A stretch of 38,590 bases of DNA, from assembly GCA_027293415.1 (NCBI GenBank), contig JAPUFX010000052.1, positions 1 to 38,590 of the forward strand, given 5' to 3'. The notes beneath the pieces were generated by a model. The model searched no databases. It was not told the origin of the DNA and was given only the letters and a program-made list of their open reading frames with translations. A program made the position numbers and the translations under genes. Below, in pieces: positions 1 to 38,590 of the stretch. This stretch comes from Candidatus Methylomirabilota bacterium. GTDB taxonomy: Bacteria > Methylomirabilota > Methylomirabilia > Methylomirabilales > CSP1-5. How positions within the stretch are numbered: position 1 is the stretch's first letter; each line of letters begins with the position of its first letter.

Positions 1-205
1 GTTCAAAGCTGAGAGGCAGCTTGCCATAGGCCACCACGACCTGCTGCTTAGTCGCCTCAGGAATCTCCACCGAGGCGTGCCTGGCCGGTTGTTCCACGAC
101 CGTCTTTTGGGAACGGACAGGGACGGGGTCAAGCTGCATCAGGGCCACGAGCGCTGCTACAACAATGAGCGTCAAAAGTACCGCCCTATTTACCATTCTT
201 TTCAT
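1..205 (-). CDS. Exported SBBP/DUF7948-type beta-propeller protein, N-terminal fragment
   Basis: This gene runs off the left edge, so only its first 68 codons are visible. It starts with ATG at 205, preceded by a clear Shine-Dalgarno sequence (GAGAGGAG). The product opens with KR and a hydrophobic stretch of about 18 residues (VLLTLIVVAALVALM), which looks like a signal peptide or membrane anchor. The visible part ends in YGKLPLSFE. In my knowledge that phrase opens the domain of secreted SBBP-repeat (beta-propeller) proteins, where it continues as ANQGQTD. The family call rests on this short phrase, so the function is open; an extracellular or surface protein is likely. Confidence 0.5.
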   Translation of the reverse strand, partial: MKRMVNRAVLLTLIVVAALVALMQLDPVPVRSQKTVVEQPARHASVEIPEATKQQVVVAYGKLPLSFE

Positions 206-262
206 CGGAAACTCCTCTCTCCCGGTTTCGCTGAGCAAAATTTCGCGTAACTGGAAAGGGAA

Positions 263-268
263 ATTATA
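263..268 (-). promoter_or_regulatory. Candidate -10 box for the left-edge exported protein
   Basis: A perfect TATAAT lies on the minus strand about 58 bases before the ATG at 205 and after the terminator of the small RNA at 322-513. No good -35 box is visible at the expected distance. It suggests that the protein gene has its own promoter and is not read through from the RNA gene. Confidence 0.3.
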
Positions 269-321
269 ACGTCAAGCTGCTCTGGGTTGCAGGTGACTCC
301 TTGCTTGATCGCGCCCACATT

Positions 322-366
322 AAAAAGCAAAACGCCCTCCAGGCCGTGCTCCGCCTGAGAGGGCGT
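322..366 (-). terminator. Intrinsic terminator of small RNA copy A
   Basis: On the minus strand ACGCCCTC (366-359) pairs with GAGGGCGT (339-332). Inside it CAGGC pairs with GCCTG around the loop GGAGCACG. TTTGCTTTTT follows directly, giving a strong rho-independent terminator. Confidence 0.65.
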
Positions 367-513
367 CTGAATTTGTGTTGCGCCGTCGATTGTGCCTTGC
401 AGTGGGCCGAGGGGACTATGCTCCAGCCCGGTAACAACTTACTACTACCTCGGGGAACTAGCCGCTCCCCTAATCAATGGCTTACCCACGCGACAAAGGG
501 TTGCCTGGAAGGG
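322..513 (-). ncRNA. Candidate small RNA, copy A (homologous to 34255-34383)
   Basis: No convincing protein gene lies here, but the segment looks like an independent transcription unit. A TTGACA-N17-TACAAA promoter sits just upstream and an intrinsic terminator closes it. The last 110 or so nucleotides align with the plus-strand segment before the YHS-type gene at 34424. Shared blocks are GTTA, CCGGG, GCCCAC, AGGCAC, ATCG, GGC, ATTC and CTCTC, ending in GGGCGTTTTGCT. The 3' hairpins pair in both copies although several paired bases differ. The 5' part holds a further local hairpin (GGGGA...TCCCC) absent from copy B. I do not recognise it as 6S, SRP RNA, tmRNA or a known riboswitch. The transcript start near 513 is inferred from the promoter. 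Confidence 0.5.
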
Positions 514-519
514 GGGTCG

Positions 520-548
520 TTTGTACCCCAATAGGCATGCACTGTCAA
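520..548 (-). promoter_or_regulatory. Sigma-70 type promoter of small RNA copy A
   Basis: A perfect -35 TTGACA (548-543), a 17-base spacer and a -10 TACAAA (525-520) lie on the minus strand. The spacing is ideal. It resembles the promoter of copy B, which also has TTGACA, a 17-base spacer and a G-rich run before the -10 box. Confidence 0.45.
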
Positions 549-746
549 GGGCAAACTGGGGTTGTCTTAAGGGCACCATCTGGACGACCCGGAGGTGGGG
601 TCGAAGGGAACAGGGAAGCTGCCGCATGCCAGATCGCCAGCGCGGTTCCATCCCTGCGTCTCCTGCGGAGCCCTTAAGTACATATAGTGCCAGGGTGTCA
701 AGAGGCTGGCGCAATCCCTGCTGGTTGTCGCGGGTAGGCCTTCAGG

Positions 747-772
747 CCCCTGGGAAGATTACAACTACTAAT
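747..772 (+). repeat. 26-bp direct repeat, left copy
   Basis: This 26-base sequence recurs at 3012-3037 with a single difference (G/A at its eighth base). Similarity stops abruptly at both ends. The two copies bracket about 2.2 kb with the GmrSD-like gene and the recombinase remnant. A 10-base part (AGATTACAAC) recurs inverted at 793-802. It may be an attachment-site or element-end duplication. Confidence 0.6.
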
Positions 773-916
773 CATCACTAGCCAGGTTACTGGTTGTAAT
801 CTACACCGGAGTCGATAGAGCGAGGCCCGAAGGACACCCTTAAACGGTCGAGCGTGGGGTGGATTCGGTATAGAAGGTGAAGCCAGGTGTGGACCCGCGA
901 AGCGATTTCGGCGAAT

Positions 917-970
917 ACCGAACGCCGTTGCCGCAGGCGCGCAGCGCGTCGGGTGCACGCGGTGTTAGGC
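917..970 (-). other. attC-like recombination site
   Basis: On the minus strand GCCTAAC (970-964) fits the integron box RYYYAAC. It is followed by about 40 bases of GC-rich partly self-complementary sequence and by GTTCGGT (923-917), which only partly fits GTTRRRY. The total length of about 54 bases is near the lower end for attC sites. The site lies just after the end of the GmrSD-like gene, as expected for a gene cassette read on the minus strand. The imperfect second box keeps the call tentative. Confidence 0.35.
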
Positions 971-1012
971 GTGGTTGAGCTTCCATGCGTTATGAGGAGT
1001 CCACTGAATCAC

Positions 1013-2665
1013 CTATAGCTCAAGAAATGAGTTTAGTGCGTTCGCAAGATTCTTCGCACGATGATCAAGGAATTCATCGTAGGCTTGAGGATCCAGTAAC
1101 TCGTCCGATATGCGAAAAAACAATTGAACCGAGGCCATGTTACGCTCTTGCGATGACAACTTAGCGTATGCCTCTGCTGGTGGATCGTCTGCCAACTCAG
1201 CATTGTCGGATTGAGCGAGGATTGCATAGTTGGCCATGGTGTTGAATTGTTCGGGCGGCAATCCAAGCTCCATCATAAATTCCCGTGGAAAAATATGATG
1301 AACTGCTAAGGGATCTCCGGGAATCAGGCCCAGGGCAACCTCACGAATGGACCGGCCGCTCGGCCAACTCTTGGCATTCTTGGAAATAAGATAGCTAAGG
1401 TAAATCTGCATGAAAGGCGAGTACATTCCCGTTGTACTCCTGATGTCCTCAGGCTTGATCTTGAAGAGCCGATTCTGTGGAATGCGGTTCACCAAAAGGA
1501 GCGCTCTGTTTTTTGTATTTGCGTGAGCTGTCTTGATTGGGTTCACGAAGGTGTTGATCGATGTTTCGACAGATCCTCGGAAGAGACCCCGTAGGCCAGT
1601 CAGAAGAAGGTAGCGTTTTAGCAGCTCGCGCTCCTTCTTGGATGGCGATCTGGTGTGATTTTTGAATAGGTAGGCGACAGGAATAAGAGCGTTGGCTGAG
1701 GGGAGCCAGCGTCGAGTGGTCCAACCTAACTCTTCGCGGACTAGTTTCGCGGCGTATTGCAGGCCTTTCCTGGTCGCGGACCAAGATGCATCAAGCTCTT
1801 CAGCGCTAGCAGCCCAGTTGCGGGGTAGATTCACAAACCTAGACGAGCCGCGATGAATTGTCACGAGGGCGCGAGTTACGAATGAGAAATTGAAACCCAA
1901 CGCCATCACGTCTGGGTCTTGGACGAAACTGCGCATTGGATCGACAATATGCGCTGTAGCCTCTTGTGATAGGCGCGCCGCTTCGACGTCACCTGCGGAT
2001 AGAGTAGTGCCACCCTTGTTTAGGCGCGAAAAGACCTCAATTGCAGCCTCGACGTGATCGTTGTGGAACTCATCGCAAAGCGCGTCCTGATGCAGAATTG
2101 TTGCTGCGGCCTGAAGACGGGTTCGATACTGGATCTCGGTATCTGAAGTGCCATCGAGTCGTTTCCATTCTCTAAGACCATCGATGACTCGTTGGATAGT
2201 CGTTTGCAAGGCTTTTGAGTCAGCATCCTGACCGGCAACGAGATAAGAGAGCGGAACAAGGCTTGGGTCAGATGCAGCAATTCTCTTCTTGACCGTTTTG
2301 TTGCTGTTGCCCAGGAAGAAACGGTCTTTTTCGACGTCGAAGAAAGCGCGGGTGTCGGACTTCTCGGCAGCCTCCCCGGCTATAGCGAGGGAGAGGCTAG
2401 TGAGGCGCTGTTGCCCATCAAGAAGGAATCCATAAAAGCCATCAATGGAGCGACGAGCAGGAGTGCCAGCACCTACCCGAGTTTTGCTTGGCTGGGGCTG
2501 CGTGGTATGCCACACATAGAAGCAGCCAATGGGCCAGCGTTTGTACAAGGAGTCAAGCAACTTCACGACTTTGGCCGCCTTCCAAACGTAATCTCGTTGC
2601 ATCATGGGAAGCAGAATTTCTCCAGTATCGAAGCGATGGACGAGATCAATGATTTGCACGGCCAA
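1013..2665 (-). CDS. GmrSD-like DUF262/HNH nuclease family protein
   Basis: The protein (about 550 residues) has the layout of single-chain GmrSD-type proteins. An N-terminal DUF262 region carries QRDYVW and, near residue 85, the signature DGQQR, which in this family belongs to an NTP-dependent ParB-like fold. A C-terminal region carries HHIFPREFM followed by a conserved NTMANYAIL stretch, resembling the HNH/DUF1524 part. Relatives such as GmrSD and SspE restrict modified or phage DNA, so a defence role is likely but inferred. I place the start at TTG 2665, because AAGGAG lies seven bases before it; an upstream in-frame TTG at 2698 has no such signal. The gene sits alone between two integron-type boxes (964-974 and 2735-2745) in the manner of a gene cassette. 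Confidence 0.75.
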   Translation of the reverse strand: MAVQIIDLVHRFDTGEILLPMMQRDYVWKAAKVVKLLDSLYKRWPIGCFYVWHTTQPQPSKTRVGAGTPARRSIDGFYGFLLDGQQRLTSLSLAIAGEAAEKSDTRAFFDVEKDRFFLGNSNKTVKKRIAASDPSLVPLSYLVAGQDADSKALQTTIQRVIDGLREWKRLDGTSDTEIQYRTRLQAAATILHQDALCDEFHNDHVEAAIEVFSRLNKGGTTLSAGDVEAARLSQEATAHIVDPMRSFVQDPDVMALGFNFSFVTRALVTIHRGSSRFVNLPRNWAASAEELDASWSATRKGLQYAAKLVREELGWTTRRWLPSANALIPVAYLFKNHTRSPSKKERELLKRYLLLTGLRGLFRGSVETSINTFVNPIKTAHANTKNRALLLVNRIPQNRLFKIKPEDIRSTTGMYSPFMQIYLSYLISKNAKSWPSGRSIREVALGLIPGDPLAVHHIFPREFMMELGLPPEQFNTMANYAILAQSDNAELADDPPAEAYAKLSSQERNMASVQLFFRISDELLDPQAYDEFLDHRAKNLANALNSFLEL

Positions 2666-2734
2666 GGCGCAACTCCTTATCGCGTGAACACATGGCAATG
2701 ACCCTTTCGCAACGGTCGGTTGAGGCCTGGATAT

Positions 2735-2745
2735 CCACGCCTAAC
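2735..2745 (-). other. Cassette-boundary box upstream of the GmrSD-like gene
   Basis: The minus strand reads GTTAGGCGTGG here, and exactly the reverse complement (CCACGCCTAAC) occurs after the gene at 974-964. GTTAGGC fits the integron core GTTRRRY. The 11-base perfect inverted pair around one gene is what an integrated cassette leaves, because the two halves come from one attC. Confidence 0.4.
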
Positions 2746-2761
2746 TATGGATTATCTTGTT

Positions 2762-2916
2762 CGGTATAAGACCCCAGTTCTTCTCTTCCTGCGGTATAAG
2801 ATCCCCCGGTTCTGCTGGCGGGAGAGCCGCATAAGTCACATTTTTTCAGGTATTTCCACCATCTGCGCTTAGTCCCCCGGGTGTCATATATGGTTCCGTA
2901 TAAGACCGCAGGTTTT
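2762..2916 (+). repeat. Three degenerate direct repeats with the core GTATAAGAYC
   Basis: Similar units of about 20 bases start at 2762, 2792 and 2896: CGGTATAAGACCCC, CGGTATAAGATCCCC and CCGTATAAGACCGC, each followed by a GTTCT/GTTTT-like stretch. A weaker fourth relative (CCGCATAAGTC) is at 2827. No transposase is present. Arrays of this sort occur at the ends of some insertion sequences (for example IS21 types), so this may be a leftover element end inserted behind the recombinase remnant. Confidence 0.4.
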
Positions 2917-3033
2917 CCGCGGACTCAAGGCAATCTGCGGGACTTCGAACTCCTTTTCGCTCCGATTCAAAACATGGGTGTAGATCATCGTCGTACTCAA
3001 ATGTACCCGAACCCCTGGAAAGATTACAACTAC
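2884..3033 (-). pseudogene. C-terminal remnant of an integron-type tyrosine recombinase
   Basis: The minus-strand frame contains the run LSTTMIYTHVLNR, which is the end of the catalytic domain of integron integrases and close XerC/D relatives; its tyrosine would be the nucleophile. Residues before it (3012-3033) come from the 26-bp repeat and do not match the family, so the gene is cut off there. After LNR the frame continues for about 25 codons to TGA at 2884, entering the third GTATAAG repeat, so the native C-terminus is probably replaced too. Only about 30 codons of real recombinase survive. It reads in the same direction as the cassette-like gene downstream. Confidence 0.65.
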
Positions 3034-3037
3034 TAAT
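3012..3037 (+). repeat. 26-bp direct repeat, right copy
   Basis: This is the second copy of the repeat at 747-772 (25 of 26 bases equal). It abuts exactly the point where similarity of the recombinase remnant to integrases begins. Confidence 0.6.
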
Positions 3038-3054
3038 GAGGCGAAAGCTGACAG

Positions 3055-3342
3055 TCAGCGTGCATCAAGAACCGCGGGGGCACGCTCACGGTGTTCTCCC
3101 CCGCTTTGATGAACGTCCGCCCAGAACGTCAACAAAGCGAAAACGACTCCATGCTGCCATCGGTTGTCTGTCAGTCGCAGCTCACACAGCAAGCTGAGGG
3201 GATCGCAGTTCTTCAGGCGGTCAACGAAAGCGTCCGAGTCTGGTTTCCCGTCGTACCAGAGCACGTACCACCACCAAAAAGCTAGTACACCTTCAGGTGC
3301 TGGTGGTTGCCCCGCTTCGGTCGTGCTCTCTTTGTGGGCCAT
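3055..3342 (-). CDS. Small hypothetical protein downstream of the deoxyribosyltransferase-like gene
   Basis: A 95-residue frame starts at ATG 3342 with GGAG four bases upstream. The same frame is open further upstream to a TTG at 3414 that overlaps the end of the preceding gene. The product is rich in tryptophan in the middle (FWWWYVLWYDGK) and has no motif I recognise. Its position directly behind a larger gene on the same strand suggests co-transcription. It could be a cassette-type or defence-island small protein, or spurious; it is the least certain coding call in the island. Confidence 0.45.
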   Translation of the reverse strand: MAHKESTTEAGQPPAPEGVLAFWWWYVLWYDGKPDSDAFVDRLKNCDPLSLLCELRLTDNRWQHGVVFALLTFWADVHQSGGEHRERAPAVLDAR

Positions 3343-3403
3343 CGTTCTCCAACACTGGGGACACACCGTCAGGCATTGGTTGCGCCCATCCTTCCATATT
3401 GGC

Positions 3404-4312
3404 TCATCTAACAATAGTAGCCATTATTCGTTCAGCCAACTTAGCTCTGAGGTCGTCTGGTCCAGTCCAGACAATGTGGTTGTATTGCCTAGTATCGAAG
3501 TGTGTATTTTCGAAATCATCCTCCTGACACGTCCAAATAACGGGACGGCCTAATCCCATAGCAAAACCTGTCTCGAAGTAGACCCCAGCACGCTGGAGTG
3601 TAAAATCCGCCACAACGAATTGGCACTGTCGAATCTCCGCAAGAATCTTATCGCAGATTTTCTCGTTGTGGTGGACCCTATCAATCCTAACGGGCTCAAT
3701 TCCGCATTCTGCGACTGCAGGTCGGATGCCCGTCTCGTACGCCTCCTCGAGGGATTCATGGAAGGACATGGCTATAAAGCAGCGACCGGGTATGCCGCCT
3801 CCCCCTTTCGGAGGTTCGAGGCATTGCCAGCCGCCAACGGTGAGAACATACTTGTTAGGGGCGACCTGCCGCAGATACTCAAGTCCTATCACATGGTCCA
3901 GGAGATAGCCCAATTCTCCGGGAGAACTTGCATCCAGCAGAGGGTAATCAAGACTAGTATTTACATCGACTATGTCTCCGGGATGAGAAGAACGAGATGC
4001 TACGAGTTCCAAAAGCTTGTTCACTTTCTGGGACACTGGTGTTCCCATATGCGATTTGGCGAAATCCGCCCAATTCTCTGTAGTGAGTTCGCTTCGGATA
4101 CCTCGCGCTATCGCTTGTCGCGTATAAGCCGACAAATATGGAAGGAGTGCACGGCGGTCTGGAGTTAATCCTCTAAAGACAACAAAGAGTGTTCCGGTCA
4201 TCACAAACTCGCCGCAGCGCGCACAGTCGACGAAGTTGGCGTCTCGGGTTCCAATACCAGTTATGCGAGCTTCGATTCCGCAAATTGGGCACCGTGTTTC
4301 ACCATTGGGCAT
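3404..4312 (-). CDS. Zinc-ribbon plus nucleoside 2-deoxyribosyltransferase-like protein
   Basis: The 302-residue protein has two parts. Residues 8-33 form a probable zinc ribbon (CPIC and CARC). From about residue 178 it has the pattern of the nucleoside 2-deoxyribosyltransferase-like fold: an opening strand CFIAMSF, then VVADFT with an acidic residue, then GVYFETGFAMGLGRPVIW, where the glutamate corresponds to the catalytic position of true deoxyribosyltransferases. The middle (about 50-170) is unassigned. In bacterial defence islands this fold is often used to bind or cleave nucleotides, so a sensor or effector role is possible; neither the substrate nor the role is shown here. It neighbours a GmrSD-like gene and tRNA genes, a common island setting. 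The start codon has only a weak ribosome site (GAAGA). Confidence 0.65.
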   Translation of the reverse strand: MPNGETRCPICGIEARITGIGTRDANFVDCARCGEFVMTGTLFVVFRGLTPDRRALLPYLSAYTRQAIARGIRSELTTENWADFAKSHMGTPVSQKVNKLLELVASRSSHPGDIVDVNTSLDYPLLDASSPGELGYLLDHVIGLEYLRQVAPNKYVLTVGGWQCLEPPKGGGGIPGRCFIAMSFHESLEEAYETGIRPAVAECGIEPVRIDRVHHNEKICDKILAEIRQCQFVVADFTLQRAGVYFETGFAMGLGRPVIWTCQEDDFENTHFDTRQYNHIVWTGPDDLRAKLAERIMATIVR

Positions 4313-4395
4313 TCTTCAAATCCTCCGTCGTGCTATGCCTATAAATATGCCCGCGACGGGCTATAGCGACCTTGATCCCTTTCTATCCTTTTTCA

Positions 4396-4449
4396 CCCCC
4401 CGTGCAAGAGCCGCTAGGCCGTTGCCACGGCCGTTGCCACGGCGGGGGG
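4396..4449. repeat. GC-rich hairpin with a tandem 12-base repeat
   Basis: CCCCCC (4396-4401) can pair with GGGGGG (4444-4449). Between them the 12-mer CCGTTGCCACGG occurs twice in tandem (4419-4430 and 4431-4442). There is no U-run directly behind it in either direction, so it is not a standard terminator. The rest of 4313-4536 shows no gene; it separates the island from tRNA-Glu. Confidence 0.4.
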
Positions 4450-4536
4450 TAATTCTGGGGGTTTTTGGGCACATTGTGGGGTAAGTCACTTCCACCACAA
4501 CTGCGCGTCAAATCACGGAAATCATTGATTTTGGCT

Positions 4537-4614
4537 TGGTGGCCCCAACCGGATTTGAACCGGTGTCTCCGCCTTGAGAGGGCGGCGTCCTAGGCCGGGC
4601 TAGACGATGGGGCC
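4537..4614 (-). tRNA. tRNA-Glu (anticodon CTC)
   Basis: The minus strand folds as a complete cloverleaf: acceptor GGCCCCA/TGGGGCC, anticodon stem CCGCC/GGCGG around the loop CTCTCAA, and T arm with GGTTCAAATCC. The discriminator is A at 4540, and CCA is encoded at 4539-4537. The accessory island lies on its 3' side, the usual target side for integrating elements. Confidence 0.95.
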
Positions 4615-4627
4615 GGCTATCTGGGGG

Positions 4628-4701
4628 TGGCTGCGGGGCGAGGATTCGAACCTCGGCAACCTGATCCAGAGTCAGGTGGACTACCACTATCCGACCCCGC
4701 A
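4628..4701 (-). tRNA. tRNA-Gln (anticodon CTG)
   Basis: Acceptor TGCGGGG/CCCCGCA, anticodon stem CCTGA/TCAGG around the loop CTCTGGA, and T arm GGTTCGAATCC give a complete tRNA with an encoded CCA. It precedes tRNA-Glu by 13 bases and is probably co-transcribed with it. Confidence 0.95.
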
Positions 4702-4718
4702 ATGGGTTCTCAGGTGTC

Positions 4719-4754
4719 AAAAAGAGGCCCGGATTCAATTTAAACGAATCCGGG
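4719..4754 (-). terminator. Intrinsic terminator of greA
   Basis: On the minus strand a perfect 9-bp stem (CCCGGATTC/GAATCCGGG) with a 9-base loop is followed by CCTCTTTTT. It lies between the end of greA and the tRNA genes. Confidence 0.8.
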
Positions 4755-4793
4755 TGGCGGGTGGCCTCACTATTGCCGAGGGGTGCCTCAAAG

Positions 4794-5282
4794 TCAAACC
4801 GAAAAAGGGCCTTCCTGCTCGTGCAACGTAATGATTTTGGTCACTTCAAAGGCCTTTACACCTCCAGGGGTCTGGATACGGACTTCTTCCCCCTGCTGCC
4901 GACCGACCAGGCCCCTGCCGATGGGCGAGGCGATTGAAACCCATCCCTTTTCTCCATTGCTCTCTTCGGGTGCGACAAGCTTAACCACCCGGTTTTCTCC
5001 ACTGTCGCTGTCGAGAAGGTGCACAACCGAGCCGAATCCCACGCGATCCTGGGGAACGGACCTCGGGTCAATGGCAGAGAGGGAGGCGATACGCTGCTTC
5101 AAAGAGGCAATCCGGGCATGGACGAATCCCTGTCGCTCCTTAATCGCGTGGAACTCCGCATTCTCGCTGAGATCCCCCAGGCTACGAGCCTCCTCGATCT
5201 TCTTCGGGATCTCGACCTTAAACTCCCTCTCTAGAGCGTTCAGCTCGCCCCGCAGATTGTCTACGACCTCTTGTAGACCCAT
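4794..5282 (-). CDS. greA: Transcription elongation factor GreA
   Basis: GreA rescues backtracked RNA polymerase by inserting its coiled coil into the secondary channel and stimulating transcript cleavage. The 162-residue product has the family layout: an N-terminal antiparallel coiled coil with the tip GDLSENAEFHAIKERQ carrying the acidic residues, then a C-terminal FKBP-like domain with SPIGRGLVGRQQGEEV. The start at ATG 5282 is supported by AGGAGG six bases upstream; a longer frame from 5309 has no such signal. The C-terminal half is somewhat divergent, but length and key residues are normal. It is monocistronic, with its own terminator. Confidence 0.93.
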   Translation of the reverse strand: MGLQEVVDNLRGELNALEREFKVEIPKKIEEARSLGDLSENAEFHAIKERQGFVHARIASLKQRIASLSAIDPRSVPQDRVGFGSVVHLLDSDSGENRVVKLVAPEESNGEKGWVSIASPIGRGLVGRQQGEEVRIQTPGGVKAFEVTKIITLHEQEGPFSV

Positions 5283-5336
5283 AGTGGTCCTCCTGTTCCT
5301 GTCAAGCAAGCCTAGTGCCGTCCCAACTTGATAAGT

Positions 5337-5373
5337 GGTTCGACAGGGCTTCGACGGTGAGCTCAGCCGAACC
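5337..5373. repeat. REP-like imperfect inverted repeat
   Basis: GGTTCG (5337-5342) and CGAACC (5368-5373) face each other around a segment that contains the palindrome TGAGCTCA. It lies in the 199-base gap between greA and gltX, which shows no gene. It resembles short dispersed palindromic elements seen in many genomes. Confidence 0.3.
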
Positions 5374-5481
5374 GCTCACCACCCCGAGGAAGATCGAGGG
5401 GCCGAATTTGAGCAGCCTCCCTTGTTGCAAGGACCGTGATCGAGTGCAGCGAGAAAGTCGTCACAAATAGTTGCAACGGTA

Positions 5482-6924
5482 CTAGTCGTTTTTCTGCTGC
5501 AAAACCGCCTCGAGGCGCTCCACACAGATGTCGCGGCCCAAAAGCTCCATAACCTGGAAGAGCGGTGGGCTTACTGAATGACCGGTAAGGGCAACCCGGG
5601 TAGGCTGGGCAACATCTCCCAACTTCAGCCTACGCTCAGCAACGAAATCCCGGTACAACTTTTCGAGGGTTGCCGCGTCAAAGCTGCTGACGTTCCGGAT
5701 TCTCCTGCAGACCTCCTGGAGATGTCTCTCGGTTTCAGGCTGGAGGTACTTCTCTCTAGCCCGAACATCATACTCTATCGGCCTCCGAAAGAGGAAACGG
5801 GAGGTTTGGGCAAGTTCACACAGCGTCTTGGAACGCTCCCCAAAAGTCTCAACGACCGCCTCGGCGAAGGTCCTGGCCCTGCCCAGGCTGGACCAGTGAA
5901 CTGTTGCCGCCCCGATTTCTTCCGCTGAGACGCCCGCCTTTAGCCAGAAGGCAACTAACTGATCCGCGATCCGCTTCGGATGCGCCTCGCGAAGGTAATG
6001 GGCATTCAGCCAATCCAGCTTGGCGTGATCAAAGACAGCCGGGGTATGGCCAACCCTCGTCAACTCGAAGTATCGAACGAGTTCGTCCCGGCTGAAGATT
6101 TCCTGATCCCCGTGCGACCATCCCAGACGGACAAGATAATTTACCAGTGCTTCTGGCAGATACCCCAGGTCACGATAGGCCAGAACCGAGGTCGCCCCGT
6201 GCCGTTTTGAAAGGCGTGTTCGGTCCGGTCCCAGAATCATCGGCACATGCGCAAACTGGGGCAAGGGAAAATCCAGGACCCGATACACCTGGATCTGTTT
6301 CGGGGTGTTGGAGAGATGATCGTCCCCCCGGATCACATGGGTGACCTCCATCAAGGCGTCATCCACTACCACGGCGAAATTGTACGTGGGCAAGCCATCA
6401 GACCGCACCAGGATGAAGTCATCCAGTTCCGCATTGTCAAAACGCACCTCGCCATGGATAATGTCGTTCACAATCGTCACCCCGGTATCCTGCACCCGCA
6501 GGCGCAGGGCCCAGGGCTTTTCCGGCTCCAGACGGCGATCCCGGCAGCGACCGTCATACCGGGGGGAACGCCCGGCCGCCAACGCCACCTTCCGCCGCTC
6601 CTCGAGTTCTCCGGGGGTACAGACGCAGCGATAGGCCTTCCCGACCTCGAGCAACCGTTCAGCATGCTCGCGGTAGATCGCAAGCCGTTCCGCCTGTCGA
6701 TAGGGTCCTTCATCCCAGTCGAGACCGAGCCACTGTAGGCTCTCTACAATGGCCTCAGCCGATTCCGCCGTGGATCGTTCCACGTCCGTATCCTCGATCC
6801 TCAGGATAAGAACCCCGTCGTGATGTCGAGCAAAGAGCCAGTTGTACAGGGCAGTCCGCGCTCCCCCCACATGGAGATCCCCGGTGGGAGATGGCGCAAA
6901 CCGTACCCGAACCCGATCGCTCAT
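5482..6924 (-). CDS. gltX: Glutamate--tRNA ligase
   Basis: This class I synthetase charges tRNA-Glu (and tRNA-Gln in organisms that use the GatCAB route) with glutamate in the cytoplasm. At 480 residues it has normal length. The HIGH-type signature is PSPTGDLHVGG at residues 11-21 and the KMSKS-type loop is LSKRHG near 240. RIEDTD follows at about 43 and the C-terminal half forms the anticodon-binding helices. The start at ATG 6924 matches the family N-terminus (RVRFAPSPTG), although the ribosome site is weak. A tRNA-Glu and a tRNA-Gln gene lie close by on the same strand. Whether the enzyme is discriminating cannot be told from what I can see. Confidence 0.95.
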   Translation of the reverse strand: MSDRVRVRFAPSPTGDLHVGGARTALYNWLFARHHDGVLILRIEDTDVERSTAESAEAIVESLQWLGLDWDEGPYRQAERLAIYREHAERLLEVGKAYRCVCTPGELEERRKVALAAGRSPRYDGRCRDRRLEPEKPWALRLRVQDTGVTIVNDIIHGEVRFDNAELDDFILVRSDGLPTYNFAVVVDDALMEVTHVIRGDDHLSNTPKQIQVYRVLDFPLPQFAHVPMILGPDRTRLSKRHGATSVLAYRDLGYLPEALVNYLVRLGWSHGDQEIFSRDELVRYFELTRVGHTPAVFDHAKLDWLNAHYLREAHPKRIADQLVAFWLKAGVSAEEIGAATVHWSSLGRARTFAEAVVETFGERSKTLCELAQTSRFLFRRPIEYDVRAREKYLQPETERHLQEVCRRIRNVSSFDAATLEKLYRDFVAERRLKLGDVAQPTRVALTGHSVSPPLFQVMELLGRDICVERLEAVLQQKND

Positions 6925-7052
6925 CTTCGTCTCGCCCTGCTGCCCTTCGGGTAGCCCTATGTCGCTTGTGGTAAACCGTTGCTAAAGAGCTTCCATTATC
7001 TCTAGAAGGAAACGAACCCGTCAACCGCTTTCCGTTTAGTCCATGAGCCTAC

Positions 7053-7089
7053 ATAAAAAAGAATCCCCCGCAACTGTCGCGGGAGATTC
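7053..7089 (-). terminator. Intrinsic terminator of the hybrid histidine kinase gene
   Basis: On the minus strand AATCTCCCGCGAC and the facing TTGCGGGGGATT form a long stem, followed by CTTTTTTA. It ends transcription from the kinase gene before gltX. Confidence 0.8.
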
Positions 7090-7143
7090 CGATACCACAA
7101 GTCTCGGCTTCCGAGAGGTGACGGGTCAAGCGGGAGGGAGGTA

Positions 7144-8760
7144 TTAGCCTCGCCCCCGGGACTGCAGGTGAGGCACGTCCCGAAGCAACTCGTGGACCTG
7201 ATGAAGGAGTTTATCCAGCCGGAAGGGCTTTTCGAGAAGCCGGTCTACCCCCGCAGCCTGTTGTTCAACCCGACTCACAGCCACATTCCACCCGGTGCAC
7301 AGAATGACCTTGACCTCGGGGTCAAGCGCGCGGACCTTCCGGGCAACCTCCAGTCCGGTGAGATCCGCCATTCCGAGATCGGTGATCAGGACGTCGAAGG
7401 GCTCTGCCCGGAACATCTCTACCCCATCGATCCCACACCCCGCCCCCACCGCGATGTGTCCCTCCAGCTTGAGGAGGTTAGTGACGACCTCGACCAGGTG
7501 AGGTTCGTCATCAATGACCAGTATACGTCCGGTCAGATGCCCTGTCGGAGTTAAGACACCTTCCCGACTTCGTGGAAGCTTTGCGGGGATCGGAAAGGCG
7601 ATGGAGAAGCGACTACCCTGTCCAACCTCACTCTCGACCGAGATCGACCCGCCATGGCGGGCGACGATCCCGTAGGAGGTGCTGAGACCGAGGCCGGTCC
7701 CCTTCACCCCCTTCGTGGTGAAGAAGGGGTCGAAGATCTTTTGCCGTACCTCCTCAGACATTCCAACCCCGGTATCCTCAAGGACCACTTCGACGGATGG
7801 CCCTCTATCCCGGCGCCGGTACGCACGGGTTTGCACGGTTAGACGTCCGCCATTCGGCATGGCATCGATGGCATTGAAGATCACATTGGTAAAGACCTCT
7901 CGGAGCTCCGCCGGATTTGCGGTAACCAGGGGAACATCCGTGAGTTCCGTGACCACCTCGATCCTGATCCCACTGAGCTGTGCTTCATCCTTCCATCGGG
8001 CTTGCGTAAACTGGAGAACGTCGGTGATGACTCGGTTGACATCGACGGGGACCACCGATTCGGGGGTTTCGACTCGGGCAAAGTCCTGGAGCCGGCGAAC
8101 CGTGTTTGCCCCGTCTAGGGCGGATTGCTGGATGCTATTCAGCCACCGTTTTAGATCGCCGTCCTGAACCTGACGCAACAGGAGATCGGCCCTGGCCACG
8201 ATGGCCGCCAGGACGTTGTTGATATTGTGGGCCACTCCGGCCGCGAGCGTCCCAAGGGCTGCCAGCTTTTCCGAGTGGACTTGTTGCTCCCATCCCTTTC
8301 GGTCATCAACGGAATTCATCTGTTCGATCGTGACCCCGATGAGTTGACCCACCATCTGGAGAAACCGCAGGTCGCGCGGTGCAAAGTGACCCCGTCGCCG
8401 ACTGTACAGGGCCAGAAATCCTGTGCCCTTTCCCCCTTCGCTGAGCGGTACGCTCGCGAAGGAACGAATCTTCTGCTCGCCTGCCGGCACAGGGAAGTCG
8501 GGCGGGAGATCATCAAAGAGGAGCGGGTGTCGGCAGACGTCGAGATCTCCCTGGCTTATCCCTCCTGGGTGGGAAGGGCTCCAGGGATCAGCCCACCCTC
8601 CTCGACCGCGACAGAGGATAGGAATAAAGGCGGCGGCGGCCTCTTCCCAGACCCAGAGGACTCCCGCTTCTGCCTCTAAGAGCCCCACGATCTGATCGAG
8701 CACGGGGCCGAAGACGGCTTCAACTTCCCGCCCTCCCTGAGACGAAACGCCAAGCTCCAT
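7144..8760 (-). CDS. Hybrid histidine kinase (GAF-HisKA-HATPase-receiver)
   Basis: The 538-residue protein is a soluble NtrB-like kinase with no membrane segment. It has an N-terminal GAF-type sensor (about 15-155), a dimerisation helix with GTLAAGVAHNINNVL in which the histidine is the phosphorylation site, and an ATP-binding domain with FNAIDAMP, EDTGVGM and GTGLGLS. A C-terminal receiver domain (about 415-530) carries VIDDEPH and LITDLGMAD. The receiver aspartate suggests an internal phosphorelay or feedback. The start at ATG 8760 has GGAGG five bases upstream. No regulator gene is adjacent, so the partner is unknown; the sigma-54 regulator at 30696 is one possibility but not indicated by linkage. 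A sigma-54-like promoter precedes the gene. Confidence 0.85.
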   Translation of the reverse strand: MELGVSSQGGREVEAVFGPVLDQIVGLLEAEAGVLWVWEEAAAAFIPILCRGRGGWADPWSPSHPGGISQGDLDVCRHPLLFDDLPPDFPVPAGEQKIRSFASVPLSEGGKGTGFLALYSRRRGHFAPRDLRFLQMVGQLIGVTIEQMNSVDDRKGWEQQVHSEKLAALGTLAAGVAHNINNVLAAIVARADLLLRQVQDGDLKRWLNSIQQSALDGANTVRRLQDFARVETPESVVPVDVNRVITDVLQFTQARWKDEAQLSGIRIEVVTELTDVPLVTANPAELREVFTNVIFNAIDAMPNGGRLTVQTRAYRRRDRGPSVEVVLEDTGVGMSEEVRQKIFDPFFTTKGVKGTGLGLSTSYGIVARHGGSISVESEVGQGSRFSIAFPIPAKLPRSREGVLTPTGHLTGRILVIDDEPHLVEVVTNLLKLEGHIAVGAGCGIDGVEMFRAEPFDVLITDLGMADLTGLEVARKVRALDPEVKVILCTGWNVAVSRVEQQAAGVDRLLEKPFRLDKLLHQVHELLRDVPHLQSRGRG

Positions 8761-8794
8761 CACATCCTCCGTACCGATGGGTTACCGCGACGTT

Positions 8795-8811
8795 CGCATA
8801 CGGCATGCCAA
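8795..8811 (-). promoter_or_regulatory. Candidate sigma-54 promoter of the hybrid kinase gene
   Basis: The minus strand reads TTGGCATGCCGTATGCG, with GG and GC separated by exactly ten bases as required for -24/-12 elements. It matches TTGGCA fully and TTGC only in its last three bases. The site is about 35 bases before the start codon. Confidence 0.35.
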
Positions 8812-8838
8812 ACGAGGAATTCTTTGCACGCCGAGTCC

Positions 8839-8868
8839 TTGACGGCTACACGCCTTCTTCCCTATAGT
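8839..8868 (+). promoter_or_regulatory. Sigma-70 type promoter of the PHP phosphoesterase gene
   Basis: TTGACG (8839-8844), an 18-base spacer and TATAGT (8863-8868) lie about 57 bases before the ATG at 8925. Confidence 0.5.
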
Positions 8869-8924
8869 GAAGTCGGTTTGAGCTTGCATCACCATTGCGT
8901 GGCCGAAACGGCCGAGGCGATTTG

Positions 8925-9773
8925 ATGAGTCCCTCTTCTCCTGTCGCAGCAGACCTTCACATCCACTCCTACTTCTCCGACGGAACCTTTTCACCGCGAC
9001 AGGTCGTTGCCCAAGCGGCCGCCTGCCATCTGAATCCGATCGCACTCACCGACCATGACACCGTTGCCGGAATCCCCGACGCTCTCCAGGCGAGCGCCGA
9101 GTTCCAGGTCGAGATCATCCCTGGAGTCGAACTCTCGGTGCACGAGTTTGATCAGGATACCCATCTCTTGGGCTACTTTATCCACTGGGAAGACCCCGCC
9201 TTCCAGAAAGTCCTCCTTCCCTTGCAGACTCAACGGACAGAGCGGCTCGAAGAAATGCTCCGTCGTCTGCACCACCTTGGGATAACCGTTACCGTGCCTG
9301 AGGTCCTTCGTATAGCCGGAAAGGGAACGGTCGGCAGGCTCCACGTCGCCCGGGCTCTGCTCGGGCAAAGGGTCGTGAACAGTCTCCAGGAGGCCTTTGA
9401 CCGATTCTTGGCCTGGGGCAGGCCCGCCTATGTGGAGCGGGGCGTGTTCACCGCCCGTCAAGCCATAGCAGCCATCCGGAATGCCCAGGGCATCGCGGTG
9501 CTGGCCCATCCGGGCCCAAATGGACTGGCGCACATCCCCGAGCTTATTCAAGTAGGACTCCAGGGCATCGAGGTTTTCCATCCTTCCCACACTGTTGAGG
9601 ATGTCTTTACCCTCACCCGCCTCGCCACAGAACGCAATCTTCTCATCACTGGGGGTTCGGACTGTCACGGCCTCGCCAAAGGAGAGGTCCGCCTCGGCCA
9701 AGCCCGGCTTCCCCTGCAGTACATAGAACGCCTGCGGGAGGCCGTACCTGGACCGGGTTCCCCAGGGACCTAG
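8925..9773 (+). CDS. PHP-domain phosphoesterase (YciV/RNase AM-like)
   Basis: The 282-residue protein has the PHP-family metal ligands in order: DLHIHSYFSDG near the N-terminus, LTDHDT near 40, PGVELS near 65, LAHPGP near 195 and GSDCHG near 245. Members of this subgroup hydrolyse 3',5'-nucleoside bisphosphates or act as 5'-3' exonucleases on short RNA. The exact substrate here is inferred from overall likeness. The start at ATG 8925 has GAGG seven bases upstream; an in-frame TTG at 8895 is less likely. The gene is divergent from the kinase gene and seems monocistronic. Confidence 0.85.
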   Translation: MSPSSPVAADLHIHSYFSDGTFSPRQVVAQAAACHLNPIALTDHDTVAGIPDALQASAEFQVEIIPGVELSVHEFDQDTHLLGYFIHWEDPAFQKVLLPLQTQRTERLEEMLRRLHHLGITVTVPEVLRIAGKGTVGRLHVARALLGQRVVNSLQEAFDRFLAWGRPAYVERGVFTARQAIAAIRNAQGIAVLAHPGPNGLAHIPELIQVGLQGIEVFHPSHTVEDVFTLTRLATERNLLITGGSDCHGLAKGEVRLGQARLPLQYIERLREAVPGPGSPGT

Positions 9774-10125
9774 GAACTATAGTCCAAGACCCTTGGCTAT
9801 GCAAATAAAAAATAGAACGGGCAAATACAGCCTCGACAGTTGGTTTCCATCGGCATACTTTCTGACGTAAAACAACCGAACCAAAACCGTTCTATGAGGG
9901 GACATCAGTGCCGGGTCGTTTGGGGAGCGAGGTAGGATGTCAGCGGAAAGACTATGGCTTCAAATTTAGCGCAATATGACACACATTCGTTGAAGCATAG
10001 CTTGAGCCAGAGGATGAAAGCATCGTAAAATGCTGATAGAATCTTACTAAGCTGAACGACATGCACGCAAAGGTGGCAATGAGGCGCACGTTTTTCTCAC
10101 GGCTGGCTTGGTCCGGGACCTTCAC
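9774..10125. other. Gene-free stretch with a spaced inverted repeat
   Basis: No credible reading frame is seen. ATAGAACGG (9812-9820) faces CCGTTCTAT (9887-9895) across 66 bases, which might be the ends of a small non-autonomous element or chance. The rest shows nothing I can assign. Confidence 0.3.
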
Positions 10126-10305
10126 TCACTGTCCCTCTCGCGAGGGGAGCTCTGCCTCATCGATCAGCATGACAGGAATCCCATCCCGAATGGGATACCG
10201 GCGACCGCACGCTTCGCAGATGATCCTCTCACTTGCTTCATCGAGTCGGACTTCTCCCTTGCAGGCAGGGCAGGCCAGAATTTCCAAAAATTCCTTATCA
10301 ATCAC
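10126..10305 (-). CDS. Trm112/YcaR-family small zinc-ribbon-like protein
   Basis: A 59-residue protein too short for many gene finders. It starts at GTG 10305, with AGGAGG and GAGGGG upstream, and reads IDKEFLEILACPACKGEV, then CEACGRRYPIRDGIPVML. This matches the UPF0434/Trm112 family, whose members often bind zinc and act as partners of methyltransferases. Both CxxC pairs are present, which not all bacterial members keep. It lies 39 bases behind the binding-protein gene, at the end of the run tsaB-rimI-binding protein-ycaR. Its partner enzyme is not evident. Confidence 0.88.
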   Translation of the reverse strand: MIDKEFLEILACPACKGEVRLDEASERIICEACGRRYPIRDGIPVMLIDEAELPSREGQ

Positions 10306-10344
10306 CCCTCTTCCTCCTCACATGAGTAAGACGACCCTCTCCCC

Positions 10345-11565
10345 CTACATCTCACATCCGGTCTCTTCCATTGACCTGACGACCTCCTTTCCCGGAACGA
10401 CCACAAGATCGGCCAGAACCCGGAAAGGGTACTTGTCGGATTTGGTAGTCCGTCCCCAAACCAGATCTTCAATAAGTTGATGGTCCCCCATCCGAATCGT
10501 TTTGACTCCCTCGGGGTCACTGTAGGTGATACCCTCCAACTTCGCGATGATCTCCTCGGTGTCCAACGAGCCCACCTCCTCAATGGCCTGCTTGAGGAGG
10601 TAAATAGCCGAATAGCTAGACATAGCCACATCGGCTGGATCTTCCCCGAATAGAGTCCTGTACGCCCTCACGAAGACCCGGTTATTCACCGAACCCGGGT
10701 AAAGAAACCAGTAAGGTGTCGAAACCCACAGCCCCCCGGGCATCTCGTCGCCCAGGGGGACCAGAACGCCGAGGGAAGCCCCGCCGGGGTTGACAAAGAA
10801 CTTGATCTGCTCAAAGAAGTTGAGGGACTTGGCCTTCCTGATGAAGGCCACGAGGTCTCCGCCCCACAACGTGGACCAGACGGCATCCGGCTTGGCCTGC
10901 ATCGCCTGGCGAATATAGGGTGTATGGTCGGACGTAAAGGGCTTAGGCCAGGCCTCACCGACAAACTGCACATCTGGCCTGACCTTCTGAATAGCCGCCT
11001 GAAATGCTTTCCACGAATCCCGGCCAAGCTCTGAGTCCACCCCGATCCCAAACCATCGCTTGGCCCGCTTGTCCTTCATGACTGACGCCCCAGCCCGGGC
11101 ATCCATCACTGCGTTCGCCACCAGTCGAAAGGCATAGCGGTGACACCACGTTCCGGTCAGTTGACCCGTGGCAGCGTGCGTGAAGAGAATGATCTTCTGA
11201 TGTTTCTTTGCCTCCATGCTTACTGCCAGGGCCACGCTCGACAAATTGACTCCCAGGAGGAAGTCGACCCGATTCTCAAGGATGTATCTACGAACCTCTT
11301 GCACACCGGTCGTGGCGTCCCCCTCATGGGTGAGGTAAATTGCAAGCTTTCGCCCCAGGATCCCCCCTCGCTCGTTGATCTCCTTCTCGGCCATCTTGGC
11401 TCCTTGGGAGCCGTGCCTGCCAAGTTCCCCTGCTGGACCGGTCAACTGGAATAGGGCACCAACCTTGATAGGGGGTCTGTCCTCGGCCCAGGCGAATCCG
11501 GGGAACAGGACCCCCAACCAGAACAGGATCCTCAGGATGAGAAGGAGGAAACGCTCCCATTCCAC
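10345..11565 (-). CDS. Branched-chain amino acid-type ABC transporter substrate-binding protein
   Basis: The 406-residue product has a signal peptide of about 27 residues ending in FAWA. A type I periplasmic-binding fold of the LivK/Peripla_BP_6 class follows, recognisable from IKVGALFQLTGPAGELG, then AEKEINERGGILGRK and the later YSAIYLLKQAIEEVGSLD. I choose GTG 11565, because GGAGG lies five bases before it and the signal peptide begins right there; the frame is open upstream to 11718 within the intergenic region. No permease or ATPase genes are beside it, so the ligand is unknown and the protein may serve a transporter encoded elsewhere. Confidence 0.8.
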   Translation of the reverse strand: MEWERFLLLILRILFWLGVLFPGFAWAEDRPPIKVGALFQLTGPAGELGRHGSQGAKMAEKEINERGGILGRKLAIYLTHEGDATTGVQEVRRYILENRVDFLLGVNLSSVALAVSMEAKKHQKIILFTHAATGQLTGTWCHRYAFRLVANAVMDARAGASVMKDKRAKRWFGIGVDSELGRDSWKAFQAAIQKVRPDVQFVGEAWPKPFTSDHTPYIRQAMQAKPDAVWSTLWGGDLVAFIRKAKSLNFFEQIKFFVNPGGASLGVLVPLGDEMPGGLWVSTPYWFLYPGSVNNRVFVRAYRTLFGEDPADVAMSSYSAIYLLKQAIEEVGSLDTEEIIAKLEGITYSDPEGVKTIRMGDHQLIEDLVWGRTTKSDKYPFRVLADLVVVPGKEVVRSMEETGCEM

Positions 11566-11641
11566 TGCCACCTCCAGGGAGATGGGATGCCGCGCATCCA
11601 GCGAAAGTCCGCCCAATATACGGACGACAGACCCCATCTTG

Positions 11642-12121
11642 TCAAGCCGTTTCCCCCTCGGTGTGAGAGGTAACGGCAGCGTTGAGTGGTTGGAGGCACA
11701 TGATGACGGCATCCTCAACCGGGCTAGTATAGTAGCGCCGTCTTCGCCCGATCACGGTGAAGCCAAAGTTTCGGTAGAGTGATTGCCCTGCCCGGTTCGA
11801 GGCCCGAACCTCCAATGAGGCGGTACTCGCACCATGGTGGGATGCCTCCACGAGGGCGGACAGAAGGAGCTTGCGACCCACACCGCGCCGCCGAACGCGG
11901 GGGTCAACTGCAACATTGCTGATATGGAATTCGTCCCCGACGATCGATCCACAGAGATACCCCACAAGCGTGTCGGCGTCGGACCGCGCCACCAAGGCCA
12001 GAGACACCCCCGGGATCAGCTCCCCCTCGAACATCTCTCGAGTCCAAGGTTGACTGAAGGAGGCCACCTCAACCCGGAGAACTGCCTCGAGGTCCTCCGG
12101 CCGCATCTTCTCGATTCTCAT
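11642..12121 (-). CDS. rimI: Ribosomal-protein-alanine N-acetyltransferase RimI-like
   Basis: This GNAT acetyltransferase (159 residues from ATG 12121) carries the acetyl-CoA loop RRRGVGRKLL near residue 80 and the typical ISNVAVDP strand before it. SLEVRASNRAGQSLYRNFGF follows towards the C-terminus, as in RimI. RimI acetylates the N-terminal alanine of ribosomal protein S18. The call is strengthened by the gene directly upstream, tsaB, a pairing common in bacteria. The start is uncertain by a few codons, because GTG codons between 12121 and the tsaB stop are also in frame. Confidence 0.85.
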   Translation of the reverse strand: MRIEKMRPEDLEAVLRVEVASFSQPWTREMFEGELIPGVSLALVARSDADTLVGYLCGSIVGDEFHISNVAVDPRVRRRGVGRKLLLSALVEASHHGASTASLEVRASNRAGQSLYRNFGFTVIGRRRRYYTSPVEDAVIMCLQPLNAAVTSHTEGETA

Positions 12122-12138
12122 TGCCCCGTTCGCCACCC

Positions 12139-12825
12139 TCACTCCCTCATCCGCCGCTTGAGCTCCGCTTCCGACAGGCGGATGTAACGGGGGACTAAAT
12201 TCTCTACGGCATCTTTCTCGCCTTGGAGCAGCCGCAGCCGCCCAAGGTCTGCCACGGCCGCCGGAGACGCCCCTCGGCAGGCGGGAGGTGGTATGGCCAG
12301 TCGGCCCAGGGTCTCTTGGAAAAACGGTCCGTAGACCCGCCATCCATCTCCGACGAAGAGGGTCGGCCGATCGATCCGCTTCGCCAGAGCTTCTGGATCC
12401 AGAACCGTCTCTTCCATCAGGCAGACGAGGTTGGAGCCCTGGTATTCAAAGAGGGCACAGTAGACCTCCTGTTTCCGGGCGTCTAGGATGGAACAGACCG
12501 GATAACGGCAATATGGAAGACTCCAGGCCAACGCGTGGAGCGTGGGGACTCCGACAACCGGTTTACCGGTGGCCAGCGCCAACCCTTTCACCGTACTGAG
12601 CCCGATTCGAAGGCCGGTAAAGGAGCCTGGCCCGATGGACACCGCCAGACCCTCAACCTCAGGAATCGTCATGCGGGCGTCGTAAAGGACCCGATCGATG
12701 GCGGGCATGAGACGCTCGGCATAGGTGGCCTCCACGTTCAGCACATACTCCGCCACGACCCCCCCTGCGCCTACAAGGGCCACTCCTCCTTGCGTACTGG
12801 CGCTTTCGATCCCCAGGATAATCAC
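12139..12825 (-). CDS. tsaB: tRNA threonylcarbamoyladenosine biosynthesis protein TsaB
   Basis: TsaB is the inactive paralogue that pairs with TsaD and TsaE to transfer threonylcarbamoyl to A37 of ANN-decoding tRNAs. The 228-residue product shows the family features ILGIESAS at the start, the GPGSFTGLRIGLSTVKGLA stretch near residue 70 and SILDARKQEVY near 115. GTG 12825 is preferred because AGAGGAAAG precedes it. The tsaE gene is at 18341-18844; tsaD and tsaC are not in this window. Confidence 0.92.
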   Translation of the reverse strand: MIILGIESASTQGGVALVGAGGVVAEYVLNVEATYAERLMPAIDRVLYDARMTIPEVEGLAVSIGPGSFTGLRIGLSTVKGLALATGKPVVGVPTLHALAWSLPYCRYPVCSILDARKQEVYCALFEYQGSNLVCLMEETVLDPEALAKRIDRPTLFVGDGWRVYGPFFQETLGRLAIPPPACRGASPAAVADLGRLRLLQGEKDAVENLVPRYIRLSEAELKRRMRE

Positions 12826-12898
12826 TTCTTTCCTCTGCCCCTTTGAGAACGGGATTTTAGCACCTCTGCATCTACGTCGCAAGCAACGCGCTTCTCCG

Positions 12899-14197
12899 CT
12901 ACCCGTTCCCCTCCATGGAGGGAAAACGGACAGTCGCGAAGAGGCCGATCGCTGCCAAGAGGAGAAGAAGGAGCGTGATTACGGCGAACCGGTATTTTTC
13001 CGGACCATACGCCGCGAACAGGAAAAGGGTGCTTGACCAGAGGAGGGGGCCCACGACCGCGGCTGCCTTTCCCGTGACCCCGTAGAGGCCGAAATACTCT
13101 CCCAGCTTCTCTCGAGGCGCGAGAAGTAACAAACAGAGGCGGGCAACGACCCAGACGCCTCCCAGCCCGGCCCCTGCCAACATTCCCACCAGATAAAAGA
13201 GGAGCTGAGATCGAACTAGGAAGGCAAGGACAAGGGTGAGAACCCACAGCGAGAGGATAAGGAGCATGACCGATTTGACCGGTCTCCGATCGGCAAGCCA
13301 ACCGAAGAGCCAGGAACCTGCCATGGCGCCGACAGCGGAGATCGCAATGAGGAGATTGATGGCCGCCTGGGTCGAAAACCCGACTGCTCTTTCGGCATAA
13401 ATGGCCATTACGAGGATTATGGTGTGCATCACATCTGCGTAGAGGAAGTTGGCCACAAGAAATTTAAACAGCTCACGATGCGCCGGCAGGGTCCGGAGGG
13501 TCCAGAGAACTTCCCGGATGGTCCCTTGCCTCACCCCCGCTTGTTGGACGATGCGGGGTTCACGCACCCAGAGAAACACCGGCAGGGAGAAGAGGAGAAA
13601 GAGAATTGCCGTCGGGAGGAAGGCATTCACCCGGACCGGCGCTGCCCCTACCATCTTTTCCACGGTCAAGAGATCCACTATCCATTTGAGGGGCGATGGC
13701 AGCCAGCCATATGCGGTAGGATCAACGAAGGGGAGGACCAGGTACATCCCCACGATTGCTCCCACATAGCCCAGCGCGACCCCTAATCCCGACACCCGAC
13801 CCCGAATCCTGTCGTTGCTGACCGCGGGGAGCAGGGCGTTATAGAAGACAAGACTCACCTGATACGAAAAATTGGCGAGGGCAAACATGAACAGAGCTGG
13901 CCCCGCCTGGCGAGGCCACGCGAGCAAGGCTGTCGAAGCGAGACAAATCGCCGTGAAGACAAATAAGAAAGGCTTCTGCCCTTTCTTGTCAGCCAGGTTA
14001 CCCAGGAACGGGGCGGCGAGTGCCACACACAGCATCGAGAGTGAGTAGATCGGAGGATACAGGTATTCTCCACCTTGGAGATCGGTGGAGATCCATAGGG
14101 CAAAGTAGAGCGAGATGATATTCAGAGAGAAGATGGTATTGGCAAAATCGTAGAAGGCCCAGGAGAGAACCGGCCGGGACCAGATTTTCTCAGTCAT
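12899..14197 (-). CDS. MFS transporter, UMF1/Atg22-like
   Basis: A 432-residue integral membrane protein with about twelve hydrophobic segments. It opens with SWAFYDFANTIFS, characteristic of the UMF1/Atg22 group of the major facilitator superfamily, and has the A-type loop GNLADKKGQKP after the second segment. Related yeast Atg22 exports amino acids from the vacuole, but bacterial substrates are not established, so I give none. The short gaps to tsaB downstream and to the YdjM-like gene upstream (20 bases) suggest one operon. Confidence 0.8.
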   Translation of the reverse strand: MTEKIWSRPVLSWAFYDFANTIFSLNIISLYFALWISTDLQGGEYLYPPIYSLSMLCVALAAPFLGNLADKKGQKPFLFVFTAICLASTALLAWPRQAGPALFMFALANFSYQVSLVFYNALLPAVSNDRIRGRVSGLGVALGYVGAIVGMYLVLPFVDPTAYGWLPSPLKWIVDLLTVEKMVGAAPVRVNAFLPTAILFLLFSLPVFLWVREPRIVQQAGVRQGTIREVLWTLRTLPAHRELFKFLVANFLYADVMHTIILVMAIYAERAVGFSTQAAINLLIAISAVGAMAGSWLFGWLADRRPVKSVMLLILSLWVLTLVLAFLVRSQLLFYLVGMLAGAGLGGVWVVARLCLLLLAPREKLGEYFGLYGVTGKAAAVVGPLLWSSTLFLFAAYGPEKYRFAVITLLLLLLAAIGLFATVRFPSMEGNG

Positions 14198-14217
14198 AAC
14201 GCGGGGTCTCCGCCCCC

Positions 14218-15153
14218 CTATCGGCGGACAAATCCCGCAAATCGCGGCTTACCGTTCTGATCGAAGGCGACCTCCAGCAGGAAAGGTCGCCTGCCCTGGA
14301 TGTGGGCGAACTGCAAATCGAAGTACTCCACCACCGGGCCGTCTCTATCCTGTCTTAGGGTAACAACCGGGAAGCGAGCGAACCTCCGGAACAGGGCCAC
14401 CAGATCCACTTGCTCAGCCTGCCGGAGAAAGGGGGTATTGCGAGGGGGCTGGTAGACTCGAAATGGCTGATCCTGACGATCCAGGATCGAGAAATAGTTC
14501 TGATAGGTAGCGTCCCCAGTCGCCACCACGCCAGACCAGTGCAATGGGCTGAAGGGCCTGGGGAACACTGCCAGTTTGTTGGCTGGCAGCCTCTCGCGCC
14601 GTACCTGGTCACGGAGGCGAACCAGGGCCATCTGATGGCTCACCGCCGCCATGAGGATATACGCTGCAAGGAGCGTCAGCGCTATTCGTCCAATCTGGAT
14701 TGACCGAGACCGCCAACAATAGGCCAGGATAACGCCGCTGACAATAATTCCAGTAAAGAAGATATCAATAATAAAAAGGATATCCCACGCGAACCTATGG
14801 TCAGTGAAGGGGAGGAAGACCTTGGTCCCATAGCTCGTGAAAAGATCCGTCACGATGTGGAATAGGATTCCGAGGTAGCAGATCCCCGCGAGTCGCCAGT
14901 AATGTTTATACGTGCTGAACCGATAGAAGATAGCAGCCAGCAACAAGGCCAAAAACGCCCCGCCAACAAAGGAGTGCGTGATTCCCCGGTGATGCGAAAG
15001 ATAGAAGGCGGTATCTCGGAGGCGCAACACACCATCGAGGTCGGGGGCGGTAGCACTCACCGTGAGGGCAACCGTCGCCACCCGCCCCATCCGCTGCCGA
15101 AACCCCGCCTGGGCAATCAAGGTTCCTCCCAGAGCTGTCGTCACCGTCTCCAT
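14218..15153 (-). CDS. YdjM/DUF457-like inner-membrane metal-dependent hydrolase
   Basis: The 311-residue protein has the YdjM pattern: APDLDGV near residue 37, HHRGITHS near 53 and HIVTDLFTSYGTK near 98, interspersed with five or six membrane segments in the first 170 residues. The conserved D and H residues would bind metal at the membrane. The C-terminal 130 residues are soluble and outside the core family domain. E. coli YdjM is LexA-controlled, but no LexA box is visible here and the true substrate is unknown. Confidence 0.78.
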   Translation of the reverse strand: METVTTALGGTLIAQAGFRQRMGRVATVALTVSATAPDLDGVLRLRDTAFYLSHHRGITHSFVGGAFLALLLAAIFYRFSTYKHYWRLAGICYLGILFHIVTDLFTSYGTKVFLPFTDHRFAWDILFIIDIFFTGIIVSGVILAYCWRSRSIQIGRIALTLLAAYILMAAVSHQMALVRLRDQVRRERLPANKLAVFPRPFSPLHWSGVVATGDATYQNYFSILDRQDQPFRVYQPPRNTPFLRQAEQVDLVALFRRFARFPVVTLRQDRDGPVVEYFDLQFAHIQGRRPFLLEVAFDQNGKPRFAGFVRR

Positions 15154-15301
15154 CGCAATCCCTCACTCAAGCCATTGGTACAACAATTGGGCTCGCGCAC
15201 CACCTTATAAAACCCCAGGCCTGGCCACAAGTGAAATCCTCCCTCTCGCAATCTTGCGCAAGGAGATTTTCTCTTTCCTGTAGAGAAAAAATTGAAGAAT
15301 C

Positions 15302-15874
15302 CTATGCGGTTATTCCGGTAAGGCCAAGTTCAGAGGCAATGCCACACATCGCATCCAGAACGATGGCAATGTGCTCGTCAAGATCGACGCCAAGCTCATC
15401 GGCCCCTCGAATGATATCCTCACGTTTGACCGTCCGGGCAAAGGCCTTCTCTTTCATTCGCTTTTTAATGCTGGCCACCTTGAGATTGAGCAGGTTCTTG
15501 TCGGGCCGAATCAAGGCGGCCGCGGTGATCAATCCAGTCAGCTCATCACAGGCGAACAGGACCCTCTCCATGAGACTTTCGCGAGAAACGCCCGTATGGT
15601 CCCCGTGAGAGAGGATAGCCCGGATGATCTCTTCGGGCCATCCCCGCTCCCGCAGGATCTCGGCCCCTCGGAACGGATGATCCGCCAGATCAGGATAGCG
15701 CTCATAGTCAAAGTCGTGCAGCAGAGCGGTAATGCCCCACTTCTCCTCATCCTCGCCTAATTTTCTGGCATAGGTGCGCATGGCGGCCTCGACGGCGAGG
15801 GCATGCTTCCGTAGATTTTCATTCTTCGTATGCTCGGCCAGAACTTCCCATGCTGCCGATCTCGTGAACTCCAT
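15302..15874 (-). CDS. HD-domain hydrolase (HDIG type)
   Basis: The 190-residue protein carries the ordered HD metal ligands: RKHALAVE near 22, ALLHDFDYERYPD near 51, HPFRGAEIL near 66 and LSHGDHTG near 88. Short HD proteins of this type are thought to act on phosphate esters, often nucleotides; the substrate is unknown. GGAGA lies six bases before the ATG at 15874. The gene diverges from the superoxide dismutase gene. Confidence 0.8.
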   Translation of the reverse strand: MEFTRSAAWEVLAEHTKNENLRKHALAVEAAMRTYARKLGEDEEKWGITALLHDFDYERYPDLADHPFRGAEILRERGWPEEIIRAILSHGDHTGVSRESLMERVLFACDELTGLITAAALIRPDKNLLNLKVASIKKRMKEKAFARTVKREDIIRGADELGVDLDEHIAIVLDAMCGIASELGLTGITA

Positions 15875-15897
15875 GTGTATCTCCAGATTGTTTCCCC

Positions 15898-15926
15898 TTG
15901 ACCTTCCCTGTTTGGCGCATTAGACT
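15898..15926 (+). promoter_or_regulatory. Sigma-70 type promoter of the superoxide dismutase gene
   Basis: TTGACC (15898-15903), a 17-base spacer and TAGACT (15921-15926) lie in the divergent region about 135 bases before the sod start. The long leader between promoter and gene shows no obvious structure. Confidence 0.55.
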
Positions 15927-16062
15927 AATGCCCGATACCGAACCCCAAGTCACGTCCATTTCAACCCATTCCGTCGCCGAGTGCACACATCCTTCTTTTG
16001 TCCAGAGAGGGTGGGATCTCGGCCCCGGTAGATGGGGAACCCGTAAGGAAAGGAGGAACGCA

Positions 16063-16689
16063 ATGGCCTTCGAGTGGAAGTTCAATACACGTCCCTATTC
16101 CGATGACGAGGCGAAGAAACTGTTGAGCAGCGTCATAAGTCCCGAGACGACCGACTGGCATTACAACACTCACCATAAGGGATACGTAACTGCCCTCAAC
16201 AATATCGAGAAGGGGCTCGAGTCGGCGGATCGGGCCGCAGCCAACGGCAATTACAGCGTCGTCGGAGAGCTCAAACGACGCTTTACCTGGAATCACGCCG
16301 GTGCCCTCCTCCACGATATCTACTGGGAAGTGATGGGAGGGGATGGAGACCCCAAGAAAGGCCCTCAGGTCCTCAAAGCCATCGAAAAGGACTTCGGCTC
16401 CTTTGACGCCTGGAAGGCCGACTTTAAGGCCGCCGGGATTTCGGCCAAGTTGAGTGGATGGGCGCTGCTGGTCTATGACGCCCTCTCGTCCCGTCGCTTA
16501 TTGAACGTGCTGGTCGATGAGCACCAGTACGGGGCAATATGGGGCGGCATCCCGTTGATCGCCTGTGATGTCTTTGAACATGCTTACTACCACAAGGATG
16601 GGCCGGGGCGCGCCAAATACATCGACAATTTGATCAGCAACCTGCACTGGGGTCGTATCAACGATCGTTTCACGAAATTCGTTCGCTAA
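16063..16689 (+). CDS. Superoxide dismutase, Fe/Mn family
   Basis: The 208-residue enzyme dismutates superoxide to oxygen and hydrogen peroxide. The expected metal ligands are visible: H33 in HYNTHHKGYV, the histidine of WNHAGALLHDIYW, and the D and H of CDVFEHAYY. The HY..HH pattern and the missing signal peptide suggest a cytoplasmic iron-type enzyme, but the metal cannot be fixed from sequence alone. AGGAGG precedes ATG 16063 by six bases; the frame upstream to 15898 is noncoding leader. Confidence 0.93.
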   Translation: MAFEWKFNTRPYSDDEAKKLLSSVISPETTDWHYNTHHKGYVTALNNIEKGLESADRAAANGNYSVVGELKRRFTWNHAGALLHDIYWEVMGGDGDPKKGPQVLKAIEKDFGSFDAWKADFKAAGISAKLSGWALLVYDALSSRRLLNVLVDEHQYGAIWGGIPLIACDVFEHAYYHKDGPGRAKYIDNLISNLHWGRINDRFTKFVR

Positions 16690-16706
16690 GTAACTCTTTA
16701 AAAACT

Positions 16707-16736
16707 GAGGCCCCTGCGCACCCGCGCAGGGGCCTC
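16707..16736. terminator. Bidirectional terminator between sod and degP
   Basis: A perfect 13-bp stem (GAGGCCCCTGCGC and its complement) with the loop ACCC lies between the two converging genes. On the minus strand it is followed by AGTTTTTAAA, so it is strongest for degP and weaker for sod. Confidence 0.85.
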
Positions 16737-16777
16737 TAGATTCTCCGTCGCGACGCTTTTCACGCCCGGCCCAGCAT

Positions 16778-18196
16778 TCAGCCCTGCTTCCGAATAGCCA
16801 CGTAGAAGTAATTGTCGCCGCGCTGGATCAAAACGAGGTGAGACTGTCGCGTCCACTCCTTGAGGGCCCGGCGTACCTGTTCAAGGGTCGTAACTGGCTT
16901 TTGATCTACTTCGGCCAGCAAATCCCCCGCGCGGACGCCGGCCCGGGCGGCGGCGCTTCCCTCGCTCACCTCGGTCACCACGACCCCTGCTTCCACGGAC
17001 AATTTAAACTTTTTGGCCGTCTCGGGGGTCAGTTCCTCCAAGGTGAGGCCAAGAACATCCTTTGGAGGTGCCTCCGGAGACTCTTCCCGACGCACAAGCA
17101 CCTCTTGCGTGAACTCTCCCACTGCAGCGGTCACCACTTTATCCTTCCCGCCACGGAGGATCTTAATCCTCACCTTCGTTCCCTTCGGGGTGCGGGCCAC
17201 CTTTCGCTGAAGTTCTCGGACGTCCTTGATGGGGCTGCCATCATACTCCAAAATTACATCTCCCCGCCTCAGCCCAGCCTTCTCGGCCGCCAGGCCTGGG
17301 AGAACATTAGTCACTAGGGCCCCTTGCTTCTCGGACATCCCTAAAGCCCGGGCCAACTGTCCGTTGACATTCTGAATTCCCACGCCCAGGAAGCCCCACG
17401 TCACCTTTCCCCGATCCCGCAGCTGGGGGAGGATTGATTTGGCGAGGTTGATAGGGATCGCAAAACCGATCCGTTGACGAGGGACGATGGCGGTGTTGAT
17501 TCCGATCACTTCGCCCCGGATATTCACCAGGGGGCCTCCACTGTTCCCGGGGTTGATCGCGGCGTCGGTCTGGATATATTCGTCAAAAAAGCCGAACCGT
17601 CCAAATCCATGTCCCTTCCGACTCACCACCCCGAGGGTGACCGTGTGCTCCAGCCCGAAGGGATTTCCCGCGGCCAGAACCAACTCTCCGATCTCTACCC
17701 GATCTGAGTCCCCCAAGGGAAGGACGGGAAGGGAACCCTCTCCATCGACCTTGAGGAGGGCGAGATCGGTTCGTTGATCCCTGCCCACCACCTTGGCTGG
17801 GAACGTGCGGCCGTCGTACAATTCCACGTCTACTTCCTGGGACGCACCCACGACATGATCATTCGTAAGGATATAGCCATCCTGGCTGACGATGAATCCT
17901 GTACCTACCCGAGGACGTTCCGGCCGATCCTCGGGGACGGGAGGATGGGATTCCGGCATTCCCTTCTCCCCTTCCCTGTCGACCCCGATTTGCACCACCG
18001 CGGGTTGGATGAGAGCCGCCAGCTGGGTGAGCGCCCGGTTCAGCCGGACGAGATCCGAATTGCGCTCGGCGATGAGGGGCCCCTCACGCCAGAACTGGTC
18101 TTTAGCATCAGCCCAAAGCGCGCCTGGCCCAAGGCAGGTCAACCCTACCGCCAACGCGGCTGCCAGCCAGAGGCAACTCATTCCCCTCCCCTTCAT
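16778..18196 (-). CDS. Periplasmic serine protease of the DegP/HtrA (Do) family
   Basis: The 472-residue protein has a signal peptide of about 29 residues (ending GALWA), a trypsin-like domain with triad motifs TNDHVV, RTDLALLKV and GNSGGPL, and two PDZ domains (about 260-350 and 375-470). Such proteases degrade or refold damaged envelope proteins. I start at ATG 18196, where the signal peptide begins and GAGGGGG precedes; the frame is open to 18325 without a start signal. tsaE lies upstream on the same strand, after a 144-base gap. Confidence 0.92.
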   Translation of the reverse strand: MKGRGMSCLWLAAALAVGLTCLGPGALWADAKDQFWREGPLIAERNSDLVRLNRALTQLAALIQPAVVQIGVDREGEKGMPESHPPVPEDRPERPRVGTGFIVSQDGYILTNDHVVGASQEVDVELYDGRTFPAKVVGRDQRTDLALLKVDGEGSLPVLPLGDSDRVEIGELVLAAGNPFGLEHTVTLGVVSRKGHGFGRFGFFDEYIQTDAAINPGNSGGPLVNIRGEVIGINTAIVPRQRIGFAIPINLAKSILPQLRDRGKVTWGFLGVGIQNVNGQLARALGMSEKQGALVTNVLPGLAAEKAGLRRGDVILEYDGSPIKDVRELQRKVARTPKGTKVRIKILRGGKDKVVTAAVGEFTQEVLVRREESPEAPPKDVLGLTLEELTPETAKKFKLSVEAGVVVTEVSEGSAAARAGVRAGDLLAEVDQKPVTTLEQVRRALKEWTRQSHLVLIQRGDNYFYVAIRKQG

Positions 18197-18340
18197 TGCT
18201 TCCCCCTCAGTCCTCCGACTGAAATGCTTCTCCTCGTCGAAACGACGCTCTCCACTTGCCGACACGTTTCTTCCCCCTTTCGGTGAATGACAGAGGGTAG
18301 AAGATAGCATCAAACCCGGACGCACGCAACAGAAAAGGGG

Positions 18341-18844
18341 TCACTGGCGCTGCTTGACCAGCGCCATGACCAGCGACTCAAAGCGATTCCCGTATCCCAT
18401 CAGGGTCAGACGGCGGCGCCGGGCCCCGTCCCTCCACAGCACGACGTCAAGCCTGTCCGCGGGAAGTCTGGCCTCCATCTTTTCGGCCGCCTCGATCACC
18501 GTGATCCCCGCTCCGTAAAGATACTCTTCCCATCCGATATCTTCCAACTCTTCCACCCCTCGAATGCGGTAGAGATCGAGGTGATACATCGGGTATCGTC
18601 CCCTATACTCATGTACGAGGGTGAAGGTCGGGCTTCGAACCCCTCGGCCCTGTGGCACGCCTACCCCTGTAGCGATCCCGCGCGTGAAAACGGTTTTCCC
18701 CGAGCCCATCTCTCCCTTGAGGCAGACCACATCTCCTGGCCGCAGGTGCCGCCCCACCCACATCCCGAGCTGCTGCGTTTCGCCTGGAGAATTTGAAACG
18801 ATGGTTATTTTTTTCTGATGCGCCTCCGCCTTCGCCTTCCGCAC
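18341..18844 (-). CDS. tsaE: tRNA threonylcarbamoyladenosine biosynthesis ATPase TsaE
   Basis: TsaE is the P-loop partner of TsaB and TsaD in making t6A of tRNA. The 167-residue product has the Walker A motif GEMGSGKT near 45, switch residues SPTFTLVHEY near 72 and the YHLDLYRI run typical of the family. The usual VIEW is VIEA here. GTG 18844 has GGAGG seven bases upstream; an in-frame TTG at 18871 is less likely. It diverges from dacA. Confidence 0.92.
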   Translation of the reverse strand: MRKAKAEAHQKKITIVSNSPGETQQLGMWVGRHLRPGDVVCLKGEMGSGKTVFTRGIATGVGVPQGRGVRSPTFTLVHEYRGRYPMYHLDLYRIRGVEELEDIGWEEYLYGAGITVIEAAEKMEARLPADRLDVVLWRDGARRRRLTLMGYGNRFESLVMALVKQRQ

Positions 18845-18917
18845 GGTATCTCCTCCGCTGCTTGAGACCAAGCCCGAAAAGCCGTCGAGAGGAAGGAGAC
18901 CTCACCCTCAGGAATTG

Positions 18918-18926
18918 TGGTATACT
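18918..18926 (+). promoter_or_regulatory. Extended -10 promoter of dacA
   Basis: TGGTATACT matches the extended -10 form TGnTATAAT at five of six -10 positions. The -35 region is poor, as is common for such promoters. It lies about 55 bases before ATG 18981. Confidence 0.4.
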
Positions 18927-18980
18927 TTATCACCATACGGCGGACCCGAATGGGAAAAATGCCAGGGAGGATTCGCGGGG

Positions 18981-20117
18981 ATGTCACGGTTCAGGATCTG
19001 TGCCATCACTCTGTTGCTCATCATCTTCTTCGTCCGTCCGACAGCCGCAGGGACACACACATCCGGCTTCCAAGTCAATGCGAAGGCTGCGGTCCTCCTC
19101 GATGTCGCCTCAGGGCAGACCCTCTTCCAGCAAGACGCAACCACCCGGGTGGTCCCAGCGAGCCTCGCCAAGCTCATGACCGTATATTTGGCCTACGATG
19201 CGCTTGGGGCAGGCAGCGTCCGCCTGAATGACCGGGTCTCCATCAGTAAACATGCTTCGAGGATGGGGGGGTCGCAGATTTTCCTACGAGAAGGAGACCA
19301 GGCCAGCTTCAAAGAGTTGCTACTGGGAGTCGCCATTGCCTCCGGCAATGACGCCGCCATCGCCCTCGCAGAACACTTGGCAGGGTTTCGGGCCGCCTTT
19401 GTCGCACAGATGAATGCCAAGGCAAAAGAGCTTGGACTCATGGAGACCCGTTTCCAGAATCCTAACGGCCTTCCAGCCCCGGATCAATTTACGTCGGCAC
19501 GCGATATGGCGTTGTTGGCACGTCACCTCATCCAGGATTATCCGACCGCTCTCCAGTTGCATTCCGGAAAAACGTTTGAGTACAGAGGGATCAGACAACA
19601 CAATCGAAACCGCCTTCTCTGGAAGGATTCAAGGGTGGACGGTCTCAAGACCGGTTGGTTGGAGGAGGCTGGCTTCCATATCGTCGCCACTGCCAAGGAG
19701 GAGGACCGGCGACTGATCGCCGTCGTTCTGGGGGCGCGCAGTGAGCGCGACCGGGAACAGATCGCGCTCCACCTGATCAACTATGGGTTCAAGAATTTTC
19801 ACAACGTTCGGTTCTTTAGTAAAGGGGATCGGGTCAAGAACCTCCCCGTCTGGAAGGGGACCGAAGACCTGCTCGCTGTCGTCGCCACAGAGCCCGGCAT
19901 CGTCACGATCAAGAACGGAAGCCCGCAGCCCACCCTTGCCTACCAATTTCCCGATTCGCTCGTCGCTCCTATTCCCGTGGGACAGAAGGTGGGAGAAGCC
20001 CTGATCACCGAGGAGGGCCGGGAGCTTGCCCGGGTGGACCTCGTCGCCATGCGTGCGGTCCCGCAGGCAGGCTTCCTTAAGCGCCTCCTTCATAGCCTCC
20101 TCCTCATCTTCTCTTAA
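18981..20117 (+). CDS. D-alanyl-D-alanine carboxypeptidase (PBP5/6 type, DacA-like)
   Basis: This S11-family enzyme trims the terminal D-alanine of peptidoglycan side chains in the periplasm. The 378-residue product has a signal peptide (about residues 1-23) and all three active-site motifs: SLAK at 61-64, SGN at 121-123 and KTG at 223-225. A C-terminal domain ends in an amphipathic helix (GFLKRLLHSLLLIFS) that would anchor it to the inner membrane. The chosen ATG follows the signal-peptide pattern; GGGAGG is ten bases upstream. Confidence 0.93.
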   Translation: MSRFRICAITLLLIIFFVRPTAAGTHTSGFQVNAKAAVLLDVASGQTLFQQDATTRVVPASLAKLMTVYLAYDALGAGSVRLNDRVSISKHASRMGGSQIFLREGDQASFKELLLGVAIASGNDAAIALAEHLAGFRAAFVAQMNAKAKELGLMETRFQNPNGLPAPDQFTSARDMALLARHLIQDYPTALQLHSGKTFEYRGIRQHNRNRLLWKDSRVDGLKTGWLEEAGFHIVATAKEEDRRLIAVVLGARSERDREQIALHLINYGFKNFHNVRFFSKGDRVKNLPVWKGTEDLLAVVATEPGIVTIKNGSPQPTLAYQFPDSLVAPIPVGQKVGEALITEEGRELARVDLVAMRAVPQAGFLKRLLHSLLLIFS

Positions 20118-20296
20118 GCCTCATCAGCACGCAAGCTACCCTTACCCTCCTCACGGGAAGGCACTTCCCCCAGGGCCAAAAACTCCCCTCTTTCACCCAT
20201 ACCGAGAGTGCGCATCAGAAGAAGATGTCATGACGGATAGAGAAGCCCCCTGCAGCCCGGCCAAAGCCGCCGCACCCTCGAGGGTCCGAGGGCTCC

Positions 20297-21910
20297 TCAG
20301 ATCGGGGAGGTGGGTTCCGCAGAGGAGTATCGGGGAAACAGTCCGAAGGGAGGCACGGTCCCGTCCTTCACGGCTCGGATTGCCTCAGGCAGCTTATCCA
20401 GCAGGTCAGTGGCAATCATGGCTTCGGGACCGAGATGTTGACAGGCGAGGTCCCCAGCCAGCCCGTGGAGATAAGCCCCAACAACCGCCGCCAGACCTGG
20501 TGCAAGCCCCTGGCTTACCAGGCCAGCGATCATCCCGGTCAGGACATCACCAACTCCTCCTGTGGCCATGCCTGGGTTCCCTGTCGGATTGAGGTAGACT
20601 TGACCACCGGGCTCAGCGACGGTGGTCCGGGCTCCCTTGAGGACGAGATGGACATTGTACGTCGAAGCGACCTTCTGGGCAATCGGGATCCGTTTATCCA
20701 CAACCTCCTCCTTGGGAACCCAGAGCAGGCGACTCAACTCTCCTGGATGCGGCGTCAGGATCACGGGGACCGAGGCTTTGGAAAGCATCTCCTTCTGACG
20801 GGAGAGGGCGGTGACTCCGTCGGCGTCAATGACAAGCGGGATCTTGGCTGACCGGATAAGATCCACCACCAGGCGAATGGTCTCCGGATGGGTGGAAAGA
20901 CCTGGTCCCAGGGCGAGGACTCGCTTTCCCTCCATCAGATTCAGGAGGTCGTCCCTCGCCTGAAAGGCAACGGTCCGCTCCTCGGTTTCGGGAAGCCCCA
21001 CGGTCATCACTTCGGTGAGTTTGACCTCCATGAAATCGTTGAGTCCCTCCGGGACAGCCAACGTGACTAAGCCTGCACCGATCCGGAGCGCCCCAAGGCT
21101 GCACAGGGCCGCCGCCCCTGTCTTGCCGGGCGATCCGGCGAGGACGAGGACATGGCCGTAGGTTCCCTTGTGCGCGTCCGGATCCCGCGGCGGGAAGGCG
21201 GCCCTGACCTGTTCGTGCTCGGTGAGATTCAGTGGCAGCTTGGGATCCGCCAGGAGAACCCGAGGGATGCCGATATCCACCACCCGGATCTCTCCGGCGT
21301 AGCGAGCCGCAGGGTAGAGGAGGAGGCTTCGCTTCGGAAGGGCAAAGGTGAGGGTGAGATGTGCTCGAACACATGGCTCCACGATTCGACCGTCGTCTGA
21401 ACCGAGGCCGGAGGGAAGATCCAAGGCAACAAGGGGTCGGCCAAGAGTGTTGAGGAGTTGGATCGCCTCGGCGGCGATCCCACGGGCAGGCCCAGTAAGA
21501 CCCGTCCCCAGGATGGCATCGACGATCAGATCGCCGGCCGCCAGCGCCTCCCGGTGGGCGTGCAGGTCCTGGACGGTGGTGACCTGGAACAGCGGGAGCC
21601 CTGACTTCTCGGCGATTCCCAGGTTGGTCGCCGCATCCCCCTTCAGCTCTCCCTTCTTGGCCAGGAGGAAGACCTGGACTGTGGCGCCACGGTTTGCGAG
21701 GTGCCGGGCCACCACCAATCCGTCACCGCCGTTGTTCCCTTTTCCGCATACCACCACTACCCGAGACCGATATAACCGGGGGAAAAACCGGTCCATCTCA
21801 CGAACGGCTCCCGCCCCGGCGTTCTCCATCAGGATGAGGGAAGAAACACCATACTCCGCCCCGGCGCGGCGATCGAGCTCCTGCATCTCTTTTGCGGTCA
21901 CGACTTTCAT
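20297..21910 (-). CDS. nnr: Bifunctional NAD(P)H-hydrate repair enzyme
   Basis: The 537-residue protein joins an N-terminal epimerase (YjeF-N, about 1-215; GKGNNGGDGLVVARHL near 57) and a C-terminal ADP/ATP-dependent dehydratase (about 225-520; GNPGMATGGVGDVLTGM near 440). Together they repair hydrated NAD(P)H. It follows acpS in the block pdxJ-acpS-nnr. The ribosome site of ATG 21910 is weak, but the N-terminus (KVVTAKEMQELD) fits the family. Confidence 0.93.
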   Translation of the reverse strand: MKVVTAKEMQELDRRAGAEYGVSSLILMENAGAGAVREMDRFFPRLYRSRVVVVCGKGNNGGDGLVVARHLANRGATVQVFLLAKKGELKGDAATNLGIAEKSGLPLFQVTTVQDLHAHREALAAGDLIVDAILGTGLTGPARGIAAEAIQLLNTLGRPLVALDLPSGLGSDDGRIVEPCVRAHLTLTFALPKRSLLLYPAARYAGEIRVVDIGIPRVLLADPKLPLNLTEHEQVRAAFPPRDPDAHKGTYGHVLVLAGSPGKTGAAALCSLGALRIGAGLVTLAVPEGLNDFMEVKLTEVMTVGLPETEERTVAFQARDDLLNLMEGKRVLALGPGLSTHPETIRLVVDLIRSAKIPLVIDADGVTALSRQKEMLSKASVPVILTPHPGELSRLLWVPKEEVVDKRIPIAQKVASTYNVHLVLKGARTTVAEPGGQVYLNPTGNPGMATGGVGDVLTGMIAGLVSQGLAPGLAAVVGAYLHGLAGDLACQHLGPEAMIATDLLDKLPEAIRAVKDGTVPPFGLFPRYSSAEPTSPI

Positions 21911-21979
21911 AAGTCAACAGCAGTCGGCCCTTGTCTATAAGCACTTCCCGCTGACAGCGGATTGTTGACCGCTTTCCGT

Positions 21980-22357
21980 TCAGTCGGTGGCAATGACGAA
22001 AGCCAACGCGTAGTCTCCGTCGTGGCTGAGGCTCAGATGAAAGTGGTGGATGCCCCTCCCCTGTGCCACGAGTTGTGCCCGTCCCGTCAATCGTACCTCC
22101 GGCGGCCTCCCCCGCACTCCCACTACCTCGACCTCTCGCCAGGCAATCCCTGCACCCCAACCCGTCCCCAAGGCCTTCAGGACCGCTTCCTTGGCGGCGA
22201 AGCGCGAGGCAAAGTGCACCTCTGGGAAGGGACGACCCTCACCCTCGGCCATCTCCTGAGGCGTGTAGAGTCGCCGGCAAAGCCGATCCCTGTACCGGGC
22301 GATGGCAGCCCGCATCCGAGGAATCGAAACCAAGTCTGTGCCAACCGCAACAATCAC
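21980..22357 (-). CDS. acpS: Holo-[acyl-carrier-protein] synthase
   Basis: AcpS moves phosphopantetheine from coenzyme A to acyl carrier protein. The 125-residue product has the family motifs GTDLVSIPRM at 7 and FASRFAAKEAVLKALGTG near 49, with the metal-binding aspartate and glutamate. The length is typical. It sits between pdxJ and nnr. Confidence 0.93.
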   Translation of the reverse strand: MIVAVGTDLVSIPRMRAAIARYRDRLCRRLYTPQEMAEGEGRPFPEVHFASRFAAKEAVLKALGTGWGAGIAWREVEVVGVRGRPPEVRLTGRAQLVAQGRGIHHFHLSLSHDGDYALAFVIATD

Positions 22358-22465
22358 CGGTGGACGTCTGTACTCCTCAAAGACGATGCAGATACAGCAG
22401 TCAGCAACTTGTGCTCTCTGCGTCTTTTGCTGACCGCTTTCTGCTGGCGGCTGATGGCGTCCGTG

Positions 22466-23191
22466 TCAGCGTGCGGCGTGGATGAGATCGAGCATTTCCC
22501 GCACGGCCCGATCGATGCCCACCAGGGTTGCCCGTGCGACAATGCTGTGACCGATGTTGAGCTCTTCGACCTCCGGGATCACCGCCACCGGGCCAATATT
22601 TTGATAATTCAGGCCATGTCCGGCGGCGATGCGGAGACCCAGGCCGCAGCCGAGCCGGGCCGCCTCCATAATCTTCAGGAGCGCCGCCTGCCGATCAGTT
22701 TCTGTTCTTGCATCGGCATACGTTCCTGTGTGAAACTCCACAATCTGGGCCCCCGTGCGCTTTGAGGCCTCGACCTGCTCAGGCACAGGATCGATGAAGA
22801 GGCTGACTTTGATTCCCCCCTCAGTGAGGACACGGACCACCTCAGCCGCCCGCTCCTCTTGCCCGCCGACATCCAGCCCTCCCTCGGTCGTCAGTTCCTG
22901 CCGTCGTTCCGGGACCAGTGTGGCAACATCGGGAAGGATCTCCAAGGCAATCTTGACCATCTCATCCGTCGCGGCCATCTCCAGGTTCAGGTAGGTCTTC
23001 ACCACCTCCCGAAGCAATCGGACGTCCCGATCCTGGATGTGCCGCCGATCCTCTCGGAGATGAACAATAACACCGGATGCCCCTGCCACCTCTGCCAGCA
23101 TGGCCGCGGCAACCGGGTCAGGCTCCGCCCCCCCCCGGGCCTGCCGGATCGTCGCAATATGATCAACATTGACCGCTAATCGTGGTCGCAT
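22466..23191 (-). CDS. pdxJ: Pyridoxine 5'-phosphate synthase
   Basis: PdxJ condenses deoxyxylulose phosphate with 3-amino-2-oxopropyl phosphate in the last ring-forming step of vitamin B6 synthesis. The 241-residue protein begins [17 protein letters not shown] and keeps the [13 protein letters not shown] stretch near 45 and the C-terminal [15 protein letters not shown] 23191 is preferred over an in-frame TTG at 23203. The signature residues are intact. Confidence 0.95.
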
Positions 23192-23233
23192 CGTTCGCGT
23201 CAACCGATCACCGATGACCGGCGACAGCTGAAA

Positions 23234-23319
23234 GGCTGGAACGCTAGAATGCTAGGATGCTATCCGCTTTTCAGGTAGCCGTCGAGCATACCAGCCTTCT
23301 AGCCTCCTAGCTTCTCCAG
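23234..23319. repeat. Inverted arms of GCTAG-containing octamer repeats
   Basis: The 163-base gap between pdxJ and glmM holds tandem octamers such as GCTAGAAT-GCTAGGAT (23234-23262). A second array in opposite orientation (23288-23319) reads GCTAGGAG-GCTAGAAG on the other strand. The two arms pair imperfectly. No gene is present. Confidence 0.45.
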
Positions 23320-23354
23320 CGTGCCGACGACCCGGAGAAGGCCTCCCTCGCCCC

Positions 23355-24704
23355 CTATCCCAATTCTTTTTCGATCGCTTCGGCAATCGATCTGGCCAAG
23401 AATTTCACTTGCTCTGCATCTGTCCCTTCCACCATGACCCTGGCCACCGGTTCAGTCCCAGAATAGCGCACCAGTACGCGACCGCTCCCGTTCAGCTGAG
23501 CCTCAGCATCCGATATGACCGCCTGGATGGCAGGAATGGATCCGAGATCCGGCATCTCCGTCACCTGCACGTTCACCAGGAGCTGGGGACACACGGTCAT
23601 ACACTGCCGAAGCTGCGATAAGCGCTCTTGCCGCTTCACCATCAGGGAAAGGACTTGCAGGGCGGTCACCACGCCGTCTCCTGTCGTATTGTGATCAAGG
23701 AAGACAATGTGCCCGGACTGTTCGCCCCCCAAGTTGTAGCCGTGCTGGAGCATCTCTTCCAGCACGTAACGGTCACCAACCGGGACCCGCACCATCCGGA
23801 TCCCCACTTCTTTCAGGCAGAGTTCGAGACCGATATTGCTCATTACCGTCGCCACCAGGGTATCAGAACGGAGGAGGCCTGAACGCTTGAGGTCCAGTGC
23901 GCAGATGGCCAGGATGTGATCCCCATCCACCACTGCCCCTGTCTCGTCCACGAGGATGGCTCGATCACCGTCGCCATCGTAGGAGATGCCGATGTCGGCC
24001 CTATGTTCCAACACCGCTTTCTTCACCACGTCGGGGTAGAGGGATCCGCACCTGTCGTTGATGTTGATCCCGTTGGGTTGGATATTCACAGGGATCACCA
24101 CCGCCCCCAGCTCGTTGAGAATCGTCGGGGCCACCTTGTACGTGGCCCCGTGGGCGCAATCTACCACAACCTTGACCCCATGGAAGGATACCCCTTTGGG
24201 GATGGTTCCCTTGGCAAACTCGATGTACCGACCAGCTGCGTCATTGATCCGATAGGCCTTCCCGATCTCAGCGGCCAGCGGGCGGAGACGCTCGATTTCC
24301 CGGCCCGTGATTAACGCCTCCATTCGTTCTTCCATCTCATCCGGGAGCTTGAGCCCTTCGCCCGAGAAAAACTTGATCCCGTTGTCCTTAAAGGGATTAT
24401 GCGATGCGGAAATGACAATTCCCGCATCCGCCCGCAGGCTCCGCGTGATAAATGCGATCCCGGGTGTAGGCAGCGGACCGACCAGTAGGACATCAACCCC
24501 CATCGAGCAGATCCCGGACGTGAGGGCACACTCGAGCATATAGCCGTGGAGACGAGTATCTTTCCCGATGACGATACTATGCCTGCCCGCCTTTGTCTTA
24601 AAAAGATATGCCGCCGCCCGACCCAGCTTTACCACGGTCTCCGGGGTCATGGGCTCTTCGTTCGCCACACCTCGGATGCCGTCAGTTCCAAAGAGCTTCC
24701 CCAC
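23355..24704 (-). CDS. glmM: Phosphoglucosamine mutase
   Basis: GlmM interconverts glucosamine 6- and 1-phosphate on the way to UDP-GlcNAc. The product of about 449 residues starts [15 protein letters not shown], contains the phosphoserine motif [16 protein letters not shown] near 100 and the metal loop DGDGDRA near 240. I start at GTG 24704, whose product begins exactly like other GlmM proteins and which lies ten bases after AGGAGG; a GTG at 24713 is too close to that site. It lies a few bases after folP. Confidence 0.95.
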
Positions 24705-24719
24705 GGATCCCACGCCTCC

Positions 24720-25622
24720 TTATATTTTTTCCGATCCCTTTCGAATGGCATCAGTCATCCGGGCCACCCGGACCATGGCTTGCACATCGTGGACCCGAAG
24801 GATATGCGCCCCCTGCCAGATGGCGACGGCGACCGTGGCTGCGGTCCCCTCCAATCGCTCCTCCACGGGAAGATCCAAGATCTTTCCAATGAACGCCTTC
24901 CGCGACGGCCCGATCAAGACCGGTTTTCCCAGAACCTGAAGTTCCGGAAGACGTTTCAGCAGCAGAAGGTTATGCTCTACCCGCTTCCCAAAGCCAATGC
25001 CGGGATCGACCGCAATGGCCTCAGGATGTACGCCGTGTGCCTCGGCCAGGAGAATTCGTTCCCGGAGATGCTCCCGAACTTCCCCAAGCACGTCGGTGTA
25101 CTTCGGATCCGCCTGCATGGTTCGGGGACTTCCCCGAATGTGGGACAACACCAGACCGGCACGAACCTCTGCGACGACCGATGCCATCCGCGGATCAAAG
25201 CTGAGGCCGCTCATATCATTGATGAGGTCTACTCCCTCGGCCAACACCACGGCCGCAACGTCGGCCTTATACGTGTCTACAGAGATGGGAACAGGAAGCT
25301 TTTCGACAAGGCGCCGCAGGAGCGGAAGGATCCGACGAAGCTCCTCTTCTGCCGAGACCGGCTCAGAACCCGGTCGAGTCGACTCTCCACCCACATCGAT
25401 AAGATCCGCCCCCTCTTCGACTAACCGATGAGCGTGCTCGACCGCCCGACCGGGCTCGAGATATAATCCCCCGTCGGAAAAAGAATTGGGGGTCACATTG
25501 AGGACCCCCATGATCTGTGTCCGGGCCGTCAGGTCAAGGCAGAATCGCCGGCACCGAAGCGGGGGCAGCCGATTGCTCGGAAGCTCTACGGCCTTAGGCG
25601 GGTGCCGCGTCGACGATGCCAT
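24720..25622 (-). CDS. folP: Dihydropteroate synthase
   Basis: FolP joins p-aminobenzoate to dihydropterin pyrophosphate in folate synthesis. The 300-residue TIM-barrel protein carries [15 protein letters not shown] near 38, [11 protein letters not shown] near 76 and [10 protein letters not shown] near 205. The usual HMRG near 165 is HIRGSPRTM here, a mild variation. The first 29 bases overlap the end of ftsH, suggesting coupling. Its N-terminus is longer than the core family by about 30 residues. Confidence 0.93.
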
Positions 25623-27390
25623 CGATCTCCGGCCCCTCCAACACCTCCCGCTCTAACAGGGCAGTAGCCACGCCGTGGAGTGCCTCCATCCGGGATTTGA
25701 CCAGCTCCTTGGCCCGTTCGTATGCCTCCGTCACAAAGCGACGGACTTCCCTATCGATCTCCTGGGCGGTCTCCTCACTGTAGTCCTGATGCTGGGCAAT
25801 CTCTCTCCCCAGAAAGATCATCTCCTCCTTCTTCCCAAAGGTGAGGGGCCCCATCTTGTCGCTCATTCCCCACTCACACACCATTTTCCGGGCCAATTCG
25901 GTGGCCCGTTCCAGGTCGTTCCCTGCCCCCGTGCTAATCCAGGAAAACACCAACTCCTCTGCCACCCGACCCCCCATGAGGATGGCGATATTGTCCATCA
26001 GAAAATCCCGATGATAGTTATGCTTCTCATCGATGGGGAGTTGCGTGGTAACTCCTAAGGCCCGGCCCCGGGGGATAATCGTCACCTTGTGAATTGGATC
26101 GGTCCCTGGAATGAGCTTGGCCACCAGGGCATGCCCGGCCTCGTGATAGGCGGTGGCCCGCCGCTCTTCCTCGCTCAAGATGAGGCTCTTGCGCTCCACC
26201 CCCATGAGCACCTTGTCTTTGGAACTTTCAAAGTCCTTCATTTCGACCGATTGCTTATTTTCCCGAGCGGCCAAGAGGGCTGCTTCGTTCACCAGATTGG
26301 CCAGGTCCGCCCCCGAGAAGCCCGGCGTTCCTCGGGCCAGGATCGCCAGGTCCACATCGTCGTCCAGGGGGATCTTTTTGATATGGACTTTGAGGATCTC
26401 TTCCCGGCCCCGAATATCGGGCCGCCCCACGATCACCTGTCGGTCGAATCGCCCGGGCCGAAGCAGCGCCGGATCCAACACGTCCGGACGATTCGTCGCC
26501 GCGATGAGAATTACCCCCTCGTTCGACTCAAAGCCATCCATCTCCACCAAGAGCGCGTTTAGGGTTTGCTCTCGCTCGTCATGGCCGCCCCCGAGCCCTG
26601 CACCCCGGTGCCGCCCCACCGCGTCAATCTCATCCATGAAGATAATACAGGGCGCATGCTTCTTCCCCTGCTCAAAGAGGTCGCGTACCCGAGAGGCCCC
26701 AACCCCCACAAACATTTCCACGAAGTCAGAGCCCGAGATCGAAAAGAAGGGGACACTGGCTTCACCGGCAATGGCGCGGGCCAGCAGCGTCTTCCCCGTC
26801 CCGGGAGGCCCCATCAGCAAGACCCCTTTCGGGATCCGGCCACCCAGCTTCTGATACTTCTGGGGGTCTTTCAGAAATTCGATGATCTCTTGCAGTTCTT
26901 CCTTGGCTTCTTCCACGCCCGCGACATCAGTAAAGGTTATCCGGTTCTGTTTTTCCGTGAGCAGCCGGGCCCGCGCCTTTCCAAAGGAGAGGGCCTTAGT
27001 ACCCCCGCCTTGCATCTGGCGCATGAAGAAGATCCAGACGCCGATGAACACGAGCATCGGGAGCCAGGAGAGGAGGACATTCCACCACGGATTTTGTTCT
27101 GTGGGCTTGGCGGCAATCCTCACACCCTGCTTCCGCAGGTTGGGAACCAGCTCGGGATCTTCAGGAGCATAGGTTCGAAAGACGGTACCATCAGTCAACT
27201 GGCCCTGGATGTCTGACCCCTTTAGGGTCACCTCAGTGACCTCCCCTTTGTCGACATACTCAATAAACTCGCTAAATATCAGCTCCTTCTTGACCTGCTG
27301 ACCCTGATTGAAAATGTTAAAGAGGAGGATCATGCTCAGGCCAATGACGAGCCAGAGCGCCAAATTTTTCATGAAAGGACTTAACTGCAT
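25594..27390 (-). CDS. ftsH: ATP-dependent zinc metalloprotease FtsH
   Basis: This membrane-bound AAA+ protease degrades misfolded membrane proteins and regulators. The 598-residue protein has two N-terminal membrane segments (about 8-26 and 103-122) around a periplasmic domain. Walker A is GPPGTGKT near 195, Walker B is IIFMDEID near 250, the arginine-finger region lies near 310, and the zinc site is HEAGH near 418. GAGGAGG precedes ATG 27390 closely. It heads the ftsH-folP-glmM run. Confidence 0.96.
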
Positions 27391-27444
27391 AGCCTCCTCG
27401 AGGTCAAGTACTCCTGAGTGCCGTACCGATACAACTCCATCTTA

Positions 27445-27473
27445 AAAATAGCACATTAGGGGAAAGTTGCCAA
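27445..27473 (-). promoter_or_regulatory. Candidate promoter of the ftsH-folP-glmM run
   Basis: On the minus strand TTGGCA (27473-27468), a 17-base spacer and TATTTT (27450-27445) preceded by TGC (extended -10) lie between tilS and ftsH, about 55 bases before the ftsH start. Confidence 0.4.
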
Positions 27474-27489
27474 TACCAAATGGAGCGGA

Positions 27490-28887
27490 TCAGGGGGCGG
27501 CGGGACCTGCCCCTCGGTGGACAGCGAGGACGAGGACCTCTTCGGTCGTGTCTCCAATTCCCGCGCGCTCATCGATCCGAAATCCGGGAACCCACAGGAT
27601 CCCTTGCTGATCCGTGACGACGGGGATCTTTTGTCGTTCCTCCCGAGGGATCTTCGCATCGACGAAGAGATCTTGCAGCTTCTTACTCCCCTTGAGCCTC
27701 CAGGGGCGGAAGCGATCCCCCGGTCTCCAACTCCTCACCACCAGCGGAGGCAGGACCTGCTTCCAGTCGATAAATGCTCGATCTGGAGTGGTTTCCGAGG
27801 GGTCTGCCATCGATCGAGGCAGGATCGTAGCCTCTATCTTGATTCCCCAGTCGGCATGGATGAGCTCACCCGGTACCCGCAATTCCTGATGCAATATAGA
27901 CTGTTCTTTCCGTTCCCGCCTCCCGACGTAGAGAAGGCCCCCAGACCTCCAAGCCCACTGATTCTGAGGAAGAGTCACCGCCGACCCCCCCCCGGGGCCC
28001 ATCAGCTTTTCCACTGCCTCCAGGTGGGCAGAAGTAATGTACGCATCAGGGGTGAGGTCCCGAATCGCCCGCTCGATAATCCGGCGACGAATGGCGGGGG
28101 CCAGACGCCGAAGGGCGCTGAGTTCCATCCACGCCGCGCTCTCCTGAGAGTCCACCAGGGGACCGGAGACCTCACGAGCGACTTTTTCAAGATATCCCTC
28201 GTCCTCTGCAACCAAGGCCGCCATCCGGGCTAACGTTCTGGTAATAGCCGGATTATATTCCTTCTGGAGCAATGGAAGGAGGTGCTGGCGGATCCGGTTC
28301 CGGTGGTAACGGAGGTCTCTGTTCGTGGGATCTTCTACGAAGGAGAGCCGGTGCGCCTTGGCATATGCCTCGATGTCCTCTCGGCCTACGGCAAGCAGCG
28401 GTCGAATCAGGAGCCCCGCTTTGACGGGCAGGATCCCTCGCAGTCCCCGAAGCCCCGAGCCCCTGAGCAGATGAAGGAGGACCGTCTCTGCCTGATCGTC
28501 CTGGTGGTGTCCCATGGCAATCTTTGTCGCTCCCACCTGGGACGCCATGTCCTCCAGAAAGTGGTATCGCGCCCGCCGGGCTTCCGCCTGAAGCGATCCG
28601 CCACGCCGCGCCTCCCGTACCCAGGATTTCGTGGTGGCAGGCAAATCCCACGAGGCCGCCACTTCTTGTACAAAGAGCGCATCCCTCCGGGAACTCTCTC
28701 GCAGGCAATGATCGAAATGTGCAACGTGAAGGGTGAGAGAAAATTCGGCGCGCAGACGCAGGAGGCAGTGGAGCAACACGATGGAGTCGACCCCGCCTGA
28801 AACCGCAACCACCACCCCTTCCCCTGGCTGAATGAGCCTGTAAGTCGCGATGGCCTTTCGAACGGCCGCGAAAACCGGTTCTCGCAC
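27490..28887 (-). CDS. tilS: tRNA(Ile)-lysidine synthase
   Basis: TilS puts lysine on C34 of the CAU-anticodon isoleucine tRNA so that it reads AUA. The protein of about 465 residues has the N-type ATP pyrophosphatase loop SGGVDS near 32, the GHHQDDQAET motif near 130 and the PTNRDLRYHRNRIR stretch near 190. A C-terminal TilS domain with WRPGDRFRP near 385 follows. GTG 28887 is preferred as it lies nine bases behind AGGAGG; ATG 28914 is possible. It diverges from the kinase gene at 29037. Confidence 0.93.
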   Translation of the reverse strand: MREPVFAAVRKAIATYRLIQPGEGVVVAVSGGVDSIVLLHCLLRLRAEFSLTLHVAHFDHCLRESSRRDALFVQEVAASWDLPATTKSWVREARRGGSLQAEARRARYHFLEDMASQVGATKIAMGHHQDDQAETVLLHLLRGSGLRGLRGILPVKAGLLIRPLLAVGREDIEAYAKAHRLSFVEDPTNRDLRYHRNRIRQHLLPLLQKEYNPAITRTLARMAALVAEDEGYLEKVAREVSGPLVDSQESAAWMELSALRRLAPAIRRRIIERAIRDLTPDAYITSAHLEAVEKLMGPGGGSAVTLPQNQWAWRSGGLLYVGRRERKEQSILHQELRVPGELIHADWGIKIEATILPRSMADPSETTPDRAFIDWKQVLPPLVVRSWRPGDRFRPWRLKGSKKLQDLFVDAKIPREERQKIPVVTDQQGILWVPGFRIDERAGIGDTTEEVLVLAVHRGAGPAAP

Positions 28888-28972
28888 AACCTGTCCCCTC
28901 CTCACGGCAATCATAGGAGCTTGCCAGAGCCCTGTCAATGTCGATCCGACGCGCGGAAAGGGCACATTCTCA

Positions 28973-29001
28973 TTGAAAAATCATGCACTTCCTGATAGCG
29001 T
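28973..29001 (+). promoter_or_regulatory. Weak candidate promoter of the kinase-regulator pair
   Basis: TTGAAA (28973-28978), 17 bases and TAGCGT (28996-29001) lie before the kinase start. The -10 box is poor. Confidence 0.25.
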
Positions 29002-29036
29002 AATTAGAACGAGAGGGGTCATGAGGACCATCGGCG

Positions 29037-30599
29037 ATGGCCTATCCAGAGACACCAAAACGAACCGTCCTCGTGGTGGATGACGAACGCTTCATGCGGG
29101 AGCTCTGTGGAGACATCCTTTCCCAGGCAGACTTCCAAGTCCTGCTGGCCTCAGACGCTCCGGAGGGCCTTGCCCTAGCCGAGTCCGATCCCCCATCGGT
29201 TATCCTCCTGGATGTCATGCTTCCCGGGATGAACGGAATCGACGCGCTGACCCATTTTTCCCAGGTGGCCCCTTTTGCTCCTGTGGTCATCATCACCGCC
29301 TACGCATCCCTGCAAAGTGCCATCGGGTCCCTAAAACACGGCGCCTATGACTACATCCCGAAACCGTTTAAACCGGATTCGCTCGTAGCAGCGGTCCAGC
29401 GGGCCGAGGAGCGCCACCGGCTCCTGGTCGAGAATGCCACGATCGTCCAGACCCTGCAGGAAAAAGTGACTGATCTCACCCGCCTCCACCGAACGGCGAA
29501 CGAGCTGGCGAAGGATCTGGGCCGGCGCATGGAGGCCCGCACGGAAGAACTCCTCCGGAGCGAGCGCCTCACCGAGGGCATCATTACTCACTTGGCGAGC
29601 GGACTGATGGTAACCGATCAGGGCGGAGCGATCACCTTGATCAATCCGCAGGGAGCCCTTGCCCTACGATGTCAAGCGGAGGAATTGCTGGGTCGCAAGC
29701 TGACTGACCTCTTCTCCGACGCCGGCGAGCTGTTAGAGGTCCGGGGCGAGTCCAGCCAGCGCGAGTTGGAACTCATCTTGCCGGACGGCAGCACCATCCC
29801 CCTTGGTTTCAACAACTCGTATCTCACCGACGCTCAGGACAACCGCGAGGGGGTAATCGTGGTCTTCCGGGACCTGAGTGAGATCAAGCAGCTCCAAGCG
29901 GAACTGCGCCGCAAAGACCGTTTCGCGGCCATCGGACAAGTGGTGGCTGGCGTGGCTCATGAGATCCGGAACCCCCTCTTCGGCATCACCTCTGGGGCCG
30001 AGATCCTCAAGCGAGAGGTGGATTTCACCCCAGCCCATCGCAACCTGGTCGAGGCGATGTTCTCGGAAACCCAGCGCCTCAATGCTTTGGTCAGCGATCT
30101 TCTCCTCTTCGGAGGACCATCCCGGCTGGAACGACAAACCACCGACTTTCACCAACTCCTGGATGCAACTTGCCACCTGTACGTCGGCGAAGTCCGCGAG
30201 CGTTCCATCCACCTGCAAAAGACCTACGATCCCCATCTGCCGGCTGTCTTCGCGGATCAAGATAAGCTGAAACAGGTCATTTTGAATCTGCTCAAGAATG
30301 CCCTCGAGGCGACCCCGCCCGGAGGAACCATCACCGTGGGGACGCGGCTTCACCGAAAGGGGAAAACGGGTGAGCAGGTAGAGATGTTTATCAGCGACAC
30401 GGGATCCGGCATCCCCGCTGAGGACCAGGGCCGCATCTTTGACCTCTTTTTCACCACCAAGCCCCGGGGAACGGGCTTGGGACTCCCGATCTGCCGGCGG
30501 ATTGTCGAAGATCACGGAGGAAGCATTACGGCGGAGAGTCAGCCGAGCCAAGGGACGACCTTCACCGTGCGACTCCCTCTCAAACACGTTGACAGGTAA
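29037..30599 (+). CDS. Receiver-PAS-histidine kinase (NtrB-like)
   Basis: The 520-residue soluble protein has an N-terminal receiver domain (DDERFMR near 15, phospho-acceptor D59 in ILLDVMLPG, and the lysine of PKPFKP near 105). A coiled linker and a PAS domain (about 185-290) follow, then a dimerisation helix with GVAHEIRNPL carrying the phosphorylated histidine. The ATPase domain has NLLKNALEA, SDTGSGIP and GTGLGLP. Its receiver may let another kinase control it. It lies 96 bases before the NtrC-like regulator, its likely partner. The signal is unknown. Confidence 0.88.
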   Translation: MAYPETPKRTVLVVDDERFMRELCGDILSQADFQVLLASDAPEGLALAESDPPSVILLDVMLPGMNGIDALTHFSQVAPFAPVVIITAYASLQSAIGSLKHGAYDYIPKPFKPDSLVAAVQRAEERHRLLVENATIVQTLQEKVTDLTRLHRTANELAKDLGRRMEARTEELLRSERLTEGIITHLASGLMVTDQGGAITLINPQGALALRCQAEELLGRKLTDLFSDAGELLEVRGESSQRELELILPDGSTIPLGFNNSYLTDAQDNREGVIVVFRDLSEIKQLQAELRRKDRFAAIGQVVAGVAHEIRNPLFGITSGAEILKREVDFTPAHRNLVEAMFSETQRLNALVSDLLLFGGPSRLERQTTDFHQLLDATCHLYVGEVRERSIHLQKTYDPHLPAVFADQDKLKQVILNLLKNALEATPPGGTITVGTRLHRKGKTGEQVEMFISDTGSGIPAEDQGRIFDLFFTTKPRGTGLGLPICRRIVEDHGGSITAESQPSQGTTFTVRLPLKHVDR

Positions 30600-30695
30600 C
30601 CGATGACCATCCACAATGGAGTTTTGGGGGAACAGGTTCTTGTCAAGAAGACGCGCCATGCTCAGTTGAGATTGATCGGGTAGTGGTGCACACAT

Positions 30696-32105
30696 ATGAA
30701 GCCGACACTGGCCATTATCGATGACGAAACCTTAATCCGGCAGGTTCTGCGCCACCATTTTGAGCGCAGGGGGTACCGGGTCCTGGAAGCGTCCACTGCC
30801 TCGCAAGGGATCCAAATCGTTCGGGAGGAGGACCCCGATGTGGTCCTCCTGGACCTCAAGCTCCCAGATCTGGACGGCCTGAGCACCCTGAACCGCATCA
30901 AGACGAGCCAGCCTGATACCGCGGTGATTGTGCTCACCGCTCACGGCACCTACGAAAAGGCCGTGGAGGCTGTGAAGGGTGGAGCGGAAGACTTTTTGAT
31001 CAAAGAGCCCGCGGAAGGAAACCTCGCAGCGATGGAACTCAGGGTGTCGAAGGCGGTGGACAGGCTCCGGAAGGACCGGATTCGCTCGTATTATAGCCAA
31101 CATTTCCGAAGACGGGCGACAGACAAAGAACCGGCGATTCCCGGTGAGCATCCCTCCATTGTGGCCCTCAACGGATTGGTGGATCTTGTCGCCCAGAACC
31201 CCTCAACCACCCTCCTCATCACGGGAGAAAGCGGGACGGGAAAGGAGCTGGCGGCCAAGGCAATCCATCAGAAGTCAAGCCGACGAGACAAGGCCTTTGT
31301 GGAGATCAATTGTGCGGGGCTCTCGGAGAATCTCTTGGATTCAGAGCTCTTCGGTCACGAACGAGGGTCGTTCACCGATGCGAAATCGATGAAGCGGGGA
31401 CTCCTGGAGGTGGCCGACAGCGGGACAGTCCTCCTTGATGAGATCGGGGATATGTCATTGGCAGTTCAGCCCAAGCTCCTTCGAGTCCTGGAGACTCGAA
31501 CCTTTAGGCGGGTCGGGGGTATCCGGGATATCTCTGTCGACGTGCGCATCATCACCGCCACCAACAAGGACCTCAAGAAGTTGGTGGAGACTGGTAGCTT
31601 CCGCGAAGATCTCTACTATCGCCTCAAGGTGATGCCTGTGGCGATGCCCCCACTGCGCGAGCGGGGTCGTGATGTGCTCTTGCTCGCTCAACTCTTCGTC
31701 CAGGAGTTCAACACGTTCTTGAAGAAACGCATTCGCGGATTCTCCGAAGAAGCCCAGGAGATCCTCCTGGCTTATCCTTGGCCAGGCAATGTGCGCGAAG
31801 TCAAGAACGTGACAGAACGCGCGATGATCCTCTGCCGGAGTGACATGATCCTTCCCGAGAATCTCCCGGCGGATCTTCCGGGAGTCACCGGCAAACCTGT
31901 CCGGGACACCACGGAGGAGAAGGCATCCCACCGACCGGGTCGCAGAGAGACAGACCCATTCCTTCCACTCGCCGCACTCGAGAAAAACCACATCCGCGAA
32001 GCGCTGGAGGCCACCGAGGGGAACCGCACTCAGGCGGCAAAGCTCTTGGGAATCTCCCGCTCCACCCTGCAGGACAAGATCAAGCGGTACCGTCTGCAAA
32101 AGTGA
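30696..32105 (+). CDS. Sigma-54-dependent NtrC-family response regulator
   Basis: The 469-residue regulator has a receiver (D53 in LLDLKLPDLDG), an AAA+ domain (Walker A GESGTGKE at 177-184, Walker B TVLLDEIGDM near 245) and a C-terminal Fis-type helix-turn-helix (NRTQAAKLLGISRSTLQDKI). The sigma-54-contacting loop, usually GAFTGA, is GSFTDA at 224-229. Phenylalanine and threonine are kept, so it may still work with sigma-54. It probably answers to the kinase encoded just upstream; its targets are unknown, although a sigma-54-like promoter precedes the other kinase gene in this window. Confidence 0.9.
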   Translation: MKPTLAIIDDETLIRQVLRHHFERRGYRVLEASTASQGIQIVREEDPDVVLLDLKLPDLDGLSTLNRIKTSQPDTAVIVLTAHGTYEKAVEAVKGGAEDFLIKEPAEGNLAAMELRVSKAVDRLRKDRIRSYYSQHFRRRATDKEPAIPGEHPSIVALNGLVDLVAQNPSTTLLITGESGTGKELAAKAIHQKSSRRDKAFVEINCAGLSENLLDSELFGHERGSFTDAKSMKRGLLEVADSGTVLLDEIGDMSLAVQPKLLRVLETRTFRRVGGIRDISVDVRIITATNKDLKKLVETGSFREDLYYRLKVMPVAMPPLRERGRDVLLLAQLFVQEFNTFLKKRIRGFSEEAQEILLAYPWPGNVREVKNVTERAMILCRSDMILPENLPADLPGVTGKPVRDTTEEKASHRPGRRETDPFLPLAALEKNHIREALEATEGNRTQAAKLLGISRSTLQDKIKRYRLQK

Positions 32106-32769
32106 CGAGGGACGTCGCCACCCTGAAACGGTGCGACTCCTCTCTTCTCGGATAGACTAGATCAAATTCACCAACACGCACTCTGGCCCGGACAATTTTC
32201 TGAGTCACAAGCCTATTTTTTTTAGTACCAACGTTTATCTATCGTCTACGAAGCCGATTGCTGAAGACAGCATTCGGTCATGACAAAACTGGGTGTGAGA
32301 TATGACGGCATGAACATGTGTCCAAGCCTTGGGGACCCCGATCAGCTGCGGGTTTGAGCGATCTTCATTCACTCAGAGGCGCGCCGAGCCGCGCCAGAAG
32401 CTCATCCAGAGAGACACTGATATTCTAGTCTACGCTCCCCGTCGCTAACTACTCGTCAGATTTGAGTTCCAGAAAACATTTTTTCTCGCTCCAAAAAGCA
32501 CTTGACTCGAACACCAAGGTTCGTTAAAAGGAAGCGCGCTTAACCCTGACAAGACCCCGTGTTCGACAGATGCTGAAGTCAATCACCTGCACTCCAATCG
32601 AACACTTCTGGGGATAAGTCGCAAACCTCTCGCCACCGTTTAAGTTACAATGTTGCCCACCTTGTGGAAAAAATGTGGATAGCTTCCCTCCTTCGGATGG
32701 AACGTGAGCCCGGCAGTACGTCTCTTCACCATAGGCAAGATTCGAGCGGCGTAGGAGGAGACTGATCAG
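32106..32769. other. Gene-free region before dnaA, possible replication origin
   Basis: No protein gene is credible in these 664 bases. Near the dnaA end lie three DnaA-box-like 9-mers, each one mismatch from TGTGGATAA: TGGGGATAA (32609-32617), TGTGGAAAA (32663-32671) and TGTGGATAG (32674-32682). AT-rich patches occur at about 32214-32240 and 32475-32500. A hairpin of 10 bp with one mismatch lies at 32254-32277. The setting upstream of dnaA fits an origin or an autoregulated dnaA promoter, but boxes are few. Confidence 0.4.
32502..32530 (+). promoter_or_regulatory. Candidate dnaA promoter
   Basis: TTGACT (32502-32507), a 17-base spacer containing the dyad CGAAC/GTTCG, and TAAAAG (32525-32530) lie about 240 bases before the dnaA start, upstream of the DnaA-box-like sites. 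Confidence 0.4.
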
Positions 32770-34116
32770 ATGACCGGACATCCCCCATTGTCCCAGGAAG
32801 TCTGGCAGGCGGCCCTCTCCAACATCCAGCACCAACTGGTTCACCATAGCTTCGAGACCTGGTTCCGCCCCCTCACCCTGGGAAGTATAGGCGACAGTCG
32901 CCTCCAGGTCCTTCTTCCCAATCGCTTTTTCAAAGAGTGGTTTGAAGAACATTATATTGAACTCCTCCGGTCCGCCTTAGAGGATCTCCTGTTTACCCGC
33001 GTAGAGATCGATCTCATGATCCCAAACCAGGACCTCCCCCCACCACCCCCTCCCCCGGAAGTTCCACACAAACGGACTGCCCGCCGGCCCCCCCCTACGA
33101 CCTCCTCCCTGAATTCCAAATACACCTTTGACAACTTTGTCGTGGGGAGTGGAAACCAACTCGCCCATGCTGCATCACTGGCGGTTGCCGAACAAATCTC
33201 GCGGGCGTACAATCCGTTCTTCATTTATGGCGGCGTCGGTCTCGGCAAGACGCATCTCCTTCACGCCATCGGCCGTCTCGTTCTGGACCGCGATGATGCG
33301 ATCCGGGTCTCCTACATCTCGTCGGAAAAGTTCACTAACGACCTGATTAACGCGATCCGCTTTGATTCCACGATCGAATTCCGAAATCGCTACCGGAGTG
33401 TGGACGTCCTTCTCATTGACGACATCCAATTCATCGCCGGCAAGGAAAGGACGCAGGAGGAGTTTTTCCATACCTTTAACGACCTCCACAATTCCTCTAA
33501 ACAAATCGTCTTGACGAGCGACAGCATCCCTAAGGACATCCCGGGTTTGGAAGAACGACTCCGCTCCCGGTTCGAGTGGGGCCTCATTGCCGATATCCAG
33601 CCCCCCGACCTGGAAACCAAGGCAGCCATCCTGAGGAAAAAGGCCCAGGCAGAGGGGGTGCGGATTCCGGATGAGGTATCCCTCTTTATCGCCACGAACG
33701 TAAAATCGAACGTCCGGGAGCTAGAGGGCTACCTGATCCGGATCGTCGCCTACGCCTCCCTGACCAACCAGGCAATCACGCTCGATCTCGCCTGCGAGGT
33801 CCTGAAGGAGCTCGTAGACGGGGACAGGAGTATCACTATGCCCCATATTCTGGAGGTGGTAGGGGACTTTTACCGCCTCAAGGAAAAGGAACTCCTGTCG
33901 AAGAGCCGGCACAAGTCTATCGTCCTGCCTCGGCAAGTGGCGATGTATCTCTGCCGCACTCACACGAACGCTTCCCTCCCGGACATCGGGACAGAGTTTG
34001 GGGGGAAAGACCACTCAACGGTCATGCACGCCTGTTCCAAGATCCGGGAACTGCTGGCGAGAGACGACCGGTTCCGAAAACAGTTGCAGGACTTGACTAA
34101 TCTCCTCACCCGCTGA
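32770..34116 (+). CDS. dnaA: Chromosomal replication initiator protein DnaA
   Basis: DnaA binds the origin and opens it for replication. The 448-residue protein has the N-terminal DnaB-interacting domain (about 1-75), a proline-rich linker, the AAA+ domain (Walker A GGVGLGKTH near 155, Walker B LLIDDIQF near 215) and the C-terminal box-binding domain. The last carries the signature CRTHTNASLPDIGTEFGGKD and HSTVMHA. The start at ATG 32770 follows GGAGGAG. Confidence 0.97.
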   Translation: MTGHPPLSQEVWQAALSNIQHQLVHHSFETWFRPLTLGSIGDSRLQVLLPNRFFKEWFEEHYIELLRSALEDLLFTRVEIDLMIPNQDLPPPPPPPEVPHKRTARRPPPTTSSLNSKYTFDNFVVGSGNQLAHAASLAVAEQISRAYNPFFIYGGVGLGKTHLLHAIGRLVLDRDDAIRVSYISSEKFTNDLINAIRFDSTIEFRNRYRSVDVLLIDDIQFIAGKERTQEEFFHTFNDLHNSSKQIVLTSDSIPKDIPGLEERLRSRFEWGLIADIQPPDLETKAAILRKKAQAEGVRIPDEVSLFIATNVKSNVRELEGYLIRIVAYASLTNQAITLDLACEVLKELVDGDRSITMPHILEVVGDFYRLKEKELLSKSRHKSIVLPRQVAMYLCRTHTNASLPDIGTEFGGKDHSTVMHACSKIRELLARDDRFRKQLQDLTNLLTR

Positions 34117-34219
34117 TTTGACCTCCCGAATATTCGCCTTCCCAGCGTCACCGCATATCTACGAAGCCTTGCGTGCCCGAAGCAGAGCCCCGGTGGTAAA
34201 CCTTTTATCCAACCTACCC

Positions 34220-34248
34220 TTGACACCCCTTGCCCAGTGGGGGATACT
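34220..34248 (+). promoter_or_regulatory. Sigma-70 type promoter of small RNA copy B
   Basis: A perfect TTGACA (34220-34225), a 17-base spacer and GATACT (34243-34248) form one of the best promoters in the window. The spacer contains the dyad CCCC/GGGG. Confidence 0.6.
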
Positions 34249-34254
34249 TGGGCC

Positions 34255-34383
34255 TCCTTCAGGAGAGGCAGTGTTAGAACCGGGGTAGGGATATGTCCTA
34301 GCCCACCTCAGGCACCATCGTTGGCACACCAACCATTCGGAACGCTCTCTCGGGCGAAGTACCGTCCGGGAGGGCGTTTTGCT
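34255..34383 (+). ncRNA. Candidate small RNA or structured leader, copy B
   Basis: About 128 nt between a strong promoter and an intrinsic terminator, with no coding frame. Its last 110 or so nucleotides align with the minus-strand segment 322-460 (copy A). Local hairpins are visible: CTCC-TTCA-GGAG near the 5' end and TAGG/CCTA around GATATGT in the middle. The terminator comes about 40 bases before the start of the YHS-type gene at 34424. It could therefore be a free RNA or a leader that attenuates that gene. Since copy A stands before an unrelated gene with its own -10 box, a free RNA seems somewhat more likely. It lacks the marks of tRNA-Sec or SRP RNA. Confidence 0.5.
34342..34383 (+). 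terminator. Intrinsic terminator of small RNA copy B
   Basis: ACGCTCTC (34342-34349) pairs with GAGGGCGT (34370-34377), and CGGGC with GTCCG inside, around the loop GAAGTACC. TTTTGCT follows. The same hairpin with different paired bases ends copy A. Confidence 0.6.
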
Positions 34384-34423
34384 ATACACCATTCTAACCG
34401 CCAAAGAAAAAAGGAGGTGTAAA

Positions 34424-34801
34424 ATGAAAACACTTATTTGCCCTACATGTGGCTGTTCCCTGGTACGGCTAGGCATCAGCAAAGATAAGGCATTTCCTCA
34501 CCGCTATAACAATGAGGAATACCGTTTCTGTTGCCAGGCGTGCGTCGACCTGTTCACCATCGATCCCCAGAAATACCTCCAGAAAATAGATGATTTGATT
34601 GTATGCCCAAGCTGCTTGGGTGAAAAACCACTCGAGCGGGCCGTCAAGTTGATTGCCGGACAGGATGTGCACTTTTGCGGTTGTCCGTATTGCGCAGAAG
34701 TGTTCCAGAAGAACCCTGATTTTTACATTAGACGTTTAGAAGGTACCATACCTAATGAGGGCGTGCTTGACCATGAAGGACGTTGTGTTAGGCCGGAGTA
34801 A
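34424..34801 (+). CDS. Tandem YHS/TRASH-like metal-binding protein
   Basis: The 125-residue cytoplasmic protein holds two copies of one small cysteine-rich motif: CPTCG...YRFCCQACVDLFTIDPQKYL (residues 6-52) and CPSCL...VHFCGCPYCAEVFQKNPDFYI (about 61-105). CxxC with FCxxCxxxF and a following P..Y is the pattern of YHS/TRASH domains, which bind metals such as copper, mercury or zinc. AGGAGG lies six bases before ATG 34424. An extended -10-like TGCTATACA sits just behind the RNA terminator at 34380-34388 and could be its own promoter. It converges with the mercury-type operon, suggesting a role in metal handling or trafficking. The exact function is unknown. Confidence 0.75.
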   Translation: MKTLICPTCGCSLVRLGISKDKAFPHRYNNEEYRFCCQACVDLFTIDPQKYLQKIDDLIVCPSCLGEKPLERAVKLIAGQDVHFCGCPYCAEVFQKNPDFYIRRLEGTIPNEGVLDHEGRCVRPE

Positions 34802-34911
34802 GGACCTTGCCTGAGACTGAAGCGAGACACATAATCAAAGGGAGCAAACTGAGGATCAGAGGCCTCTTCTCCCCTTCCTGCGTCAATCAGCCTGAGGCCT
34901 GACGTCATCCC

Positions 34912-36285
34912 TCAGACCATATACGCCAAGTCAGACGCGTGTGTCGGATACGCGAAAATCCCGTCCCTTAGATCCTCAGTAGTGAGACCGCGACGGATGG
35001 CAAGCGCAAAGAAGTTGATCAGCTCATCAGCGGATGGTCCGAGCAGGTGCGCACCGAGGATCCTACCCGTACCTTCTTCGATCAGCACCTTGGATGCCGA
35101 GTATTGCTCGCCCACGCGCCGGGAAGAATACCAAGTAGACGTATCCTGATATTTGACCCTAAACTTAAGTGTCTGCTTCCGTGCCTCGTCCTCTCTGAGA
35201 CCGACCGCGGCGATCGGCGGCAAGGTGAACGCCACGGTCGGAGTACCGCTGTAATCCGGCTGTGCCTTGTTTCCGTCCAAGAGATTCGCTGCTACAACCT
35301 TTCCCTCGAGCCCCGCGACAGGTGTAAGCGGCAACCCTGCGGTCTCGGCTGCATCTCCCGCGGCGTAGACCGCTGGATTCGAGATGCTCTGCAGGTACTC
35401 GTTCACCAGTACTCCACGCTCACCCCGCTCCACGCCGGCCGCCGCCAGGTCGAGGTCGTCTATCTCGGCAACACGGCCGGCACCGTGAACCACGAGATCA
35501 GCCTCGAAGGTTTGCGCTCCCGCAGGCGCCGATGTCCTTACCTCGAAGCCACCGGCAATTTGGTCGATACGTTCAACCTGGGTCTCCAACTTCAGATCGA
35601 TGCCGCTGGCGCGGGCCGCCTGCGCCACCTTCTCAGCCAAGTCGGGATCGAATCCCTCAAGGGGACGGGGACCCCGGTGAAGGACAGTGACCTTGGCTCC
35701 GGCGCGGACAGCAACATTCGCGAACTCCATGGAGATGTAACCGGCGCCCACGAAGACGATACGTTCCGGCAACTCAGCCAACTCAAGGAAGTCTTCGCTC
35801 GTGATGAGGTGGTCTTCCCCCGGAATTCCAAGCTTGGCCGGCATGGCGCCGGACGCGATGACCACGTGCCTGGCCTCCAAGAGATTTTCGCCGACGTGGA
35901 CAGAGGTGGGGCCGACGAACTTCGCCCGCCCGTAGAACGGGTCGATCCCAGCTCTGGCAAATCCCTGTTCGTGGTTCTCGGGCACGGGTTCGGTAAACGT
36001 CCGTTTGAAGGCCATGAGCTCGCGCCAGTCGATTCGCACATCGCCAGGGTACACCCCGCGGCCGGTCAAGCGGTGCCCCCAGTAAAGCGCTTCGGCCGCG
36101 GCGACCAGCACTTTCTTGGGATCGCAGCCCCGTAGGGCACACGTACCCCCGAAGGGGCGGGAATCTATAACCGCTACGGTCCATCCTGCTCTGCGGCAGC
36201 GTGACGCCACCGTCGAGGCCGCGGACCCGGTTCCAATAACAACCAGGTCGTATGCGCCCTTACCATTCCTCCTCTTGCCAGTCAT
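34912..36285 (-). CDS. FAD-dependent pyridine nucleotide-disulfide oxidoreductase
   Basis: The 457-residue flavoprotein belongs to the glutathione reductase/dihydrolipoamide dehydrogenase/mercuric reductase class. It has an FAD loop VVIGTGSAAS at 15-24, the redox disulfide GGTCALRGC (C49 and C54), an NAD(P) loop VFVGAGYISMEFA near 170, and AAGDAAE near 305. The dimerisation domain ends in YPTHASD instead of the HPHPT-type active-site loop, and the C-terminal cysteine pair of true MerA is missing. I therefore do not call it mercuric reductase. It may reduce a thiol or selenol partner. AGGAGG lies five bases before ATG 36285. It is the last gene of the operon, 49 bases behind the Sec-DCC gene. 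Confidence 0.85.
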   Translation of the reverse strand: MTGKRRNGKGAYDLVVIGTGSAASTVASRCRRAGWTVAVIDSRPFGGTCALRGCDPKKVLVAAAEALYWGHRLTGRGVYPGDVRIDWRELMAFKRTFTEPVPENHEQGFARAGIDPFYGRAKFVGPTSVHVGENLLEARHVVIASGAMPAKLGIPGEDHLITSEDFLELAELPERIVFVGAGYISMEFANVAVRAGAKVTVLHRGPRPLEGFDPDLAEKVAQAARASGIDLKLETQVERIDQIAGGFEVRTSAPAGAQTFEADLVVHGAGRVAEIDDLDLAAAGVERGERGVLVNEYLQSISNPAVYAAGDAAETAGLPLTPVAGLEGKVVAANLLDGNKAQPDYSGTPTVAFTLPPIAAVGLREDEARKQTLKFRVKYQDTSTWYSSRRVGEQYSASKVLIEEGTGRILGAHLLGPSADELINFFALAIRRGLTTEDLRDGIFAYPTHASDLAYMV

Positions 36286-36334
36286 AGGTTCCTCCTTCAA
36301 TTAGTTCTTCCTGAAACACGAAAGCTCCTCCAAT

Positions 36335-36709
36335 CTACCTCAGCCACCCTGCGAGCCGTCGCCGGTTCCGGGACACCCAGCGGTATGCCCTGTGAGCCAG
36401 CCACATGCCACCCGGAATGTGAAAGGGGAAGCTTATCAGGAAGGCGCCGGGGAGCCTCTCAAGTGTCCCGCGGACGGCGGCAGCACCCGTTAAAATTTGG
36501 CCCCACTCATCAACGAGATGAAGCTCCTCATGGCAGCGCTCCCGGGAGATGCCCGGAAAGCGTATTTCCAGGTCAGGCTCTTGGAAGGGGATCAGATCAA
36601 GCCGCCTCCCACGATCCCGCCGGTGGACCCACCGGGCCCAGCGCTGTCAGAGGCTTCAGTCGCCGTCGTAGATGACGGCAGCCTTGGGATCCTTCACCGC
36701 CGCAAGCAT
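36335..36709 (-). CDS. DCC-family thiol-disulfide oxidoreductase, predicted selenoprotein (UxxU)
   Basis: Read through two UGA codons, this frame gives a 124-residue DCC/DUF393 protein. VIYDGD is followed by U18-S-L-U21, then QRWARWVHRRD, LHLVDEWGQILTGAAAVRG and AYRWVSRNRRRLAGWL. In the family the motif is DGxCxxC, so both catalytic cysteines are replaced by UGA (36658-36656 and 36649-36647), and nowhere else is the frame broken. The only other cysteine (C59) is coded normally. A hairpin with a GGUC loop lies 18-21 nt after the second UGA. I infer selenocysteine at both sites. DCC proteins are thought to exchange disulfides; DCC genes are often next to DoxX, as here. ATG 36709 is 19 bases after the doxX stop. 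Conventional calling sees noncoding DNA here. Confidence 0.78.
36620..36635 (-). promoter_or_regulatory. Candidate bacterial SECIS in the DCC gene
   Basis: The minus strand reads CCGGTG-GGTC-CACCGG, a perfect 6-bp stem with the tetraloop GGUC. Counted from the second UGA (36647), the loop is at nt 18-21. In E. coli fdhF the SECIS loop is AGGUCU at about nt 18-23 after UGA, from memory. Only one hairpin is obvious for two UGAs. Confidence 0.6.
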
Positions 36710-36727
36710 CTGCTCTTCAGGAATGAC

Positions 36728-37192
36728 TTAAGCCCTTCCCTGCCGGGCATCCAGGCTGTAGTGTCCGCCCCCCTTCACGAAGAGGTAGAAGGTGGCCGCC
36801 GCCAAGGGGATGTCCTTCAAAAGAAGGTGTGCAAGGGCTGATGTAATCCCCTTCTGGGGAACGTAAGGCCAGAGACCTATAAAGATGGCCGCCAGCATGA
36901 GGATCATTAAGAGCGAAACAAAGCGGGTGAAGAGCCCCAGGATGAGCAGCACCCCGAGCGCCAGCTCGAACATTGCTATAGCTTTCGTCAGGATCGGCAG
37001 AGGGATGGTAAGAGGGATCAGCCAGCTGGCCATCTTGGTCATCATTGTTCCCTTCTGGGGAAGAATGAGCTTTGGCACCACGGCCATCCAGATCCACAGG
37101 AAGCCGATGGCAATCCGTAGAATGAGCGGGAGGTATTTATCGAGTGGGGTAAGGTCGAGCCCAAGAAACGTATGGCTTTCGCTTTGCTGCAT
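36728..37192 (-). CDS. DoxX-family membrane protein
   Basis: The 154-residue protein has four hydrophobic segments and the DoxX-type pattern: an early LRIAIGFLWIWMAVVPKL, then a central MFELALGVLLILGLFTRFVS. DoxX-like proteins take part in thiol or quinone redox and oxidative-stress handling, in several cases together with DCC or rhodanese partners. GGGAGG seven bases before ATG 37192 supports this start over one five codons upstream. It lies between merF and the Sec-DCC gene. Confidence 0.8.
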   Translation of the reverse strand: MQQSESHTFLGLDLTPLDKYLPLILRIAIGFLWIWMAVVPKLILPQKGTMMTKMASWLIPLTIPLPILTKAIAMFELALGVLLILGLFTRFVSLLMILMLAAIFIGLWPYVPQKGITSALAHLLLKDIPLAAATFYLFVKGGGHYSLDARQGRA

Positions 37193-37284
37193 ATTCCTGC
37201 CTCCCATCAGTCTCTATTTCACTATTGATTCATCTCTCAAAAGATAACTCACACGAAAGAGCCAGGGTTGCGTCTCGCCTTCCA

Positions 37285-37503
37285 CTATCCCTTCACCTTT
37301 CGCACCTGGGAAGCCCGCCACCAGCCCCAGAGTGCGATCCCGACGAATAAAAACAAGAGGGGTAAGAGGACATAGTCCAGGTATGCGGTGACCGCGGCAA
37401 GCCCTACGAGACCAAATACCCAGGGAAGGATAGGAGTCACACAGCAGATTCCTGTGATTCCCGTGCCCCACCCGCCGACCTTCACAAACTTATCATTCGT
37501 CAT
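37285..37503 (-). CDS. MerF-like mercury transport protein
   Basis: A 72-residue protein with two membrane segments and the vicinal pair C20-C21 at the first segment (GICCVTPILPWVFG), then LTAYLDYVL-like text (VTAYLDYVLLPLLFLF) as in MerF. These small proteins carry Hg(II) across the inner membrane. A second cysteine pair, present in classical MerF, is absent. Its ATG overlaps the TGA of the upstream merP by four bases (ATGA), indicating coupled translation. Both cysteines are ordinary codons. Confidence 0.8.
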   Translation of the reverse strand: MTNDKFVKVGGWGTGITGICCVTPILPWVFGLVGLAAVTAYLDYVLLPLLFLFVGIALWGWWRASQVRKVKG

Positions 37504-37868
37504 AGTTCTTCTTTGCCTCCTTGCACGGGAATGGCGTGAAATCCTGCCTTCTCAACCGCCGTCACCATGCCATCAAGTGTCACCTGGGTAGGATCATACG
37601 TAACGATCGCCTGGGCATTGCTAAAGCTGACCTCCGCCTTTTCGACGCCGTCGAGCCCTTCCAGGGCCCGTTTGACCAATAACGGTCAGGCGAATCACGT
37701 CATCCCCTCTATACGGAGGATCACCTCCTGAACCGATCCGGCCGGTTCTTTCTCCGATGTGAGCTGAGCCCTCCCTGGTGCGCTGCTCCCCTGGCCCTCG
37801 CATCCCATAGCCAATACGAGGACGAACGGTAAAGCGAAGAGGGCCCTGAGGGCTGCGCGGCGATCCAT
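37500..37868 (-). CDS. MerP-like HMA-domain lipoprotein, predicted selenoprotein (UxxU)
   Basis: With two UGA codons read through, this frame encodes 122 residues. A lipoprotein signal (FVLVLAMGC, lipid site C23) and a short linker come first. An HMA/MerP domain follows: VILRIEGMT, then U58-F-A-U61, then PLLVKRALEGLDGVEKAEV and AIVTYDPTQVTLDGMVTAV. The conserved metal-binding GMTCxxC motif thus has UGA at both cysteines (37697-37695 and 37688-37686), while the frame is otherwise intact. A hairpin with GGUC in its loop lies 18-21 nt after the first UGA. Selenocysteine at both sites is the best reading; diselenolate would bind Hg(II) very tightly. The ATG follows the merT stop without a gap, and the stop overlaps merF. 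No conventional gene would be called here. Confidence 0.8.
37668..37685 (-). promoter_or_regulatory. Candidate bacterial SECIS in the merP gene
   Basis: Directly behind the second UGA the minus strand reads CCGTT-ATTGGTCA-AACGG, a 5-bp stem with GGUC in an 8-base loop. GGUC is 18-21 nt after the first UGA (37695), the same distance as in the DCC gene after its second UGA. A further stem (GGGCCCT/AGGGCTC) follows downstream. Confidence 0.6.
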
Positions 37869-38219
37869 TTATCCCCCCATCATTAACGACCAGAGTGCAT
37901 CAGGAAACACGACAAACACCACTTCGATAAACAGTATCATTAATGCCGCGATGAGCAGGGTCAGGTTGAGCCTGGAGCCGGCCATCCGACAGCCAAGGGT
38001 CTCGCACCGGCGCTTTTCCCGGAAATACAGGTAGTATCCCAATCCAACGCCCAGGATTCCGAGAGGTAGAAAGAAGGGCCGGTACTGCATAGTCGTCGCC
38101 ATGAACGCGCCGCTCCCGAGACCCAGGAGGACCACCGTGAGGGGGAGCAGGCAGCAGAGCGAGGCTAGGAATGCCCCACCGAAACTGACGAGACCCGACT
38201 TCAGGTCAGCAACTTTCAT
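37869..38219 (-). CDS. MerT-like mercury transport protein
   Basis: A 116-residue membrane protein with three hydrophobic segments. C22-C23 in the first (FLASLCCLLPLTVVLLGLG) corresponds to the MerT vicinal cysteines that take Hg(II) from MerP. A second pair, C86 and C91 by rough count (RRCETLGC), lies in the cytoplasmic loop, as in MerT. GGAG precedes ATG 38219 by about five bases; an in-frame ATG at 38252 is less likely. The stop codon touches the ATG of merP. Both cysteine pairs use normal codons. Confidence 0.82.
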   Translation of the reverse strand: MKVADLKSGLVSFGGAFLASLCCLLPLTVVLLGLGSGAFMATTMQYRPFFLPLGILGVGLGYYLYFREKRRCETLGCRMAGSRLNLTLLIAALMILFIEVVFVVFPDALWSLMMGG

Positions 38220-38277
38220 GAGCTCTCCGTTCCTTTTGTTCCCGAGCCACACCTGAGAAGAATTGTTCCGAAGGCCT

Positions 38278-38590
38278 TTACACCGGTATGCCCGCGGGTT
38301 GACGGTGAATAAGCCATTGGCTTACCGCGCCGCCGCCGAGCGCACCCGTCACCGTGCCAATAAGGATGCCGGCGAGCACCATCGCTTCAAGGCTTATGCA
38401 CGTGAACAGGATATACGGCACCATAATTACCGCAAAGGCTTGCCCAACTGTAATGCCGTGCATCTCCTGGCCGTCGCGCTTCAGGCGCATCCAAGGGGGA
38501 GCGGCCACCAGGACGGGCAGCAAGGCGTATAGGGCGCCGACGAGGAAAGAGAGGGGTACAACCGGAGCCGCGAGGCCCGCACCAGTGAAC
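38278..38590 (-). CDS. Membrane protein of unknown family, C-terminal part
   Basis: The frame enters from the right edge and ends at TAA 38278-38280. The visible 103 residues are strongly hydrophobic, with three or four membrane segments (for example PVVPLSFLVGALYALLPVLV and the later FAVIMVPYILFTCISL). A charged loop between them holds RLKRDGQEMHG. I do not recognise the family. It lies 58 bases before merT on the same strand and is probably in the same operon. Confidence 0.55.
   Translation of the reverse strand, partial: FTGAGLAAPVVPLSFLVGALYALLPVLVAAPPWMRLKRDGQEMHGITVGQAFAVIMVPYILFTCISLEAMVLAGILIGTVTGALGGGAVSQWLIHRQPAGIPV

Follow-up and report, generated by a model that had tools for sequence, protein, structure and literature searches.

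A MerP-like gene of Methylomirabilota with UGA at both metal-binding positions and a predicted SECIS hairpin

Most characterised selenoproteins have a single selenocysteine (Sec), which serves redox catalysis. The periplasmic mercury-binding protein MerP (TIGR02052; structures 1osd and 1afi) holds Hg(II) with two Cys ligands. A UxxU metal-binding family is present in reviews of 2022 and 2026 (PMC9312934, PMC13188914), and the accessible text of the later one lists the NCBIfam model NF041115 as a ‘putative mercuric reductase’ of UxxU type, with a paper on an Olavius algarvensis symbiont as its source. The 2008 table of the Global Ocean Sampling selenoproteome, in the passages available, includes MerP with Sec, represented by 2 sequences (PMC2398784), and 63 selenoproteins were predicted for one genome of Methylomirabilota by a Cell Reports study, as cited in the accessible part of PMC13188914.

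Here we describe a gene from a Methylomirabilota genome whose product shares with MerP the HMA fold, the position of the GMTxxxx motif, mer neighbours and an apparent export signal, but which has UGA, predicted to encode Sec, in place of both Cys codons. We consider it very probable that this product is an exported HMA protein of the MerP type, that one shared SECIS element directs Sec insertion at both UGA58 and UGA61, and that the protein hands Hg(II) over to MerT and MerF.

The coding frame, its UGA codons and the decoding machinery

The window, by which we mean the whole stretch of DNA that was analysed, comprises 38,590 bases (G000:C52) of a 2.75 Mb genome that is 96.5% complete, with 3% contamination, in a fragmented assembly of 221 contigs. 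A small operon of mer type, on the minus strand, occupies its end. The predicted HMA selenoprotein gene of this operon (37500..37868, minus strand; 122 residues, GMT-U-F-A-U) opens with an ATG immediately 3′ of the merT TAA (37871-37869). Upstream of this ATG lies GGGGGG (37878-37873), likely the ribosome-binding site. The coding frame (37868-37503) is closed by a TGA (37502-37500) that overlaps the merF ATG at 37503 (ATGA). Within it we find two in-frame stops, both TGA, at codons 58 and 61, the two x positions of GMT-x-FA-x-P: UGA1 (37695..37697, minus strand; predicted Sec58) at the first metal-binding position and UGA2 (37686..37688, minus strand; predicted Sec61) at the second. The original prediction, of one intact frame from merT to merF with TGA at both cysteines of GMTCxxC, is borne out by these positions. 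Its statement that only two TGA codons break the frame holds for the internal stops but not for the gene as a whole, which also terminates at an in-frame UGA, its third.

UGA usually terminates translation and the assembly is a draft, so an ordinary MerP gene with two nonsense mutations, or an error of assembly, had to be considered. A search across 99 related genomes recovered the double-UGA form repeatedly, yielding 21 distinct GMTUxxU genes; the 19 Methylomirabilota genomes that contain them represent several families of the class, and TGA is at both sites in 21/21. The nearest named relative, on a contig of NC10 bacterium SPGG6, is 92% identical and shares both UGAs. Chance nonsense mutations, called unlikely in the original prediction, are excluded by the recurrence of the same TGA pair in the SPGG6 gene and 19 more. 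Two findings that the prediction had named as fatal to it, TGC or TGT in close relatives and scattered stops or frameshifts, did not appear: close relatives have TGA at both sites instead, and no scattered frameshifts. In a homologue tree built on only 61 columns, with many forks unresolved, neither site has a Cys or other sense codon anywhere in the UxxU clade, with the exception of L094, a long-branch CxxU row. For the segment 3′ of UGA2, dN/dS of the window gene is 0.081 against SPGG6, 0.273 against L080 (the host genome's second copy) and 0.27 against G004, and values in this range, 0.081-0.273, show that the segment beyond the stops is translated and under purifying selection. Together with the frozen hairpin stem and the Sec machinery described below, these results make decay or assembly error a very improbable explanation; the MerP-like gene is not a pseudogene.

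UGA is also found at both sites in two genomes that we take as assigned to other phyla, as they are listed as ‘same domain’ only. A plasmid search for homologues returned distant ones, all below 60% identity. Separately, we noted that on the SPGG6 contig (LXTG01000113, L016) the mer operon passes into unrelated sequence within merF after about position 4030, so that this contig looks like a chimeric assembly. Two further MerP-like homologues, L190 (G029:C100, 1933-2139) and L064 (G027:C48), have an extra codon (UxxxU) or a single UGA left (GMTUPDTGP) and are possibly drifting copies.

The four genes selA, selB, selC and selD, which the original prediction had proposed as a check on the genome, are all present. 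SelA scores 616.7 bits, SelB 389 bits, tRNA-Sec (SelC) 75.9 bits against a cut-off of 47, and SelD 402.8 bits, the SelD gene itself containing a UGA (HGAGUACK). In 16 of the 17 relatives tested, tRNA-Sec likewise scores over its cut-off. Several genes of the genome have in-frame UGAs, as would be expected if the codon had been reassigned to another amino acid throughout the organism. However, UGA terminates dnaA, the FAD reductase and the MerP-like gene in the window, so it is not a globally reassigned sense codon, and the recoded UGAs coincide with the cysteines of known motifs and are accompanied by hairpins; the probability of an organism-wide reassignment is close to nil. Under Sec decoding, both UGA58 and UGA61 would be read by SelB and tRNA-Sec, while the third UGA, outside any SECIS context, would terminate.

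A conserved hairpin downstream of both UGA codons

A SECIS hairpin had been expected downstream of the UGA codons, and a SECIS-like hairpin is found there (37652..37670, minus strand; CGGGCCCU-GGA-AGGGCUCG); UGA1 and UGA2 precede its loop by 32 and 23 nt, respectively. The bSECIS criteria (PMC13188914) comprise a loop of 3-9 nt with G in the first two positions, an upper stem of 4-16 bp, a spacing of 16-37 nt and an MFE of -7.5 kcal/mol or lower; with -12.2 kcal/mol, 8 bp and a GGA loop, the window hairpin agrees with this model for both UGAs. Taken alone the model is weak, as 10% of the non-Sec codons in the same genes satisfy it too, with the MFE limit at -7.5 kcal/mol. For this reason we dropped the single-gene scan as evidence and based the case for the hairpin on conservation. 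Rfam at a permissive threshold placed no SECIS family on the region, and the three permissive matches that it did return there were set aside as chance.

A hairpin of the GGCCCU-GGA-AGGGCU type is present in 21/21 UxxU genes, with the loop at 32/23 nt (31/22 nt in L067). Wobble bases are held fixed within its stem: 21/21 genes use GGG for Gly39 vs 4/20 for Gly48 (p=5e-8), and 21/21 use GCC for Ala30 vs 8/21 for Ala60 (p=2e-5). In the 21 UxxU genes alone, covariation did not rise above shuffles (2 double-changed cells, 99/500 shuffles as high), and since this set was too thin we added the UxxC and CxxU homologues. Among the 30 Sec homologues, 83% of hairpin cells are paired, vs 35-58% when the hairpin is slid along the alignment, and 19 cells have changed on both sides without loss of pairing, a number that none of 500 shuffles reached (mean 8.2); these counts take no account of relatedness and should not be read as probabilities. 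At one position of the stem, 22 of these homologues have C-G, 7 have U-A and 1 has G-C.

The homologues with one UGA bear on how a single hairpin might relate to two codons. Four CxxU genes (L091, L096, L098, L120) have a hairpin at the same place, in other letters, 23 nt after their sole UGA. In two UxxC genes (L095, L121), which have UGA1 only, the downstream hairpin is retained at the same place, 32 nt off, and is the best model match. The hairpins of these CxxU and UxxC homologues show compensatory changes, and the tree nests the UxxC genes within the CxxU clade, again on 61 columns and with many forks unresolved. Other single-UGA homologues, L087 and L088/L089, have other best hairpins. 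The common position in CxxU and UxxC genes is most simply explained if one SECIS can serve either UGA, and hence both; from these comparisons, a single element probably serves either or both UGAs of the MerP-like gene.

A second gene of the window has a comparable arrangement. It encodes a DCC1-like thiol-disulfide oxidoreductase (36335..36709, minus strand; PF04134, 88.0 bits) in which both cysteines of the motif are UGA (36658-36656 and 36649-36647; YDGDUSLU). A predicted SECIS hairpin, CCGGUG-GGUC-CACCGG (36620..36635, minus strand), follows these codons at 26 and 17 nt. UGA is found at both sites in five further genes (G000:C115, G001, G003, G004, G006), the hairpin is invariant in all six, and Cys forms exist in other families. 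PF04134 was not found in the accessible text of the 2026 selenoprotein table (PMC13188914).

It could be argued that each UGA of the MerP-like gene has a SECIS of its own, UGA1 using a small UGACC/GGUCA-type hairpin around UGA2 and UGA2 the downstream hairpin, with the shared position a coincidence. RNAalifold does place a weak CC(N6)GG hairpin between UGA2 and the main hairpin in the UxxU set, and G167 has a fitting hairpin of -8.0 kcal/mol 17 nt after UGA1. The behaviour of the UxxC genes and the single invariant hairpin of the six DCC UxxU genes both speak against such an arrangement, which we regard as rather unlikely. We favour a single in-frame SECIS that would most likely serve both codons. 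If two close UGAs are recoded by one SECIS despite their unequal distances from it, the usual view that each bacterial Sec codon has its own hairpin would have to be relaxed, and the UxxU, UxxC and CxxU homologues amount to a natural experiment that makes a shared SECIS directly testable.

Protein fold, mer neighbours and the metal ligand

The read-through protein matches Pfam HMA (PF00403) at 52.9 bits (cut-off 24.8). AlphaFold2 predicts a confident HMA domain at residues 47-115, whose best match among solved structures is oxidised MerP, 1osd (TM 0.96 over target). An N-terminal signal sequence, MDRRAALRALFALPFVLVLAMGC (37800..37868, minus strand), was assigned by reading the sequence, with a possible lipobox at Cys23, suggesting that the protein is exported and possibly lipid-anchored. 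The lipobox reads LAMGC in the window gene and LAAGC in L080, and the Cys is also present in L016 but missing in L048 (G004). The lipoprotein assignment of the original prediction is plausible for the window copy.

Directly upstream of the MerP-like gene is a merT-like gene with its vicinal CC intact (37869..38252, minus strand; PF02411 at 24.8 bits, below the cut-off of 32.9), and merF follows downstream (37285..37503, minus strand; PF11431 at 48.4 bits, cut-off 24.3). Beyond merF, on the same strand, lie a DoxX-like membrane protein (36728..37207), the DCC1-like gene and an FAD/NAD(P) disulfide reductase of the GR/MerA superfamily (34912..36300), which has GGTCALRGC with Cys, not Sec, and scores 299 bits with the MerA model TIGR02053, under its cut-off of 454, and is therefore no clear MerA. 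On the plus strand, at 34427-34801, the window also contains a gene for a YHS-like Cys-rich protein; a close relative of this protein is encoded within a second mer-like cluster, flanked by the LysW-like gene and merT.

From the MerP fold, the N-terminal signal and the mer neighbours we infer an exported mercury-binding protein with two selenolates. Its mature domain would adopt the MerP-like ferredoxin fold and bind Hg(II) through the U-x-x-U pair, and the metal would then pass, in the periplasm, to MerT/MerF for uptake and intracellular detoxification. The same protein could be a true selenoprotein with a ligand other than mercury, acting as a copper or soft-metal chaperone or in redox chemistry. 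HMA domains mostly bind Cu(I), and CopZ profiles score close behind MerP; moreover, the protein reaches 66.3 bits with the MerP equivalog TIGR02052, under its cut-off of 92.55, and this shortfall, together with a reductase that is no clear MerA, leaves room for another soft metal. On the other side stand the neighbouring MerT and MerF, the MerB and ArsR genes in many relatives, the top fold match to MerP 1osd, and the rank of MerP above CopZ in NCBIfam. Weighing these, we judge a non-mercury ligand quite unlikely, and hold to Hg(II) as the probable cargo.

The operons of relatives are consistent with a function in mercury handling. MerT adjoins the MerP-like gene in 20 of the 21 UxxU loci, the remaining locus being at a contig end, and MerB is found in about 12 of the 21 neighbourhoods. 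A recurring operon encodes ArsR, MerB, a UXX-star glutaredoxin (Sec), a LysW-like zinc-ribbon protein, MerT and MerP UxxU, with MerF, a second HMA UxxU protein, an ArsP-type permease and a MerT-like UU protein as variable members. Several of these are further candidate selenoproteins. The MerT-like membrane protein, at the end of the mer-like cluster, has UGA-UGA for its vicinal Cys pair (LPNAUUVLAL, LPNIUUILP; L080 6393-6722 on G000:C64, L194 654-968 on G000:C117, L208 5935-6243). The LysW-like protein (L080 2139-2429, beside merT-merP(UxxU); homologues in 22/60 genomes) has, in the genomes closest to that of the window, UGA at CxxU and DCPN-U; in family f7 it has Cys (CPNC). Its gene forms a strong hairpin, UCGCUC-CGGGU-GAGCGA, after the second UGA. 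In MerB (alkylmercury lyase), six loci (L177, L178, L180, L183, L186, L188) have UGA at the cysteine aligned to the Cys-type ‘SRC’, which we take to be a catalytic cysteine. The second HMA type, GMIUPIUAYG with a C-terminal extension (L080 4798-5307, L184, L185, L187, L194), has a different best hairpin, with its loop about 31-32 nt after UGA2. The two genomes from other phyla have a similar set, and in one of them the SECIS is at the same spacing.

Read as ArsR, MerB with or without Sec, UXX-star Grx, LysW-like CxxU, MerT, MerP UxxU and MerT-like UU, this operon would form a largely selenol-based mercury relay. That such a relay extends across Methylomirabilota and at least two genomes of other phyla, with one SECIS decoding two UGAs nine nucleotides apart, is a reading we lean towards, with some reserve. 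A Sec pair in the place of the two metal ligands of MerP suggests a role for selenium as a mercury ligand, and judging by the operon, the organism appears to invest selenium in coping with mercury.

Comparison with catalogued selenoproteins

Like the window protein, members of NF041115 (UxxU_metal_bind) have UGA at both CxxC positions of an HMA domain, and the window protein scores above the curated cut-off (96.3 bits with U read as C vs a cut-off of 95; 83.2 bits when the UGA positions are given no credit). It thus belongs to a catalogued family, and the protein family itself is already known. The catalogue name, however, describes metal binding only, whereas the window member is a stand-alone, apparently exported MerP-like protein encoded between merT and merF. 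The Sec-containing MerP of the Global Ocean Sampling set has the same name, but motif, operon and double Sec are not described in the passages of that paper that were covered (PMC2398784). NF045683, a MerT/CopZ fusion-like heavy-metal transport selenoprotein, also combines MerT-like and HMA-like parts in a selenoprotein, but it is a fusion protein, and the window gene scores 40.6 against its cut-off of 375.

The SAO and Tso operons of Haft and co-workers, as described in the accessible part of PMC13188914, likewise have several selenoproteins per operon and deal with organometals or metals, but their gene set differs from the ArsR, MerB, UXX-star, LysW-like, MerT and MerP of the mer operon. 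Part of the mer selenoprotein operon may already be listed in the Cell Reports study of 63 selenoproteins. In the accessible literature, we found no description of a shared SECIS, the DCC UxxU protein, the LysW-like protein or the MerT-like UU protein. Set against these systems, what the present locus adds is the mer context of a UxxU protein and a natural test of one SECIS for two codons.
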